The notes under the pieces were generated by a model that saw only the letters and a program-made list of their open reading frames with translations, was not told the origin of the DNA and ran no database searches. The position numbers were made by a program, and so were the translations under genes. Of a stretch of DNA of 64,000 nucleotides, positions 1-64,000 are shown in pieces (positions within the stretch are counted from its first letter, which is position 1; each line of letters begins with the position of its first letter). This DNA comes from Actinomycetes bacterium (lineage in GTDB: Bacteria; Actinomycetota; Actinomycetes; Streptosporangiales; Streptosporangiaceae), in the NCBI GenBank assembly GCA_021793235.1, contig JAJYTD010000011.1:1-64000 (forward strand), written 5' to 3'.

Positions 1-801
1 GCGCGAGGGCGGCATGTTCATCGGGCTGGGCCGCGGGCCCCCCGGACGGGGACCGATGTTCGCCGGACTGGGGCGGGGGCCGCTGCCGGGACCGCCGCCG
101 GGACGCGGAGCCTGCGGCCGCGGAGCTCCACCGGGACGCGGGGCCCCGCCTCGCTCACCGCCGCCGGGACGCGGTCCGCCCGGACCGCCCGGTCCGCCCT
201 GACCGCCCTGCGGTCCGGGACGGGGACCCGGACGGGGGGCGGGCTTGGCGCCCATGCCCGTGGCCGTGGACGCGAACGGGTTGTTGCCCGGGCGGGGCCC
301 GGACGGGCGCGGGCCCGGACGCGGCGCCTTGCCGCCTTCGGGCCGACCGGAGCCGCGCTCGCTCCGCTCAGGGCGGTTCACGCCGGCGCCCGGCTTGGCG
401 CCGGGCTTGCTGTCGGGCTTGGGAGCCGCTGGACGCGGGCCGGGCCTGGGGCCCGGCTTCGGGACGTTGCCAGCGGGAGCACCGGGCCGGCCACCCGGCT
501 TGGGGCCCGGCTTGGGAACCGACGGGCGCGGGGACGCGTCGGCGGTGCCGGCCTCGCTGCGCGGGCGCGGCTTGGGCTCTGCCGGACGGGGCTTGCGCTC
601 GCCGCCCCTCTTGTTCCCGTCCGCCTTGTTTCCGTCCGCGGAACCGTTGTTGAAAGCTTCTTTGAGTCGACGGACGACGGGGGCCTCGATCGTCGAGGAC
701 GCCGACCGCACGAATTCACCCATCTCGTTGAGCTTGGCCAGGACGGCCTTGCTCTCTACTCCGAACTCCTTCGCGAGCTCGTATACCCGGACCTTCGCCA
801 C
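1..801 (-). CDS. infB: Translation initiation factor IF-2, N-terminal part (runs off the window)
   Basis: IF-2 places initiator tRNA on the ribosome using GTP. Only the first 267 codons are here; the GTPase core lies outside the window. The protein begins at a GTG with [18 protein letters not shown], the IF2_N helical module that is highly conserved at the start of actinobacterial IF-2. From about residue 45 it becomes a long disordered linker rich in Pro, Gly, Arg, Lys and Ala with many PRPG and KPGP runs, as usual for high-GC actinobacteria. It is the distal gene of a minus-strand rimP-nusA-ylxR-infB block, about 215 bases after ylxR. The linker is so GC-rich and repetitive that several spurious open frames appear on the other strand. 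Confidence 0.93.
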
Positions 802-859
802 TGCTCTCCTCTATCTCGGTCCGGGACATGGGCGTGTGCCGGACCGTCGCTAGCTTGAT

Positions 860-894
860 GTACTCATCGCTGCGTACTCATCGAGTGCTCATCG
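860..894. repeat. Three short direct repeats in the infB leader
   Basis: Between ylxR and infB the 10-mer GTACTCATCG occurs at 860-869 and 874-883, with a one-base variant (GTGCTCATCG) at 885-894. In infB mRNA sense these read CGATGAGTAC. They lie 59-93 bases upstream of the infB start. No function is known to me; a leader structure or regulator site is possible. Confidence 0.4.
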
Positions 895-1015
895 CAATCT
901 CGACCCGCTTTCTCGTCGTTACACAACAATGGTCGGTCATAGCAGGCATGCCGACACGGCAAGACCCACCGACCGTGGTCAGTACAACCACGAAGTCGGC
1001 GTGATCATTCCAACC

Positions 1016-1330
1016 CTATCCGGATCCGCGGGCGACTCCAACGCGCGAAGCGGCGGCGACGTAGGCGGCGACACGGGAGGTGTCGAGGCCGCCCGCGGAC
1101 CTGAAGGCCCGCGGCCATACTCTCCGCCGCTGCGCTGACTCCCAGCACCGGGGGTCGGCGTGGAGGTAGGCACCCCGGCCCGGCATGCGGCCCGTGGTGT
1201 CCGGCGTAACAGCACCGGAGTCGACCACCAACCGCACCAGGTCGGATTGAGCTGCCCGCGACCGGCAACCCACGCACATGCGCACAGGGTATGCGCGGCC
1301 GCTCCCCTCCAGTCTAGCGTGTCGGGGCAT
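1016..1330 (-). CDS. ylxR: YlxR family nucleic-acid-binding protein (DUF448)
   Basis: This is a small basic protein of the YlxR/DUF448 family, almost always encoded between nusA and infB and thought to bind RNA. The family signature is clear: [19 protein letters not shown] near the start, then [11 protein letters not shown] and a WPRAFR segment. The frame stays open upstream into nusA. I chose the ATG at 1330 (MPRHARLEG), which overlaps the end of nusA by 17 bases and implies translational coupling. Starts at GTG 1285 or ATG 1279, just before MCVGC, are also possible and would match shorter homologues. It belongs to the same transcript as nusA and infB. Confidence 0.85.
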
Positions 1331-2357
1331 CGGCCTGGCCGAAAGGCTGGTCGGTCCCGTCCTCCGGGGCCTCATCACCGTAGACCGGCTCGCCTTCGGC
1401 GTCGGAGCGGATGTCGATGCGCCAACCGGTCAGCCGGGCGGCCAGCCGAGCGTTCTGGCCCTCCTTGCCGATCGCGAGCGACTGCTGGTAGTCCGGAACG
1501 GTGACACGGGCGACCTTGGCGGCGGAGTCGAGCACCTCGACATGGGTGACACGCGCCGGGGACAGGGCGTTGCCCACGAAGACCGCGGGATCGTCGGAGT
1601 AGTCGACGATGTCGATCTTCTCTCCGTTCAGCTCCGTCATAACGTTGCGGACACGGCTGCCGAGCGGCCCGATACAGGCTCCCTTGGCGTTCACACCGGC
1701 CTTGTTGGACTTCACCGCCATCTTGGTGCGGTGCCCGGCCTCGCGGGCGATCGCCGCGATCTCGACGGTGCCGTCGGCGATCTCGGGGACCTCCAGTTCG
1801 AACAGCTTGCGCACGAGGTTCGGATGCGTCCGCGAAAGCGTCACCGACGGGCCGCGGTGCCCTTTGCGCACTTGCACGACATAGGCCCGGAGGCGCTCGC
1901 CGTGGGTGTAGGGCTCGCCGGGAACCTGCTCCTGCGGGGGCAGGATGGCTTCGATCTTGCCGAGGTCGACGAGCACGTTGCGCGGGTCCTTGCCCTGCTG
2001 GATGAGGCCCGAGACGATCTCGTACTCCCGGCCGGCGAACTCGCCCAGGGTCAGTTCGTCCTCGGCGTCACGCAACCGCTGCAGGATGACCTGCTTGGCG
2101 GTCGACGTCGCGATCCGCCCGAACCCGGTGGGCGTCGCGTCGTACTCCCGGACCACGGTTCCGTCGTCGTCGGTCTCGGCCGCCCACACGGTCACGTGCC
2201 CAGTGGAGCGGTCCAGTTCCACCCGCGCCCGGGACTCCGTTCCCTCCTGGCGGTTGTAGGCGATCAGCAAAGCGTCCTCGATCGCCTTCACGACCAGGTC
2301 CACCGAGATGTCCTTCTCGCGTTCAAGACTGCGCAGGACGCTCATATCGATATCCAC
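1314..2357 (-). CDS. nusA: Transcription termination/antitermination protein NusA
   Basis: NusA binds RNA polymerase and nascent RNA and controls pausing, termination and antitermination. At 347 residues it has the compact actinobacterial form: an N-terminal polymerase-binding domain (about 1-120), an S1 domain (about 125-200, with [19 protein letters not shown]), then two KH domains holding [13 protein letters not shown] and [19 protein letters not shown]. The C-terminal acidic repeats of E. coli NusA are absent, as usual in this phylum. The GTG start at 2357 is preceded by a strong GAGGGGGAG ribosome site. It starts 12 bases after the rimP stop and overlaps the start of ylxR. Confidence 0.97.
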
Positions 2358-2369
2358 GGGGCTCCCCCT

Positions 2370-2852
2370 CTAGTCCGCCGCGTCGATGTCGGTATCGCGG
2401 CGGAACTCCACCTGCACCTTGCCGCGCCCCAGGTCAGAATAGCCGTATACGCGGTTCTGACCGTTTACTTCCAAAGTGACGCCGGAATCGTCGGCATCCT
2501 TCACCCGGCCCTGGACCTCGCCGCCGGCGGTGAGCCGGGCGTGTACGAGGCGCCCCAGCGAGCGCCGCCAGTGCCGGGGTCTGGTGAGCGGCCGGTCCAC
2601 TCCCGGAGATGTCACTTCGAGCACATAGGGTGCCTTGCCCATGGCATCGGAGGCGTCGAGCACCGCGGAGACCTCCTGGCTCACCACTCCGACGGTGTCG
2701 AGGTCGACCCCCTCGTCTGAGTCGACCACGACACGCAGCGACCGCCGCTTTCCCGCCGGGGTGACCTCGATGCCCTCCAGGTCCAGGCCGGCCTCAGCCA
2801 AGACCGGCTCCAGCAGCTCGGCGAGACGGTCGTGGCGAGCCTGCGCGCCCAT
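2370..2852 (-). CDS. rimP: Ribosome maturation factor RimP
   Basis: RimP assists late assembly of the 30S subunit. The 160-residue protein matches the family in length and shows an N-terminal domain with LEPVLAEAGLDLEGIEV, a central KRRSLRVVVDSDEGVDLD, the APYVLEVTSPGVDRPLTRPRHW motif and an SH3-like C-terminal domain. ATG at 2852 follows a good GAGGAGG site at 7-base spacing. It is the first gene of the minus-strand rimP-nusA-ylxR-infB operon, so the operon promoter should lie in the 2853-3176 gap. Confidence 0.96.
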   Translation of the reverse strand: MGAQARHDRLAELLEPVLAEAGLDLEGIEVTPAGKRRSLRVVVDSDEGVDLDTVGVVSQEVSAVLDASDAMGKAPYVLEVTSPGVDRPLTRPRHWRRSLGRLVHARLTAGGEVQGRVKDADDSGVTLEVNGQNRVYGYSDLGRGKVQVEFRRDTDIDAAD

Positions 2853-3176
2853 CAGTGGTCCTCCTCGGCGAAGTCCGCCCGGTTCCGCAGGTCCGGGGCG
2901 GTCCAGATGTGCACATAAGTCGTATTCGTCCGCACGTCACAGCAACGGCGGTGTGTAGTCAAGGGTATCCACAGTCGGCGGTTCTCGGGCCTCCTCCTGT
3001 ATCGACTCGGTGAGCACGTCCGCTTCCCGCTGCGGACCCGGTGTTTTCTGCGGCGTGCGGCAACGGCGGGCCGCTGCTGTGCGCGCGAACGGCGCCCGGC
3101 ATGGGAGGATGGGGGCACTGGTCATCCGCGAGGCGCGTCCTCGATTCTGCTGCTGTAGAAGGTGAGGAGTAGAAGC
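2853..3176. promoter_or_regulatory. Divergent intergenic region between rimP and the lipoprotein gene
   Basis: These 324 bases separate the minus-strand rimP operon from the plus-strand lipoprotein/DUF4439 pair and must hold promoters for both. A minus-strand open frame from 3118 has arginine-rich, non-protein-like composition and I do not call it. No clear operator or RNA element was seen. Confidence 0.4.
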
Positions 3177-3689
3177 TTGGGCCACGACGACGGCGCTGTC
3201 AGCCGCCGCACGTTCGTCGTCGGCGCGATCACGGGCCTCGGGGCCGTCGCTCTGAGCGGCTGCCAGGGCAGGGGCTGGTATCCCAGTGGGATCAGCCCGG
3301 ACGAGTACGTGCTGCGCGGCGTGATCACCGAGAAGAAGCGCATGATCGCCCGTTACGAGGCGGCCGTGGCCGCGGGAGACGGCCCGGTGGAGCTGCTGGA
3401 GCGATTGCTGGCGGATCACCGCCGCCACTTGGCGGCGCTGCGCGACCGCCTTCCCGACCACGGCGGCGACGCCCCGGAGCCCGCGGCCGAGCGCTCCCCC
3501 GAGCCCAGCCCGGCCCCCGTTTCCGGCGGTGAGGTGTCGGTCTCTGGGCTTCGGGTGGCCGAGGAGAGCGCCGCCGGTTCCCGCGGGCCGCAGCTTTCCC
3601 GGATCCTCGATCCCGGTCTGGCGCAACTGATAGCCGCCGTCGGCGCCTGCGAGACCGGACACGCCCACCTTCTCTCGGAGGCGGTATGA
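3177..3689 (+). CDS. Tat-exported lipoprotein of unknown function, paired with a DUF4439 protein
   Basis: The N-terminus has a twin-arginine signal, SRRTFVVGAITGLGAVALSGC, in which the Cys is a lipobox acceptor, so the product is predicted to be anchored on the outside of the membrane. The rest is helical and charged (VITEKKRMIARYEAA, LLERLLADHRRHLAALRDR), with a Pro/Ala/Glu-rich linker and a C-terminal helix ending HAHLLSEAV, which resembles a degenerate ferritin-like helical bundle. I chose TTG at 3177 because GGTGAGGAG lies 7 bases upstream; the GTG at 3162 has no properly spaced site. The stop overlaps the next ATG by 4 bases, so the two genes are translationally coupled. Substrate or partner is unknown. 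Confidence 0.75.
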   Translation: MGHDDGAVSRRTFVVGAITGLGAVALSGCQGRGWYPSGISPDEYVLRGVITEKKRMIARYEAAVAAGDGPVELLERLLADHRRHLAALRDRLPDHGGDAPEPAAERSPEPSPAPVSGGEVSVSGLRVAEESAAGSRGPQLSRILDPGLAQLIAAVGACETGHAHLLSEAV

Positions 3690-4159
3690 GCCCCACCCCA
3701 AAAGATCCCGAGGAGTTCACCGACGTGGACGCGCTGCAGGACGCGCTGCGCGCCGAGCACGCGGCCGTCTACGGCTATGCCTACATCGGCGCCCATTCCG
3801 AGGACGGCCGGCGCGAACGCTGCTACGGCCACCTGGACGCGCACCGGGTACAGCGCGACGCGCTGCGCGCTGAACTGGTCGACCGGGAGGCCACACCTGT
3901 CGCGGGGGAGAGCGCCTATGAACTCCCCGAGTCGACCGAGGACGACGAGTTGGCCGCGTTCGCCACGCGCCTGGAGGAGCAGACCGCGCAGAGCTACCTG
4001 CAGTTGGCCGCCGCCGAGGACGCGCCACTGCGTGACCTCGCGGCGCGTTCCCTGCAGGCGGCCACGGTGCGCGGCCTCGTCTGGGGCGCAGAACCCGCAC
4101 CGTTTCCGGGCTTTCCCGACGGAGACGTCCCGGCCGCCGACACGGCAGGCGGGGACTGA
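3686..4159 (+). CDS. Ferritin-like DUF4439 domain protein
   Basis: This 157-residue protein matches the actinobacterial DUF4439 ferritin-like family: ALQDALRAEHAAVYGYAYIGAH near the N-terminus supplies the E-x-x-x-Y helix, followed by HRVQRDALRAEL and EEQTAQSYLQLAAAEDAPLRDLAARSLQAATVRGLVW. Ferritin-like bundles often bind a di-metal centre, but only some of the expected Glu and His ligands are evident, so metal binding is uncertain. It overlaps the preceding lipoprotein gene by ATGA. The pair next to rimP is a common actinobacterial arrangement. It ends 26 bases before the convergent proS stop. Confidence 0.82.
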   Translation: MSPTPKDPEEFTDVDALQDALRAEHAAVYGYAYIGAHSEDGRRERCYGHLDAHRVQRDALRAELVDREATPVAGESAYELPESTEDDELAAFATRLEEQTAQSYLQLAAAEDAPLRDLAARSLQAATVRGLVWGAEPAPFPGFPDGDVPAADTAGGD

Positions 4160-4184
4160 CCGGTGCGGGGACCGCTGACCGCGC

Positions 4185-5936
4185 TCATGCGCCCTTGACG
4201 GAGCGCACCACCTTCTCGACCGCGGTGTCCACGGCGATCTCCTCGCGCTCCCCACTCGCGCGGTCCCGCAGTTCCAGGACCCCCTGGGCCAAGCCCTTGC
4301 CGACGATGAGACTCGTGGGGATACCGAGCAGTTCGGCGTCGGTGAACTTCACACCGGGCGAGACGCCCTTGCGGTCGTCGACGAGCACCCGGACGCCCCT
4401 GTCCGCCAGTTCTTCGGCGATGCGCACCGCGACCTCGATCTGCTCGCCCTTGCCGGTGCCGACCACGTGCACATCGGCCGGCGCGACCTCCCGCGGCCAG
4501 ATGATGCCCTTGTCGTCGTGGGACTGCTCCACGATGGCCGCGACCACACGGGAGACGCCGATGCCGTAGGAGCCCATGGTGATGCGCCGGGGTTTGCCGT
4601 CAGGCCCGAGCGCGTCGAGTCCGAAGGCGTCGGCGAACTTCCGGCCGAGCTGGAAGATGTGGCCGATCTCGATACCGCGCGCGGTGTAGAGGGTGCCCCG
4701 GCCGTCGGGCGAGGGGTCGCCCTCGCGGATCTCGGCGGCCTCGATGACACCGTCGGGGGTGAAGTCGCGGCCGCAGACGAGGTCCACCACGTGGTGGTCG
4801 GGCTCGTCGGCGCCGGTCACCCAGGCGCTCCCCTCGGCGACACGCGGATCGACGAGGTAGCGCAGCTTGTTCCGCAGCAGCGCGTTGGGGCCGACATAGC
4901 CCTTCACCAGGAACGGGTTGGCTTCGAAGTCGGATTCGTCGAGCAGTTCGACCTCGGCGGGGTGCAGTACGGCTTCGAGGCGCTTCATGTCGACCTCCCG
5001 GTCGCCGGGAACGCCCACACCCATGATCTCCCAGTCGGCCTCTCCGGGGGCGCGGGTCTTGACCAGGACGTTCTTCAACGTGTCCGCGGCGGTGAAGGAG
5101 CGGCCCAGACCGACGCCGTTCAGGAAGTCGACGAGGGTCTCGATGGTGGGTGTATCCGGAGTGTGGTGGACCTGCGCCTCGGGGCGGCCCTCGATGGGAA
5201 GAGCGGGCGGCGTGGGAGTCTGCACGGCTTCGACGTTGGCCGCGTAGTCGGAAGCGGTGCTGCGGACGAAGGTGTCCTCGCCCGTGGGGGTCTCGGCGAG
5301 GAATTCCTCGGACGCCGAACCTCCCATTGCCCCGGACATGGCCGACACGATCACGTAGTTCAGGCCGAGGCGGTCGAAGATCCGGATGTAGGCGTCGCGG
5401 TGCAGGTCGTAGGAGCGCTGGAGGCCCTCGTCATCGAGGTCGAAGGAGTAGGAGTCCTTCATGTGGAATTCGCGTCCGCGCAGCACGCCGGCGCGGGGAC
5501 GCGCCTCGTCGCGGAACTTCTCCTGGATCTGGTACAGGATCGCGGGGAAGTCCTTGTAGGAGGAGTACTCCCCCTTCACCAGGAGGGTGAACAGCTCTTC
5601 GTGCGTGGGGCCCAGGAGGTAGTCGGCGTCCTTGCGGTCGGTGAGCCGGAACAGGGTGTCGCCGTATTCGGTCCAGCGCCCGGAGGCCTCGTAGTACTCG
5701 CGGGGCAGCAGGGCGGGGAGCAGGACCTCCTGGCCGCCGATGCGGTTCATCTCCTCGCGCACCACGGAAGCCACGTTGTCCAGCACCATCTTGCCCAGCG
5801 GCAGCCAGGAGTAGATGCCGGGCGCGGCGCGGCGCACATACCCCCCGCGCACCATCAGCTTGTGGCTCGGCACCTCGGCGTCCGCCGGGTCCTCGCGCAG
5901 GGTGCGCAGGAACAGGGTCGACATCCGCAGTAGCAC
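4185..5936 (-). CDS. proS: Prolyl-tRNA synthetase (bacterial type with editing domain)
   Basis: ProRS charges tRNA-Pro in the cytoplasm. The 583-residue protein is the long bacterial form. The class II core carries motif 2 ([21 protein letters not shown]) and motif 3 ([19 protein letters not shown]). A YbaK-like editing insertion that removes Ala lies between them, roughly residues 230-390. The anticodon-binding domain is C-terminal ([22 protein letters not shown]). GTG at 5936 is chosen because GAGGAG lies 5 bases upstream and it gives the usual [16 protein letters not shown] start; a GTG at 5942 sits inside the ribosome site. Confidence 0.97.
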
Positions 5937-6232
5937 GGCCACTCCTCGAATAGCTCGAATAGAGATGTGAAAAGCACGGTGGGAACCGTTGGGGGTCTCC
6001 GAAAAAGGCGGAGAAGATCCGCGGTGTTCCAGGCTAGCGGGCGACCGGGGCCGCCGCAGCCCGGCCGCCCCGGCTCCTGCCGGGGCCTGGCCGGGCGCAC
6101 CGGACGCATTGGGCGCTCCGGCTCTGTCCCGGTCAATACCTCCACCGGCGGCACCGGTGAGTCGGCCGCCTCCGAACCCGTACCGTGTATACGGGGCAAG
6201 CGGCCCGCGTGAGATGAGCCGGGGGTGGAGAG
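5937..6232. promoter_or_regulatory. Divergent region between proS and a spermidine-synthase-like gene
   Basis: About 296 bases with no supported gene. It should hold both promoters. A small CTCCG/CGGAG hairpin lies in the proS leader around 5997-6013. I do not see a T-box or other recognised riboswitch. Confidence 0.35.
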
Positions 6233-7078
6233 ATGGGCGACCGCAGTGTGTTCGCCGCGGAACGACCTCAGCATCCGGAGGTGGAACTGATCCGCGATGC
6301 CGACCGCCCTAACTCGTGGATGCTCATGGTCGACGGCACCCCCCAGTCCTATGTGGACCTCTCCGACCCCGCCTACCTGGAATTCGAGTACGTCCGGCGG
6401 TTCGGCCACGTGGCGGACCTCGCCGCACCGCCCGGCCGCCCCATCGACGTGTTCCATCTCGGGGCGGGCGCCCTCACCCTCGCCCGCTACATCGCGGCGA
6501 CACGGCCCGGCTCACGCCAACGCGCGGTCGACAACAACGCACGGCTGATCGAACTCGTCCGCACGTCCCTGCCCTGGGACCGCCGCGCCGACATCCGCAT
6601 CGGCATCGACGACGCCCGGAGGTGGCTGGCCGGGCGCCGGGAGGCCTCGACCGACCTGCTCGCCTGCGACGTCTTCGCCGGTGCCCGCACCCCGGCCGCA
6701 CTGACGTCGGTGGAGTTCCACCACGAGGCCGCACGCGTGCTGCGCCCCGGTGCCGTGTTCGTAGCCAACATCGGCGACGGCCGCCGGCTGGGCCATGCCC
6801 GGTCCCGGGCGGCCACGGCTGCGGCTGTCTTCACCCACGTCGCTCTGGTGGCCGAGCCCGGGGTGCTGCGTGGGCGCAGGTTCGGCAATCTCGTCCTGGT
6901 CGCGTCGGCCGACCCGCTGCCGGTCGAGGAACTCCGCCGGCGCGCCCATCGGGATCCCGACATGGCGCGGTTGCTGTCAGGGCCGGAGCTGGAGCGGTTC
7001 ACCGCCGGTGTCGGTCCTGTGCACGACGCGGCCGCCGAGGACTCCCCCGAACCGCCCGAGGGCACGTTCGTGCGGTGA
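6233..7078 (+). CDS. Spermidine synthase-like methyltransferase-fold protein
   Basis: This 281-residue protein resembles the spermidine synthase-like branch of the Rossmann methyltransferase fold common in actinobacteria. The N-terminal beta segment has [26 protein letters not shown]. The nucleotide-binding glycine loop is [18 protein letters not shown], followed by the acidic strand end [11 protein letters not shown] and the DDARRWLAG motif. [16 protein letters not shown] is where catalytic SpeE has its Asp-containing loop. True polyamine synthesis is unproven because most such solitary homologues have unknown substrates. GGTGGAGAG precedes ATG 6233. It is convergent with the next gene. Confidence 0.75.
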
Positions 7079-7088
7079 GCCGCCGCGA

Positions 7089-7850
7089 TCAGTAGTCCGG
7101 GAGTTCGTGGTCCAGCAGGAAGGAGAACTCCTCGGACTGGCGGATCTGCACTCCGCCTTCCGGGGACGGCCGCGTGTCCATTCCCGTGACTTTTCCGTTG
7201 CGCCACCAGACGAGCTGGTCGGTGAGCGGCTCGCCGTCATCGGCCAGGCTCTGGAACGTCTGGAAGAGGAAGGGGATGAGCTGCGCGGAACGCTTGCTCC
7301 GCAGCACGGCGTAGACCATGACGTTGGGGCTGGGCAGCATCACGATCGCACCGTAGGGCATGGGTTCCCGCGCGACCTCGACCAGCCGCATGACGTGCGC
7401 CGACCCCGGCCAGTCGACGCCCATGACGACGTGTACGGGCGCATCCGCGGTGGTCTGGAAGGTCCGCAGATCGTACTGTTCGTAGGCCATGTTCTGCAGA
7501 GCCGTGAACCACAGGTCCTGCTTGGTGAGTCCCCACGCGTGGGTGTGCCGCTTGTCCAGGATGGCCGCCTCGAAGGAGTCAGGCGTCAGCCGGTAGCACA
7601 GCAGCGCCGTCAGCCGCGGGTTGATCGAGTACGCGAGCTTGTCCGTGCCCAGCGCGGAGGGGTCCCCTGTCAGGATCACCCGCAGGCCGGGGGCCACCGC
7701 GGAGAACGGCTCACTCAGCAGGCGGCTGTGGACATCGGGGGGCGGACCGTACTGCGGCCCATACTGCGGGCCGTATTGCGGCCCATACTGCGGACCGTAC
7801 TGCGGGCCGTATTGCGGCCCATACTGCGGGCCGTACTGCGGGACGTTCAT
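7089..7850 (-). CDS. DUF1444-like protein with an N-terminal QYGP repeat tail
   Basis: I chose ATG 7850, giving 253 residues: MNVP, eight perfect QYGP tetrapeptides, then a globular domain. The domain contains VAPGLRVILTGDPSALGTDKLAYSINPRL, WGLTKQDLWFTALQNMAYEQYD and AIVMLPSPNVMVYAVLRSKR, which resemble the DUF1444 (YtpQ-like) family of unknown function. The open frame extends to 7985, but that extension is arginine-rich and unlike protein; CAGGAG lies about 14 bases before 7850. The tail may be a low-complexity interaction segment. Its copy number probably varies between strains. It is transcribed towards the spermidine-synthase-like gene and ends 10 bases from it. Confidence 0.7.
   Translation of the reverse strand: MNVPQYGPQYGPQYGPQYGPQYGPQYGPQYGPQYGPPPDVHSRLLSEPFSAVAPGLRVILTGDPSALGTDKLAYSINPRLTALLCYRLTPDSFEAAILDKRHTHAWGLTKQDLWFTALQNMAYEQYDLRTFQTTADAPVHVVMGVDWPGSAHVMRLVEVAREPMPYGAIVMLPSPNVMVYAVLRSKRSAQLIPFLFQTFQSLADDGEPLTDQLVWWRNGKVTGMDTRPSPEGGVQIRQSEEFSFLLDHELPDY
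7743..7838 (-). repeat. Eight tandem 12-bp units encoding QYGP
   Basis: Eight consecutive 12-base units code for QYGP on the minus strand. The units differ only by synonymous changes (TAC/TAT, GGG/GGC/GGT), so the peptide repeat is conserved while the DNA has drifted. This points to selection on the peptide rather than very recent slippage. Confidence 0.9.
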
Positions 7851-8172
7851 CGGTGGTTCGGTCGCTCCTGACGTAGGTGTGGTTCGTTGTGCGCACCGCG
7901 GGTGCCCGCGGCGGCGCGAGGGGTCAGACGCACTCTTCCATGATGGCGTTCCCGCCGTCTGCCCGGCTCCGCCGCCCGCCGCCATCGCCGCCGGGATGCG
8001 CTAGGGTTCATGGCATGGACTACCGGACTCGGCTCCTCGCCACGCCCCCGCCGAGGCTCTGACAGGGGCGTCTTGGCCAGCGGGCAGCGGCGCGCACGTC
8101 GCACGGCCCGCCACGGTGACGCCCACGCCGGCGCTTTCCGCTCTTCCCCTGTCGACGTCGGAGCCCTTTGCC

Positions 8173-9126
8173 GTGTCCGATTCCTCCGCGACCGTTTCGG
8201 TCACTTCCTCCTCGGCCTCTGCGCAACGGGGCTTTGCCCTGCTTCTCACCGCAGGTGTGCTGTGGGGTACCGGTGGCATCGCCGGCCACCTGCTGCAGAT
8301 GCACGTCGGAGTGGCCCCGCTGGCGACGGCCGTCTACCGGCTGCTCATGGCCGGGGTGCTCATCACCGGGTTCCTGGCCGCCTCCGGTCGACTGCGGCGA
8401 CTGCCTCTATCGTGGCCGCTGGTGCGGCGGTTGGTGGTCAACGGTGTGCTGCACGCGGTCTTCCAGAGCCTGTACTTCGCCTCGCTCTCCCTGATCCCTG
8501 TGGGTCTGTCGACACTGGTCAAGATCGGCAGTGTCCCGGTGTTCGTCGCCGTCGGGATCTGCCTGGCGTCCCGCCGCGCACCGTCCGCGCGGCTGGCGGT
8601 ATCGGTGCTGCTCGCGGTCGCCGGGCTGGCGCTGCTGGCGGGCTTTCCCGCTGTCGACGCCCCCGTATGGCGGCTCGCCGCCGGACTGGGCTGTGCGCTG
8701 GGGGCGGGTCTTACCTTCTCGGTGATGACACTGGTCAACCGGGCGCCGGTCGCGGGCTTGGACCCGCTGGTCAACGTCGGCCTGGGGCTGCTCATCGGCG
8801 GCCTGCTGCTGGTGCCCGCAGGGCTCGCCGGAGACATGGCCGTGCCCGTCGACCCCGAGGCGCTGGGCCTGCTGGCCTTCCTCGGGCTGGTTCCCACGGT
8901 CCTGGCCTACCTGGCCTATTTCGGCGGGTTGCCAAGCGCCTCAGATGCCGGAGCGGTGGTGGGCACCCTCGCCGAACCCCTCACCGCGGCCCTGCTGTCG
9001 ATGGCGCTGCTCGGTGAGGAGATGACGGCCGCGGGCGCGTTCGGTGCCCTGCTCCTCGCCGCGGCCATGGCGACCGACCACGTGGCGGGGCTCATCGACA
9101 GAAGGCGGCTACTCCGCCGAGAGTAG
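8173..9126 (+). CDS. EamA/DMT-family membrane transporter
   Basis: The sequence is almost entirely hydrophobic with about ten membrane segments in two repeats, the architecture of drug/metabolite transporters of the EamA type. Typical features are GFALLLTAGVLWGTGGIAGHLL opening repeat 1, VFQSLYFASLSLIPVGLSTLV, and YFGGLPSASDAGAVVGTLAEPLTAALLSMALLGEE closing repeat 2. Export of amino acids or metabolites is the usual role, but the substrate cannot be told. GTG 8173 is preceded by GGAG at 9 bases; GTG 8116 would add 19 residues but lacks a ribosome site. Confidence 0.85.
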   Translation: MSDSSATVSVTSSSASAQRGFALLLTAGVLWGTGGIAGHLLQMHVGVAPLATAVYRLLMAGVLITGFLAASGRLRRLPLSWPLVRRLVVNGVLHAVFQSLYFASLSLIPVGLSTLVKIGSVPVFVAVGICLASRRAPSARLAVSVLLAVAGLALLAGFPAVDAPVWRLAAGLGCALGAGLTFSVMTLVNRAPVAGLDPLVNVGLGLLIGGLLLVPAGLAGDMAVPVDPEALGLLAFLGLVPTVLAYLAYFGGLPSASDAGAVVGTLAEPLTAALLSMALLGEEMTAAGAFGALLLAAAMATDHVAGLIDRRRLLRRE

Positions 9127-9194
9127 CCGATCGCGCTCAGAGCATCCGCACAGACGACGCGCTACCACCACCCCCACCGCATAATCTCGGGACC

Positions 9195-10409
9195 ATGCAC
9201 CGCTTGCCCGGTCGGCCGACCCCTTTCGACATCACCATCACCGCGGTCGCCGCCCTGTGCGTTTTCGCCAGCTCCGTCTTCCTGGACCTCAGCGCCGCCC
9301 CGGGCGAAGTCCGGCCACTGCTCCCGTGGGGACACATCCTCCTTCTGGCCGCGGTCGTGCCACTGCTGTGGCGGACGCGGTACCCGGTGCCCGTGGGCGT
9401 GGTGAGCACCACCACCGCGACCGTCTACTACCCGCTGGCCTTTCCCGACGGACTGGTCATGCTGGCCGGGGCGGTCGCCCTCTACACCATGGTGGAGCAG
9501 GGCTACCGGTGGCAGGGCTGGCTGCTCGGCTTCGCCCAGTTCCTGGTGCTCCATGTCTGGGAGGCGATCGCCTACGGTTCCCCCCGCCTGGGTCCGGCGT
9601 TCGGCGTCCTGGCCTGGATGCTGGTGATCCTGATCTTCGCCGAGGTGATGCGCAAACGCCGCGAATACCTCGATGCCGTGCACGCGAACACGGAGGAGGC
9701 GGCGCGCACGCGGGAGGAGGCGTTCCGCCGCCGGGTCGCCGATGAGCGGGTGCAGTTGGCCCGGGAGGTGCACGACACGGTCGCGCACAACATATCGCTG
9801 ATCAACGTGCAGGCCGGGACCGCGCTCTACCTGATCGACTCCGAACCCGAGCGGGCCGCCGAGGCGCTGGCCACCATCAAGCACACCAGCAAGGAGACGT
9901 TGCAGGAGTTGCGCGCCACGTTGAACGTACTCCGGTCGGTGGACGAGAAAGCGCCACGCTCGCCCACACCTGATCTGGACCGCTTGGCGGATCTGATCGA
10001 AGGGGCACGCGGCACAGGTCTGGACATCCGGCTCGACGTGCGCGGCGACCGGCGGCGGCTGCCCACCAACGTCGAGGCCGCCGCGTACCGGATCGTGCAG
10101 GAGTCGCTGACCAACACCGTGCGCCATGCTGATGCGACAGCGGTCGACGTGGATGTCTGCTATACGTCAGGATGGCTGGAACTCCACGTCCAGGACAACG
10201 GTGCCGCACTGGTCTCGGGCTTCACCGCGGGCAACGGCATCACCGGTATGCGGGAACGGGCACAGGCACTCGGTGGCGAGCTGGAGGTCGGCGCCCGCCC
10301 TGAGGGCGGGTTCGCGGTGCGGGCACGGCTACCCGGCATCGACACCGACGACCGTCCGGCCGACGGGGCGCTCCCCCGGCCTGCTCAGCAAGGGAAACAA
10401 GAGTTGTGA
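9195..10409 (+). CDS. Membrane histidine kinase (NarL-partner type, HisKA_3)
   Basis: A 404-residue sensor kinase. The first 155 residues form about five membrane segments with little extracellular loop, so the signal is probably sensed in the membrane or cytoplasm. The phosphoacceptor is His193 in LAREVHDTVAHNISLINVQ (HisKA_3). The ATPase domain ends with GNGITGMRERAQALGGELEVG. Its stop overlaps the start of the response-regulator gene by 4 bases, so the two form one two-component system. cydAB starts 200 bases downstream on the same strand, so control of respiration is possible but not shown. Confidence 0.92.
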   Translation: MHRLPGRPTPFDITITAVAALCVFASSVFLDLSAAPGEVRPLLPWGHILLLAAVVPLLWRTRYPVPVGVVSTTTATVYYPLAFPDGLVMLAGAVALYTMVEQGYRWQGWLLGFAQFLVLHVWEAIAYGSPRLGPAFGVLAWMLVILIFAEVMRKRREYLDAVHANTEEAARTREEAFRRRVADERVQLAREVHDTVAHNISLINVQAGTALYLIDSEPERAAEALATIKHTSKETLQELRATLNVLRSVDEKAPRSPTPDLDRLADLIEGARGTGLDIRLDVRGDRRRLPTNVEAAAYRIVQESLTNTVRHADATAVDVDVCYTSGWLELHVQDNGAALVSGFTAGNGITGMRERAQALGGELEVGARPEGGFAVRARLPGIDTDDRPADGALPRPAQQGKQEL

Positions 10410-11071
10410 TCCGTGTTCTGCTCGCCGATGACCAGGCGCTCGTCCGTGCGGGGTTTCGGGCGCTGCTCGACAGTGCCTCCGATATCACCGTGGTCGGGGA
10501 GGCCGGCGACGGAGACGCCGCCGTGCGCCTGGCACGGGCGGAGCGGCCCGACGTCATCCTGATGGACATCCGGATGCCGGGACTCGACGGCTTGGCCGCG
10601 AGCGAGCGCATCCTCGCCGCCCCGGAGTTGAGCCAGGCCCGCATCATCATCCTGACGACGTTCGACCTGGACGAGTACATCTTCGATGCGCTGCGGCTGG
10701 GGGCCAGCGGTTTCCTGGTCAAAGACACCGAGCCCGAGGACCTGCTGCAGGGGGTGCGGGTGGTCGCCCGCGGCGACGCGCTGCTCTCGCCCAACGTCAC
10801 ACGGCGGCTCATCGCCGACTACGCCCACCGACCGCGTCAACCGAGGCCCTCCACACAACTGAACGGCCTCACCGACCGTGAACGGGAGGTCCTCGCCCTG
10901 GTGGGGGAAGGACTGTCCAACGAGGAGATCGCCGAACGGCTCGTGGTCAGCCCCGCGACCGCGAAGACGCACGTCAGCCGGGCCATGGTGAAACTGCGGG
11001 TGCGGGACCGGGCCCAACTGGTGGTGCTCGCCTACGAGGCCGGCCTGGTGACCCCGGGGTGGATGGACTGA
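10406..11071 (+). CDS. NarL/LuxR-type response regulator
   Basis: A 221-residue regulator with a receiver domain and a DNA-binding domain. Phosphorylatable Asp54 lies in DVILMDIRMPGLDG, with acidic residues at ADDQ and Lys in GFLVKDTEPEDLL. The C-terminal LuxR helix-turn-helix is LTDREREVLALVGEGLSNEEIAERLVVSPATAKTHVSR. It starts with GTG inside the end of the kinase gene (GTGA overlap) and is surely its partner. Targets are unknown. Confidence 0.94.
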   Translation: MIRVLLADDQALVRAGFRALLDSASDITVVGEAGDGDAAVRLARAERPDVILMDIRMPGLDGLAASERILAAPELSQARIIILTTFDLDEYIFDALRLGASGFLVKDTEPEDLLQGVRVVARGDALLSPNVTRRLIADYAHRPRQPRPSTQLNGLTDREREVLALVGEGLSNEEIAERLVVSPATAKTHVSRAMVKLRVRDRAQLVVLAYEAGLVTPGWMD

Positions 11072-11272
11072 GTCTTCGGGCCGCGCCCTGAGGCGGTTGC
11101 CGCGCCCCTGACCACCCCGGGATGTCCCCTACGCCGCGAGGTGTAGGGCGGACGGGACCTGCTCTCCACTCGGCGTAGCGCGAAAGCCTCCCCCTGGGCG
11201 ATGCCGGTCAGCGGAGCGGGCGGTGATGATCGGGCGGTCCGAGTCCACCCCGACCGATGAGGTCTCACCGAC

Positions 11273-12520
11273 ATGCTCGACGACCCCCTGCTGCTGGCGC
11301 GGTTGCAGTTCGCACTGACCGCGGGCACCCACTACCTGTTCGTGGCCTTCACCCTGGGCCTGGCACCGCTCATCCTTCTCAGCCAGCTCAGCGCCACCCT
11401 GCGGCGCGATGAGGCGCGCATGCGGGCGGTGCGCTTCTGGGGCGGCCTCTATGTCGTGAACTACGGGATGGGCGTGCTCTCCGGTCTGGTCATGGAGCTG
11501 CAACTGGCGACCAACTGGAGCGGGCTGAACGACATGTTCGGCTACGCGTTCGCCGCGCCGCTGGCCGTGGAGACCATGGGCGCCTTCTTCATCGAGTCCA
11601 CGTTCCTCGGTCTGTGGATCTTCGGCTGGGACCGGATGGGGCGGTGGGCCCACCTCACCTGCTTCGCCGTGGTGACGGCCACCGCCTACGCCTCGGCGTA
11701 CTGGGTGCTGGTGGCCAACGGTTTCCTGAAGTACCCGGTCGGGGTCGAGATCGAGGACGGCGTCGCCGTCCTTACCGATCCCGTGGCGCTCATGACCAAC
11801 CCCTCCACGCTCATGGCGTTCGCCCACGTCGTCACCAGCACCCTGCTGGTCGGCGGGCTGGTCGTGGCCGCGGTGAGCGCCTACCACCTGGCGCACCGCA
11901 ACGACCCGGACCGGATGTTCAGCCGCGGGATCCGCCGCGCCGCGGTCGTCCTGGGGGCCGCGGTCATCCCCACGGTGGTAACCGGCGGCACCCAGTTCTC
12001 CCTGTTCGGCCAGGACCCACCGACCAGCGGCCTGACCTACACTCCCGCGGAGATCGCCGCGATCGAGGACGGATACGGTGCGGCACCGGCGGCCTCCGCG
12101 ATCTCCCTGACCGGTGAAGCGGTCATGATGACGGCCTGGACGCTGATCTCCCTCATTCCCCTGCTGATGCTGCTCATGTGGCTGATCCGCCGCTTGGACC
12201 GGTGGCGCTGGTTCCACTGGCTGCTGGTCTTCTCCCCGTTCCTGGCCTACGCCGCCAGCACCGGCGGCTGGGTCTTCCGGGAGGTGGGCCGCCAACCGTG
12301 GACGGTCACCCACCACCTGACGACCGCCGATGCCGTCACCGACATGTCCCCGGGCCTGGCCGTGGTGTCGTTCTCACTGTTCACGGCCGCTTTCGCGGTG
12401 CTGGCGTGCGTCACCTACTGGCTGCTGGTCCGGTTCGCCCGGCGGGGGCCGGAGAGCGGGCCGCTGGTTCCGGCCGCAGAGCCGGAGAGCGACCCGGTTA
12501 TGCCCACCCACGTGTTCTAG
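11273..12520 (+). CDS. cydA: Cytochrome bd-type quinol oxidase subunit I
   Basis: CydA carries the haems and quinol site of cytochrome bd oxidase, a high-affinity, copper-free terminal oxidase in the plasma membrane. The 415-residue protein begins LLLARLQFALTAGTHYLFVAFTLGLAP, in which His20 matches the conserved N-terminal haem ligand. Other family landmarks are GVLSGLVMELQLATNW, AVETMGAFFIESTFLGLWIFGWD and the C-terminal GWVFREVGRQPW. It is shorter than E. coli CydA (about 520 residues), as expected for the short Q-loop type. It is followed after 30 bases by cydB. Confidence 0.93.
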   Translation: MLDDPLLLARLQFALTAGTHYLFVAFTLGLAPLILLSQLSATLRRDEARMRAVRFWGGLYVVNYGMGVLSGLVMELQLATNWSGLNDMFGYAFAAPLAVETMGAFFIESTFLGLWIFGWDRMGRWAHLTCFAVVTATAYASAYWVLVANGFLKYPVGVEIEDGVAVLTDPVALMTNPSTLMAFAHVVTSTLLVGGLVVAAVSAYHLAHRNDPDRMFSRGIRRAAVVLGAAVIPTVVTGGTQFSLFGQDPPTSGLTYTPAEIAAIEDGYGAAPAASAISLTGEAVMMTAWTLISLIPLLMLLMWLIRRLDRWRWFHWLLVFSPFLAYAASTGGWVFREVGRQPWTVTHHLTTADAVTDMSPGLAVVSFSLFTAAFAVLACVTYWLLVRFARRGPESGPLVPAAEPESDPVMPTHVF

Positions 12521-12550
12521 ACCCGGCCGACCCCCTTGTTGGAGACTTCC

Positions 12551-13564
12551 ATGGACATCATCGCCGTACTCTTCCTCGCCGGGCTGGTCGTGGGCTATTT
12601 CGTCCTCGCGGGCTGCGACATCGGGCTGGGCATGCTCATGCCCTACCTTGCCCGGACCCCCGCCGATCGGCGCCGAGTGGTCTCGGCGATCGCCCCCTAT
12701 TTCCTCGGTACCGAGGTGTGGCTGGTCGGAGCGGTGGGCGTGGTCGCCGGGCTGTTTCCGGCGCTGAAGAGTGAGCTGACCACGGGGCTGGGACCGGTGC
12801 TCGTCATGCTTCCGGCCGGCTGGGTGGCCCGTGACGCCGGGTTGTGGTTCCGGGCCCGGGTGGCCTCCCGAGCGTGGCACGCCCTGTGGGACACCGCGAT
12901 CACAGTGGGCAGTTGGGTCCTCGCCCTGAGCCTGGGCCTGGCGGTCGGGGGGATGCTGAACGGCGGATCCCTGCTGAGCCCGTTCGCGGTCGCCTGCGCG
13001 TTCACCGTGGCCGCGCTGTTCGCGCTGCGCGGGGCCGCCTTCGGTGCCGAGCGCCTGGTCCCGGCGGGCGGTTCACCGGCTTTTGGTACAGCCGAGGCGC
13101 CCGCCTCTGCGGCGCCCGGCGCAACACTGGTCGCCGAACGTACCGCTTCCGCCGTCAACACGGCCGAGAACGCCGATGTGGCCGCCCAGGCGACGCGTGT
13201 CATCGCCCGTGTGGCGCTGGCCGGTGCGGCTGTGTCGGTCCTCGCCGCGGCGGTGGCCGGAGGGACCGCCGTGGAGCGGCTGCCGACCGCGGCGGTGATC
13301 GTCTCGGTGCTGGCCGCGGTCCTGGCGGGAACGGCGGGGCTCTCGGGGCCCCGGCTGTCGAGGCACACCTCCGCGGTGGCGGTGGCGGTGCCGCCGCTCC
13401 TTGTCGCCGCGGCCGTCGAGCTGCCGATCGCGGCTGCGCCCACCGGCACGCTCACTCTGGTCGGTTTCGCGTTGGCACCGGTGGTTCCGGTCATGCTGAT
13501 CGGCCAGGTGTGGCTGTACCGGATGCTGCGCCGGCCAGCCCCCGTATCCGGCTTCTTCGCCTGA
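12551..13564 (+). CDS. cydB: Cytochrome bd-type quinol oxidase subunit II
   Basis: CydB is the second membrane subunit of the bd oxidase. The start, MDIIAVLFLAGLVVGYFVLAGCDIGLGMLMPYL, and RRRVVSAIAPYFLGTEVWLVGAVGVV match the family; the middle is poorly conserved and Ala-rich. ATG 12551 has GGAG about 8 bases upstream and gives 337 residues. No cydDC exporter follows; if the organism has one it is elsewhere. A short Cys-rich peptide gene lies 129 bases downstream. Confidence 0.9.
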   Translation: MDIIAVLFLAGLVVGYFVLAGCDIGLGMLMPYLARTPADRRRVVSAIAPYFLGTEVWLVGAVGVVAGLFPALKSELTTGLGPVLVMLPAGWVARDAGLWFRARVASRAWHALWDTAITVGSWVLALSLGLAVGGMLNGGSLLSPFAVACAFTVAALFALRGAAFGAERLVPAGGSPAFGTAEAPASAAPGATLVAERTASAVNTAENADVAAQATRVIARVALAGAAVSVLAAAVAGGTAVERLPTAAVIVSVLAAVLAGTAGLSGPRLSRHTSAVAVAVPPLLVAAAVELPIAAAPTGTLTLVGFALAPVVPVMLIGQVWLYRMLRRPAPVSGFFA

Positions 13565-13692
13565 TCCCGGACATCTTGCCCACGGAGAGCATCAGCGGAG
13601 GATTGCCGACTCGGGGAAGCGGGAACCTCACGTATCGGTATCGCGCGGCGGCGACACACACGTCGAGCGCACCGCTGATCCGAGGAGGGACT

Positions 13693-13806
13693 ATGCCCCC
13701 GTCCACACCCGCCGCCCCCGCCCCCGGTGGCTGCAACTGCGGATCGAGCTGCGGCTGCGGCTGTCAGAACGGCGGCCCGTGCAACTGCAGTGGAAGCTGC
13801 GGTTAG
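13693..13806 (+). CDS. Metallothionein-like Cys-rich micropeptide (37 aa)
   Basis: A very small open frame with a strong GAGGAGGGA ribosome site five bases before its ATG and a hairpin terminator after it. After a Pro/Ala lead of about 14 residues it reads GGCNCGSSCGCGC, then a Gly/Pro spacer, then CNCSGSC: eight cysteines, all in C-x-C or C-x3-C spacing, with no aromatic residues and no His. That pattern is typical of metal-thiolate proteins (metallothioneins) that hold Zn, Cu or Cd. It could be co-transcribed with cydAB or have its own promoter in 13565-13680. Function is inferred from composition only. Confidence 0.7.
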   Translation: MPPSTPAAPAPGGCNCGSSCGCGCQNGGPCNCSGSCG

Positions 13807-13822
13807 GAAGGCCGCTCGTTGA

Positions 13823-13858
13823 GCGCGGGCTGTCCCACGCCCCCGGGACAGCCCGCGC
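13823..13858 (+). terminator. Hairpin terminator after the Cys-rich peptide
   Basis: Perfect 14-bp stem (13823-13836 with 13845-13858, arm starting GCGCGGGCTGTCCC) and an 8-base loop, 16 bases after the micropeptide stop. There is no long T-tract, as is common in actinobacteria. Confidence 0.75.
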
Positions 13859-13923
13859 CCCTCGTACCGTGCGCGTGCACCCGGACCTCCTGCGGCGTGT
13901 CCCTTTGCCTTTCCCCTTCTTAG

Positions 13924-13952
13924 CCGGAACAGTGAGCATCAGTCTGTATACT
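13924..13952 (+). promoter_or_regulatory. Candidate promoter of the 119-aa hypothetical gene
   Basis: A TATACT hexamer at 13947-13952 lies about 57 bases before the ATG at 14009 within a locally AT-rich stretch. GGAAC (13926-13930) stands about 16 bases upstream, which looks more like an ECF sigma -35 than TTGACA. Assignment to a sigma factor is speculative. Confidence 0.3.
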
Positions 13953-14008
13953 CATAGTCATAGAGACGGGGTTGGGGCGGAGCCGCGTCGGCCAGGGAGA
14001 AATGCACG

Positions 14009-14368
14009 ATGTCGATCTCCGACATGTTCGCGTCCCCAGCGGGGCAACTGGACGATCACGAGCGGCTGCGGCTGCACGTGGAGGGGGTTCGGGAACGGGC
14101 CGCGAAGGCCGTTCCCTGGGGGCCCGATACGGTCGGGATTCCTCCGCAGGAGGCAGAGAACGCACTGCTGCGCATCAACGATGTCGCCTTCTACGCGAAC
14201 GCGCGCGATGAGGTCATCGCGTTCGCGGACCTGTGCCTGCACCTGCTGGACATGCACCGGCCCCACAACAGCGACGGCCCTGCCGACAGCCGTGTGGCCA
14301 AGTGCCGCTGCTGCATGCTGAGCTGGCCCTGCCCCACGATCCGGGAAATGGCCCGGCTGCCTTCCTGA
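14009..14368 (+). CDS. Conserved actinobacterial protein of unknown function with a Cys-rich C-terminus
   Basis: A 119-residue protein beginning MSISDMFASPAGQLDDHERL, mostly helical and charged, with NDVAFYANARDEVIAFADLCLHLLDMH in the middle and KCRCCMLSWPCPTIREMARL near the end. The CRCC and WPCPT cluster of cysteines may bind metal or form disulfides. I know no assigned function. GGGAG lies 9 bases before ATG 14009. It stands alone between the metallothionein-like gene and the FkbM methyltransferase. Confidence 0.75.
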   Translation: MSISDMFASPAGQLDDHERLRLHVEGVRERAAKAVPWGPDTVGIPPQEAENALLRINDVAFYANARDEVIAFADLCLHLLDMHRPHNSDGPADSRVAKCRCCMLSWPCPTIREMARLPS

Positions 14369-14567
14369 GGTACGGCGTCGGCACCGGATCGAGCGTGATC
14401 CGACAGCCGACGGCCCTGCTCGCCGCTGCCCGGCCGTTCTCTTCGGCGCTACCGGCTCCGGCGGGCACGCGGACACCTCGCCCGCCCCGCGCGGCAAGGG
14501 TGACCTTCCGAAAGCACATGGCTACGCTGGCGGCATTCACCATGCATCCGGCGCACGGAAAGCGGCT

Positions 14568-15566
14568 ATGGACCAGCAGACGGAGATCCCCGGCACGGTC
14601 ACCCGGCACGCCTCCACCCCCGATACCGACTTCCGGACCACCCCCACCGGGCGCAGGCGCAGTTGGTACGGAACGAAGAAGCACGTCAAACGGGCCCTGG
14701 GGTGGCGCCTGCCCAACCTCGCGATGCGCAGCGCCGTCCGGGTGGCCGCCCCGGCACTGCGCGATACGGGGCGGCTTCCCGTTCCCGCGGCGATCCCGGA
14801 GGTCACCGGGCGGGTCGACGGGGCCGAATACGTCATGCTGCGGCCCGCGCGCTGCGTCATCGCCAAGGAGCTCTACTGGGGCGGCGGGCACCGTCCGCAG
14901 GCCGCCGACGACTTCGCGGTCCGGCTGTTCGCCGCCGTGGCCCGCGAATCCGGCACGATGGTGGACATCGGGGCCTACACGGGGCTGTTCACACTGGTCG
15001 GGACCGCCGTCAACCCCGCGCTCCGGGCCCACGCCTTTGAAATCGTTCCGGAGGTCTTCCACACCCTGTTCGACAATTGCGTGCGCAACCGCGTGCTGCA
15101 CCGGACCACGCTCCACCACAGCGGCGTGGGCGATCCCGCGGCGGTGCTCAGCATGCCGGAACAGTCCGGGGACTCCGCGCTGCCCTGCTTCTACTCCAGC
15201 GGGATGGCCTTCGCCGACGGCGTTCCCATCAGTGTCGCCGCCCTGGACTCGCTCACCTCTGAGGTTCCCGCCGGGACATCGTCGGTGCTGAAGGTGGACG
15301 TGGAGGGGACCGAGGCCGCCGTATTCGAGCACGGCCGCGGCTTTTTGGCGGCGCATCGGCCCGATATCGTCTGCGAGGTCCTGCCCGAGGCCGATGGGGC
15401 GCTGCTGGGCTCGCTGCTGGAGCCGTTCGGTTACCGGTTCCACCTCATCGGCGAACGCGCCCTTGCGCCGGCCGGTCCGATCATGGCCCACGACCGGTTC
15501 CGCGACTGGTTCTTCACCACCCGTACCCGCGGGGATCTGGAAGCGCTCGGGATCCCGGTGGCCTGA
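14568..15566 (+). CDS. FkbM family SAM-dependent methyltransferase
   Basis: A 332-residue protein. The SAM-binding glycine motif is MVDIGAYTGLFTLVGTAVNP, followed by the acidic HAFEIVPEVFHTLFDNCVRNRV, and SSVLKVDVEGTEAAVFEHGRGFL is the FkbM-type C-terminal signature. Members methylate sugars or polyketide hydroxyls, but many act on unknown substrates, and the neighbours give no pathway. The first 60 residues are basic and include a KKHVKRALGWRLP segment that may associate with the membrane. It is convergent with the Dabb-domain gene. Confidence 0.85.
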   Translation: MDQQTEIPGTVTRHASTPDTDFRTTPTGRRRSWYGTKKHVKRALGWRLPNLAMRSAVRVAAPALRDTGRLPVPAAIPEVTGRVDGAEYVMLRPARCVIAKELYWGGGHRPQAADDFAVRLFAAVARESGTMVDIGAYTGLFTLVGTAVNPALRAHAFEIVPEVFHTLFDNCVRNRVLHRTTLHHSGVGDPAAVLSMPEQSGDSALPCFYSSGMAFADGVPISVAALDSLTSEVPAGTSSVLKVDVEGTEAAVFEHGRGFLAAHRPDIVCEVLPEADGALLGSLLEPFGYRFHLIGERALAPAGPIMAHDRFRDWFFTTRTRGDLEALGIPVA

Positions 15567-15692
15567 AGATGCGTTGGTTCGGTCTTCCCATGTCAGTGGG
15601 TACCACTGCAACGGCATTGGTCCGTAGGGCGATACCGGAGAAGTCCGGTGGGCGCCGGCCAAAGGCAGAGGGTGCCGAATGCGGACGGGGGT

Positions 15693-15998
15693 CTACTCGC
15701 CGCCGTCGATGCGGAACTGTACTGCGGCGCGGTCGGCGAGCAGCGGCTTGATGGTCGCGAGCACCGCCTGGTGTTCGGGGTGGTCGCGGTAGGCCGCGAA
15801 CGCCTGCTCGTCGGCGACGTCGGCGACGACCGCGAAGTCATAGGTGCCCGATCCGATTTCCAGGTCGGGGCCGAAGGTGTAGGCCTTGAGCTCGGGGATC
15901 AGGGAGGGGAGGCGGGCCAGCCCTTCCCGGACCGTCGCCACCTGCTCGGGGCGGACACCGTCGATCCAGCGGAACAGTGCGATATGCCGAAGTGCCAT
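15693..15998 (-). CDS. Dabb (stress-responsive alpha/beta barrel) domain protein
   Basis: 101 residues with a complete Dabb domain: MALRHIALFRWIDGVRPEQVATVREGLARLPSLIPELKAYTFGPDL, then DFAVVADVADEQAFAAYRDHPEHQAVLATIKPLL, the usual His-containing motif. These proteins form dimeric ferredoxin-like barrels; roles range from stress proteins to polyketide cyclases and are mostly unknown. It stands alone. A 6-bp palindromic stem (15594-15608) lies between its stop and the convergent FkbM gene. Confidence 0.88.
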   Translation of the reverse strand: MALRHIALFRWIDGVRPEQVATVREGLARLPSLIPELKAYTFGPDLEIGSGTYDFAVVADVADEQAFAAYRDHPEHQAVLATIKPLLADRAAVQFRIDGGE

Positions 15999-16871
15999 AC
16001 CTTCGAACCTATCCCGGGCGGGGGCGCGGCCACCGCACCGGCTCCACTCGGTTCCCTGCCGCGAACCCGCCGCAAAGCCGGGTGTCGGGGGAAGAGCCGG
16101 GCCCAGGAGCGGGGGACAGCTCCTGGGACCGGCCGCGGGGGAATGTCACCGCGGCCCTGCGGCCTTCCGGCAAAGGAGAAGACCGAGTGCGACGGGGCCG
16201 AGCGCCCCGTTTCAGGGCGGCGGCAACTACGCTCGGGGCATAGCCTGCCCGAATAACCCAGACATTGCGGCCGACTGCGGAACGGACCCCTCCCCACCGC
16301 TGTGACCTGCCATAATAAACATCATGCAAGGCTTTACCGCAAGCCCCCTCAGGGTTTTTCACGCTCTGCGATCGGACTGACACTCTTTTCCACTCAGCCG
16401 CCCTTTCCGGTCGGCCCTCTGCATTCCAGTACGTGCTCGGCTGGTTACCTCTGGTGCGGAAACCGATCACCACGTGCGCCAAGTCGAATTCGAAGAGCGG
16501 CGACCGCGGCCACGGACAAAGAACTGCGACCGCACCAGAGGCGCCCTCCGGACCGCAAGGGCCGGAGGGCGATTTCTTGACCGGTCGGGGAAACCATGAG
16601 TACCGCGGAGACGACAGGAAGCACAGCGCCCATGGCGAACCGGCCGTAGGCGCCCGTGTATCCAGCACACATCCGCGGAGCGGGCACAGACGTACACGGA
16701 CGCGGCTTTCAACGGTCCCGGCCGATGAGCGGAACCGCTCCGCTCACTGAGGATTCTTCCGCTGCCGGAGTCCCTGCGGCAGACCCGCAGAGCCCCGGAT
16801 CCCGTCCGTCTCGCTGGGCCCGCGGGCCCATAGGGATGCGCGGATCCCGGGGCATTCCACGACCGGGGTGG
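15999..16871. other. Long non-coding stretch with one terminator-like hairpin
   Basis: About 870 bases without a convincing gene. Open frames here are Arg/Pro-rich or frame-random. The part from 16300 to 16460 is less GC-rich than its surroundings and contains CATAATAAACATC, a possible promoter. A strong hairpin follows at 16543-16570. A non-coding transcript between them is possible but not shown. Confidence 0.4.
16543..16570 (+). terminator. Intrinsic terminator-like hairpin without an assigned gene
   Basis: Perfect 9-bp stem GCCCTCCGG/CCGGAGGGC with a 10-base loop, followed on the plus strand by GATTTCTT. No plus-strand gene precedes it, so it may end a small RNA starting around 16310-16330, or may be incidental. 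Confidence 0.45.
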
Positions 16872-17162
16872 TCAACTCACTCGGGTGACGATGAGGTAGG
16901 CGTCGTCGGACTCCACGTCGGCGATGTCGGTGATCTTCCAGGTCTGCCCGCCGACCGTGAATGTATCGCCGACGCTCACATCGAGCATACCGCTGCGGTT
17001 CCATTCGGCCGGTCCGCCGATCTTGGCCATGGGGCGGCCCCGCTCGTCCAGCCAGAACCTGCCGCCGCCGACCGGTCCTCCCTCGAACCGGTCATTTCGG
17101 CCATAGGTGATCCTCTCCTGCGCACCGACTTCATGAGTCACGTCCGGCTCTTCTCCTGTCAT
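16872..17162 (-). CDS. Small hypothetical protein, possibly DUF6406-like
   Basis: About 96 residues from ATG 17162 (MTGEEPDVTHEVG); a start at 17180 would add six. The C-terminal half, SGMLDVSVGDTFTVGGQTWKITDIADVESDDAYLIVTRVS, has the regular beta pattern and the VGDTF...W.I motif that I associate with the small actinobacterial DUF6406 family, of unknown function. Codon use looks coding. No operon partner is apparent: the next upstream feature is the AT-rich gap before the barbiturase-like gene. Confidence 0.6.
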   Translation of the reverse strand: MTGEEPDVTHEVGAQERITYGRNDRFEGGPVGGGRFWLDERGRPMAKIGGPAEWNRSGMLDVSVGDTFTVGGQTWKITDIADVESDDAYLIVTRVS

Positions 17163-17311
17163 TCGGATGAGCCCCGGCAACGTTAATGCTGCTCCGCAAT
17201 GGCATTAACGTTCCCTGGATTCATTGCGCGGATTCTGAACTTTACTATCTGGGAATGCAATTGCCTACGTCTCCGACATGAATTCCGCACCCGTGTGCCC
17301 GGTTGTGAACG

Positions 17312-17351
17312 CCGTATACCCCTGAGGACCAAAGTCCTCAGGGGTATACGG
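17312..17351. terminator. Strong intrinsic terminator at the end of the hyu-amidohydrolase operon
   Basis: A perfect 18-bp stem (17312-17329 with 17334-17351) with a 4-base CAAA loop, placed 14 bases beyond the stop of the ring-opening amidohydrolase gene. On the plus strand it is followed by GTTTTTCTT, so it also works for transcripts from the left. It probably isolates the catabolic operon from the small gene at 16872. Confidence 0.85.
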
Positions 17352-17365
17352 GTTTTTCTTTCCGC

Positions 17366-18475
17366 TCAGGCTTCCAGGTCGACCACAGCGGCGACCGGAC
17401 CGCCGCCCGACGGCCCCTGGTGCACCGCCGCGACCGACACGAAGACCGCCGGGTCTCCCGTCACAGCAGCGGTGACCCCGCCCACCGTGGCCTTGATCTG
17501 GCGGTGCCAGTGCACATCGGAATCATCCAGCATGATGTTGCGGCGTCCGCGGACGCTGCCCGAAGGATCGGCCTCGCATTTCAGGAAGACGTTGACCAGC
17601 CGGTCCCCCAGGTCGCTGGGGTGCGGCCGCTCGGGCAGGTCCAGTCCCGCGGAGCGGATCGCCGCCCATATGCCGTCGGCGTCGAGCGCATCGGTCATCA
17701 CGCTGTGCCCCGCACGGAACCTGCCGCCCACGCCGCGCACGTTGCCGACCACCACGATCTGGGCCCGGTCCAGCTCCACACCGGAGGAGCACGAGGCCAC
17801 CGAGGAGTACAGCGACAGGTCGGCGTGGATCTGCTCTGCTGTCGGCTCCTCGATCTCGCCGAGAGCCGTGGCGATCCCCAGCGCGGTCGTCGAGTTGGAG
17901 ATGTCCATGGACTTCAGCGTGTCCTCGGTGACGACATCGTGGCCGCGCGCCTTGGCATCGTTGATGGTCTCCAGCACCAGCAACGGCGTCTTGGTCTGCA
18001 CGTAGTGGACATCGGCGGGGTCGGTGATCCCCGCGCTGCGCATGGCCTCGCGGACCCCTTCGGCCACCTTGCGGACCATGGCCGGCCGACCGATGTCCTC
18101 GGGGAGGAGCACCTCGCTCATGGCGACGCCGACGGTCACCCGCGGTTCGTCGCTGGGCTCGTAGCGGCCCTTTGGGGCGTAGGCGAAGACGGTGGCGTGC
18201 GGTGAGATGACACCGTCGGTGCCGCCCGACCACACGAGCGGCACCTGCTTCACCGCGTCCTCGCCGCGCGTGCCGCGGTCGGTCAGGACTTCGCGGAAAG
18301 CCCGGTCGGCGAGGATCCTGGTGTAGTCGTTGACCCCCCCGTTCCCCTCCGTCTTTCCGATCACGGCCAGGACATCGTCGGCGGCGAACACTCCGTCGTC
18401 GATGAGCCGGGCCAGCCCGGACGCGTCCGTGACACTCTCGATCGCCACCTTGTGCACTTCGATGGGCCTGGGCAC
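17366..18475 (-). CDS. Ring-opening amidohydrolase (barbiturase/cyanuric acid hydrolase family)
   Basis: This family hydrolyses the cyclic imide bond of barbiturate (giving ureidomalonate) or cyanuric acid (giving carboxybiuret). The 369-residue length fits its three-repeat fold, and the expected Lys/Ser pairs are visible: Lys41 ([14 protein letters not shown]) with Ser83 ([12 protein letters not shown]), Lys162 (VQTKTP) with Ser230 ([12 protein letters not shown]), and Lys299 ([10 protein letters not shown]) with Ser347 ([10 protein letters not shown]). [17 protein letters not shown] and [13 protein letters not shown] are also conserved. GTG 18475 follows GAGAGGTGG. It is the last gene of hyuA-hyuB-carbamate kinase-amidohydrolase. 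Pyrimidine-type genes nearby favour barbiturase over cyanurate hydrolase, but sequence alone does not settle it. Confidence 0.88.
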
Positions 18476-18552
18476 CTGTGGCCACCTCTCTTCCTGGTCG
18501 TATCTGTCCCTATCAGCTCATCCCGACACGTCGGTCGGGCCTGCATCGCCGG

Positions 18553-19587
18553 TCATGGCTCGACGACGGTTCCCTCCCTGCCGTCGAGGCCGGCCCCCAT
18601 GCGGTCCAGTCCGGTGATGACGGCGCGTTCGCCGCCGCTCTCTACGAACCGCAGGGCCGCTTCGACCTTCGGCCCCATGCTGCCGTCGGCGAAGTGTCCC
18701 TGGTCGGCATAGGCACGCAGCTCCGCGGCGCGGATCCGGCCGATGGGGCGGGCGTCATCGGTCCCGTACCCCACAATGGCCGCGGGGACGTCCGTGGCGA
18801 TGACAAGGCGCTTCGCGCCCACGGCGCGCGCGAGGAGCGCGGCCGTACGGTCCTTGTCCAACACGGCTTCGGCGCCGCGCACGGTTCCGCGGTCGTCGCA
18901 GACGACGGGGATCCCGCCGCCGCCCGCCGCCACCGGCACGGCTCCTGACTCGATCAGCGTCAGGAGCGCCGGGGCGTCGAGGATCTCACGCGGCTCCGGT
19001 GATGCGACGACCCGCCGCATGCCTCGCGGTCCGAGGTCGATCCAGTCCTGCCCGAGCGCGATGAACTCCTCGGCCTCAGCAGGGGGCAGGTAACGGCCGA
19101 CCGGTTTGCTGGGGTTGGCGAACGCGGGGTCATCGGCGTCGACCCGGGTACGGGTGACCAGCGCCGCGACCGCGCGCTCGTGACCGCGGCGGCGCAGGGC
19201 CGCCTCCAGGGCGCTGACCATGGTGAATCCGATGGTGGCCTGGGTCTGCGCGCCGCACCAGTCCAGCGGCACCGGAGGCACCACCCGCGCCGCCAGTTCG
19301 TTCTTCACCAGCAGGTTGCCCACCTGGGGGCCGTTGCCGTGGGTGAGCACGACCTCGGTTCCCGCGGCGATGAGGTCTGCGACATGTTCCATGGCGCTCT
19401 CGATGGCCGCGCGCTGGTCTTCGGGGCGGGCATGGCCGTCAGGGGCGGTCATGGCGTTGCCGCCCAGGGCGACAACAGTGCGCGGACCCCGCGCTTTCCG
19501 TTCGCCGGGTCGGTGACCGCCGCGCGCGGATTCCGGCGTTCCCGGTGCCGGGCGCGGCGTGCGCTCCTCCGGTCCGCTCGAGCTCAA
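18553..19587 (-). CDS. arcC: Carbamate kinase
   Basis: Carbamate kinase makes ATP from carbamoyl phosphate and ADP, releasing carbamate. Family motifs are complete: VVALGGNAM, EVVLTHGNGPQVGNLL, PVAAGGGGIPVV, LDKDRTAALLA, VIATDVPAA and the C-terminal DGSMGPKVEAALRF. No ATG or GTG precedes the VALGGN strand. The only usable in-frame start is TTG 19587, whose TTGA overlaps the hyuB stop, with GGAGG about 14 bases upstream inside hyuB. That implies translational coupling and a 36-residue N-terminal extension (344 residues in all; typical enzymes are about 310). The gene lies between hyuB and the ring-opening amidohydrolase, a catabolic setting rather than the arginine deiminase pathway. Confidence 0.92.
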   Translation of the reverse strand: MSSSGPEERTPRPAPGTPESARGGHRPGERKARGPRTVVALGGNAMTAPDGHARPEDQRAAIESAMEHVADLIAAGTEVVLTHGNGPQVGNLLVKNELAARVVPPVPLDWCGAQTQATIGFTMVSALEAALRRRGHERAVAALVTRTRVDADDPAFANPSKPVGRYLPPAEAEEFIALGQDWIDLGPRGMRRVVASPEPREILDAPALLTLIESGAVPVAAGGGGIPVVCDDRGTVRGAEAVLDKDRTAALLARAVGAKRLVIATDVPAAIVGYGTDDARPIGRIRAAELRAYADQGHFADGSMGPKVEAALRFVESGGERAVITGLDRMGAGLDGREGTVVEP

Positions 19588-21458
19588 AGGAGGTCCACCT
19601 CCGGGTGGGGGATGCCCCCCGAGAGGACCGCATATCCTTCGCCGCGGTCGAAGAAGGGGGCATCGGCCGGGCGCCGCTGCCGCATCTCCTCGCGCAGTCG
19701 GCGCACGGCTTCCGGGTCGGCCCATGGGGCGTCGTCGGGTCCCTCGATCAAAACGCCGTAGTCCTCCCGTGCGGCCTCCCGGGAGACCTTGCCGCATCGC
19801 ACGTCTGCGACGACGGAGTCGACCTCGCGATCGAGCGGGTCTCCCCAGCCGCCGCCGCCGGTGGTGCGGATACGGATGACCTCACCGGCCTTCACCGGTT
19901 CGCCGTCGACGAGGCCGCCCGGCTCGCGCTCGTTGGGCCCGCCCGGGTCGATGGTCACCTGGAACGGGCGGCCGGCGCGGCCGCCTTTGACCCCCCAGCA
20001 GGACAGGATGGTGCGGTCGGCGATGGACATGAACGAGGCGTCTTCCAGCATCCGGATGTGCTTCTCATAGCCCAGGCCGCCCCGGTACTGCCCCGCCCCG
20101 CCGGAGTCCACGGCCAGGCCGAGCCGTTCGACGATGAAGGGGAACCGCGACTCGGTGAACTCGGTGGGCAGGTTGCGCGAGTCGGGGACGACATGGATGG
20201 TGTCCTCACCGTCGGCGTAGTGGCGCCCGCCCGATCCGCCGCCCAGCACCTCGCGCATCAGGTAGGACGTGCCGTCCCCCCGTGTCCCGTAGACGCCGGT
20301 GTAGCGGATGGTCTCCTGGTCGGCCGGCATGCGCCCGTCGACGGCCTTGGCCAGAACCCCGGAGAGCACGCCGAGCAGGCGCAGGATGACGAAGGTGCGG
20401 GCGTTGGTCGGGGCCGGGAAGATCGGTGTGAGCAGCGTCCCCTTTTCGGGGAACCGCATCTCGATCAGGGGGACTATGCCTTCGTTGACGTCCAGTTCGG
20501 CCATGCGCTCGGGGGTGTCGGCGAGGTTGCGCAGGATCGGGGCGAGCCACTTCTTCAAGAAGTTGCCGTCGGCGTAGTCGCCACAGTGGTTGATGGGCCC
20601 CTTCGCCTGCGGCGACGTTCCGGCGAAGTCGATGATCAGCTTGTCGGGAACCTTGGTGAGGGTGATCCGCTGCCGGTGCAGCCGGGGCTCGTCCACGCCG
20701 TCGTGTTCGGCGTAGTCCTCCCAGGTGTAGGTGCCGTCGGGGATCTTGGCGAGGATCTCGCGGCGGTAGGTCTCGGTGGTGTTGGCGAGTATGGCGTCGA
20801 AGCACGCCTCGATGCTCTGCCTGCCGTAGCGGTCGAACAGCTCGGAAAGGCGCCGCGCCCCCATGAGGCAGGCCGAGCACTCCGCGTCCAGGTCTGCTGC
20901 CAGCGACTGGGGCATCCGCGAGTTGCGCACCATGATCCGCAGCGCCGCCCGATTGGGCACACCCTGGTCCCACAGCTTGATCGGCGGCACCATGAGGCCC
21001 TCTTCGAAGACCGAGGTCGCCCCGGAGGGCATCGATCCCGGGCAGGCGCCGCCGATGTCGTCGTGGTGTCCGAAGGCCTGAACGAACGCGACGACCTCGG
21101 GGCCGTCGCCGCTGTCGTGGAAGACGGGGACGGTGACGCACAGGTCGGGCAGGTGCCCGATGCCGCCCTCGGACTCGTAGACGTCGTTGTGGAAGAACAC
21201 GTCGCCGGGGCGCATGGTCTCCAGCGGGAAGTCCCGTGCCACGGGGTGCACGAGCGCGGAATAGGAGCGCCCGGTGAGCTTGCGCAGTCTGCGGTCGTGG
21301 ATGCCCGCACGGAAGTCGTGGGCGTCGCGGATCATGGGGGAGCGGGAGGTGCGCGCGATCGCCGTCTCGACCTCCTTCTCCACCGAGGCGAGTGTGCCTT
21401 CGACGATCTCGATCATGACGGGGTCGGCGCTGACGCTCGGAGGGGATACTGCGGTCAT
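19584..21458 (-). CDS. hyuB: Hydantoinase B / oxoprolinase-family subunit
   Basis: HyuB works with HyuA in ATP-dependent opening of cyclic amides such as N-methylhydantoin, 5-oxoproline and related lactams. The 624-residue protein has the whole HyuB domain: VEGTLASVEKEVETAIARTSRSPMIRDAHDF at the N-terminus, RPGDVFFHNDVYESEGGIGHLPD, a His-rich AFGHHDDIGG metal-site motif, and the GGGSGGRHYADGEDTIHV loop towards the C-terminus. It begins three bases after hyuA and ends overlapping the carbamate kinase start. The substrate is unknown; carboxylase relatives such as acetophenone carboxylase share the fold. Confidence 0.92.
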   Translation of the reverse strand: MTAVSPPSVSADPVMIEIVEGTLASVEKEVETAIARTSRSPMIRDAHDFRAGIHDRRLRKLTGRSYSALVHPVARDFPLETMRPGDVFFHNDVYESEGGIGHLPDLCVTVPVFHDSGDGPEVVAFVQAFGHHDDIGGACPGSMPSGATSVFEEGLMVPPIKLWDQGVPNRAALRIMVRNSRMPQSLAADLDAECSACLMGARRLSELFDRYGRQSIEACFDAILANTTETYRREILAKIPDGTYTWEDYAEHDGVDEPRLHRQRITLTKVPDKLIIDFAGTSPQAKGPINHCGDYADGNFLKKWLAPILRNLADTPERMAELDVNEGIVPLIEMRFPEKGTLLTPIFPAPTNARTFVILRLLGVLSGVLAKAVDGRMPADQETIRYTGVYGTRGDGTSYLMREVLGGGSGGRHYADGEDTIHVVPDSRNLPTEFTESRFPFIVERLGLAVDSGGAGQYRGGLGYEKHIRMLEDASFMSIADRTILSCWGVKGGRAGRPFQVTIDPGGPNEREPGGLVDGEPVKAGEVIRIRTTGGGGWGDPLDREVDSVVADVRCGKVSREAAREDYGVLIEGPDDAPWADPEAVRRLREEMRQRRPADAPFFDRGEGYAVLSGGIPHPEVDLL

Positions 21459-21461
21459 GGT

Positions 21462-23603
21462 TCAGACTCCCTGGGCGCTGGTCGCGGTGACGATGATGGT
21501 GCCGGTCGGGTCCACGTCGGCGGTGAAGCCCGGGTGCAGGGGTACGGTCGCCCCGAACTCCTCGATCACGGCGGGGCCGGCGATCCGGTCTCCCGGGGCC
21601 AGGCGGTCGCGCCGGTATATCGGGGTGGGCCGGTAGTCGGCGCCGTCGAAGCAGACGTCGCGCGTTCCGGTCAGGGCGCGTTCGACACCGCCGTCGGCTT
21701 CGGACAGTTTCCTCGGTTTGGGGCGGCGGATCGGGCCCACTCCGCTGACGCGCAGGTTGACCCATTCGACCTGCTGGTCGAGGTTGTCGCGGAAGTCGTA
21801 CCCGTACAGCTGGTTGTGGGCCCGGTGGAACTCCTCGGCGACCTGGTCGGCCAGGTCGGCGTCGAACGGGCCGTTCGGCACCGGGACCCGGACCTCGTAG
21901 GCCTGGCCGAAGTAGCGCAGGTCGGCCGTACGGTCGAAACGGACGCCGGCGTCGGCGAACCCCTCGGCTCGCAGCGCGGCGGCGGCCTCCTCGCTCAGCT
22001 CGCCGTAGACGCGTCCGACCATGTCCGGGTCCAGGTCGGCGTGGCGGGCCACGCAGGTGCGGACGTAATCGTTCTTGACGTCCACGCTCAGCAGGCCGTA
22101 GGCGGACACGTTGCCGGGGTCGGGCGGAACGATGACTCCGGCCAGCCCCAGGACGTCGATCAGCGGGCACAGCAGCAGCGATCCCGACCCGCCGAACGTC
22201 GCCATGTGGAAGTCGCGTACGTCCAGCCCCCGCTGAACGGTGATCTGGCGCAGCGCGTTGGCCTGGTTCCACGCCGAGATCTCCAGGATTCCCGCGGCGG
22301 CCTCCTCGGCACCGATCCCCAGCCGGTCGGCGAGGTCCGTGATGCCGGCGCGGGCGGCCTCGACGTCCAGCGGAACCTCCCCGCCGAGGAGGTGCGGGGG
22401 GATGCGGCCCAGCATGACGTGGGCGTCGGTGACGGTGGGCTTGGTGCCTCCGTTGCCGTAGCAGATGGGTCCGGGGTCCGCACCCGCCGAATCCGGGCCG
22501 ACTTTGAGGGTGCCTTCGGGAGAGATCCAGGCGATGGAGCCGCCGCCCGCGCCCACGGTCACGATGTCGATCATCGGGATCTTCGACGGGTAGCGCCCGA
22601 TCGTGCCCTCTGTCGTCAGCCCCGGTTCTCCGTTGAGGACGACGGAGACATCGGTGGAGGTGCCGCCGCCGTCGAGGGTGAGGATCCGGTCGAACCCGGC
22701 TTCGCCCGCGAGCAGCGCCGCGCCCAGCGCCCCCGCGGCCGGGCCGGAGAGCACCGTGGTGATGGGCTGGTGCACGACCTCCTCGGCGGAGAGCACCCCG
22801 CCGTTGGACTTCATGATCAGAAACGGCAGTCGGCGACCGTGGGCCTCCCCCGTGGCCTCCTCGGCCGTATCCGGTTCCTTCCCCAGCCGGGCGGCGTCCA
22901 GCCGCTCGCGGATGGTGCTGGTGTAGCTGGAGACCCCCGGTTTGACCGCGGCGTCGACGAGGGTGGTCATGGACCTCTCGTACTCCCGGTACTCGCGCAG
23001 GACATCGGAGCTGATGGAGACGGTCGCCTCCGGGTGCTCGGCGCGCAGGATCTCTTGCACGCGGCGCTCGTGCGATGGGTCGGCGTAGGAGTGCAGCAGG
23101 CACACCCCGATCGTGTTGACGCCCTGGTCGCGGAACCAACGGGCGATTTCCGCCGCCTGCTCCTCGTCCAGAGGGCGCACCTGGGCGCCGGTGTAGTCGA
23201 GCCGCCCCCGCACCGTGCGGACGAGGTCGGCCGGGACGATGCGGTCGGGTTTGACCCAGAAGTAGGAGTTGCCGTAGCCGTCCGGGACGGCCTGCCGGGC
23301 GATCTCCAGGATGAACTCGTATCCCTCGGTGGTGATGAAGCCGATCCTGCCGGTCTTGCCCTCAAGGAGCAGGTTGGTGGCGACCGTCGTGCCGTGGGAG
23401 ATCGACGCGACGGCGGCGTCCCCTTCCACGGCGGCCAATGCCTTGGCCACACCGTTCATGAACCCCGTGGAGGGGTCCTCGGGCGTGGACGGGGTCTTGG
23501 TGGTGTGCAGCAGCTCGCCGCTGTCCTCGTCGACGGCCACGACGTCGGTGAACGTCCCTCCGGTGTCGATACCGATCCGAACCCGGCGTGCGCCCGTCAT
23601 CAT
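21462..23603 (-). CDS. hyuA: Hydantoinase A / oxoprolinase-family ATPase subunit
   Basis: HyuA is the ATP-binding partner of HyuB. The 713-residue protein starts with the phosphate-binding loop RVRIGIDTGGTFTDVVAVDEDSG, has SISHGTTVATNLLLEGKTGRIGFITTEGYEFILEI, ITTVLSGPAAGALGAALLAG and TLDGGGTSTDVSVV of the actin-like core, and a C-terminal HyuA_C beta domain. ATG 23603 follows GGGGGAG. It is the first gene of the operon. A 27-bp inverted repeat lies 78 bases upstream and matches one upstream of the permease operon. In HyuAB enzymes ATP phosphorylates the amide carbonyl, so this pair may handle a lactam that the hydrolytic amidohydrolase cannot open. Confidence 0.93.
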   Translation of the reverse strand: MMTGARRVRIGIDTGGTFTDVVAVDEDSGELLHTTKTPSTPEDPSTGFMNGVAKALAAVEGDAAVASISHGTTVATNLLLEGKTGRIGFITTEGYEFILEIARQAVPDGYGNSYFWVKPDRIVPADLVRTVRGRLDYTGAQVRPLDEEQAAEIARWFRDQGVNTIGVCLLHSYADPSHERRVQEILRAEHPEATVSISSDVLREYREYERSMTTLVDAAVKPGVSSYTSTIRERLDAARLGKEPDTAEEATGEAHGRRLPFLIMKSNGGVLSAEEVVHQPITTVLSGPAAGALGAALLAGEAGFDRILTLDGGGTSTDVSVVLNGEPGLTTEGTIGRYPSKIPMIDIVTVGAGGGSIAWISPEGTLKVGPDSAGADPGPICYGNGGTKPTVTDAHVMLGRIPPHLLGGEVPLDVEAARAGITDLADRLGIGAEEAAAGILEISAWNQANALRQITVQRGLDVRDFHMATFGGSGSLLLCPLIDVLGLAGVIVPPDPGNVSAYGLLSVDVKNDYVRTCVARHADLDPDMVGRVYGELSEEAAAALRAEGFADAGVRFDRTADLRYFGQAYEVRVPVPNGPFDADLADQVAEEFHRAHNQLYGYDFRDNLDQQVEWVNLRVSGVGPIRRPKPRKLSEADGGVERALTGTRDVCFDGADYRPTPIYRRDRLAPGDRIAGPAVIEEFGATVPLHPGFTADVDPTGTIIVTATSAQGV

Positions 23604-23680
23604 GGCGGCTCCCCCTTTGTGCGGTACATGGCCACTTCGGATTCAACCGACTCACACGGGTCCAAGGAACCAGCAAGATC

Positions 23681-23707
23681 TGCCAATGGATCAGCCGATC
23701 ATTGGCA
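23681..23707. promoter_or_regulatory. Candidate operator of the hyuA operon
   Basis: TGCCAAT-N13-ATTGGCA, with an inner GATC/GATC pair and outer GCAAG (23673-23677)/CTTGC (23708-23712) arms. The same layout, TGCCAA-N15-TTGGCA preceded by ATC, occurs at 33648-33674. The PucR regulator encoded at 34834-36549 is the natural candidate. Confidence 0.6.
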
Positions 23708-23830
23708 CTTGCGCACTGTGCAGATGGGCGAGGACGGCCGACACCCGGCGTCCGGCGTCGTCGGGCGGCAGGCCGAGCTTGGCCAGGGCGACGCGGAGAG
23801 TGCCGGCTCTGCCCCGCCTCCGTGCTCAGA

Positions 23831-23880
23831 TCGCGGCAGTGGGGAGCGGCGAGCGCAGCAAGCAAGCCCGGCTTGCCGCC
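23831..23880 (+). repeat. Diverged repeat, copy 1 (downstream of secA2)
   Basis: About 50 bases starting TCGCGGCAGTGGGGAGC align with 26472-26520 at roughly three quarters identity, sharing TCGCGGCA-TGGGG, GCGAG, AGCAAGCC and GGCTT-CCGC. The two copies flank secA2 in the same orientation. Confidence 0.55.
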
Positions 23881-23939
23881 GGACGCACCGCTTGGCAAGC
23901 CGGACGGACACCGTGGTTCCGGGGGAGGCCCGTGGGTGT

Positions 23940-26234
23940 CTAGGCCGGCGCCCCCTTCAACTTGCCGACCACCGTTTCCAGCAGGGAGGAGAACGGGTGG
24001 TCGTGCACCATGTAGGTCCAGGTCATCGAAGGGCGTTTGACACCGATGACCGACACGTCGATCGTCTTGTCCGCGCCGGCCTCGGCTTCCTTGAAGGTCT
24101 CGGCGGCCCGTGCCCGCGCCTCGTCCAAGAATCCCTTGAACGCCGGGACGGCATCACGGTTGAACTCGTCCAGCGGGTCCCGGCGGCCGAGGAAGCGCAG
24201 ATGGATGCCTTCCCGAAGCTCGGCGAGGAACGCGTTGTGCTCGGTCCAGCCGCGGTCGAGGTGGTACAGCGTGATCAGCCGCGCCGCCCGCGCGACCTCC
24301 TCAGGACCGACGTCCTCGACCAGGTCGGCATGGTGCCCCGGGCAGTCCACCGCGAGCTGGCGGTCGCCGAGGTCCTCGGCGAGCACCGCCTCGCGGTGCT
24401 CCAGCACAACACTGCGCTGCACGTCGATCAGCTTGTTGTAGCGCCACGTGTTGCGGTGGATGTCCAGCAGTTGCCCCTCGGACACGCGCTGGGCGTGGTC
24501 GACCATCGAGAGCCAGCTGGGGTCGGTGATCTCACCGTCGCCCGCGGCTTCGTATCCGCGCGTCTCGGGAGCGTTGTTGGCGACGAGGTCGTCCTCGACC
24601 GAGACGAAGAACCGGGAGCTGCCGGGGTCGCCCTGGCGACCGGCCCGGCCGCGCAGCTGGTCGTCCAGGCGGCTGCTGGGGTAGCGGCCGAAACCCATGA
24701 CGTAGAGGCCTCCGGCCGCCACGACACGCTCCCGGTCGCTCATATCGCTGCCGCCGAGCCGGATGTCGGTTCCGCGCCCCGCCATCTGGGTGGACACCGT
24801 GATCGCACCGTACTTTCCGGCCTCGGCGATGATCGCGGCCTCTTCGGCGTCGTTCTTGGCGTTGAGCACGGCGCATTCCAGGCCCTCGTCGGCCAGCCGC
24901 TTGGCGAGGAGTTCGGACTCAGCGACGTCCTGGGTGCCGATGAGGATGGGGCGTCCGGCCTCGTGTGCCGACAGCACCTCCTCGACCAGGCCGTCCTCCT
25001 TCTCCTCCCGGGTGGCGTAGAGGCGGCCGACCTCGTCTGCGCGCACGCACGGCTTGTTGGGCGGGATGACCGCGACCTCAAGCTCGTAGAACTCGCGGAG
25101 CTGCTCGGCGACCGCCATGGCGGTGCCGGTCATCCCGCAACGGGTGGGGTAGCGCAGTACCAGCGACTGGACGGTGATCGAATCGAGTACCTCGCCGGTC
25201 TCGGAGACCTCGACCTTCTCCTTGGCCTCCACCGCCGCCTGCAGCCCATCGGGCCAGCGCTGGAGCAGCGCGATGCGGCCGCGGGACTCGTTGATCAGCC
25301 GGACTTCGCCGTCGCGCACGACATAGTGCACGTCGCGCTGGAGCAGCGCGTGGGCGTGCAGGGCGAGGTTGACGCGGGGCAGCACCGAGGTGTCGTCCTC
25401 GTCGTAGAGGTCGATACCGCCCAGCTCGCGTTCAACGGCATCGATACCGGCGTCGGTGAGCCCGACGTTGCGGCCCTCGGCATCGATCTCGTAGTGGAGG
25501 CCGGGCTTGAGCTGACGGACGAGTTCGGCCATCTCAACGTCGGCGGTGGAGCTCTCCGCGGCGCCGGCCAGCACCAGCGGCACCCGCGCCTCGTCGACCA
25601 GGACGGAGTCGGCCTCGTCGATCAGCGCGATGTTCGGTTCGGGGACGACCCGCTGCTCGATGTCGGTGACCATCCGGTCGCGCAGCACATCGAAGCCCAG
25701 TTCGCTGACCGAGGCGTAGGTGATGTCGGCGGAGTACGCCACCCGGCGCTCCTCCGGCGTGGACTCCTCACCGATCCAGGCGACGGCGACGCCGAGGAGG
25801 TCGTAGAGGGGGCGCATCCACTCGGCGTCGCGGCGCGCCAGGTAGTCGTTGACGCTGAGGACGTGCACGCGCTGCCCGCGCAGCGCGAACCCGGCGGCGG
25901 CCAGAGCACCGGCCAGAGTCTTGCCCTCACCGGTCGCCATCTCGGCGATGTGCCCGTCGAGCAGCGCCATCACGCCGAGCAGCTGCACGTCGAAGGGGCG
26001 CTCGCCGAGGGCGCGCCGCGCGGCCTCGCGGCCGACCGCGCCCAGCTCGATCAGGTCGTCGCGCTCGTAGGGGAGCTCGGCGTTGCCGAGCTCGGTGGCC
26101 TTCTCGGTGAGCTCCGCGTCGCTGAGTTCGCGCAGTTCGGGCTCACGGGCCTCGATCGATTCCAGAACCTTGGTATAGGGCCGCAGATCCACCGCACCGG
26201 GTTTGCCCAGCATCCGGCGGATGCTCTCAGCCAT
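23940..26234 (-). CDS. secA2: Accessory Sec translocase ATPase SecA2
   Basis: SecA-type preprotein translocase ATPase. The core is complete: HIAEMATGEGKTLAGALAAAGFALRG (Walker A), LIDEADSVLVDEARVPL (Walker B), TGTAMAVAEQLREFYELEV, TVSTQMAGRGTDIRLGG and RGRAGRQGDPGSSRFF. At 764 residues from ATG 26234 it is much shorter than housekeeping SecA1 (usually over 900) and lacks the C-terminal Cys/His zinc tail, so I call it SecA2. GTG 26246 is an alternative start; neither has a clear ribosome site. It sits between two operons of the predicted catabolic island without an obvious link to them, and shares no operon with secY2 or other accessory Sec genes. Confidence 0.9.
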   Translation of the reverse strand: MAESIRRMLGKPGAVDLRPYTKVLESIEAREPELRELSDAELTEKATELGNAELPYERDDLIELGAVGREAARRALGERPFDVQLLGVMALLDGHIAEMATGEGKTLAGALAAAGFALRGQRVHVLSVNDYLARRDAEWMRPLYDLLGVAVAWIGEESTPEERRVAYSADITYASVSELGFDVLRDRMVTDIEQRVVPEPNIALIDEADSVLVDEARVPLVLAGAAESSTADVEMAELVRQLKPGLHYEIDAEGRNVGLTDAGIDAVERELGGIDLYDEDDTSVLPRVNLALHAHALLQRDVHYVVRDGEVRLINESRGRIALLQRWPDGLQAAVEAKEKVEVSETGEVLDSITVQSLVLRYPTRCGMTGTAMAVAEQLREFYELEVAVIPPNKPCVRADEVGRLYATREEKEDGLVEEVLSAHEAGRPILIGTQDVAESELLAKRLADEGLECAVLNAKNDAEEAAIIAEAGKYGAITVSTQMAGRGTDIRLGGSDMSDRERVVAAGGLYVMGFGRYPSSRLDDQLRGRAGRQGDPGSSRFFVSVEDDLVANNAPETRGYEAAGDGEITDPSWLSMVDHAQRVSEGQLLDIHRNTWRYNKLIDVQRSVVLEHREAVLAEDLGDRQLAVDCPGHHADLVEDVGPEEVARAARLITLYHLDRGWTEHNAFLAELREGIHLRFLGRRDPLDEFNRDAVPAFKGFLDEARARAAETFKEAEAGADKTIDVSVIGVKRPSMTWTYMVHDHPFSSLLETVVGKLKGAPA

Positions 26235-26471
26235 TCGTCCGAACACCACGCAAGGGTAACGCCGACAGCAGGCCCGTGGGTTCCCGATCTTCATTCAACG
26301 GCGCTTCTCTGCCGGGCAGCGGTCGGGGCAAGGGCGGCCGAGGGCGCAGAACGCACCGCAACGGGTGCGTGCCCTTCTTTGTCCTTTGTCCGCTCTGCGG
26401 GAGCAGTGGCATCTCCTTGCCCCGGCGCCGCGCCATGGCGGTCCCCGCTCGCTTCCCCCCATACCTGGAGG

Positions 26472-26520
26472 TCGCGGCAATGGGGCGCAGCGAGTGAAAC
26501 GAGCAAGCCGGCTTACCGCT
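26472..26520 (+). repeat. Diverged repeat, copy 2 (upstream of secA2)
   Basis: Second copy of the element described at 23831-23880. A weaker resemblance (AGCGGCG...GCAAGCCCGGC) follows the DUF1116 gene around 40643. This suggests a dispersed intergenic repeat of this genome rather than an insertion sequence; no terminal repeats or transposase are present. Confidence 0.5.
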
Positions 26521-26554
26521 GAGCAGCACGGCCAAGCGCCGAGAGGCCCGGTGC

Positions 26555-27160
26555 TCAGTGCACGAGCTGCCGCCCGTGCTGGCGCGCCTCCATCGCCATC
26601 GCGTGCTTGACCAGTGTGACCAGAACGTTCAGTACCGACTGGCGATTACGGGCGTCGCAGGCCACCATCGGCACCTCGGGAGCGAGGTCGAGGGCGTCGC
26701 GCAACTCCTCCATCGTGTATTCGAGTGCGTCCTCGAAGGAGTTGACCGCCATCACGAACGGCAACCGGTGCTGCTTCTCGAAGTAGTCGAGGGCCTGGAA
26801 GCAGTCCTCCAGCCGGCGCGGGTCAGCGATGATCACCGCACCGAGGGCGCCGCGCACCAGGTCGTCCCACATGAACCAGAACCGCTGCTGGCCAGGGGTA
26901 CCGAAGAGGTACAGTGTGAGGTCGGTGTCGAGCGAGATGCGACCGAAGTCCATGGCGACGGTCGTACTGGTCTTGTCGGGGGTCTTGGAGAGGTCGTCGA
27001 TTCCCACGCTGGCGGCGCTGACCGCGGCCTCCGTGCGCACTGGGGGGATCTCCGAGATCGCGCCCACGAACGTCGTCTTGCCGGCACCGAAACCGCCGGC
27101 GACGATGATCTTGGTGGAGAGCTTCGGTGACTCGTTCACTGGGTTCTCTGGTCTCCTCAC
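26555..27160 (-). CDS. CvnD-type GTPase (conservon / MglA-like), orphan
   Basis: A 201-residue small GTPase of the actinobacterial conservon type. P-loop IIVAGGFGAGKTTFVGAISEIPP, the switch region TVAMDFGRISLDTDLTLYLFGTPGQQRFWFMWDDLVRGALGAVIIAD, and AVNSFEDALEY in place of the NKxD motif are all characteristic. These proteins normally act with a sensor kinase (CvnA), a roadblock protein (CvnB) and a DUF742 protein (CvnC) at the membrane. None of the three is encoded next to this gene: 284 apparently non-coding bases lie upstream. GTG 27160 is used; GTG 27139 is an equally plausible start. Confidence 0.88.
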   Translation of the reverse strand: MRRPENPVNESPKLSTKIIVAGGFGAGKTTFVGAISEIPPVRTEAAVSAASVGIDDLSKTPDKTSTTVAMDFGRISLDTDLTLYLFGTPGQQRFWFMWDDLVRGALGAVIIADPRRLEDCFQALDYFEKQHRLPFVMAVNSFEDALEYTMEELRDALDLAPEVPMVACDARNRQSVLNVLVTLVKHAMAMEARQHGRQLVH

Positions 27161-27444
27161 GACGCCAACTCAAAAGCAGAGTGCTGTGGCCGGCGCACCT
27201 GCCGTTGAAGGGAATGCGGGCCATCAGCGAGACCGCGGGTACCACGGTGCCGGACCGGGTTCTCTCCGATGGGCGCGCCGCGCAGTAGGCAGTGCACGCT
27301 CAGAAAGAACCTAGCATTGACACACCGTACCGGTTGACTCCGCAAACGAGCGGGATTCGCGCCGATGCCCGGAAGAAAGCCCTACGAACAAGGGCCTTCC
27401 TCCCGAGCTCGGCGCGGGCACAGAGGCGTTGGCGTCGGGAGGCT

Positions 27445-28119
27445 TCAGTCCCTGCGGCGGCGTCCGATGAGTGCTCCGATGAGCACGCCGACGAACGCCA
27501 TCACCGCACCGAACACCGCGCCTTTGACGAATTCCGGCACGCCCGCTGGTGCGGTGCCGGATGCGGCGCCGGAGAACAGGGATGCGCCGGGCTGCGCCGC
27601 GCGGGCGTCCGCCGCGGCCCCCGCATCGGCCGGGGCAACGGCCGCTGCCCCGGGGCTTTGCGCCTCCTTCCGCGCGGGCTCTCCGTCGAGTTCCTTGTTG
27701 AGCCGGGAGAAGAACTCCCCCGCCATCTTCTTGGTCACACCGGTCAGCATCCGCTGCCCCACGCCCCCGACCATGCCTCCGACCACGGCTTCGGCCCGGT
27801 AGGTGAGTTCCGTGCGGCCGTCCGCCAATTCGTCCAGCTCGACCGCGACGTCGGCCTTGACCGTACCGGGTGCTCCGGCCCCCGAAGCGCGCATCACCAG
27901 CGACTTCGGCTGCTGCAGATCGGTGAGTTCCACGTCGCCCTGGAACGTTCCCTTGATCGAGCCCACTCCGACGTTGATGGTGCCCCGGTAGCGGTCCGGA
28001 CCGGTGCTCTCCAGCTGCTCACACCCCGGGATGGCGCGGGCCAGCACCGCCGGGTCCAGCATGAGCGCCCACACTTTCTCGGCCGGTGCCTGCAGAGTGG
28101 CGTTTCCGGTGACCAACAT
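27445..28119 (-). CDS. coxG: CoxG-like SRPBCC protein with C-terminal membrane anchor
   Basis: The first 150 residues form a CoxG/SRPBCC domain (TGNATLQAPAEKVWALMLDPAVLARAIPGCEQLE, NVGVGSIKGTFQGDVELTDL, GGMVGGVGQRMLTGVTKKMAGEFF). An Ala/Pro-rich linker follows, then one membrane helix (FVKGAVFGAVMAFVGVLIGALIG) ending in RRRRD. In CO dehydrogenase clusters CoxG anchors or matures the Mo enzyme at the membrane, and the same job is likely here. It starts 4 bases after the large-subunit gene, with AAGGAG upstream of its ATG. Confidence 0.88.
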   Translation of the reverse strand: MLVTGNATLQAPAEKVWALMLDPAVLARAIPGCEQLESTGPDRYRGTINVGVGSIKGTFQGDVELTDLQQPKSLVMRASGAGAPGTVKADVAVELDELADGRTELTYRAEAVVGGMVGGVGQRMLTGVTKKMAGEFFSRLNKELDGEPARKEAQSPGAAAVAPADAGAAADARAAQPGASLFSGAASGTAPAGVPEFVKGAVFGAVMAFVGVLIGALIGRRRRD

Positions 28120-28123
28120 AGGT

Positions 28124-30559
28124 TCAGTTCTCCTTTGTCAACGAGCGGTGGGCGGGCCTGCGCGGCACGGATGCGATCTCCCCCCGCGCGTGCCTGCGCC
28201 GCAGGTGGAACAGCTCCGATGGGGAGATCGGCATCTGGTCGATGCGGAAGCCCTCAGCGTCTTCGACGGCGGCCGCGATGGCCGCGGAAGCGGGGATCAC
28301 CCCGGCTTCGCCGGCGCCCTTGACACCGAGCGGATTGAGCGGGCTCGGAGTCTCCAGGTGATCGATCTCGATGCGGGGGACCTCGCTGGCATAAGGCATC
28401 AGGAAATCCATGAAGGAGGCGTTGAGCAGCTGCCCGCCTTCGTCGTAGGCCATCCGCTCGTACAGCGCCCCGGCGACGCCCTGGGCCACCCCTCCGTGCA
28501 CTTGGCCCTCGACGAGGGTCGGGTTGATCAGGTTGCCGCAATCGTGCACCACGCAGTAGCGCAGGATCCGCACTTCGGCGGTCGCGGGATCGGTCTCCAC
28601 GATCACGGCGTGCGCGCCGCTGGCGAACGTGCAGCGCAGCGGTGAGTAGAAATCGGTGCCTTCCAGTCCGGGCGCCTCGTCTTCGGGGACCGGCGGGCGG
28701 TCGTAGTCGGCGGCCCCGCTGAACTGGGTGGCCGCGGCGGAGGCCGCGTCGAAGGCATAGCGCAGCGGGTTGGAGAGCACCGCGACGGTGCCCAGTTCCA
28801 TTCCCTGCGCGGGGCTCCCCTTCACTTGGACGCGGCCGTCGATGATCTCCAAATCTCCGGGATCGGCCTCCAGCGCGTCCGCGGCGATCTTCAGCACCTT
28901 GTCCCGGAGCCGGACCGTGGCCATCGCCACGGCGCTGCCGCTGGTCACCGCTCCGCGTGAGGCGAACGTCCCGACCGAGTAGCCCATTCGGCGGGTGTCT
29001 CCCGTGGTGACCTCGATGTCGGACATGGGCACGCCGAGCTTGTCGGCGACGACCTGGGCCAGTGCGGTCTCGTGCCCTTGGCCCTGGCTGGTCAGCCCGG
29101 TGGCGACCCGCACTTTCCCACTGGTCTCCACCTGGACGTGCCCGCCCTCGTAGGGGCCGGGACCGGTGCCCTCGACATAGCAGGCCAGCCCGATCCCGAC
29201 CCGGCGCCCCTGGGCGCGGGCCTGCTCCCGGTACTCCTCGAAGTCGTCCCAGCCGACGAGGTCGGTGATCATGCGCAGCATCTTCGGGTAATCGCCGGAG
29301 TCGTAGATCAGCGGACGGCCGTCCTGGAACAGCATCCCCTGGTCGTAGGGCATCTCGTCGGGTTTGATGACGTTGGCGGCACGCACGTCGACGCGGTCCT
29401 TGCCCAGGTGGTCGGCGATGGCGTCCATCGTGCGCTCCATCGCGAAGACGCCCTGGGGGCGCCCGGCGCCGCGGTACGGGGTGACGATGGCGGTGGTGGT
29501 GTAGAGGCTGTGGAACTCCACGCGGTAGGCGCCGGGCTTGTAGGGGCCGAGCAGCTGCGTGGAGGTGACGATGGGGACGATCACCCCGTACGGCAGGTAG
29601 GCGCCGTTGTCGTGCAGGATCTGCACGTCCAGCCCCAGGATCCGCCCGCCGTCGTCGAACCCGACCCGCACCCGCTGCTGTTGGCCGCGTTCGTGTGCGG
29701 AGGCGACGAAGTGCTCGCGCCGGTCCTCCGTCCACTTGATCTCGCGGTCCAGCTGCCGGGCGGCCCACGGCACCATGACCTCTTCGGGCCAGGGGTGCAC
29801 GATCTTCAATCCGAATCCGCCGCCCACATCGGGCACCACGACCTCGACCTGGCCGAGCTGGAGCTCCAGTTTCGCGGCGACGGCGGCGCGCACCCCGGTC
29901 GCGGTCTGGGTGGAGCTGTAGAGGCGCAGCCCGCCGCCCCTGGCCGAATCCCAGCGCGCGTAGACGCCGCGCCCTTCCATCGGGATGCTGGCGGAGCGTT
30001 CGATTTCCAGGTCGAGTTCGAGGGTGTTCGGTGCGGCGCCGATGGCGGCCGGCGCGTCGCCGACCTCTTGGACGAGGTGCGCGGCGACGTTGTCGGCCAT
30101 CCCCTCGTGCACGATCCGGTCGGCCTGCATCGCCTTCTCCACGCCGACGACGGCGTCCAGGATCTCGTAGTCGACCCGGATGCGTTCCACGGCGTCCTCC
30201 GCCGCGTAGCGGTCCCGCGCCACCACCATGGCCACCGGTTCCCCGACATGGTGCACGTACTCCCGGGCCAGGGCGTAGGGGGTGCGGCCATCGATGATGG
30301 AGGGGTGCGGGATGAGCAGCGGCAGCGGCTCGGCCATGGGCCCGGTCAGGTCGTCGTAGGTGTAGACGGCGATGAGCCCGTCGACGTCGAGGGCGTCCAT
30401 GACGTCGATGTCGCGAATGCGGGCGTGCGCATGGGGGCTGCGGACGAACGCGGCGGCGCAGGCGTCGCTCCCCAGGTCGTCGAGGAAGGATCCGCCACCG
30501 GTGGTGAGCCGCCGGTCCTCAGTGCGCTGAACGGGGGCTCCTAGCAGCCGTGTGCTCAT
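28124..30559 (-). CDS. Molybdenum hydroxylase large subunit (xanthine dehydrogenase family, not CO dehydrogenase)
   Basis: The 811-residue Mo-cofactor subunit of a three-part (XdhABC/CoxLMS-type) hydroxylase. Landmarks are VVPDVGGGFGLKIVHPWPEE, TSQGQGHETALAQVVADKLG and PLGVKGAGEAG, whose Glu751 matches the catalytic base of xanthine oxidase-family enzymes. The loop that holds the Cu-binding Cys in true CO dehydrogenase (AYRCSFR) reads PYRGAGR here (361-367), so this is a hydroxylase of an organic, probably heterocyclic, substrate. The gene overlaps the 2Fe-2S subunit by 4 bases and is followed by coxG. The nucleobase permease in the same operon suggests a pyrimidine or purine substrate; uracil to barbiturate is a reasoned guess. 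Confidence 0.92.
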   Translation of the reverse strand: MSTRLLGAPVQRTEDRRLTTGGGSFLDDLGSDACAAAFVRSPHAHARIRDIDVMDALDVDGLIAVYTYDDLTGPMAEPLPLLIPHPSIIDGRTPYALAREYVHHVGEPVAMVVARDRYAAEDAVERIRVDYEILDAVVGVEKAMQADRIVHEGMADNVAAHLVQEVGDAPAAIGAAPNTLELDLEIERSASIPMEGRGVYARWDSARGGGLRLYSSTQTATGVRAAVAAKLELQLGQVEVVVPDVGGGFGLKIVHPWPEEVMVPWAARQLDREIKWTEDRREHFVASAHERGQQQRVRVGFDDGGRILGLDVQILHDNGAYLPYGVIVPIVTSTQLLGPYKPGAYRVEFHSLYTTTAIVTPYRGAGRPQGVFAMERTMDAIADHLGKDRVDVRAANVIKPDEMPYDQGMLFQDGRPLIYDSGDYPKMLRMITDLVGWDDFEEYREQARAQGRRVGIGLACYVEGTGPGPYEGGHVQVETSGKVRVATGLTSQGQGHETALAQVVADKLGVPMSDIEVTTGDTRRMGYSVGTFASRGAVTSGSAVAMATVRLRDKVLKIAADALEADPGDLEIIDGRVQVKGSPAQGMELGTVAVLSNPLRYAFDAASAAATQFSGAADYDRPPVPEDEAPGLEGTDFYSPLRCTFASGAHAVIVETDPATAEVRILRYCVVHDCGNLINPTLVEGQVHGGVAQGVAGALYERMAYDEGGQLLNASFMDFLMPYASEVPRIEIDHLETPSPLNPLGVKGAGEAGVIPASAAIAAAVEDAEGFRIDQMPISPSELFHLRRRHARGEIASVPRRPAHRSLTKEN

Positions 30560-31116
30560 TGGTGGCCTCCTTCGCTATGGGGCTGCGGAGCGGGGGCCTC
30601 CTCGGCCGCCCGCGCGGGACCGCCGACCACCTCCGCCGTGCGCAGCTCGGCGGCGCGCTGCACGGCGCTGACGATGTTCTGGTACCCGGTGCAGCGGCAC
30701 AGGTTGCCCGATACGGCCTCCCGCGCCTCCTCCTCTGACGGGTCGGGGTTGTCCTCCAGATAGCCGGCGATCAGCGTGAGGAAGCCGGGCGTGCAGAACC
30801 CGCACTGCAGGGCGTGGCATTCGGCGAAGGCGCGTTGGACCGGGTGCGGTTCGCCACCGGGGCCGGCGAGCCCTTCGACGGTGGTGATGTCCTCGTGCTG
30901 GGCGGCGCTGACGGCGAACATCAGGCAGGAGCGCATCGGGCGGCCGTCCACGAGCACGGTGCAGGCTCCGCATACCCCGTGCTCGCAGCCCACATGGGTA
31001 CCGGTGAGCCCCAGATCGTGACGCAGGCAGTCCGACAGCAGTCGGCGCGCGGGCACCGACACCGTGTGCACGATGCCGTTCACACGGAGCCGGATCTCGT
31101 GGAGTTCCTCGGTCAT
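30556..31116 (-). CDS. 2Fe-2S subunit of the molybdenum hydroxylase
   Basis: A 186-residue electron-transfer subunit with both [2Fe-2S] sites: plant-type cysteines C44, C49, C52 and C64 (HVGCEHGVCGACTVLVDGRP...SC) and the helical site C105, C108, C140 and C142 (CGFCTPGF, NLCRCTGY). The start at ATG 31116 overlaps the end of the FAD subunit gene by ATGA, and the stop overlaps the large-subunit start, so the three subunits are translationally coupled. The Pro/Ala tail after residue 165 is lineage-specific. Confidence 0.95.
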   Translation of the reverse strand: MTEELHEIRLRVNGIVHTVSVPARRLLSDCLRHDLGLTGTHVGCEHGVCGACTVLVDGRPMRSCLMFAVSAAQHEDITTVEGLAGPGGEPHPVQRAFAECHALQCGFCTPGFLTLIAGYLEDNPDPSEEEAREAVSGNLCRCTGYQNIVSAVQRAAELRTAEVVGGPARAAEEAPAPQPHSEGGHQ

Positions 31117-32027
31117 CTCATCGCTCCGATTCCGGTGGTGTGCGGGCCGGGTCCCGCGGTCTCCCGCAGGGCGGCCTCGGCCGCTTCGGCCAGCGCGCGC
31201 TCGGTGAGCACGCGGGCCAGGTGGGCGCGGTAGTCGGCGCTGGCGTGGATATCGTCCTCCGGTTCGATCCTGTCGGCGGCCAGGTCGGCAGCGGCGGAGA
31301 GGTCGGCGCTCGCGGGGACGGCGCCGACCACCGCCTCGGCCATGTCGACCACCAGGGGAACGGGCGCGACCGAGATGTAGCAGCAGCGCGCCGCGGTGAT
31401 CCTCAGGTCGGCGTCGAGCGTGACGACGGCGGCCACCCCGCACATGGCGTAGTCGCCGCTCCTGCGCGCGATCTCCACGAAGGCCGTGCCGCTGCCGGGC
31501 GCGGGCCGGGGGAAGTACGCCGATACGGCGATCTCCCCCTCGGCCATCCCGGTCTCCAACGGCCCGGTGAAGAAGTCGGCGGCACCCACCGAGCGGGTAC
31601 CGGACGGGCCGCGCACCTCCATGCTTCCGCCGAGGAGCGCGAGCACGGCGGGCATCTCCGCCGACGGGTCGGCGTGCACGATGCTGCCGACGGTGGTGCC
31701 CCGGTTGCGGATAACGGGATGGGCGACCAACCGCAGTCCCTGGCGCAGCAGGGGTACGGTTCGCGCCGCCTGCGCGTCGTCCTCCAGGTCGGTGTGGCGG
31801 ACCAGTGCCCCGACCCGCACACCCCCGGTGTCCACGCGCACCGTGTCCAGCCCCGGGAGGCGGTTGATGTCGACGAGGACAGCGGGCGCGGCCAGGCGCA
31901 TGTTCATCATGGGGATCAGGCTCTGCCCGCCCGCCAGTACCTTGCCGTCCGGACCCGCCTCAGCGAGGACGCGCACCGCGTCGTCCAGAGAGGTGGGTGC
32001 GTGGTAGGTGAACGCCGATGGCTTCAC
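31113..32027 (-). CDS. FAD-binding subunit of the molybdenum hydroxylase
   Basis: A 304-residue FAD subunit (CoxM/XdhB type) passing electrons from the Fe-S subunit to the final acceptor. It has the FAD pyrophosphate loop VLAGGQSLIPMMNMRLAAPAVLVDINRLPG, the second motif NRGTTVGSIVHADPSAEMPAVL, and a typical CO_deh_flav_C C-terminal domain (IARRSGDYAMCGVAAVVTL). GTG 32027 follows AAAGGAG. It lies 39 bases downstream of the permease gene in the same operon. Confidence 0.95.
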   Translation of the reverse strand: MKPSAFTYHAPTSLDDAVRVLAEAGPDGKVLAGGQSLIPMMNMRLAAPAVLVDINRLPGLDTVRVDTGGVRVGALVRHTDLEDDAQAARTVPLLRQGLRLVAHPVIRNRGTTVGSIVHADPSAEMPAVLALLGGSMEVRGPSGTRSVGAADFFTGPLETGMAEGEIAVSAYFPRPAPGSGTAFVEIARRSGDYAMCGVAAVVTLDADLRITAARCCYISVAPVPLVVDMAEAVVGAVPASADLSAAADLAADRIEPEDDIHASADYRAHLARVLTERALAEAAEAALRETAGPGPHTTGIGAMR

Positions 32028-32066
32028 ATGACTCCTTTCACCGGGCCGCGCTCGCCGCCGACCGCA

Positions 32067-33500
32067 TCAGACGTGCTTTTCGGGATCGTCCTGCGTCCGC
32101 TCCTTCGCCGCCTCCGGCTCCGCCGGAGCCGTACCGCCGCCGGAGTCCTCGGCGCCGCCCCCGGCAGAGGGGGTGCCGAGCGGGCGCGGGCGCATGTACT
32201 CCGGCGCCATCCGGTTCAGCGCGTGGTAGCCGAACAGCAGGATGATGGTGCCGAGCGCGATGCCCTCGATCACGAAGGTCTCGGTGAAGGCCATTTGCAC
32301 GCCGCCGATCCCGGCGACCAGGCCCGCGGCGACCGGAACCAGCACGACGGGGTTGGCGAAGTCGACCCGGTTCTCCACCCAGATCTTGGCCCCGAGCAGG
32401 CCGATCATGCCGTACAGCACGACCGTGATGCCGCCCAGTACGCCTTCGGGGGTGGCGGCGACCAGGGCGCCGAACTTCGGGCACAGGCCGAACAGGATGG
32501 CCACGACCGCGGCGACGTAGTAGGCCGCGGTCGAGTACACCCGTGTGGCGGCCATGACCCCGATGTTCTCGGCGTAGGTGGTGGTGGGCGAGCCGCCCAC
32601 AGCGGTGGCCAGGGAGGTGGCCAGGCCGTCGGCGAAGATGGCGCGGCCCATGTAGGGGTCGAGGTCGTCGCCGGTCATCTCTTGGACGGCCTTGACGTGG
32701 CCGGCGTTCTCCGCGATCACCGCGATGATGGCGGGCAGCGCGACCAGGATCGCCGAGGTCTGGAACTCGGGGGCGTGGAAGGCCGGCAGTCCGATCCAGG
32801 CGGCGTCCTGCACAGCGGAGAGGTCGACCCGGAAGGCGCTGCCGCCGTCGGGCACCGCGGCCTTGCCGAAGACCAGGTCGAAGATCCAGGACGCGGCGAA
32901 CCCGAACAGCAGGCCGAGCAGGATGGTGATGCGGCCGAGGAATCCGCGCAGCAGCACGGTGGCCAGGATGACGAACGCCATCGTGAGCAGCCCGATCCAC
33001 TGGTCGAACGGCCAGTAGGCGTCGGCCACGACCGGGGCCAGGTTGAACCCGATCAGCATGACGACACCGCCGGTGACGGCGGGCGGGAACGCTTTCAGTA
33101 CCGCGGTGGGGCCGAGCAGGTGGATGACCACCCCGGACAGCATGATCACGATCCCGGCGACGCAGATGGCGCCGGTGAGAACGGCGGGGTTCGCCCCGTC
33201 GGGGGAGATGATGACCGCCGCACCCACAAAGGAGGCGCTGGTCCCCAGGTAGCTGGGGATCATCCCTTTGACGATGAGTAGGAAGAGAATGGTGGCGATG
33301 CCGGACATCATGATCGCCAGGTTCGGATCCAGCCCCATGACGAGGGGGAACACGAACGTGGCGCCGAACATCGCCACGACGTGCTGTGCTCCGAGGCCGA
33401 CAGTGCGGCCCCATGACAGGCGCTCCCTGGGTCTTACGACCTCACCGGGGGGTGGTGCGCTGCCGTCTCCGTAGAGTTTCCAACCCAAGCCGAGGTTCAA
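32067..33500 (-). CDS. NCS2-family nucleobase permease (uracil/xanthine type)
   Basis: A 477-residue membrane protein with about 12-14 helices of the nucleobase:cation symporter-2 family, which imports uracil, xanthine or urate with protons. It carries GLGAQHVVAMFGATFVFPLVMGLDPN near the start, the NCS2 motif ALPAIIAVIAENAGHVKAVQEMTG and ATAVGGSPTTTYAENIGVMAATRV, where Glu/Gly/Pro residues line the substrate site. TTG 33500 is chosen: GGAGG lies 5 bases upstream and the sequence then begins NLGLGWKLYGDG as in relatives; the upstream frame is not protein-like. It is first in the permease-Mo hydroxylase-coxG operon. A candidate operator lies 148 bases upstream. Confidence 0.93.
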   Translation of the reverse strand: MNLGLGWKLYGDGSAPPPGEVVRPRERLSWGRTVGLGAQHVVAMFGATFVFPLVMGLDPNLAIMMSGIATILFLLIVKGMIPSYLGTSASFVGAAVIISPDGANPAVLTGAICVAGIVIMLSGVVIHLLGPTAVLKAFPPAVTGGVVMLIGFNLAPVVADAYWPFDQWIGLLTMAFVILATVLLRGFLGRITILLGLLFGFAASWIFDLVFGKAAVPDGGSAFRVDLSAVQDAAWIGLPAFHAPEFQTSAILVALPAIIAVIAENAGHVKAVQEMTGDDLDPYMGRAIFADGLATSLATAVGGSPTTTYAENIGVMAATRVYSTAAYYVAAVVAILFGLCPKFGALVAATPEGVLGGITVVLYGMIGLLGAKIWVENRVDFANPVVLVPVAAGLVAGIGGVQMAFTETFVIEGIALGTIILLFGYHALNRMAPEYMRPRPLGTPSAGGGAEDSGGGTAPAEPEAAKERTQDDPEKHV

Positions 33501-33997
33501 TGCCGCCTCCACTACGACGTGTCGGGCACGACCGGGTCCGCGGCATATATTCAGCCGGTACCCCATGAAGCAGAGCACTATGACGTGACCCACTTCACTT
33601 TGGGGCAACCTTAGGGAGTTGCGAAGAGGCGCTTCACCGGCGACATCTGCCAAAGGAGCGGCCTGTACTTGGCAAACACCAGACCACGGTCGCGTGTGCT
33701 CCCAAGTTCGGCACACATGTGTATCGCCGGTATCGCCGCCGGGTTGCGCGCAGGTAACCTCGACACTGGGTGATGACCCCGGTACGCCGAAGGCGCCCTG
33801 ACCTTCCGTAGCACCTACGGCACGCCTCGGAGCCGCGAAGCCACCGTGGCCAAGAACGGCCGGGAGCGGCCACAGCACAGCGGCATCTTCACCGATTGAA
33901 GCTTGCGGACTACTTTGGGCACTACTGTTTTTCTGGCGACGCCGCCAGAGGAATCGGTACGGCCCGAGCGGAAGCCCCACCGCTTCGAGAGGAATCG
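33501..33997. promoter_or_regulatory. Divergent regulatory region between permease operon and small membrane protein
   Basis: About 500 bases with no supported gene. It contains the inverted repeat at 33648-33674, and GC content drops around 33540-33600 and 33890-33930. Promoters for the permease operon (leftwards) and the small membrane gene (rightwards) should both be here. Confidence 0.5.
33648..33674. promoter_or_regulatory. Candidate operator of the permease/molybdenum hydroxylase operon
   Basis: TGCCAA-N15-TTGGCA, 27 bases long. It shares ATCTGCCAA-n-GGA with the site at 23681 and has the same spacing and orientation. Finding this long-spaced repeat upstream of two operons of the island suggests a common regulator. 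Confidence 0.6.
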
Positions 33998-34348
33998 ATG
34001 ACCAAGCTCCCGAAGTCCGTGAAATGGATCCGAGTCCTGCTCTACTTCAGTGCCGGATTAATCTTCGCATTTTCGCTGGCGACGCTGGTGCTCTTCGGTT
34101 TCTCCGCCTATGAACTCGGCTACGTCCTGGTCGCGTCCCTGCCCGGCGTCGCCCAGTTCCTGCTCGCGCTTTTCATCCGCCGCAACGGCCGAGTGGTCTT
34201 CTGGAGCATCCTGGCCGTCGAGACCATCTTCGTCCTGTACACGCTGATCACCCTCGCGGAGGAAGGCAGGCTGAGCCAGCTCATCCTGCCCGCAGTGGTG
34301 CTGATCCTGCTGTTCCGGCCCGCCTCGCGGCGGTTCTTCCTGGGTTGA
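33998..34348 (+). CDS. Small integral membrane protein of unknown function
   Basis: A 116-residue protein with about four membrane helices (RVLLYFSAGLIFAFSLATLVLFGF, LGYVLVASLPGVAQFLLALFI, VFWSILAVETIFVLYTLITLA, LILPAVVLILLF) and a basic C-terminus (RPASRRFFLG). ATG 33998 is preceded by GAGAGG at 6 bases. I do not recognise a family with known function. It lies 24 bases upstream of a frameshifted gene on the same strand, possibly in one transcript. Confidence 0.72.
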   Translation: MTKLPKSVKWIRVLLYFSAGLIFAFSLATLVLFGFSAYELGYVLVASLPGVAQFLLALFIRRNGRVVFWSILAVETIFVLYTLITLAEEGRLSQLILPAVVLILLFRPASRRFFLG

Positions 34349-34372
34349 CCCGCATCGGGCTGCCCCTGCCGC

Positions 34373-34746
34373 ATGGATTACCGGAAACTGTTCAGAGACG
34401 TCCGCAGTCGCCCCAGCAGCTACGGCTTCTCGGGTGACGACGGTGAAGCCGTGGCCTTCGCCATGGGCTGCGATGCCGGGAACGACCGGGGGGTATTGGC
34501 CGGGTTCCCCGAGCGGCTTGCGCTCAAGCACAGGACCGGGGCGAACCTGGCTTGGCTCAGGGCCGTCGCCGAAATTTCCGCCGGTAAGGCGATGAGGATT
34601 CAGGAGCGGTCTCTTCCACGGAAACCGACACGCTGCTCCGGCTCCTCGACGAGTTCCTGGCGGAAAAGACCGGCCCTCGCGCGGTATCCGCCATTATCTC
34701 CCGGTACACCGAGCGGAGAATACGCGAGAGATCTCCAGAGGGGTGA
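34373..34746 (+). pseudogene. Frameshifted hypothetical gene (about 124 codons)
   Basis: The first part, MDYRKLFRDVRSRPSSYGFSG to LAWLRAVAEISAGK, looks coding in one frame. From about 34590 that frame turns random, while the frame one base earlier gives GDEDSGAVSSTETDTLLRLLDEF and on to a stop at 34744-34746, clearly protein-like. The second frame has a TAA at 34585-34587, so the shift must lie at about 34586-34592, near AAGGCGATG. One missing G (AAGGGC) would restore a continuous protein. This is a one-base deletion in the genome, a sequencing error, or less likely a programmed shift. The N-terminus resembles small conserved actinobacterial proteins, but I know no function. Confidence 0.7.
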
Positions 34747-34833
34747 CGTCTCCGCTCCGCGCCGACCACTGGGGCTCGGGCGGAGCGAGCGCTCACTCGC
34801 ACCCCCGACGTGTCGGGACCAGCGCGCAAGGGA

Positions 34834-36549
34834 CTACATCCGCATCCCCTTCATGCGGACGACTCTGAGCGCCACCATCAGATTCAGCCGCAGGTGCGGG
34901 TCCGAAGTGAAAGGGCCCAGCATCCGTTCGAGTTTGCCGATGCGGTAGCGCAGGGTGTTGTAGTGGAAGTGCAGGATTCGGGCCGTCTCCGCGACGTTGA
35001 GGTTGTTGTCCAAGAGCACCTCCAGTGTGGTGCGCAGATCGTCGGCCTCCGAGTCTCCCCCGACCGCCAGCTCACCAAGGGTCTCGGCCATGAAGGACCG
35101 CAGCTCCGCACTGTCGGGGATCTGGCTCAGCAGGCGGTACACGCCCAGGTCGTCGAACTCGGCCACCGATCCCCTACCGTGCATCTGCCGCCCCACACGT
35201 GCAGCCTGTCGAGCCTGCTCGTAGGCCATCGGGATGTCCTCCGGGCGCGTCACCACTCGGCTCACTCCCGTGGAGAAGGACCGCCGCCCCCCGCCTCCGT
35301 CGCCGGAGACCTGTGCGGTGAGTGAGCGGATCAGCCGCCCCGGCCGCCCGCCGTCAGTGCTTTCCACGCCCATCACGACCACCACCTCCTGGCTGTAGCC
35401 GGCGACGGCTGCGCGGGGGTCGCGTTCGCGCACTACCAGGCCCCAGGCGCTGGCGAAGCGCTCGTGCGCGGGCCGCAGGTCACCCGCTGCGGGCACCTCG
35501 CCACGGGGTTCGGCGTCCAGCTCGGCGACCACCACGATGAGCGGGCGGTCGATGTCCCAGCCGAGTGTGGCGCAGTGCCGTACGACGTGATCGGGGTCGC
35601 CGGCCCGCCCGGCGAGCAGGTCGCGCAGGAAGTCCCCCTGGTACTTGCCCTCGACCGCCGACACCGCGAGGTCTCTGGTGATGACGAGCGCCGCGGTCGC
35701 CGCGGCGCGTTCCAGGAGGTGCACGTCGGTGGAGTCGATGGTGCGGTCGCGGGTGATCAGTACGATACGCCCGTGGTCGAAGCTGCCCGCGAGGATCGGG
35801 ACCTGGACGACCCGCGCGTTCTCGTCGTCCAGGGCACGGATCCCGTGTTTGTAGCTCTCAACATGGAAACGCCCGCTGGCCACATCGAAGTAGCGCGGAT
35901 CGCGCAGTATCTCCTCGTCCGGGCCGGAGTAGGCGAGCACCCTGCCGTCGGGGGTGGCCACCATGACGCTGTCGCCGAGTAGATCGGCCAGTTTGCCGGT
36001 GATCGCGGCGAGACCGCCGCCCGCGAGGACGACGTCGACCAGGACCCGGTGCACCTCTTCTGACCTGGCCAGCGTGGCGGCTTGCCGGTTGAGGATGTCG
36101 GTGAGGAGCTGGTTGAGCACGTCGTCGAAGGCCACGGCGTCGTCCAGGCGCAGGACCGGCAGTTGCCGCTCGTCGGCGATACGCAGCACCTCCGCCGGGA
36201 GGGAGTCGACGTAGCGCCCGAGTTTGATGGCGATGGCGGCCAGTCCCCGCTCGTCCAGGTCGCGGATGAGCCGCGCCAGGTCCTGTGGAGTGTTGCGCAA
36301 CGGGTAGCCCGTGGTGAGCAGCAGCTCATGCGGCTTGACCCACGGGAGGATATCGGGGACCTCCATGACGTTGAGGCGCTGGATGACGCGGTCGAGTCCG
36401 GCCGATCCGGCGAGGATCTCCGCGTTTTGCAGACTTGACAGGCTCAGTGCGTCCGCGACCGTGAGCCCGCGGGCCAACGTGCTGGCCGAGCGCCCAAAGC
36501 TCGGCAGATCCTGTCCAGCCTTTCCCAGATCGTTGGCAATGTTTTCCAT
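34834..36549 (-). CDS. pucR: PucR family transcriptional regulator
   Basis: A 571-residue regulator. The N-terminal purine-catabolism domain starts at LTVADALSLSSLQNAEILAGSAGLDRVIQRLNVMEVPDILPWVKPHELLLTTGYPL. A GAF-like middle follows, then the CdaR-type region, and a C-terminal PucR helix-turn-helix: TLEVLLDNNLNVAETARILHFHYNTLRYRIGKLERMLG. PucR proteins control purine, pyrimidine and related catabolism by sensing pathway metabolites. Its own gene is divergent from the DUF2877-fdrA-DUF1116 operon, with only 71 bases between starts, so it probably controls both itself and that operon. ATG 36549 has no strong ribosome site; a TATCGT six bases before it would fit a leaderless transcript. Confidence 0.92.
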   Translation of the reverse strand: MENIANDLGKAGQDLPSFGRSASTLARGLTVADALSLSSLQNAEILAGSAGLDRVIQRLNVMEVPDILPWVKPHELLLTTGYPLRNTPQDLARLIRDLDERGLAAIAIKLGRYVDSLPAEVLRIADERQLPVLRLDDAVAFDDVLNQLLTDILNRQAATLARSEEVHRVLVDVVLAGGGLAAITGKLADLLGDSVMVATPDGRVLAYSGPDEEILRDPRYFDVASGRFHVESYKHGIRALDDENARVVQVPILAGSFDHGRIVLITRDRTIDSTDVHLLERAAATAALVITRDLAVSAVEGKYQGDFLRDLLAGRAGDPDHVVRHCATLGWDIDRPLIVVVAELDAEPRGEVPAAGDLRPAHERFASAWGLVVRERDPRAAVAGYSQEVVVVMGVESTDGGRPGRLIRSLTAQVSGDGGGGRRSFSTGVSRVVTRPEDIPMAYEQARQAARVGRQMHGRGSVAEFDDLGVYRLLSQIPDSAELRSFMAETLGELAVGGDSEADDLRTTLEVLLDNNLNVAETARILHFHYNTLRYRIGKLERMLGPFTSDPHLRLNLMVALRVVRMKGMRM

Positions 36550-36620
36550 GGGTAGACGATAGCGGCTCGCATAACGTCGGCTTACGAAAGCACATCTGGA
36601 GCACGGGGGAGGAGGATGGC

Positions 36621-37658
36621 ATGCGCACTGGGGCACATGGGACCATCGACCCTTTTTTCTCTCCCGGATCCGGTCGGACACCCGCGTCCCGCGACCGCGG
36701 TGAGCGACGAATGCCCTGGTCCTCGGGGCACCCGGAAGCACGTCCCTACTCCGCGGCCGCTCCACACGGGCTTTATGACATTGTGAGCGGCCCATTTCGG
36801 CCGTCACGAATACTGGGCGTGTCCCGCCTGGCGGTCTACCTTGAGGTTGAGGACCACCGCGGGGCCGCCGTCATCGCACTCCTGGCACGAGGCGCTGTAC
36901 GACTGCCCAACGGGATGGTCCTCGCGGACACGCAGAGCGTGGGGCCGTTCGCCGACGTAGCGGAGGCAACGTCGGTTCGCATCGGTCGATGCTCCGTGGT
37001 GTTCGGCGGCCGCACCGGCCCACGTACCGTCCACGTGGGCCGGTGGTGGCGGCCCCGCGTGCCCCGGCCTCCCCGGAGCGCGCGCCAGGTCGCGTCGGCC
37101 GCCGCCGATCTGGCCACCGGGCTGGCCGATGCCGCCGGCGGGCTCCCTCCCGCCGACGCCGCGATCTTGGACACCGATCTGACCGAACCCGGACAGGCGT
37201 CCCGTGCCTGCTCGCGACTCATCGGACTCGGCCCGGGGCTGACCCCCAGCGGAGACGACCTCGTCTGCGGCTTCCTCCTCGCCGCCCGCCACTTCGGCGG
37301 CCCGCACACGGCCCTGGCCGAAGCCGCCATGCACCGGGCCGCCACGGCCACGCCGAAGCTGTCCGCATCACTCATCGGATACGCGGCCCGCGGAGAGGGC
37401 TGCCCTGAAGTCATCGACCTGCTTGACGCGATATCCGGGCACCTTCCCCTGGGACCGGCCCTGGCCGCCTTGCGGGCGATCGGCCACACCTCCGGCACCG
37501 ACCTCGCACTGGGCGTGCTCGCCGGAGTACGCGCCGCGCTGTCGCGCAGCGCGGACGGCACCGCGCACAGCCCCCCGACCGGCCGCGCACATTCCCGCCC
37601 ATCAGGCAGCTCCCGCGCGATACACCCGGCCCCCGACGATCAGAAGGAGTATCCGTGA
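36621..37658 (+). CDS. allH: DUF2877 protein, AllH-like subunit of a carbamoyltransferase
   Basis: Carries the DUF2877 signature SRLIGLGPGLTPSGDDLVCGFLLAARHFGG and an N-terminal SRILGVSRLAVYLEVEDHRGAAVIALL. In E. coli the DUF2877 protein YlbF (now AllH) is one of three subunits of oxamate carbamoyltransferase with FdrA (AllF) and YlbE (AllG); all three types are encoded here in a row. ATG 36621 has a strong GGAGGAGG site 6 bases upstream; ATG 36711 would give a length closer to homologues but has a weak site. The C-terminal 45 residues are disordered. The stop overlaps the fdrA start (GTGA). Confidence 0.82.
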   Translation: MRTGAHGTIDPFFSPGSGRTPASRDRGERRMPWSSGHPEARPYSAAAPHGLYDIVSGPFRPSRILGVSRLAVYLEVEDHRGAAVIALLARGAVRLPNGMVLADTQSVGPFADVAEATSVRIGRCSVVFGGRTGPRTVHVGRWWRPRVPRPPRSARQVASAAADLATGLADAAGGLPPADAAILDTDLTEPGQASRACSRLIGLGPGLTPSGDDLVCGFLLAARHFGGPHTALAEAAMHRAATATPKLSASLIGYAARGEGCPEVIDLLDAISGHLPLGPALAALRAIGHTSGTDLALGVLAGVRAALSRSADGTAHSPPTGRAHSRPSGSSRAIHPAPDDQKEYP

Positions 37659-39163
37659 CGCTCGACTCCACTTCCTTGACAACGGTCGACGTCCGCAAGG
37701 GCACCTACCGTGACTCGGTCGCGCTCATGCGCGTCAGCCGGGAGGTCGCCGCGGTCGACGGGGTCGAGGCCGCGCTCGTCGCGATGGCGACCGAGCTCAA
37801 CCTGGAGCTCCTTGCCGGAATGGGGGCGACCGTCCCTCCCGGAACAGGGCCCGACGACCTCGTCATCGCCGTCCGCGCCGTCGACGCCGCCTCCCGCGAC
37901 ACGGCGCTGAGCACCGCCGAAGCGCAACTGGCGGCGATGTCCACGGGCGGCGGAGGCACATCGGCCGAAGCACCACCGCGCACCGTCCGCACGGCCGCGC
38001 AGCACGCCGCAGCCGACGGGCACCCGGCGACGCTCGCCCTGGTGTCGGTACCGGGCCGATACGCCGCCGCCGAGGCCTTCGACGCCCTGGAGGCGGGGGT
38101 GGACGTGATGGTCTTCAGCGACAACGTCCCTCTTGAGCACGAGGTCGCCCTCAAAAAGGCCGCCGACCGCCTCGGGCGGCTGGTGATGGGACCGGACTGC
38201 GGGACCGCGGTCATCGGCGGCGCCGGACTGGGGTTCGCCAATGCTCTGCGTCCGGGGCCGGTGGGGATCGTCGCCGCCTCGGGGACCGGCGCGCAGCAGG
38301 TGATGTGCCTGCTCGACGCGGCCGGTATCGGGGTGAGCCACTGTCTGGGCGTGGGCGGACGCGATCTGTCGGCCGAGGTCGCGGGCCGCTCCACCCTGCG
38401 GGCGCTGCGGATGCTCGACGCCGACCCCGCGACCGAGCGAATCGTGCTGATCTCCAAGCCTCCGGCACCGAAGGTCGCCGAGGCGATCCAGGCGGAGGCG
38501 GCCGGGCTGGCGACACCCGTGCACACCGCGCTGCTCGGCACCGAAGGACCCGACCTCAGCGAGGCGGCGGCCGAGGTGATCGCCGCCCTCGGGGACTCCG
38601 TTCCGGCCTGGCCGCACTGGTTCCCCGAGGAGCGGCCCGCGCCCCGTGCCGGGGCGCTGCGCGGCCTGTTCTGCGGCGGGACGCTCGCCGACGAGGCGAC
38701 CCGCATCATCGAGCGGACACTGGGGCCGGTCGCTTCCAACACCCCTGCCGGTTCCGGCGGCGCCCAGGTGCTGTCGGACTCCCCGCAGACGGGCCACCTG
38801 GTCATCGACTTCGGTGACGACACCTTCACCGCGGGCCGCCCGCACCCCATGATCGACCCGGCCGCGCGGGAGGAGCGATTGGCCGCGGAACTGGCCGACC
38901 CTGACACCGCTGTGGTGCTGCTCGACGTGGTGCTGGGGCATGGCGCCCACCCTGACCCGGCGGCCGGTGTCGCAGAGCAGCTCCGCGCGGCGCGCACCGC
39001 CGGTTCCACCACACCCGTGGTCGTCACGCTGTGCGGCACCGAGAACGACCCGCAGGGCCTGGCGGCCCAGGCCGAGACGCTGCGCCGGGCCGGTGCGGAG
39101 GTGTTCTCGTCCAACGCGGAGGCCGCCCGCCGAGCCGCCTCCCTCGCGGGGCCGGCAGCGTAG
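37655..39163 (+). CDS. fdrA: FdrA family protein, AllF-like subunit of a carbamoyltransferase
   Basis: FdrA resembles the two halves of succinyl-CoA synthetase but acts with AllG/AllH homologues in oxamate carbamoyltransferase (oxalurate + Pi = oxamate + carbamoyl phosphate). The 502-residue protein has the N-terminal RKGTYRDSVALMRVSREVAAVDGVEAALVAMATELN, a Rossmann CoA-binding-like domain (VFSDNVPLEHEVALKKAAD, GPDCGTAVI, IVAASGTGAQQVMCLLDAAG) and a C-terminal ligase-like domain with HPMIDPAAREERL and VVLLDVVLGHGAHPDPA. It overlaps the DUF2877 gene and lies 61 bases before the DUF1116 gene. The substrate is probably a ureido acid; ureidomalonate would suit the neighbouring barbiturase-type enzyme. 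Confidence 0.9.
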   Translation: MTLDSTSLTTVDVRKGTYRDSVALMRVSREVAAVDGVEAALVAMATELNLELLAGMGATVPPGTGPDDLVIAVRAVDAASRDTALSTAEAQLAAMSTGGGGTSAEAPPRTVRTAAQHAAADGHPATLALVSVPGRYAAAEAFDALEAGVDVMVFSDNVPLEHEVALKKAADRLGRLVMGPDCGTAVIGGAGLGFANALRPGPVGIVAASGTGAQQVMCLLDAAGIGVSHCLGVGGRDLSAEVAGRSTLRALRMLDADPATERIVLISKPPAPKVAEAIQAEAAGLATPVHTALLGTEGPDLSEAAAEVIAALGDSVPAWPHWFPEERPAPRAGALRGLFCGGTLADEATRIIERTLGPVASNTPAGSGGAQVLSDSPQTGHLVIDFGDDTFTAGRPHPMIDPAAREERLAAELADPDTAVVLLDVVLGHGAHPDPAAGVAEQLRAARTAGSTTPVVVTLCGTENDPQGLAAQAETLRRAGAEVFSSNAEAARRAASLAGPAA

Positions 39164-39224
39164 CGGCACCGCCTTCCCCGGTCGCCCCGCCCCGCCCCGC
39201 CTCGAAGGTAGTGAAAGGCACAAC

Positions 39225-40640
39225 ATGACCGACTCTCAGCTTCTGTCCGCCGACCCGGCCGTGGTCGCCACCGGCGCCGACCTGTTCGGGGACGCCCTTA
39301 CTGCGCAGGCGGTCCCCGTGTCCTCGGTGGACTTCCGCCCGCCCCTGGAGGCCGAGGAGGAGATCGACGCGGCGCTGGTCCGCGTGCTCGCCGACCCGCG
39401 TCGCACCGCGGCCAACGCCGAGGCCGTCGACCGGGTCTTGGCCGTACGCCCGCAGCTGGTGGACGTGCGGCCCGCCGCCGAGGCCCTGGACCTGCAGCCG
39501 GGTACCTTCTTCCACGCAGGTCCGCCCGTGGATTGGGAACACGCGTCAGGTCCCCTGCGCGGCGCCCTGATCGGAGCGATGGTCTTCGAAGGGCTGGCCG
39601 ACGACCCGGATGCGGCCGAACAAGCCCTCGCCCGCGGCGCGGCCCGATTGGACCCCTGCCACCACCACGGCGCCGTAGGACCGATGGCGGGCGTGATCAG
39701 CCCGTCCATGTGGGTGTTCGAACTCGCCGACCCGCAGACCGGGCGGCGTTCCTGGTGCTCTCTCAACGAGGGCCTGGGCAAGGTGCTGCGCTACGGCGCT
39801 TACGGGACCGAGGTCATCGACCGGCTGCGCTGGATGTCGGCGGTGCTCGGCCCGTTGCTCCGCGACGCTGTGCGGGCGCACGGGCCGATCGACATCGGCG
39901 CGCTCATCGCGCAGATGCTGCAAATGGGCGATGAGGGGCACAACCGCAACCGCTCGGGCACCCTCATGCTGCTCCGCGCGCTGCTGCCGGAGCTCGTCTC
40001 CAGCGGCGCTCCGAGCTCCGATATCGCCGATGTCGTCCGCTTCGTCAGCGGCAACGACCATTTCTTCCTCAACCTGGTCATGCCCGCGGGCAAGCTCATG
40101 ATGGACGCCGGACGCGACATCGCGGGATCGACCATGGTGGTGGCCATGGCGCGCAACGGCACCGAGTTCGGTATCCAGGTCTCCGGCTGCGGCGACCGCT
40201 GGTTCACCGGGCCGGCGCAGCTGCCCGACGGCCTGTTCCTGGGCTCGTTCGGTCCTGAGGACGCCAACCCCGACATCGGCGACTCCGCCATCACCGAGAC
40301 CTGCGGCATCGGCGGGTTCGCGATGGCGACCGCACCGGCGATCGTCCGCTTCGTCGGCGGCGACGTCGACTTCGCTCTGGAGACTTCGCGCCGGATGTAT
40401 GAGATCACCCTGGCCGAGAACCCCGCCTTCCAGTTGCCCATTCTGGATTTCCGCGGCACGGCGACCGGGATCGACGTGACACGGGTGCTGCGCACGGGGA
40501 TCCTGCCCCAGATCAACACCGGGATGGCCGGGAAGGTCCCCGGAACCGGACAGGTCGGCGCGGGCCTGGTCACCCCGCCCGCGGTCTGCTTCAGCCAGGC
40601 GCTGAAAGCCCTGGCCGACGCCGCGCCGCCATTGACATGA
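39225..40640 (+). CDS. allG: DUF1116 protein, AllG-like subunit of a carbamoyltransferase
   Basis: The 471-residue protein matches DUF1116/YlbE: GALIGAMVFEGLADDPDAAEQALARG, DPCHHHGAVGPMAGVISPSMWVFEL, CSLNEGLGKVLRYGAYG, GDEGHNRNRSGTLMLLR and GNDHFFLNLVMPAGKLMMDAG. In E. coli this subunit (AllG) is needed for oxamate carbamoyltransferase. ATG 39225 follows AAAGG; the open frame further upstream is the shadow of fdrA. It is the last gene of the operon, followed by a strong hairpin at 40736. The His cluster DPCHHHG may bind metal or phosphate. Confidence 0.9.
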   Translation: MTDSQLLSADPAVVATGADLFGDALTAQAVPVSSVDFRPPLEAEEEIDAALVRVLADPRRTAANAEAVDRVLAVRPQLVDVRPAAEALDLQPGTFFHAGPPVDWEHASGPLRGALIGAMVFEGLADDPDAAEQALARGAARLDPCHHHGAVGPMAGVISPSMWVFELADPQTGRRSWCSLNEGLGKVLRYGAYGTEVIDRLRWMSAVLGPLLRDAVRAHGPIDIGALIAQMLQMGDEGHNRNRSGTLMLLRALLPELVSSGAPSSDIADVVRFVSGNDHFFLNLVMPAGKLMMDAGRDIAGSTMVVAMARNGTEFGIQVSGCGDRWFTGPAQLPDGLFLGSFGPEDANPDIGDSAITETCGIGGFAMATAPAIVRFVGGDVDFALETSRRMYEITLAENPAFQLPILDFRGTATGIDVTRVLRTGILPQINTGMAGKVPGTGQVGAGLVTPPAVCFSQALKALADAAPPLT

Positions 40641-40735
40641 GCAGCGGCGTAGCCGAGGCCGCAAGCCCGGCATCGGGCTGATCCGGGCATTCGCCGCCGC
40701 AGCCTGGGCGGATGTCCGCGCTGCGGCGCACGCGT

Positions 40736-40780
40736 GGTCCTGGCCGTGCCGGTGCTGACGCCGCCGGCACGGCCAGGACC
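40736..40780 (+). terminator. Hairpin terminator after the DUF1116 operon
   Basis: Perfect 17-bp GC-rich stem (40736-40752 with 40764-40780, arm GGTCCTGGCCGTGCCGG) and an 11-base loop, between the DUF1116 gene and hisS. No T-tract follows. Confidence 0.8.
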
Positions 40781-40894
40781 GGCCGCGGCGAACGGCGGGA
40801 TTCCGCTCGCCCGGGGCCATCCGCTCACTCGGGTGCCGTTGCGGTACTACCATTGAGCTGATCCTGCAACGGCCGTAAGGAGCCACCCGAATCC

Positions 40895-42217
40895 ATGTCC
40901 GAACAGCGCGTGGTCCGTCCCACACCCATCAGCGGCTTCCCCGAGTGGCTGCCGGAGGTCCGGTCCGTGGAGCTGCGCTGGCTGGACCATATCCGCGCCG
41001 GATTCGAGCGGTACGGTTTCGCGTCGATCGAAACGCCTTCGGTGGAGAAGCTCGACGCGCTCATGGCCAAAGGCGAGACCTCCCAGGAGGTCTACACGCT
41101 GCACCGGCTGCAGGCCGATGCCGACAGCGGCGACGGCGACGCCCGCCTGGGCCTGCACTTCGACCTCACCGTGCCGTTCGCGCGTTATGTGGCCCAGCAC
41201 TTCAACGACCTGACGTTCCCGTTCAAGCGCTATCAGATGCAGCGCGTGTGGCGCGGTGAGCGGCCGCAGGAGGGCCGGTTCCGCGAGTTCACCCAGTGCG
41301 ACATCGACGTGATCAATGTCGATCAGATCCCCCTGCACTTCGACGCCGAACTGCCCCGTATCGTGCACGAGGTGCTGTCCGGCCTGGATCTGCCCGCCTG
41401 GACGATCAGCGTCAACAACCGCAAGGTGCTCCAGGGCTTCTACGAGGGTGTGGGGATCGATGACCCGCTCGCGGTCATCCGCGCCGTCGACAAACTGCAC
41501 AAGATCGGCGACGACGGTGTGCGCGCGATCCTCACCGGCGAGGCGGGGTTGAGCGAGGAGCAGGTGAACGCCTGTCTGGAACTCGCGCACATCAAGGGGT
41601 CCGACACGTCGGTGGCCGACGAGGTGCGGCGGCTCGGTGTGCGGTCCGACCTGCTCCTTGAAGGGCTCGACGAACTCGGCTTCGTGCTGGACTCGCTGTC
41701 GGATCTACCGCAGGGCAGCGTCGTGGCGGACCTGTCGATCGCCCGCGGCCTGGACTACTACACCGGGACCGTGTACGAGGCGACGTTCGACGACGACCCG
41801 GGCTACGGCAGCATCTGCGCGGGCGGCCGCTACGAGGACTTGGCCGGGCAGTTCATCCGGCGCCGCCTGCCCGGTGTCGGCATCTCCATCGGGCTGACCC
41901 GGATCTTCGCCAAGCTCGTCGCCGAAGGCCGCATCGAGGGCGGGAGGGCCTGCCCGACCGATGTCATGGTGGCCGTGCCCGGAGCCGACCGCAGATCGGA
42001 AGCGCTGCGCACCGCCGCGCTGCTGCGGGAGCGGGGCTTCAACACCGAGGTGTTCCACCAGGCCGCCAAGGTCGGCAAGCAGATCCAGTACGCCTCGCGC
42101 AAGGGCATCCCCTTCGTCTGGTTCCCGCCTTTCGAAGACGGCAAGGCCCACGAAGTCAAGGACATGGCCAGCGGCGAGCAGACCGAGGCCGACCCGGCCT
42201 CCTGGACGCGCCCTTAG
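40895..42217 (+). CDS. hisS: Histidyl-tRNA synthetase
   Basis: Class II synthetase charging tRNA-His. Typical motifs are PISGFPEWLPEVRSVELRWLDHI at the N-terminus, LHFDLTVPFARYVAQHFNDLTFPFKRYQMQRVWRGERPQEGRFREFTQCDID (motif 2), the HisRS-specific SIARGLDYYTGTVYEATF and GICAGGRYE-type segment SICAGGRYEDLAGQF, and motif 3 GVGISIGLTRIFAKL. The C-terminal anticodon domain follows (DVMVAVPGADRRSEALRTAALLRERGFNTEV). At 440 residues it is full length. AAGGAG lies 12 bases upstream of ATG 40895. It stands alone; a hairpin follows at 42229. Confidence 0.96.
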   Translation: MSEQRVVRPTPISGFPEWLPEVRSVELRWLDHIRAGFERYGFASIETPSVEKLDALMAKGETSQEVYTLHRLQADADSGDGDARLGLHFDLTVPFARYVAQHFNDLTFPFKRYQMQRVWRGERPQEGRFREFTQCDIDVINVDQIPLHFDAELPRIVHEVLSGLDLPAWTISVNNRKVLQGFYEGVGIDDPLAVIRAVDKLHKIGDDGVRAILTGEAGLSEEQVNACLELAHIKGSDTSVADEVRRLGVRSDLLLEGLDELGFVLDSLSDLPQGSVVADLSIARGLDYYTGTVYEATFDDDPGYGSICAGGRYEDLAGQFIRRRLPGVGISIGLTRIFAKLVAEGRIEGGRACPTDVMVAVPGADRRSEALRTAALLRERGFNTEVFHQAAKVGKQIQYASRKGIPFVWFPPFEDGKAHEVKDMASGEQTEADPASWTRP

Positions 42218-42228
42218 CACCCTGCCCT

Positions 42229-42251
42229 GCCCGGCCAGATCACGGCCGGGC
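42229..42251 (+). terminator. Hairpin after hisS
   Basis: 8-bp stem GCCCGGCC/GGCCGGGC with a 7-base loop, 11 bases beyond the hisS stop; a weaker AGACCC/GGGTCT stem follows. Confidence 0.6.
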
Positions 42252-42414
42252 CGGGCCGAAGACCCTTGACCGGGGGTCTGTCCCGCTGCCCGGAACCGGC
42301 CATTTCCGGGACATCCGCTGTCTGCCATGACACACTCCTCCTCAGGATCGGCGTCCGCGCCGGAGCCGGTGCGGTCAAGCGGTCCAAAGATGCGGTCGCC
42401 CATCGAACGAGGCC

Positions 42415-44856
42415 ATGTCAGATCCTCGCCACAGCCTTCCCCCGTCCTCAGATGAATTCATCGGCCGCGAACGCGACATCGTGGATCTCCAGCGGATCGT
42501 CGGCACCACCCGCATGGTCTCTCTGACCGGCATCGGCGGTATAGGAAAGACCCGCCTGGCGATCCGTGTGGCCCGGCGGTCGCTTCCGCGGTTCTCCGAC
42601 GGCGTCGGATTCATCGATCTCAGTGAGGCCGCATCGCCGGACCAGGTGGTACGCGTCATCGCACGGGCGCTGCGGGTGCTGGAGGACAGCGGCGAGGTAT
42701 CCGCCGACGCGATCGCCACGGTGCTGCGGTCGCGGCGGATGCTGCTCCTGCTGGACACGTGCGAACGCGCGATCACCCCGCTGACCGAGCTGTGCCATAC
42801 GCTCCTGCTGTCCTGTCCCGACGTGCACATCCTGGCCACGAGCCGGCAGCCGCTGCACGTCGCCGGTGAGACGGTCTGGCGTGTCCCGCCGCTCTCCTTG
42901 CCGCCAAGGACCACGGCGGCCGACCGCCATCCGGCAGGCTCCCTCACCACCGAACGGGCCCTGGCCTACGAGGCGGTGCGCCTCTTCTCGGCCCGCGCCC
43001 GCACCGCACGCCCGAGCTTCGAGATGACCAGCGAGAACTCCGGTGACATCGTGGAGATCTGCCGGATTCTCGACGGTGTTCCGCTGGCGATCGAGCTGGC
43101 CGCCGCCCGCGTCCGCGTCCTCTCCGTCCAGCAGATCCTGCACCGCCTCAACGACCGCTTCCGACTGCTGGTGTCCACCGGGCAGGAACTGCCCCCCCGG
43201 CAGCGCACCCTGCGCGCCGTACTCGAATGGAGCCACGATCTGCTCACCCACCCGGAGCAGATCCTGCTCCGACGGCTGGCGGTGCTCGGTACCTGGGACC
43301 TCCGGCAGGCGGAGTACGTGTGCGGCCACACCGGCCTTGACCGCGGGGAGATCCAGGACCTGCTCTCCTCGCTCATCGCCAAGTCACTGGTCGTGCTCGA
43401 GGACGAGACCGGCGGAGTGGTCCGCTACCGGCTTCCGGATACGGTCCGCGCATACGCGGCCGAGCGGCTGGCGGACGCGGACGAGGAGGATCGGACGTGG
43501 GGCCGGTGTCTGGCCGAATCCGTGGAGTGGGCGGAGAGCATGGCCGCGGCGCTCTCCAGACCTCTGCCCTGGCCCGACCGACTGCGCTACCTGCACCGCC
43601 TGGACCACGCCCGGGAGAACACCACACGGCTGCTCGCCTGGGCGTTGGAGCACGGACACATCGACGCCGGGTTGCGCATGTGCACGGCGCTGCGGCCCTA
43701 TTGGTTCGTCCGGGGCCTCGTTACCGAAGGCGTCCGCCACCTTGCCCGGTTCCTGGACCGGGCGGGATCGGCAACGCCGCCGGCGGTTTCGGCGGTGCGC
43801 GCACGCGCGCTGGCCGTACACGCGGAGCTCTGCCTGGACACCGAGGGTGTCCACACCTCGCGCCGGCTGGCACACGCGGCCCTGGAGGCATCCCGGTCCT
43901 GCGGTGACCTCGGAGCACGGGCCATCGCCTTTGCGGCCCTCGCAGTTGCGGCGTTGCGCACGGGGGACGACGCCGAGTCCCGCGACTACGCCGGCAAGGC
44001 GCTGACAGCGGCGCGGGAGGTGCCTGACCACTTCACCGAAGTAGCGGCCCTGGGCACGCTGAGCCGACTCGCGCAGCGGAGCGGTGATGACGAGACCGCT
44101 GAAAGGTTCATGAGACGCGGTGTCGACGCCGCCCAGGAGATCGATGCCCGGTGGTGTGTCGCCCACTGCCTCAGCGGGCTGGGGGTGCTGTCCACGCGGC
44201 GAGGAGACCTCGATGGCGCGGGGCGGTACTTCGCCGAAGCACTGCGCATCTTCGCGGAGTCGGGGATCGCCCCCGAGGCCGCTCGCTGCGCGGTGCCCAT
44301 GGGTTACCTGGACCTCGCCCGCGGCGACATCTCCGGAGCCCGCCGCCGCTTCTCCGGTTACCTGCGTCTCAATATGGCCTCCGGTCGGCGCGGCGCGATC
44401 GCGCGCTCCCTGGAGGCCCTGGCCGAGCTCGCTCTCGCCGAGGAGCAACCGGAACGGACGGTCTCACTGGCCGGGGCCGCTGCCCGGCTGCACGAGGACC
44501 TGGGCCAGTCCGCGCCGCGCGCTGATTCCCTTCGGAACAGGGTCGAGCAGACCCTTGCGCCCGACGCGGCAGAAAAGGCCTGGCGGGCTTGGCGGGGCAG
44601 GCCATTGGAGCAGGTGGTCGACAATGCCCTCTCCTTCCCCGCGGCGCGGCGCGCCCTTCCGTCCCTGCTGACCCCCCGGGAAAAGGAAATAGCGGCTCTT
44701 GTCGGCGAGGGAATGTCCAACCGCCAGATCGCCGAACACCTCGTCATCAGCCAGGCGACCGCAGCGCGGCACATCGCCAATATCTTCCGGAAACTGCTCA
44801 TCACGTCGCGGACCCAGCTCGCGGACTGGTCGCAAAAGCACGGGTTGGGAAAGTGA
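42415..44856 (+). CDS. STAND-type LuxR family regulator 1
   Basis: An 813-residue regulator. The NTPase module begins near residue 13 (DEFIGRERDIVDLQRIV), with P-loop TGIGGIGKTR (38-47) and Walker B MLLLLDTCE. A winged-helix hinge follows (PLAIELAAARVRVLSVQQIL to LRAVLEWSHDLL), then helical TPR-like repeats (about 380-700), and a C-terminal LuxR helix-turn-helix: LTPREKEIAALVGEGMSNRQIAEHLVISQATAARHIANIFRKL. STAND proteins switch on NTP binding and often control secondary metabolism or stress. It is closely similar in layout to the next gene, so the two are probably an old duplication. Targets are unknown. Confidence 0.92.
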   Translation: MSDPRHSLPPSSDEFIGRERDIVDLQRIVGTTRMVSLTGIGGIGKTRLAIRVARRSLPRFSDGVGFIDLSEAASPDQVVRVIARALRVLEDSGEVSADAIATVLRSRRMLLLLDTCERAITPLTELCHTLLLSCPDVHILATSRQPLHVAGETVWRVPPLSLPPRTTAADRHPAGSLTTERALAYEAVRLFSARARTARPSFEMTSENSGDIVEICRILDGVPLAIELAAARVRVLSVQQILHRLNDRFRLLVSTGQELPPRQRTLRAVLEWSHDLLTHPEQILLRRLAVLGTWDLRQAEYVCGHTGLDRGEIQDLLSSLIAKSLVVLEDETGGVVRYRLPDTVRAYAAERLADADEEDRTWGRCLAESVEWAESMAAALSRPLPWPDRLRYLHRLDHARENTTRLLAWALEHGHIDAGLRMCTALRPYWFVRGLVTEGVRHLARFLDRAGSATPPAVSAVRARALAVHAELCLDTEGVHTSRRLAHAALEASRSCGDLGARAIAFAALAVAALRTGDDAESRDYAGKALTAAREVPDHFTEVAALGTLSRLAQRSGDDETAERFMRRGVDAAQEIDARWCVAHCLSGLGVLSTRRGDLDGAGRYFAEALRIFAESGIAPEAARCAVPMGYLDLARGDISGARRRFSGYLRLNMASGRRGAIARSLEALAELALAEEQPERTVSLAGAAARLHEDLGQSAPRADSLRNRVEQTLAPDAAEKAWRAWRGRPLEQVVDNALSFPAARRALPSLLTPREKEIAALVGEGMSNRQIAEHLVISQATAARHIANIFRKLLITSRTQLADWSQKHGLGK

Positions 44857-45420
44857 TGCCGCGGTCTCCGCTTCGGCGAGGAGCCGCGTCCGCGGCAGCG
44901 GAACCGGTGTTTTTCCGCGTGCTCTGCTCCAGACGATGAAACTGGGGCGAGAGGGGCAGAAGAAACGGAAAGATCGGCCGCAGAACGCCGACACCTGTGT
45001 CTTCTTCACACATGTTTCTGCACGGGCAGGAAGATTCGCCTGTACCGCTTGCGTCGGGACTGTACAACTACTAAGACAGAGCTCTAGGGAGTGTTTGGCG
45101 AAGGTTTTCGGATGCCCCTACTGTGCGCTGCTCCGCAAGCTCCGCGGTATCGCACAGCAGAGGCCCGCGAGCAGCCGTCCAGGCAATCTCTCGCAAGACG
45201 ATTCGCGCAGACCGGCCTGGTCGGCTGGGCAAGCGACATCGGCGCAGCGAGAAGCCCCTACTGCGCGCGCTTGGCGATTGTCGCGCAGCGGGGATCCTGC
45301 CTGGCGATTGCGAGCCCGAAATGATTCGGCGAACACGCCCCAGGACGGAAAACCCACTCCCTGATCCCCGACGCCCTTACCCGCAGGCAAGGTGAGAGCG
45401 GCCCAGCACCGTCTACTCAC
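44857..45420. other. Non-coding gap between the two STAND-LuxR genes
   Basis: About 564 bases without a supported gene. It is less GC-rich than its surroundings around 44990-45100. CCCCTACTG-n-GCGC occurs twice (about 45115 and 45254), which may be remnants of a duplicated segment. The promoter of the second regulator should be here. Confidence 0.35.
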
Positions 45421-47880
45421 GTGAAGGCCATGGCACCTCAGAGCGCGCCGGCACGGCAGAACCTCCCACTGGACCCCGACAGTTTCATCGGTCGCGACCG
45501 CGACCTCAGCGACCTGCTTCGACTGCTCGACACGGATCGTGTGCTCACCCTGTGCGGTGCGAGCGGTATCGGCAAAACCCGGCTCGCGCTGCGCTTGGCG
45601 GTTCAGGCCACCGGGTCCTTCCCCGACGGAGTATGGCTCGCGGCCCTTGAGGACGTGTCCTCGTGCGAAGAGATCGCCTCCCGTATCGCCACCGCTGTCG
45701 GCGTCACCGAGGAGGTCGGCCACGCCCCGGCCGATACGCTCCGCGAGGCGCTGCGCAGTCGCCGCCTCCTGGTGGTGCTGGACGGCTGCGGCCACATCAC
45801 CGACCACGTCGCCGCCGTGGGCCGTGCGCTCATCGACTCCTGCCCCGAAGTCTCGCTGCTGATCACCAGTGAGGAACCGGTGCACCTCGATGGCGAGGCG
45901 ATCTGGCGGGTTCCTCCCCTGTCGCTGCCGCCGTGGAGCAGCGACCGCGACCCCGCGCGTTCAGAAGCCGTCCGGCTGTTCCTGGACCGGGCGCGGACCT
46001 CTGCACCCGGGTTCGAGGCCGCTGCCGGCGAGCTGCGCGTCATCGCCGACATCTGCCGGAGAATCGGCGGTATCCCGCTGTGCATCGAACTCGTCGCCGC
46101 ATGGGTGAGGCGGCTGCCCCTGGCGCAGATCGCCGCGGAGCTGGCCGAGCGCATACCGTTGTCGGCCGGCAACGGGCGCCCGAAGCCCGGCAGGTCCACG
46201 ATCCTGCGTATCGTGCTCGAATGGAGCCATGCGCTGCTGAGTGACTGTGAGCGCACCATGCTGCGGCGCCTGTCGGTGTTTCCCGACTGGGACCTGGACC
46301 TCGCCGAGGGGGTGTGCTCCATGGACCCGCTGCGGGAGCCCGACGTCCTCGATCTCGTGTCGGCTCTGGTTGATCATTCACTGATCACAATCATCGGCGA
46401 ACACGAAGGGCGTGTCCGCTACCGGCTGCTCGGCCCGATCCGCCGCTTCGCCTCCGCGCGCCTGGCCGCGGCCGGTGAGGAGGCGGCGATCCGCGAGCGC
46501 CATGCCGAACAGATGGTCGCGATCGCCGAGGCCCTCGGCCGGGCGACCGTTCTCGGCCGGGCGATGCCCTGGCCGGAGCGCTTCGCGTACTGGCGCCGCG
46601 CGGTAGCCGAATACGGCAATCTCCGCTCCGCCCTGCACTGGTGCGCCGCACACGGCCGCATCCACGATGGCCTGCGCCTGTGCACGGGGTTGCGCCCGTT
46701 CTGGATCACCGGTTACCACTTCGCCGAGGGCAGCTACTGGAGCGACCTCTTCCTCGGTATGGAGGGCGGATCACAGTCCCTGCGCGGACGTGTCATGGTG
46801 CGTCGTGCCGAGCTCGCCTGGGCACAGCACGACCACGAAGGCACTGTGCACTTCGCGGAGGAGGGATTGCGGCGCTGCCGTGAGGCCGGAGACACCCAGT
46901 CGGTGGCCTTGGCCCTGAACCTGCTGGCCATGGTCGGCATCCACACCGGCGAACACGATCGCGTCGAAGCCCACCTGGTGGAGGTGCAAAAGCTCGCCCG
47001 CGAGACCGGTGACCTGTGGAACGAGGCCGTCTCGCTCGGCACCCAGGGCACACTCACCGCCCGCCGCGGCGACTTCGCTGGAGCCGACACGCTCTACAAC
47101 ACGGCGCTGATGATCATGCGCGGTATGGACCACCGGTGGGGCGTGGGGGCCACCCTCATCCGTCAGGGCGTCGTGGCAGAGGAGGGCGGCGACCTGTTGG
47201 GCGCCGACCGCTGCTACCGCGAGGCCCTCGACCTCCAGCGCAGCATGGGCATCACGCCCGGACTCGCGCGCTGCCTGACCGGTGTGGGCCGGATCGCACA
47301 CGCTCTGGGCTCCACCGCCCAGGCCTACGACTACCTCAGCGAGAGCCTGCTGCTGAGCCGTTCCACCGGGCAGCGTTCAGGTGTCGCCGCCACGCTCGCC
47401 TCCATCGCACGGATCGCCGCGGATCAGGGCCTTGCGGAAGAGGCGTACCGACTGGCAGGAGCGGCGGACGCGCTCTGGGAGAACGCGGGCCGTCCCCGCT
47501 CCGTCCGTCCCCGGACGGTGGATTCGGCTGAGGGAGATGGCCTCGACGCCTCCGCTTCGGCCTCCTGGCGGGAGGAGGGACGCGGTCTCGACATCGATGA
47601 GGCCGTGGCCATGGCGCTGCGCGTCACCGATGCGGGACGGGCGCCCCGTCAGCGCCCCGTACGGGCCCAGAGCACCGAGCCGCCGGAGAAGGTCCTGACC
47701 CGCCGGGAGCACGAGATCGCCCAATTGATCGGCCAGGACCAGAGCAACCGGATGATCTCCGAGCAGCTGTTCATCACGACCACCACGGTCGCGCGGCATG
47801 TCGCCAACATCAATCGCAAGATGGGGTTCAATTCACGCAAGCAGATCGCTGCATGGATCAACCGGCGTATTGCGGACTGA
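45421..47880 (+). CDS. STAND-type LuxR family regulator 2
   Basis: An 819-residue paralogue of the preceding regulator with the same order of parts: DSFIGRDRDLSDLLRLL, P-loop LCGASGIGKTRLAL (46-53), Walker B LLVVLDGCG, VLEWSHALLSDCERTMLRRL, TPR-like helices to about 680, a linker, and the LuxR helix-turn-helix LTRREHEIAQLIGQDQSNRMISEQLFITTTTVARHVANINRKM. The DNA-recognition helices differ clearly from regulator 1, so the two probably bind different sites. GTG 45421 and ATG 45430 are both possible starts. Confidence 0.92.
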   Translation: MKAMAPQSAPARQNLPLDPDSFIGRDRDLSDLLRLLDTDRVLTLCGASGIGKTRLALRLAVQATGSFPDGVWLAALEDVSSCEEIASRIATAVGVTEEVGHAPADTLREALRSRRLLVVLDGCGHITDHVAAVGRALIDSCPEVSLLITSEEPVHLDGEAIWRVPPLSLPPWSSDRDPARSEAVRLFLDRARTSAPGFEAAAGELRVIADICRRIGGIPLCIELVAAWVRRLPLAQIAAELAERIPLSAGNGRPKPGRSTILRIVLEWSHALLSDCERTMLRRLSVFPDWDLDLAEGVCSMDPLREPDVLDLVSALVDHSLITIIGEHEGRVRYRLLGPIRRFASARLAAAGEEAAIRERHAEQMVAIAEALGRATVLGRAMPWPERFAYWRRAVAEYGNLRSALHWCAAHGRIHDGLRLCTGLRPFWITGYHFAEGSYWSDLFLGMEGGSQSLRGRVMVRRAELAWAQHDHEGTVHFAEEGLRRCREAGDTQSVALALNLLAMVGIHTGEHDRVEAHLVEVQKLARETGDLWNEAVSLGTQGTLTARRGDFAGADTLYNTALMIMRGMDHRWGVGATLIRQGVVAEEGGDLLGADRCYREALDLQRSMGITPGLARCLTGVGRIAHALGSTAQAYDYLSESLLLSRSTGQRSGVAATLASIARIAADQGLAEEAYRLAGAADALWENAGRPRSVRPRTVDSAEGDGLDASASASWREEGRGLDIDEAVAMALRVTDAGRAPRQRPVRAQSTEPPEKVLTRREHEIAQLIGQDQSNRMISEQLFITTTTVARHVANINRKMGFNSRKQIAAWINRRIAD

Positions 47881-48265
47881 TGGGCTCCACGGCTATCGCC
47901 GCCAGATGCCACGGCACCTCCCGGATGGAATCTACATATGCATGTGCACACTCCGATGCATGTGCAAAAGCGCGTGGCACGCTAGACTCTTCCTATGAGT
48001 CCGCGTTCGGCCCCGCACGGGAGGGTGAGCGGCACGAGCTCGGGCTCAGGCATCCTGGAGATGCTTCTCCGGGAAGCCGCGGAGGCGGCGGTCGGCTCGC
48101 GTCCCTCGATTCGGGTTCCCCGAGCGGCGGAACAAGCAGGCCCATGCTTCCCGGCTCACCGGAGAACCGTGCGGCCTCGGGTGCGTAGAGGGGAGGCACC
48201 CGGGGCTTCCGCAAGCACGGCGCTACCGGGCTCGCCACGTGGAGGGGGCGTGACGAGCCCGGGTC
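47881..48265. promoter_or_regulatory. Gap with paired ATGCATGTGCA repeats and a possible leaderless promoter
   Basis: The 11-mer ATGCATGTGCA occurs at 47938-47948 and 47956-47966, 18 bases apart, in an AT-rich patch. TAGACT at 47983-47988 resembles a -10 box, and an ATG lies at 47995, suiting a leaderless start. The 94-codon frame from there is Arg/Pro/Gly-rich and may not be a protein, so I leave it uncalled. The repeats could be a binding site for one of the two adjacent LuxR regulators. Confidence 0.4.
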
Positions 48266-49171
48266 GTGATCACGGATAAGCGACCTGGGGGAGGCATGGG
48301 GGGCGACCCACGATCCGGTGGTCTTGGACCGGCCCGGATCCGCCTGATCGACGCCGGAACCGACGACGAAGCGGGTCCGGTGGGCTCACTCACCGGCGGA
48401 CTGCTCGACCGGCTGCGGCGCCGGGACCTGCGCGCGACCGTGGTGGATTCCCGCGGCAACAGCACCGACACGGTCATCTTCGCGGGCACCATCGAGCGCG
48501 CGGCGGCGGGACTGAGTCGCAGAGGGACGCACCCCGGTGATGTCATCGGTATCCTCGCCCCGGTCTCTTTGGACCGGCTCACCGCGGTCTACACCGTGAT
48601 GGCCGCGGGTGGAATCGCGCTGCCGCTCGAACTGGACTCGGACCTGGAGACACTGATCGACATTCTCACCGCGTCCGACGTCCGGCTGCTCCTGGTGGCG
48701 GCGCCGCTGTCCGAAGTCGCCTTGGAATTGGCGGATCGATCACGGGTCCGACAGGTGATCGCCTTCGGAGACGCGCCGGAGACCACCCCGTTCGGCGAAC
48801 TGCTGCTGCCCAGTCCGGACGGCAGCGGATACGATCCCGCACGCGGTCTGTTCCACAACGGCCTCCTCGGCTACCAGGCCACAGACAACGGCGTGTGCAC
48901 CACGTTGAGCCCGCACGATGAACTGCTGAATATGTTCCACCGGTTCTCGGCCTCCCTGCAGCTGACCTCCGATGACACCGTCGCGGTGGGACCGGGCATG
49001 CCCGAGTCCGTGCGGGCGGTACTGGCCGCCCTGGCGATGTGGAACGGCGCGGCGGTGGTCGCTCCCGCCGGTGGGAGCGGTCAGGGCGCCCGTGGGGGCT
49101 TCTCGGCGCTCGACGTCACCGTAGGCGGCTGCCCCACCCCCGCGCGCGTCGGCCCGGTGCACCACCGCTGA
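48266..49171 (+). CDS. Truncated/degenerate ANL-superfamily (AMP-binding) N-domain protein
   Basis: A 301-residue protein similar only to the N-terminal part of acyl-CoA synthetases and adenylation domains: TVIFAGTIERAAAGLSRRGTHPGDVIGILAPVSLDRLTAVYTVMAAGGIALPLELD, then DVRLLLVAAPLSE. Where the phosphate loop (YSSGTTGxPKG) should come it reads GLFHNGLLGYQATDNGVCTTLSPHDELLNMF, without the Ser/Thr/Gly/Lys residues. The adenine-binding motifs and C-terminal lid domain are missing. It cannot be a normal adenylating enzyme: either a decayed remnant, or a protein reused for ligand binding. It follows the two LuxR regulators. GTG 48266 is used; ATG 48296 is possible. Confidence 0.65.
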   Translation: MITDKRPGGGMGGDPRSGGLGPARIRLIDAGTDDEAGPVGSLTGGLLDRLRRRDLRATVVDSRGNSTDTVIFAGTIERAAAGLSRRGTHPGDVIGILAPVSLDRLTAVYTVMAAGGIALPLELDSDLETLIDILTASDVRLLLVAAPLSEVALELADRSRVRQVIAFGDAPETTPFGELLLPSPDGSGYDPARGLFHNGLLGYQATDNGVCTTLSPHDELLNMFHRFSASLQLTSDDTVAVGPGMPESVRAVLAALAMWNGAAVVAPAGGSGQGARGGFSALDVTVGGCPTPARVGPVHHR

Positions 49172-49270
49172 CACCGCGGCGGATACAGCGGTCCGCCCCT
49201 ACAGGCACCCCTCCCGAGGGCAAACGGCAGTGCCCCGCCGCACCGCGGAAAAACCCGCCCGAGACCGGCG

Positions 49271-49762
49271 CTACCGCGGGATGTCGATTTCGAACCAGAC
49301 GACGTGTGTGCTGTCGGTCCAGTACTCGCCGCTGCGCGAGGTGCAGCTCTCGATAATGAGCTTGCCCCGCCCGTAGTCTCCGTTGTCGGCACGGGTGGCG
49401 CCGAAACCGCTGGCCGCCTCGGCGCTCTTCTCCCCCTGATCGGCCACCGCGACCCGCACACGGCCCCGGCCGGACCGGATGAACAGCGTCATCACCCCGC
49501 CTGTCTGTCCAGAACGCGAATGCAGGAGGGCGTTGGTGGCCAGTTCGCTGGCCGCGAGCTCCGCGTCGTCCAACACCGTTTCCGGGGGCTTGGCACGCTC
49601 CAGGAACGCACGGACCCGGGCACGGATCGATCGCACGGCGGTCAGGTTGCCGACGCAGCTCCACACGGTGTGGTCGGTCGCGTCCTCGACGGGCTCGCTC
49701 GCCTCCAGCTCGGGCGAGGGGCCGACAGCGGCGCGCTCCCCGAGTCGCTGCGATTCGGTCAT
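49271..49762 (-). CDS. RsbW-like ATP-binding regulatory protein
   Basis: About 163 residues with a GHKL-type ATPase domain of the RsbW/SpoIIAB class: DDAELAASELATNALLHSRSG is the N-box with its conserved Glu and Asn, RVRVAVADQGEKSAEAA is the G1-box (DxG), and GRGKLIIESCTSRSGEYW the G2 region. In actinomycetes such proteins act as anti-sigma factors or in phosphorylation switches. No sigma factor or anti-anti-sigma gene is adjacent. ATG 49762 is preceded by GGGAG; 49786 is an upstream alternative. Confidence 0.82.
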   Translation of the reverse strand: MTESQRLGERAAVGPSPELEASEPVEDATDHTVWSCVGNLTAVRSIRARVRAFLERAKPPETVLDDAELAASELATNALLHSRSGQTGGVMTLFIRSGRGRVRVAVADQGEKSAEAASGFGATRADNGDYGRGKLIIESCTSRSGEYWTDSTHVVWFEIDIPR

Positions 49763-49786
49763 CCCCGTCACACTCCCAATCACCAC

Positions 49787-50142
49787 CGGGCGATAGCCGA
49801 CGGCCTCACCTTAGACAACGGCGCACCATGACCAGGACAGCACACGGCAGCCACATTCTTCACGGATACCCCACAAAAGGCGGCCATGTGTCCCTTCGCG
49901 ATACGACAAAAATTCCGTGCTGAACTCACATAACAGCCTATGGTCTGCGTTTTTGCAAAATAGCGGCCAGTCGCGGCGACGCTGTGGCGTTGGTCCCGAT
50001 CCCGGCCGCAGACCGCCCAGGACACGATCCGGTGAAACGCCTGACACGGACCCCGTTAGCAACGATAATCGTTCCCAATCCCAGTGGCGGCGGCTGTCAA
50101 GCGGCGCTGCCGCCCCGATCCGCGACCCGTGAAAGGCGCCCT
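49787..50142. promoter_or_regulatory. Upstream region of the CooC-like gene
   Basis: 356 bases of lower GC content than the genes around it. It contains the palindrome at 50061-50073. No other gene is supported; the plus-strand frame open from 49984 has no protein-like character before 50143. Confidence 0.5.
50061..50073. promoter_or_regulatory. Candidate Fur-family operator (CooC-like gene)
   Basis: AACGATAATCGTT, a perfect palindrome around a central base, 70 bases before the GTG start of the CooC-like ATPase. Its CGATAATCG core also occurs (as CGATTATCG) in the palindrome at 51351-51365 before the ABC importer. The form resembles Zur/Fur boxes of the TGATAATCA type. Confidence 0.55.
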
Positions 50143-51108
50143 GTGAAGATCGCATTCGCCGGCAAGGGCGGCAGCGGCAAAACCACGCTGTCCGCACTGT
50201 TCACTCGCTATCTTGCCGCCTCAGGACTCCCTGTCGTGGCGATCGACGCCGACATCAATCAGAATCTGGGCACGGCTCTCGGCGTGGCACCGGACCGCCT
50301 CGCCCGCACCCCGCCGCTCGGAGCCCACCTCCACGAGATCAAGCAGCTGCTGCGCGGCGACAATCCGCGTATCGCCTCGGCCGAAGAGATGGTCAAGACG
50401 ACCCCGCCCGGCCGCGGTTCGCGCCTGCTGGACTTCTCCCCCGGCAACCCGATCCACCAGCGGTTCGGCTGCAGCGTGGAAGGCGCGACGCTGATGCTGA
50501 CCGGGCCGTTCAGTGAGGACGACCTCGGCGTGTCCTGTTACCACTCGAAGATCGGCGCGGCCGAGCTCTACCTGAACCACCTGGTCGACCGGCCCGGTGA
50601 ATACGTGGTGGTGGACATGACCGCCGGCGCGGACTCCTTTGCCTCCGGCCTGTTCACCCGCTTCGACGTCACCTTCCTGGTCGCCGAACCCACTGTGCGC
50701 GGCGTGGGCGTCTACCGGCAGTACGCCCAATACGCCGCCGACCATGATGTGACCATCAGCGTCATCGGGAACAAGGTGCAGGACGAGGCGGATGTGGACT
50801 TCCTGCGCGAGCACGTGGGCGACGCGCTCGCGGCGTGCTTTGGCAGCTCCTCGTTCGTCCGCTCCATGGAGAAGGGACGCCACCCGGGGCTCGACGAGCT
50901 CGAAGGGGGCAACGCCAAGACGCTGGCCTGGATGCGCGACACCGTGGATGCAGCGCCCAAGGACTGGGCCCGGTTCACCCGGCAGGGCGTGGAGTTCCAT
51001 CTGCGCAACGCACGCGCATGGGCGAATGAGGCCACCGGATCCGACCTGGCCGCGCAGGTCGACCCGGACTTCGTGATGGGTCCCGAGGCCCTCGCCGAGC
51101 AGCGGTGA
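50143..51108 (+). CDS. CooC/MinD-like P-loop ATPase
   Basis: A 321-residue deviant-Walker ATPase. AFAGKGGSGKTTLSALFTRYLAASGLPVVAIDADINQNLG holds the signature Lys (KGGSGKT, residues 8-14), YVVVDMTAGADSFASGLFTRFDVTFLVAEPTVRGV is the Walker B/switch region, and VIGNKVQDEADVDFL the N-K base-recognition motif. The closest described relatives are CooC-type nickel-insertion ATPases, though the typical CxC metal site is not evident. GTG 50143 follows AAAGG. Together with the metal-type operator upstream and the Opp/Nik importer next door, a role in metal (Ni or Zn) handling is plausible but inferred. Confidence 0.75.
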   Translation: MKIAFAGKGGSGKTTLSALFTRYLAASGLPVVAIDADINQNLGTALGVAPDRLARTPPLGAHLHEIKQLLRGDNPRIASAEEMVKTTPPGRGSRLLDFSPGNPIHQRFGCSVEGATLMLTGPFSEDDLGVSCYHSKIGAAELYLNHLVDRPGEYVVVDMTAGADSFASGLFTRFDVTFLVAEPTVRGVGVYRQYAQYAADHDVTISVIGNKVQDEADVDFLREHVGDALAACFGSSSFVRSMEKGRHPGLDELEGGNAKTLAWMRDTVDAAPKDWARFTRQGVEFHLRNARAWANEATGSDLAAQVDPDFVMGPEALAEQR

Positions 51109-51194
51109 GGGCGGCGGGCCGGTGCCCGGTCCGGGTACCGGCCCGCGATGGCTGGACGGCGCCGACCTGGACGACGAACCAGGGTGCACAAAGT

Positions 51195-51223
51195 GGTTTA
51201 ATAACTACTTAAAGTAGTAAACC
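51195..51223. repeat. AT-rich interrupted palindrome
   Basis: ACTACTT-A-AAGTAGT at the centre (51204-51218) with outer GGTTT (51195-51199) and AAACC (51219-51223) arms. It has the size and symmetry of a repressor operator. It lies between the CooC-like stop and the terminator, so its target is unclear. Confidence 0.5.
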
Positions 51224-51277
51224 AACCTTAAACAGCAAGATTTAACTAAGCAACGGCATCAATTGCATCACGAGGCC

Positions 51278-51306
51278 ACGGCCCCGAACTCCAGGTTCGG
51301 GGCCGT
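51278..51306 (+). terminator. Hairpin terminator after the CooC-like gene
   Basis: Perfect 12-bp stem ACGGCCCCGAAC/GTTCGGGGCCGT with a 5-base TCCAG loop. Confidence 0.75.
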
Positions 51307-51350
51307 ACAGCATGCTCTTCACAGGCACTCGCCACCACACGGCACACCGC

Positions 51351-51365
51351 TTGCGATTATCGCAA
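51351..51365. promoter_or_regulatory. Candidate Fur-family operator (ABC importer operon)
   Basis: TTGCGATTATCGCAA, a perfect palindrome around a central base, about 250 bases before the substrate-binding protein start. Read on the other strand its core is CGATAATCG, identical to the site at 50061-50073. TTGC...GCAA arms are also reminiscent of the Streptomyces nickel regulator Nur box. Confidence 0.55.
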
Positions 51366-51613
51366 AACGCCAGGTCAAAGCAGGAATCGTGACACAGAGC
51401 GAATAACTGAATACCGGCAAACCGGATCACTGGAAACTACGCGGTGGAACCAAAAGAACACGGCTTGACGTGCGCGTTTGGGCTGACAACTATCAGGAGG
51501 TCGGCGCTGCCCCGCGCCGGCGCGGCCACCAGTTCGCCCAGGCGTCGCCCGTGGACGCGCGACGTCCGCGACGCCCCAGACCGCCCATCCCCGAACCCGA
51601 ACCGAGGTTTCCC

Positions 51614-53212
51614 GTGCCGTCCATGCACAACCACCAGGAACATCAGCCCGCACGATCCGATAAGGGCAGCGCTTTCACCCCCAGCCGCCGCAGCGTCCTG
51701 AAAGCCGGAGCCGCCGGTGCCGTCGTCGTCCCGGCGCTTTCGGCGTGCGGTGGCGACGGCTCCAGTGGCTCCGGCTCCGGCGGGCGCCTCAAGGTCGGGA
51801 TCGCCGGCGGTTCCGCCAAGGACACACTCGACGGCCACAAGGCGGTCGACAACACCGACATCGCTCGGGCCCACGCCCTCTATGCCGGCCTGTGCTACTT
51901 CGACACCGACTACACGATCAAGATGGCCCTCGCCGAGTCGATCGAGCCCAACGATGAGGCCACCGTGTGGACCGTCAAGCTCAAGGAGGGTCTGAAGTTC
52001 CACGACGGCTCCGATGTCACCGCCGACGCCGTCATCTTCACCCTCCAGCGCATCACCGACCCCGACGATCCCACCTCCCTCGCCGGGCAGCTCACCACAT
52101 TGGACCGGGACAACCTGAAGAAGGTCGACGACCTGACCGTCGAGGTCCCGTTCACCGATCCGTTCGTCACCTTCCTCGACGTCATGGCGGAGTACCTCGC
52201 CGGCATCGTGCCCGAGGGATTCGATCCGGAGAACCCGGTCGGCGCCGGACCGTTCAAGTTCAAGGAGTTCACCCCCGGCGAACGCAGCGTGTTCGAGGCG
52301 CACACCGACTACTGGCAGGAGGGCATGCCCTACGTCGACGAACTGGAGATCATCAACTTCCCCGACGAGACCGCTCGAGTCAACGCGCTGGTCGGCGGGC
52401 AGGTCGACGTGATCAGCCAGTTGCCGCACAGCCAGATCGAGGTCGTCGAGGCCGATGACAACCTGGAAGTCCTCGAATCCGAGACCGGCATGTGGCTGCC
52501 CTTCACCATGCGCGTGGACAAGGCGCCCTTTGACGACGAACGGGTGCGCCAGGCGTTCCGGCTGATCGTCGACCGCGAGGAGATGGTCGATCAGGCCCTG
52601 TCCGGCCACGGCACCGTCGGCAACGACCTCTACGGCCGGTTCGACCCGGCCTACAACGAGGACCTGCCGCAGCGCGAGCAGGACATCGAGAAGGCGAAGG
52701 AGCTGCTCGCCGAGGCCGGCCACGAGGACGGGCTGGAGGTGGAGCTCGTCACCGGCCCGATCAGCCCCGGCGCGGAGGCCGCCGCCCAGGTCTTCAAGGA
52801 GCAGGCGGCCAAGGCCGGCGTCACGGTGAAGCTCAAGCAGACCAACTCCACCGAGTACTACGGCGACAACTACCTCCAGTGGACGTTCGCCCAGGACTTC
52901 TGGAGCAGCCGCAACTACCTGTCCCAGGCCGCCCAGGGCTCCCTGCCCGGCGCGGCGTTCAACGAGACGCACTGGGATGACGAAGAGTGGGTCGAGATCA
53001 TCGAGGAGGCCCGCGCAACGGTCGATGAGGAGAAGCGCGCCGAGCTCATCAAGCAGGCCATGAAGATCGAGTACGAGCGCGGCGGATACATCGTCTGGGG
53101 TTTCGTCAACACGGTCGACGGCTTCAACAAGAAGGTGAAGGGGCTCGAACCCTCGGTCACCGGCCACCCACTGACGACCTACGGATTCCACCTGATGCGG
53201 ATCGAGGGGTAG
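51614..53212 (+). CDS. Family 5 extracellular solute-binding lipoprotein (peptide/nickel/metallophore type)
   Basis: A 532-residue substrate-binding protein. It has a Tat-lipoprotein signal (SRRSVLKAGAAGAVVVPALSACGG, Cys acceptor), then a full SBP_bac_5 domain with LAESIEPNDEATVWTVKLKEGLKFHDGSDVTADAVIFTLQRI, GAGPFKFKEFTPGERSVFEAH and DDERVRQAFRLIVDREEMVDQALSGHG. Family members bind peptides, nickel complexes or opine-type metallophores; sequence alone does not say which. GTG 51614 has GAGG at 6 bases; the frame is open from 51470. It is the first gene of a four-gene importer operon with a Fur-like palindrome upstream. Confidence 0.92.
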   Translation: MPSMHNHQEHQPARSDKGSAFTPSRRSVLKAGAAGAVVVPALSACGGDGSSGSGSGGRLKVGIAGGSAKDTLDGHKAVDNTDIARAHALYAGLCYFDTDYTIKMALAESIEPNDEATVWTVKLKEGLKFHDGSDVTADAVIFTLQRITDPDDPTSLAGQLTTLDRDNLKKVDDLTVEVPFTDPFVTFLDVMAEYLAGIVPEGFDPENPVGAGPFKFKEFTPGERSVFEAHTDYWQEGMPYVDELEIINFPDETARVNALVGGQVDVISQLPHSQIEVVEADDNLEVLESETGMWLPFTMRVDKAPFDDERVRQAFRLIVDREEMVDQALSGHGTVGNDLYGRFDPAYNEDLPQREQDIEKAKELLAEAGHEDGLEVELVTGPISPGAEAAAQVFKEQAAKAGVTVKLKQTNSTEYYGDNYLQWTFAQDFWSSRNYLSQAAQGSLPGAAFNETHWDDEEWVEIIEEARATVDEEKRAELIKQAMKIEYERGGYIVWGFVNTVDGFNKKVKGLEPSVTGHPLTTYGFHLMRIEG

Positions 53213-53260
53213 CCACAGTACCAGCACGACCCTGCCCGCAGTCTCTCAAAGGTCGTCACC

Positions 53261-54211
53261 ATGACACGTCTGATCCTGCAGCGCCTCTTCTACGGCCTGC
53301 TGACCCTGTTCGTGGTCTCCCTTGTGGTGTTCCTGGCGACGCAGGCGTTACCGGGCGACGCGGCCCGGGCCATGCTGGGCCGCGACGCCACCCCTGAGCG
53401 CCTCACCGCATTGCGCGAACAGCTCAACTTGAATGATCCCGTGGCCGTGCAGTACGGGAAGTGGATCGCCGGGCTATTCGTGCTGAACCTGGGGGAATCC
53501 TTCGCCAACGCCATGCCGGTCGCGGAGTACCTGGGGCCGCGGGTGTCCAGCAGCGTGGCCCTGATGGCGCTGGCCGCCATCGTCGCCACCCCGATCGCGG
53601 TGGCCATCGGCGCCTACAGCGCCCTGCGCCGGGACCGCGCCGCCGACCACGCGACGTCGATGGTGACGCTGATCACCGCCGCGGTCCCGGAGTTCGCGGT
53701 GGGCATCCTGCTGGTCCTGGTCTTTGCCACCGGATCCCTGCAGCTGTTCCCCGCGGTCTTCGCCGGCAGTTCCGAAGCGGTCCTGGAGAGCCCCGAACAG
53801 CTCGTGCTGCCGGTGGCGACCCTGGTGATCGCGGTGAGCCCGCCCATCATCCGCATGATGCGGGCCTCGATGATCGAGGTGCTGGAGAGCGAGTACGTAC
53901 AGCAGGCCCGGCTCAAGGGCCTGCCGGAGCGCACGGTGATCTGGCGGCACGCCGCACCGAACGCGATCGGCCCGGTCGCCCAGGTCATCGCCGTCCAACT
54001 GGGCTGGCTGGCCGGCGGGGTGGTCGCCATCGAGTTCCTCTTCCGCTTCCCCGGCGTCGGGATGGCCCTGATGGACGCGATCGACAACCGCGACATCCCG
54101 GTCATCCAGGCCGTGACACTGCTGATCGCCGCCATCTACATCGTGGTCAACCTGCTGGCCGACATCGTGGGCCTGGCCGCCAACCCGAAGGTGAGGGTGT
54201 CGTCCCGATGA
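53261..54211 (+). CDS. ABC importer permease 1 (DppB/OppB/NikB type)
   Basis: A 316-residue inner-membrane permease with six helices. It begins TRLILQRLFYGLLTLFVVSLVVFLATQALPGDAARAMLGRDATPERL, the DppB-type N-terminus, and has the cytoplasmic loop EYVQQARLKGLPERTVIWRHAAPNAIGPVAQVIAVQLGWLAGG that docks on the ATPase. AAAGG precedes ATG 53261. The stop overlaps the next permease by ATGA. Confidence 0.95.
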   Translation: MTRLILQRLFYGLLTLFVVSLVVFLATQALPGDAARAMLGRDATPERLTALREQLNLNDPVAVQYGKWIAGLFVLNLGESFANAMPVAEYLGPRVSSSVALMALAAIVATPIAVAIGAYSALRRDRAADHATSMVTLITAAVPEFAVGILLVLVFATGSLQLFPAVFAGSSEAVLESPEQLVLPVATLVIAVSPPIIRMMRASMIEVLESEYVQQARLKGLPERTVIWRHAAPNAIGPVAQVIAVQLGWLAGGVVAIEFLFRFPGVGMALMDAIDNRDIPVIQAVTLLIAAIYIVVNLLADIVGLAANPKVRVSSR

Positions 54212-55098
54212 GCACCGCAACCCTTGAGACCGCTCCCGCCGATCCCCCCGCACCGCGCCGCCGCTCCGGACTGCTGCACGCCGCGTGGCGCCACGGCCGC
54301 ACCAAGGCCGGCGTGATCATCGTCGGCCTCGTGGTAGTGGTCGCGATCGCGGGCCCCTTCCTCAGCCCCTACTCCCCCACCGAGCCCGTGGGCCCGCCGA
54401 ACTCGACCGGTGTGGAGGAGAGCCTGTTCGGCACCGACGGGATCGGCCGGGACGTCTTCAGCCGGTTCCTGCACGGCGGGTACACGCTCATCGGGATCGC
54501 TGTCCTGGCGGCGCTGGGCGGTGTGGCCGCCGGCGCCGTCATCGGTATCGTCGCGGGCTACCTCCGGGGATGGCTCGACGAGTTCCTCATGCGTACCAAC
54601 GACATGGTGCTGGCCTTTCCGCAACTCGTCCTGGCGCTGCTGGTGATGTCGATCATCGGCCCGCAGGTGTGGCTGATCGTGCTGCTGATCGGCGGCTCGC
54701 ACGCGTCCCGGGTCGCCCGGGTCGCCCGCGAGGCGACGCTCAAGGTCATCGAGCAGGACTTCATCAAATCCGCGGAGGCCATCGGTCTGCCGCGCTGGAG
54801 GATCATGGCCACAGAGATCCTGCCCAACATCAGCAGCCCACTGCTGGTGGAGCTCGGCCTGCGGATCACCTATTCGGTCGGCCTCATCGCGACCCTCAGC
54901 TTCCTCGGCATGGGGCTGCAGCCGCCGACCGCCGACTGGGGGCTGATGATCAACGAGAACAGGGTGGCCGTCACCGTGCAGCCCTGGGCGGTGGCCCTGC
55001 CGGTGGGCGCGGTCGCGTTGCTGACCATCGGCGCGAACCTCATCACCGACGGGCTGTCCCGGGCCTCGATCGGCATCGACCGAGGGGTGGAGGAATGA
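54208..55098 (+). CDS. ABC importer permease 2 (DppC/OppC/NikC type)
   Basis: A 296-residue partner permease. It has the OppC-type N-terminus with GPFLSPYSPTEP and LFGTDGIGRDVFSRFLHGGYTLIGIAVLAALGG, and the EAA-like loop DFIKSAEAIGLPRWRIMATEILPNISSPLLVELGLRI. It overlaps both neighbours by 4 bases, so permeases and ATPase are translated together. Open-frame sequence before 54208 is the shadow of permease 1. Confidence 0.95.
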   Translation: MSTATLETAPADPPAPRRRSGLLHAAWRHGRTKAGVIIVGLVVVVAIAGPFLSPYSPTEPVGPPNSTGVEESLFGTDGIGRDVFSRFLHGGYTLIGIAVLAALGGVAAGAVIGIVAGYLRGWLDEFLMRTNDMVLAFPQLVLALLVMSIIGPQVWLIVLLIGGSHASRVARVAREATLKVIEQDFIKSAEAIGLPRWRIMATEILPNISSPLLVELGLRITYSVGLIATLSFLGMGLQPPTADWGLMINENRVAVTVQPWAVALPVGAVALLTIGANLITDGLSRASIGIDRGVEE

Positions 55099-56783
55099 GC
55101 AACCAACAGCCCGCCAACAGCGGGAACAACGAGCACACCGCGTTAGAGGTCGACGGCCTGACCGTTGTCGGGCGCCCCTCTGACGTCGAGATCATCAGCG
55201 GCATCACGCTGCGCGTCCGGCGCGGTGAGATCCTCGGCCTGGTCGGCGAGTCGGGGTCGGGCAAGACCACGCTGGGGCTGTCGCTGCTGGCGCACTGCAA
55301 GCGCGCCACCGAGATCACCGCGGGGGCGATCTCGCTCTCCGGCACCCCCCTCCTCGGACGCACAGAGAACGAGGTCCGGCAGATGCGCGGCCGGTCGGTC
55401 GCCTACATCCCGCAGTCTCCGGCCTCCGCCCTCAACCCGGCGCTGCGGCTGCGCACGCAGCTCAGCGAGGCGCTGCACGCCGGTCCGGCCCCGGGCAACG
55501 GTACAGCCGGGGACACACCCCGTGTGCTCGACCGCGTCCGCGAAGTGCTGCGCGAGGTCGCGCTGCCCGACGACGACGCGTTCCTGAAGCGCTACCCGCA
55601 CCAGCTCTCCGGCGGCCAGCAGCAGCGTGTGGCTATCGCTATGGCGTTCATCGGCTACCCCGACCTGATCGTGCTCGATGAGCCGACGACCGGCCTGGAC
55701 GTCACCACGCAGGCGCACGTTCTGCAGACCATCCGCCGGATGACCCGCGATTACGGCACCGCCGGCGTCTACATCAGCCACGACATGGCCGTGGTCGCCG
55801 ACCTGGCCGACGACATCGCGGTGATGTACCAGGGTGACGTGGTGGAACGGGGTGCGGCCAACGATGTGCTCGCCGCTCCCCAGCACCCCTACACGGCGCG
55901 GCTGCTGCGCGCGGTCCCATTGCTGAAGACCGGCGGCCATGCCGAGCCCGAGGAGGAGCCCGGCGACGCGCTGTTGCGGGTGCGCGGCCTGCAGGCGAAC
56001 TATGGCTCCGCCCCCGTGCTGCAGAACATCGACATCGACGTGCGCCGCGGCCAGTGCGTGGCGCTGCTCGGCGAGTCCGGATCCGGCAAGACGACCCTGT
56101 CGCGCTCCGTCGTGGGCCTGCACCACCGGTTCACCGGGGAGGTCCTCTTCGACGGCGAGGCGCTGGCCCCCAGCAGCTACCGGCGCACGGCCGAGCAGCG
56201 GCGGCGCGTGCAGTACATCTTCCAGAACCCCTACGAGGCACTGAACCCGCGCAAGCGCGTACGGGACCTCATCCTGGCGCCCTACATCCATCTGGCGGGG
56301 CAGCCGACCGACCCCGACGCGGTGGTCCACGAAGCCCTGGAACGGGCCGCACTGCCCGCCGCCTACGCAGAGCGCTTCCCCGAACAGCTCAGCGGCGGCG
56401 AACGGCAGCGCGTGTCCATCGCCCGCGCGATCGCCACCAAGCCCGACCTGCTCATCTGCGACGAGATCACCTCCGCGCTGGACGTGTCGGTACAGGCGGA
56501 GATCGTGCAGCTGCTGCGCAACCTGCAGGACGACGGTATGGCGCTGCTGTTCGTCACGCACAACATCGCGCTGGTCTCCAACATCGCCCAGAAGGTGGCG
56601 GTGCTGAACAAAGGCGAGATCGTGGAGTACGGGCACGTGGGGACGGTCATGTCCGACCCGCGGCACTCCTACACCCGCGCGCTCATCGCAGACACCCCCG
56701 ACTTCGAGCTTTCCTTCTCCGAGTCGCCGCTGCACCGGACGATCCAGGCCCCACCCGTGAAAGCCGCCCCCCGCGCCGAGTAG
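55095..56783 (+). CDS. Fused double ABC ATPase (DppD-DppF type)
   Basis: A 562-residue protein joining two ATPase domains. Domain 1 has LVGESGSGKTTLGLSLLAHC, signature LSGGQQQRVAIAMAFIGYPDLIVLDEPTTGLDV and switch His in YISHDMAVV. Domain 2, from about 295, has LLGESGSGKTTLSRSVVGLHH, LSGGERQRVSIARAIATKPDLLICDEITSALDV and VTHNIALVSN. Each ends in the oligopeptide-family C-terminal motif (APQHPYTARLLRAVP; DPRHSYTRALIADTP). This powers the importer with the two preceding permeases. A 25-bp perfect inverted repeat follows the stop. Confidence 0.95.
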   Translation: MSNQQPANSGNNEHTALEVDGLTVVGRPSDVEIISGITLRVRRGEILGLVGESGSGKTTLGLSLLAHCKRATEITAGAISLSGTPLLGRTENEVRQMRGRSVAYIPQSPASALNPALRLRTQLSEALHAGPAPGNGTAGDTPRVLDRVREVLREVALPDDDAFLKRYPHQLSGGQQQRVAIAMAFIGYPDLIVLDEPTTGLDVTTQAHVLQTIRRMTRDYGTAGVYISHDMAVVADLADDIAVMYQGDVVERGAANDVLAAPQHPYTARLLRAVPLLKTGGHAEPEEEPGDALLRVRGLQANYGSAPVLQNIDIDVRRGQCVALLGESGSGKTTLSRSVVGLHHRFTGEVLFDGEALAPSSYRRTAEQRRRVQYIFQNPYEALNPRKRVRDLILAPYIHLAGQPTDPDAVVHEALERAALPAAYAERFPEQLSGGERQRVSIARAIATKPDLLICDEITSALDVSVQAEIVQLLRNLQDDGMALLFVTHNIALVSNIAQKVAVLNKGEIVEYGHVGTVMSDPRHSYTRALIADTPDFELSFSESPLHRTIQAPPVKAAPRAE

Positions 56784-56797
56784 CCCCGCCGCCCTTG

Positions 56798-56862
56798 GCG
56801 CTGATCTTGACGTTGTGCACCTCAAAACGCGCGCGGAAGGTGCACAACGTCAAGATCAGCGC
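56798..56862. terminator. 25-bp perfect inverted repeat, probable bidirectional terminator
   Basis: Arms 56798-56822 and 56838-56862 are exact reverse complements (arm begins GCGCTGATCTTGACGTTG) around a 15-base loop. It lies between two convergent genes, 14 bases after the ATPase stop and 26 bases before the GNAT stop, so it can end both transcripts. The arm is longer and less GC-biased than ordinary terminators and may be a mobile or repeated genome element. Confidence 0.75.
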
Positions 56863-56888
56863 AGAAACCGCCCGGACCTTTCGCGCGC

Positions 56889-57740
56889 CTAGAACAGCAC
56901 CGATTTCACCACGCCGACCTCGCGGAAGCCGACGCGGCGGTAGGCGGCGCGGGCCGGTGCGTTGAAGTCGTTGACGTAGAGGGTGACCCTGGGGGCGATG
57001 TCGGCCATCGCCGCACGCACAACGGCCGCCATGCCGGCCTCCGAGTGGCCTCGGCCGCGCAGCTCCGGGTGCACCCAGACACCCTGGACCTGGCACGCGT
57101 ACGGCGTCACCGCCCCGATCTCGGCCTTGAAGACCACGCGGCCGTCCTCAATACGGGCGAACGCCCGGCCCGTCCGGATGAGCTCCTCCACCCGGGCGCG
57201 GTAGAGGGAGCCGCCACCACCGGAGTCCGGCGCCACCCCCACCTCTTCGGTGAACATGGCGATGCAGGCCGGGAGCACGATGCCGAGTTCGCTTGTCTTC
57301 ACCCGGCGCACCAGCGGATCGGCCTCGACAAGCGGCGGCTCGGACAGCTCCAGCACCGGCTGGCGCTCCCGGATCGCCCGGGCCGGTCCCCACGCGGGCC
57401 GGAGCCGCGCCCACAGGTCGTTCACCGCGTCGACCGGCCCGACGATCGAGGAGCAACGGCGGCCCTGCCGGCGCGCGTGGTCGGCGAACTGCCGGATGGC
57501 CGCGGGACCTGCGTTGATGGGGACCAGATTGGCCCCCGCGTAGCAGAGCGCGGTGATCTCGCCCCGTTCGATGAACCCCCACACCTCCGCGCCGAGCCGC
57601 CCCGCGTCGAGGCCGGTCGCGCGCAGGCGGGAACTGACGAAGACGTTGCCGACGGGATCGGCGTCCAGCAGGGCGTGTACGGCGTCCCGGTCGCATTCGT
57701 CGAGGACGCGCAGCGACGAGGTCCGCAGCACCCGCATCAC
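56889..57740 (-). CDS. GNAT family acetyltransferase with DUF4081 domain
   Basis: A 283-residue protein: an N-terminal DUF4081 region (VLDECDRDAVHALLDADPVGNVFVSSRLRATGLD, GEITALCYAGANLVPINAG), then a GNAT domain whose acetyl-CoA loop is VWVHPELRGRGHSEAGMAAVVRAAMADIAPRVTLYVNDFNAPARAAYRRVGFREVG. The gene typically follows ispG in actinobacteria; the acyl acceptor is unknown. The order dxr-rseP-ispG-GNAT is kept here, but proS, which usually follows, lies about 51 kb away. Confidence 0.9.
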   Translation of the reverse strand: MMRVLRTSSLRVLDECDRDAVHALLDADPVGNVFVSSRLRATGLDAGRLGAEVWGFIERGEITALCYAGANLVPINAGPAAIRQFADHARRQGRRCSSIVGPVDAVNDLWARLRPAWGPARAIRERQPVLELSEPPLVEADPLVRRVKTSELGIVLPACIAMFTEEVGVAPDSGGGGSLYRARVEELIRTGRAFARIEDGRVVFKAEIGAVTPYACQVQGVWVHPELRGRGHSEAGMAAVVRAAMADIAPRVTLYVNDFNAPARAAYRRVGFREVGVVKSVLF

Positions 57741-58158
57741 CTCATCTTGTCGCGGCGTCGCCCCACGGTGCCGGACGGAACCGCCCGTGTGCGCGCCGTC
57801 GTTTCCCGTCCGCGCGGCGAACAGTCATGATCCCCGCGCTTTTAGACTAATCGACCGGTGGCCCGATCCGATCACCGGCCGGTCGGCGTGTACGCCGCCC
57901 GCAGCGGGCGGCGTCCGTCGACGACGGCCCGCGGATCCGGCTCCGACCATCGCTCTCGGTGTCTGCTTTCATTCTCTCCGCGGCTATCCCGAATGTCGGG
58001 AAACGACACGGCACCGCCACCGCGGCGCCGACACCCACGTCCATACCGGGCTTCGCCGCCCCGGGGCTGTCGCTGTAGGTGGAGAGCGCGCGGTCGGCGG
58101 CGGTTCCAGAGACCGCCGCCGACCGCTTCCTGCCGTTTCCTACCGTTGCGATCGTGGG
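57741..58158. other. Gap between ispG and the GNAT gene, with an ispG terminator
   Basis: 418 bases without a supported gene. A perfect 15-bp hairpin (58090-58104 with 58112-58126, loop TCCAGAG) lies 33 bases after the ispG stop and should end the dxr-rseP-ispG transcript. The GNAT gene therefore probably has its own promoter near 57760-57860, where the sequence becomes less GC-rich. Confidence 0.65.
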
Positions 58159-59316
58159 TCAGCCCGCCACGGAGACGTTGGGCTCGCCGGATTCGGCGCC
58201 CTCGTCCTTCATGTCCTCGGCGATGCGCATGGCCTCCTCGATCAGCGTCTCCACGATCTGGGACTCCGGCACCGTCTTGATGACCTCGCCCTTGACGAAG
58301 ATCTGCCCCTTGCCGTTGCCCGAAGCCACCCCCAGGTCGGCGTCGCGAGCCTCGCCCGGACCGTTGACCACACAGCCCATCACCGCCACGCGCAGCGGAA
58401 CGTCCATGCCCTTCAGCCCTGCGGTCACCTGGTCGGCCAGCGTGTAGACATCGACCTGGGCGCGCCCGCAGCTGGGGCAGGAGACGATCTCCAGCCCCCG
58501 TTCGCGCAGGCCCAGCGACTCCAGGATCTGGTTGCCGACCTTCACTTCTTCGGCCGGCGGCGCCGACAGCGACACCCGGATGGTGTCGCCGATCCCCTCG
58601 GACAGCAGTGCGCCGAAGGCCACCGAGGACTTGATCGTGCCCTGGAACGCCGGACCGGCCTCGGTCACCCCCAGGTGCAGCGGGTAGTCGCACTGCTCGG
58701 CCAACTGCCGGTAGGCGTTGACCATCACCACCGGATCGTTGTGCTTGACCGAGATCTTGATGTCGCGGAACCCGTACTCCTCGAACAGCGAGCACTCCCA
58801 CAGCGCCGACTCCACCAGCGCCTCCGGTGTGGCCTTGCCGTACTTCTCCAGCAGCCGCTTGTCCAGCGACCCGGCGTTGACCCCGATGCGGATCGGCACA
58901 CCCGCCTCGCTCGCCGCCTTGGCGATCTCGCCGACCTTGTCATCGAACTTGCGGATGTTGCCCGGGTTCACCCGGACCGCGGCGCACCCCGCATCGATCG
59001 CGGCGAAGACGTACTTGGGCTGGAAGTGGATATCGGCGATCACCGGGATCTGCGACTTCTTCGCGATGACCGGCAGCGCCTCGGCATCGTCGGCACTGGG
59101 CACGGCCACCCGAACGATCTGGCACCCGGTCGCGGTCAGCTCGGCGATCTGCTGCAGGGTGGCGTTGATGTCAGAGGTAACGGTGGTCGTCATCGACTGC
59201 ACGGACACGGGTGCGTCCCCGCCGACGGGGACGTTGCCGACCATGATCTGCCGCGACTTGCGTCGGGGCGCGATGGGGCGCGGACGAGCGGCGGGGATTC
59301 CGAGATCGACGGTCAC
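58159..59316 (-). CDS. ispG: 4-hydroxy-3-methylbut-2-enyl diphosphate synthase
   Basis: IspG (GcpE) reduces MEcPP to HMBPP in the MEP isoprenoid pathway using a [4Fe-4S] cluster. The 385-residue protein has the TIM-barrel start [79 protein letters not shown] and the cluster cysteines in [14 protein letters not shown] and [21 protein letters not shown] 59316 is preceded by GAGGTG at 9 bases; the open frame upstream is not conserved. Together with dxr two genes upstream it gives two MEP-pathway enzymes in one cluster. Confidence 0.97.
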
Positions 59317-59520
59317 GCGTTCTTCACCTCGTCGGCCACCGGGTTTCACCGGCGGGATCGTTTTCTGGGATGGCGGGCCGGGCATAGGCGGCCACCGGCC
59401 GAAACACCGGGCGAGGGCCCTGGCGTTCTCGCGTCCAGGCTACCCGTATCGAGCAGGGCCTCATGCCGCGGCGGGAAGCGGCGTGACGCCGCCGCTCCGC
59501 TCCCTTGCGCGCCACCTGGA

Positions 59521-60879
59521 TCACTGCACCAGCCGGACCGGGTTCACCACGTCGGCGATCAGCAGCATGACGCTGAACATCACGAAGCAGACCACGACGA
59601 TGTAGGCGACCGGCATCAACTGCGCGACGTCGAACGGTCCGGGGTCGGGGCGTCGGAAGACGCGGGCCAGGCCCCGGCGGACCGACTCCCACAGCGCCCC
59701 GAGGATGTGCCCGCCGTCCAGCGGCAGGATCGGCACCATGTTGAAGGCGAACAGGAAGAGGTTGACACCGGCCAGCATGTTGACCATGAAGACCACGCGG
59801 TCGGTGAGCGGAATCGGCTGGGACAGCACCTCGCCGCCGATACGGGAGGCACCGACGATACCCACCGGGGAGTCGACCGTGCGCTGCTCACCCAGGAAAG
59901 CCGCGCGGAACACGTCATCGACCTTGGAGGGCAGTGCCACCAGCGCCTCGGCCACGCCCACGACCGAGTCGCCCATGACGCGGGCGGTCTCGGCCGCGCC
60001 CAGCGGGCTGCGCTCCTGGGCGAAGGTGATGCCGAGGAACCCGGCCGACTCGGTCTCGGGGATCTGATAACCCTGCTCGTCGGTGATGGGCTCCCCGTCG
60101 GCGTCGGTCTCGTAGACGATGTCGTTGTTCTCGTCGCGCGCTACGACCTGGTTCTCGATCAGGTCGGCCGTGAGGGTGACGGTCTCACCGCCGCGCTCCA
60201 CCGTGACCTCGGTCGGGCCCATGGATTCGCGGATGGCGGTGTTGGCCGCGGCCCAGTCGGGCGTGGGCTCGCCGTCGACCTCGACGATCCGGTCGCCCGG
60301 CTGTATCCCGGCCTCGGAGGCCGGGGTCGGCGGGGCGTCGGCCGGGCAGCCCGTCTGGGTGGAGTCGGCGGGCAGGACGCAGGTGGCGACGGTGTCGACG
60401 GAGGTGGTGTTCTGCTGGACGCCGATGCCCATCAGCACGGTCGTGAACAGGATGACCGCCAGGATGAGGTTCATCGCCGGGCCGGCCACCATGACGATGA
60501 TCCGCTTCCACGGCGCGCGCTGGTAGAACTGGCGGTCCTCGTCACCGGGTTCGAGTTCGACATAGGACGCCTCGCGGGCGTCCTCGATCATCGCCCGCCA
60601 GCGCGACATCGGCTTGCCGGAGTCGTCCCCGCTCCGGTTGGCCGGCGGGATCATCCCGACCATGCGGACGTAGCCGCCCAGCGGTACGAGTTTGACGCCG
60701 TACTCGGTCTCGCCCTTCTTGCGCGACCACAGGGTCTTACCGAAGCCGACCATGAACTGGGTGCAGCGGATGCCGAACATCTTCGCCGTGGCGAAGTGCC
60801 CGAGTTCGTGCCAGGCGACGGAGAAGAGCAGCCCGAGGAAGAACAGGATGATCCCGAGCGCGGTCAGTAGCGCGACCAT
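59521..60879 (-). CDS. rseP: Site-2 protease RseP-type membrane metalloprotease
   Basis: A 452-residue intramembrane zinc protease that cuts anti-sigma factors or other membrane proteins. The active-site HELGH is at 24-28 (VAWHELGHFATAKMFGI), the partner Asp is in VPILPLDGGHILGALWE near the C-terminus, and a PDZ domain lies between (about 185-250, AGIQPGDRIVEVDGEPTPDW). Four membrane helices are visible. An acidic insertion (ENQVVARDENNDIVYETDADG, about 245-275) lies after the PDZ. GAGGAG precedes ATG 60879. It starts 10 bases after dxr, the conserved actinobacterial order. Confidence 0.95.
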   Translation of the reverse strand: MVALLTALGIILFFLGLLFSVAWHELGHFATAKMFGIRCTQFMVGFGKTLWSRKKGETEYGVKLVPLGGYVRMVGMIPPANRSGDDSGKPMSRWRAMIEDAREASYVELEPGDEDRQFYQRAPWKRIIVMVAGPAMNLILAVILFTTVLMGIGVQQNTTSVDTVATCVLPADSTQTGCPADAPPTPASEAGIQPGDRIVEVDGEPTPDWAAANTAIRESMGPTEVTVERGGETVTLTADLIENQVVARDENNDIVYETDADGEPITDEQGYQIPETESAGFLGITFAQERSPLGAAETARVMGDSVVGVAEALVALPSKVDDVFRAAFLGEQRTVDSPVGIVGASRIGGEVLSQPIPLTDRVVFMVNMLAGVNLFLFAFNMVPILPLDGGHILGALWESVRRGLARVFRRPDPGPFDVAQLMPVAYIVVVCFVMFSVMLLIADVVNPVRLVQ

Positions 60880-60889
60880 GTACTTCTCC

Positions 60890-62152
60890 TCACGCGGTCC
60901 GAGAGATCAGTTCCCGGGCACGGATCCTGGCCCATTCGTCCGCCGCGTAGACATCGGCCAGTGACGCGGCGGCACCGGCGTCCGGCTGCTGATGTTCTGA
61001 GACTACCTGTGCCACGGTGTCCACGATCGCCGGAAACGCCAGCCTCTTGTCCAGGAAGGCGGCCACGGCCTCCTCGTTCGCGGCGTTGTAGACGGCGGGG
61101 GCCGTACCTCCTGCGGCACCGACGTCGCAGGCCAGACCGACCGCGGGAAACGCCTCGGCGTCCAGGGGTTCGAACGTCCAGTTGTGCGCCTTCGTCCAGT
61201 CGACGGCCGGGGCCGCCTCGGTGACCCGATGCGGCCATCCGATGCCGTAGGCGATCGGGATGAGCATGCTGGGCGGGCTCGCCTGGGCCAGGGTGGAGCC
61301 GTCGACGAACTCGACCATGGAGTGGATCACCGATTGGGGGTGGACCACGACCTCGATCCGGTCGAAGGGGACGTCGAAGAGCAGGTGCGCCTCGATGACC
61401 TCGAGCCCTTTGTTGACCAGCGTGGCCGAGTTGACCGTGATGACCGGGCCCATGCTCCAGGTCGGGTGGGCCAGCGCCTCCGCCGGCGTCACTTCGCTCA
61501 GTTCGGCGCGGGACCGGCCGCGAAACGGCCCTCCGCTGGCGGTGATGACCAGCCGCCGCACCTCCTCCAAGCGGGCGTCGACCTGGCCTTGGGCCAGGCT
61601 GGTCAGCGCGTCGGTGCTGACGCGGGGAAAGCACTGGGCCAGCGCGAAGTGCTCGGAGTCGACGGGGATGATCTGTCCCGGTTGGGCGGCTTCGCGTACC
61701 AGCGGCCCGCCGATGATCAGCGATTCCTTGTTGGCCAGCGCCAGCAGCCGGCCGGCGCGCAGCGCGGCCAGGGTCGACTCCAGCCCCAGAGCTCCGGTGA
61801 TCCCGTTGAGGACGACATCGCAGGGCCAGGCGGCCAGTTCGGCCACGCCTTCGGCTCCGCTGAGCACTTCGGCCCGGCTGCCCTGTTCGCGGAGGCGGTC
61901 GGCCACTTCGGTGGCCGCCGCAGGGTCGGCCACGGCCACGGCCTCTGCGCCGAGCGCGCTCGCCTGCTCGGCGAGCAGGCCGGCACGGCCTCCTCCGGCG
62001 GCCAGGCCTACGACCCGGAACCGGTCGGGGTTGCGGGTGATGACGTCGATGGCCTGGGTCCCGATCGATCCGGTGGATCCGAGGATCACCACCTCGCGCC
62101 GTGAGGGGGAGGTTTCGGTGACGAACTGTTCCGCGATACGCACGTACTCCAT
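60890..62152 (-). CDS. dxr: 1-deoxy-D-xylulose 5-phosphate reductoisomerase
   Basis: DXR (IspC) converts DXP to MEP with NADPH, the committed step of the MEP pathway. The 420-residue protein has the NADPH loop [65 protein letters not shown], the metal/substrate motif [27 protein letters not shown] and [21 protein letters not shown] 62152 ([10 protein letters not shown]) is chosen because the upstream open frame is not protein-like. It is the first gene of dxr-rseP-ispG. Confidence 0.96.
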
Positions 62153-62428
62153 TGTCGCGCACACGGATCTTTGGTGCCGCACGGCGGGGGGAAGGGGCGC
62201 ATCACGCGGATCGCCCGATGGCGATTCCGTCGCCCTGACGGTGCCTGTCTCCTGACCGCCCGCGGTGCCGCCGGCGACGACGGCCTCGTCCGATGTGCCG
62301 TGCTCGGATCCGTGCAGGGGGCGGCGGTGGGAACCGGATGCTTTGCCGCGGGCTGGTTCGGGCCGCGCAAACGGTATCCCGAACCTTTCACGACACAAAC
62401 TACATGTAGTCAGTTAATTACTCTGCGC

Positions 62429-63478
62429 ATGGCAGAATTCGGTCCCATGACTCTCGTCTCCACGGTCCTCGGCCCGCTCACAGGCATCACCCTCATGTTG
62501 GCCTGCGCGCCCGCCGCAGAGGCAGCGCCCAGCGGCCCCGCCCACGGCAACACAGAGCACCCCGCCTCCACAGCCGCATCGCTGTCGGCTCTGCGAGGCG
62601 ACCGGGACACTGCGGGGGAACCGTCCGGCACCGTCCGGCAATCCGCCGCAACTGCGGGCGACGGGCACCGCGGCGTGATCGACTACTGGACCCCCGACCG
62701 CATGGCGGCCGCGCTGCCGCTGGAGTACTTCCTCGAAGGCGCGGCCTCCGCGGCTCCTCCGTCCGGCACGGACGCGCCCGGCGCGCACTCGGCCCCGGAT
62801 GCCACCGGTGAGCGCTGGACGGGGGGCGGCGCGGCCGCCAAGACCACGGGAAAGGTCTACCTGACACTGAACGGCCACGACTTCAGCTGCTCGGCCTCTG
62901 TGGTGGAGGCCGCGAACAAGGACAGTGTCATCACTGCGGGCCACTGCCTCAAAGACGGCGCGGGCCCCTGGGTGACGAACTGGATGTTCATCCCCGGATA
63001 CGACGACGGCGACACCCCCTATGGCCGCTACACCGCCCGCCACATGCTGGTGCCGTCGAGGTGGGCCTACCAGGCCGACGACAGCTTCGACTTCGGCATG
63101 GCCGTGCTGAACACCGTCGGCGGCTCCCACGTCCAGGAGGAGACCGGGGCGCAGGGGATCTCCTTCAATGGCGATCCGGACGGCCCGGTGTACGCGTTCG
63201 GCTACCCGGTGGCCGACCGCTTCGACGGCCGACGTCTGTACTACTGCTCCGGGGGCACCCGGCCGGACACGAGTGGGACCACAGCGAACGGCATGGCCTG
63301 CTCGATGACCGAGGGATCCAGCGGAGGGCCGTGGCTGTCGGGGTTCGACCCCGGTACCGGATCGGGCACCATCACCTCGGTGATCAGCTTCAAGTACGCC
63401 AACGACCCCCACACCCAGTACGGTCCGCGCCTGGGTGAGGAGGCGCGGCGGCTCTACGAGCGCGCAGAACGGCTCTGA
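62429..63478 (+). CDS. Secreted trypsin-like serine protease
   Basis: A 349-residue exported protease. A signal peptide (LVSTVLGPLTGITLMLACAPAAEAAP) is followed by a Gly/Ser/Ala-rich prosegment to about residue 140, then a chymotrypsin-fold domain. The catalytic triad is visible: His172 in VITAGHC, Asp221 in DDSFDFGMAVLN and Ser298 in EGSSGGPW. Four cysteines (154, 173, 273, 291) could form two disulfides. ATG 62429 is used; an AT-rich stretch with a CTACATGTAG palindrome about 25-35 bases upstream is a likely promoter or operator. Similar enzymes are common extracellular proteases of actinomycetes. Confidence 0.9.
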   Translation: MAEFGPMTLVSTVLGPLTGITLMLACAPAAEAAPSGPAHGNTEHPASTAASLSALRGDRDTAGEPSGTVRQSAATAGDGHRGVIDYWTPDRMAAALPLEYFLEGAASAAPPSGTDAPGAHSAPDATGERWTGGGAAAKTTGKVYLTLNGHDFSCSASVVEAANKDSVITAGHCLKDGAGPWVTNWMFIPGYDDGDTPYGRYTARHMLVPSRWAYQADDSFDFGMAVLNTVGGSHVQEETGAQGISFNGDPDGPVYAFGYPVADRFDGRRLYYCSGGTRPDTSGTTANGMACSMTEGSSGGPWLSGFDPGTGSGTITSVISFKYANDPHTQYGPRLGEEARRLYERAERL

Positions 63479-63490
63479 TCCGCGCCGGCC

Positions 63491-64000
63491 TCACAACTGC
63501 ACGCCGGTCAGCACCATGACCCGCTCGTAGGTGAGGTCGTCCATGGCCGAGCGCAGGCCCTCCTTGCCGACACCGGACTTCTTGATGCCTCCGTAGGGCG
63601 TCTGGTCGGCGCGGAAGGTCGGCACGTCGCCGATGACCACGCCCCCGACCTCCAGTTCGCGGTGGGCGCGGAACGCCACCTGCAGGTCCCGGGTGAATAC
63701 GCCTGCCTGCAGCCCGTACTCGCTGTCGTTGACGCGGGCGAACGCCTCGTCGACACCGCTCACCCGCTGGAGCACGAGCACCGGGCCGAAGACCTCCTCC
63801 CGGACGACCTTGGCGTCGTCGGGCACCTCGGCGAGCACTGTCGGGGCGAACGCGACACCGTCCCGCTTTCCTCCGGTGAGCAGGTCGGCACCGCCGCTGA
63901 CGGCCTCCTCCACCCAGGCGGCGACGCGGACCGCCGCATCCTCGTCGATCAGCGGGCCGACCTGGGTGGCGGGATCGCGCGGGTCGCCGGTCGCCAGCGC
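63491..64000 (-). CDS. Aldehyde dehydrogenase, C-terminal part (runs off the window)
   Basis: The last 169 codons of an NAD(P)-dependent aldehyde dehydrogenase. Visible features are GPLIDEDAAVRVAAWVEEAVSGGADLLTGGKRDGVAFAPTVLAEVPDDAKVVREEVFGPVLVLQRV, with the conserved Glu-Glu-x-Phe-Gly-Pro motif, and the C-terminal DQTPYGGIKKSGVGKEGLRSAMDDLTYERVMVL. The catalytic Cys and most of the NAD domain lie outside the window. The substrate cannot be told. It is convergent with the protease gene, 12 bases apart. Confidence 0.93.
   Translation of the reverse strand, partial: ALATGDPRDPATQVGPLIDEDAAVRVAAWVEEAVSGGADLLTGGKRDGVAFAPTVLAEVPDDAKVVREEVFGPVLVLQRVSGVDEAFARVNDSEYGLQAGVFTRDLQVAFRAHRELEVGGVVIGDVPTFRADQTPYGGIKKSGVGKEGLRSAMDDLTYERVMVLTGVQL

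Follow-up and report, generated by a model that had tools for sequence, protein, structure and literature searches.

CooC and CooC1 are nickel-inserting ATPases of CO dehydrogenase maturation (structure 3kje). They have a deviant Walker A sequence, GKGGxGKTT, a SIMIBI/MinD-class fold and the nickel motif CYC. The COG0523/CobW zinc GTPases (ZagA/ZigA, YciC and MRF) are also SIMIBI-class, nucleotide-driven proteins; these are under Zur control and have a CxCC motif (PMC9164220). Known members of the Zur regulon are importers, spare ribosomal proteins and CobW-type GTPases. In the part of PMC6103462 cited here, no CooC-like ATPase is named.

The DNA described here, termed the window, is a 64-kb stretch of an actinobacterial genome and contains a gene for a CooC-like ATPase, followed by four genes of an Opp-type ABC importer (Table 1). 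A sequence-only reading joined the two through a pair of palindromes with an identical core and proposed a metal-regulated module for uptake and allocation. The analysis presented here separates them. The CooC-like ATPase is probably a hitherto unrecognised zinc-starvation protein, and zinc control of its gene is well supported by sequence comparisons. Nickel as the metal, or one joint regulator for ATPase and importer, is not supported.

Table 1. Features of the ATPase and importer region, with positions in the window
Feature	Position	Strand	Remarks
First palindrome, AACGATAATCGTT	50061..50073	n/a	Overlaps the -10 element; kept in Nocardiopsis-type relatives
Sigma-70-type promoter of the CooC-like gene, CTGACA-17-GATAAT	50041..50069	+	10/12 positions
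Zur box, TGGGAACGATTATCG	50063..50077	-	0 mismatches to TGNNAAYGRTTNTCR; orthologous boxes exist
CooC-like SIMIBI/MinD-class ATPase, 321 aa	50143..51108	+	GTG start; Pfam, profile, structure
C132-Y133-H134 codons, corresponding to the C-Y-C metal motif of CooC1	50536..50544	+	131/131 sequences
12-bp G+C-rich hairpin between ATPase and importer	51278..51306	+	Likely transcription end, no T run; -28.6 kcal/mol for 51262-51322
Second palindrome, TTGCGATTATCGCAA	51351..51365	n/a	Presumed importer operator, not Zur-like; conserved in relatives
Family-5 solute-binding lipoprotein	51614..53212	+	Tat-type signal (SRRSVLKAG..LSAC); start GTG 51614 or ATG 51623, uncertain
Opp/Dpp-type permease B	53261..54211	+	Domain/family matches
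Opp/Dpp-type permease C	54208..55098	+	Domain/family matches
Fused double ATP-binding subunit	55095..56783	+	ABC_tran in two stretches

The CooC-like ATPase

At the amino acid level, the ATPase displays the Pfam domains CbiA and AAA_31, and a cobW domain is absent. The AlphaFold2 model (pLDDT 90.8, falling below 50 at residues 124-133, part of the CxH loop) aligns with CooC1 (3kje) at Z 19.5 over 248 residues, with an rmsd of 4.2 and 21% identity; MinD-class folds score about as well as CooC1. A profile built from 37 relatives matches CooC1 at E 1.5e-19 and places C-Y-H on C-Y-C. This replacement of CYC by CYH is invariant in the 131 family members compared. It had been proposed that the ATPase handles nickel, as CooC-type ATPases do, but the CxC of CooC reads CxH here and the proposal is not supported. 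In CooC each subunit of the dimer contributes one CxC; with CxH in its place, a dimer could bind a single zinc ion through a pair of Cys and a pair of His residues, and such a Cys2-His2 interface site would suit zinc. No CO dehydrogenase gene is recognised among the open reading frames neighbouring the ATPase gene.

Genes for a LuxR-type ATPase regulator, a short AMP-binding-like protein and a histidine-kinase-like protein lie at 45421-49786 and are kept beside the ATPase gene in Nocardiopsis-type genomes. Just 3′ of the ATPase gene there is an A+T-rich inverted repeat, TGGTTTaataaCTACTTAAAGTAGTAAACCA, at 51195-51225, which includes the perfect 7-1-7 palindrome ACTACTTAAAGTAGT at 51204-51218.

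The Zur box upstream of the ATPase gene

Inspection of the promoter reveals that the Zur box TGGGAACGATTATCG covers its -10 element, and TGACA-N17/18-GATAAT is found at the matching place in about 20 relatives. Orthologs of the ATPase were collected from 151 genomes of the family and from named genomes. A box with at most one mismatch to the consensus TGNNAAYGRTTNTCR lies upstream of 101 of 110 orthologous genes, compared with 14 of 1193 other genes in the same loci; the 110 upstream regions come from related orthologs and do not represent 110 independent cases. The consensus was drafted after part of the sites had been seen, and published motifs were used in a control retest. The 17-znuA motif TGANAANNNTTNTCA, as quoted in PMC5472717, is present with two mismatches or fewer in 98 of the 110 upstream regions (31/1193 for other genes), and the motif TGANNATSATNNTCA, from the same source, in 49 (46/1193). 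The window site taken alone has three mismatches to the S. coelicolor ChIP motif.

In relatives from Streptosporangium, Actinomadura, Catenulispora and Streptomyces, the corresponding region reads TGAAAACGGTTTTCG, TGATAACGGTTTTCA, TGAAAATGATTTCCA and similar. Strand and position of the box vary between lineages among the 110 upstream regions, as would be expected of an operator that is retained while its surroundings change. Almost every Nocardiopsis-type genome has the palindrome AACGATAATCGTT, or a near copy, 5′ of the ATPase gene, also at loci that have no importer. The palindrome may be read as two overlapping boxes with centres six bases apart.

Zur boxes in the genome and in relatives

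Exact matches to TGNNAAYGRTTNTCR occur four times in the window's genome: at the CooC-like gene, at znuA, at a FecCD-type importer gene and at a gene for an ArsP_1-type permease. The same genome has a Zur-type (Fur-type) gene joined to znuC/znuB-type genes. Thirteen related genomes contain 93 matches to the consensus and six to the reversed pattern. Genes behind the boxes examined in relatives include those for ZnuA, an ABC-3 permease, L33, L31, CobW, FecCD and FUR, and gene types such as these make up the known Zur regulon, as given in part of PMC6103462. The sequence-only reading had predicted a Fur-family site, with Zur among the candidates, upstream of the CooC-like gene. Both the boxes of the orthologs and this genome-wide company of zinc genes support the prediction. 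Absence of the sites before orthologous genes would have refuted the reading, and they are present. A search of the open-access literature found no paper that links CooC-like ATPases, or NucS, to Zur.

In Streptomyces himastatinicus (locus L141) the ATPase gene is part of a complete zinc island. Here znuA/C/B-type genes are transcribed away from the genes for the ATPase and for a protein of the SCO5389 family, and Zur boxes lie in the DNA separating znuA from the ATPase gene. The ATPase and SCO5389-family genes are followed by a permease pair and by genes for FUR, CobW, S18, a second CobW and L33; at the end of the island is a family-5 binding protein gene, some 70 bases downstream of the perfect Zur box TGACAATGATTATCG. 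Fur/Znu-like neighbours are also present at other Streptomyces ATPase loci. Most Streptomyces sampled have a copy of the ATPase gene without a Zur box, and some have a second copy that has the box and adjoins an SCO5389-family gene. The copy without a box indicates that the work of the ATPase family is not confined to zinc starvation; the family seems to combine a general function with a form for zinc starvation. The possibility that the Zur-controlled Streptomyces copy is a metal-free spare of the other is rejected, as both have CYH.

The SCO5389-family protein and nucS

The ATPase and the SCO5389-family protein (NF040488; KH_NucS_shadow, PF20704) have a strictly nested distribution. Both are found in 113 of 151 genomes, the SCO5389-family protein only in nine, neither in 29, and the ATPase alone in none (Fisher 1.6e-23, a value uncorrected for descent among these related genomes). 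In many loci the two genes are adjacent. The window's genome encodes an SCO5389-family protein scoring 198.8 bits against a cut-off of 75, but its gene is on another contig (C94) and is unlinked to the ATPase gene. The KH-like label of the family derives mainly from the Pfam name, and structural matches are weak. For the protein fold, Foldseek gives no match at E <= 0.001, the best VIA-align score is Z 5.9 and Krr1-type KH chains reach about Z 4; a search of the PDB with the family profile gives E 0.87 at best.

The S. coelicolor nucS gene is SCO5388 (PMC5290159). In several Nocardiopsis-type genomes the SCO5389-family gene and nucS (Pfam NucS_N/NucS_C) are transcribed away from each other, and a Zur box lies in the intervening DNA. 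In the window's genome the SCO5389-family gene also faces nucS, with only a weak box, AGAAAATAGTTATCA, which has two mismatches. The loci with a Zur box between the two genes include four from Thermobifida and Nocardiopsis-type genomes (L282-L285), where zinc control of mismatch repair is a possibility. Four other loci (L287-L290) belong to genomes with two SCO5389-family copies, one with a Zur box and one without.

Alternatively, the ATPase may be under Zur control without being a metal carrier. As a SIMIBI ATPase it would then act on the SCO5389-family protein, by remodelling or positioning it, in a role related to RNA, the ribosome or DNA repair that is needed when zinc is short. The nested co-occurrence, the KH_NucS_shadow name, the adjacent nucS gene with a Zur box in the intervening DNA, the similar scores of MinD-class folds and CooC1, and the Streptomyces copy without a box are all consistent with this; however, the invariant CYH falls exactly on the CooC metal motif, and an ATPase with no metal to carry is considered rather unlikely.

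The importer and the second palindrome

Both palindromes, AACGATAATCGTT and TTGCGATTATCGCAA, were confirmed at the places where they had been noted, as was their identical nine-base core on opposite strands. The window contains two copies of the core, CGATAATCG, one on each strand; two copies are not seen in any of 100 dinucleotide shuffles, which have a mean of 0.28. Perfect 6-1-6 palindromes with seven or more A/T number just four in the 64 kb, and these include both of those noted. Genome-wide (4.8 Mb), however, the core is found 12 times, with a single repeat accounting for four of the occurrences, and thus the bare core does not mark a regulon. Each full palindrome is kept 5′ of its own gene in related genomes, which indicates that neither is a mere chance occurrence. 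Their flanks are consistently different, with AAC..GTT at the ATPase gene and TGC..GCA at the importer. The two palindromes are therefore not the same site, and a single regulator deduced from the common core is rejected. The repeat appears in the genome as an identical 39-nt stretch, ACTGCGCGCGCTTCGCGATTATCGCGCAGCGGGGGCCCT, at four places (L001, L002, L009 and L011), and holds the same nine-base core.

The hairpin between the genes, followed by the second palindrome, indicates that ATPase and importer genes are most likely separate transcription units. The importer palindrome is kept in about nine loci. As TGCGATWATCGCA it has three mismatches to the Zur box, and a perfect Zur box is absent from all 20 importer upstream regions. 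One relative (locus L216, genome G017) has the importer and its palindrome but neither the ATPase nor a Zur box. These properties argue against one regulator for both genes, and the putative operator of the importer differs from the Zur box of the ATPase gene. At the RNA level, nothing reaches the Rfam gathering level in the leader 5′ of the importer, and the sub-threshold matches listed look like chance. Downstream of the importer genes, at 56793-56866, is a long inverted repeat (GCGCTGATCTTGACGTTGTGCACCT...), probably their transcription end, which gives chance matches to Rfam microRNAs.

Zinc, or a zinc-carrying metallophore, might nevertheless link both genes, with the importer serving zinc uptake and controlled by Zur on a degenerate site or by a second regulator. 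In addition to the common core, several gene arrangements point in this direction. Where a genome has a close importer, it mostly adjoins the ATPase gene, and in a Streptosporangiales MAG (L101) the two are divergent. The importer upstream region of N. trehalosi (L083) holds a Zur box with one mismatch. In three Streptomyces loci (L234, L235 and L246) the Zur-linked ATPase copy is flanked by a divergently transcribed, distantly related family-5 importer (31% identity over 314 residues), and the binding protein gene with the perfect Zur box in the S. himastatinicus zinc island is a 53% relative of that importer. Against a zinc importer in the window are the poor fit of the second palindrome and the independent distribution of the two: the importer is missing from many relatives that have the ATPase and its box, and the ATPase from three genomes that have the importer, namely that of L216 and two further ones. 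A zinc role for the window importer is considered unlikely. The proposed uptake and allocation module is likewise not supported as an obligate pair, but the Streptomyces family-5 subfamily that accompanies a Zur-linked ATPase speaks in its favour. This subfamily, which comprises the importers of the three Streptomyces loci and L141:19684-20951, is possibly a zinc or zincophore importer.

Copies of the W-centred palindrome elsewhere are found beside IclR, TetR and XRE genes, and one is near a gene for a 3-hydroxyacyl-CoA dehydrogenase. A distant homolog of the importer has as neighbours a 3-hydroxyacyl-CoA dehydrogenase-type enzyme, a BKACE enzyme and an IclR gene. These IclR and enzyme neighbours weakly favour an organic substrate, under a regulator of the IclR type.

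Nickel or opine metallophores had also been suggested as substrates. Among the below-threshold NCBIfam matches of the binding protein, the best is indeed to an Opp model of the nickel type, and the fused ATP-binding subunit scores above the cut-offs for NikD and NikE, which may also be true of other Opp-type ATPases. However, binding protein and permeases are under every NCBIfam equivalog cut-off listed, and the binding protein is far below those for Opp5A_nikA (180.5 versus 600 bits), NikA (98.9 versus 393) and CntA (78 versus 800). The window's genome has what is presumably a Nur-like gene (L170), and the TTGC..GCAA of the importer palindrome resembles the S. coelicolor Nur box, although the spacing differs; an exact search for that box in ten relatives yields one copy, in one genome. 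With the CxC motif missing from the ATPase, and other copies of the palindrome beside IclR, TetR and XRE genes, it is very improbable that the importer takes up nickel or an opine metallophore under Nur or another Fur-type regulator while the ATPase handles nickel.

Proposed role of the ATPase

The explanation preferred here, and considered likely, is that the CooC-like ATPase is a Zur-controlled zinc-starvation protein which probably loads or rations zinc, or remodels a client, together with the SCO5389-family protein, and that the importer is separate. It builds on the conserved sites and their match to the Zur box, the company of zinc genes, the change from CYC to CYH and the co-occurrence with SCO5389. 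Zinc-loaded Zur, bound over the -10 element of the promoter, would keep the CooC-like gene off; when zinc is short, Zur would leave and the ATPase would be made. The ATPase dimer may then bind its zinc ion between the subunits, and ATP would probably be used in zinc loading or rationing, or in chaperone-like remodelling of a client, through interaction with the KH-like partner. In several relatives, a Zur box also precedes the SCO5389-family gene. The adjacent importer would form a separate transcription unit and respond to another regulator, perhaps of the IclR type.

A wider proposal is that the CooC-type ATPase with CxH in place of CxC and the KH-like protein encoded beside NucS form an undescribed zinc-starvation pair of actinobacteria, with the ATPase loading or rationing zinc and the KH-like protein under Zur control, through which zinc status reaches RNA or DNA maintenance. 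This is put forward tentatively and considered less likely than not. If the nucS link is real, zinc supply would be tied to actinobacterial mismatch repair. With a Zur-controlled ATPase of the CooC class, the zinc-starvation response would also have nucleotide-driven proteins of two types. In addition, a family annotated merely as generic P-loop ATPases gains a testable function, and the SCO5389/KH_NucS_shadow family a testable context.

Comparison with known systems

The ATPase resembles CooC/CooC1 in the deviant Walker A sequence, the fold and the position of the metal motif, but differs in having CYH for CYC and a Zur-type box. With the COG0523/CobW zinc GTPases it shares the SIMIBI class, the use of nucleotides and the apparent placement under Zur; Zur boxes are likewise found at CobW-type genes of relatives, and the S. 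himastatinicus island has such genes beside the ATPase gene. In contrast to these GTPases, it is of the MinD/CooC type, has no CobW domains and displays CxH where they have CxCC. The Zur box, the Zur protein and the company of znuA, L31/L33/S18 and CobW genes are those of the actinobacterial Zur regulons of S. coelicolor, C. glutamicum and mycobacteria, to which the CooC-like ATPase would be an addition. The importer has the parts of Opp/Dpp/Nik-type systems, i.e. a family-5 binding protein, two permeases and a fused ATP-binding subunit, but its binding protein and permeases do not reach the listed equivalog cut-offs of these systems. The SCO5389/KH_NucS_shadow family is the co-occurring partner of the ATPase, although the two genes are unlinked in the genome of the window.
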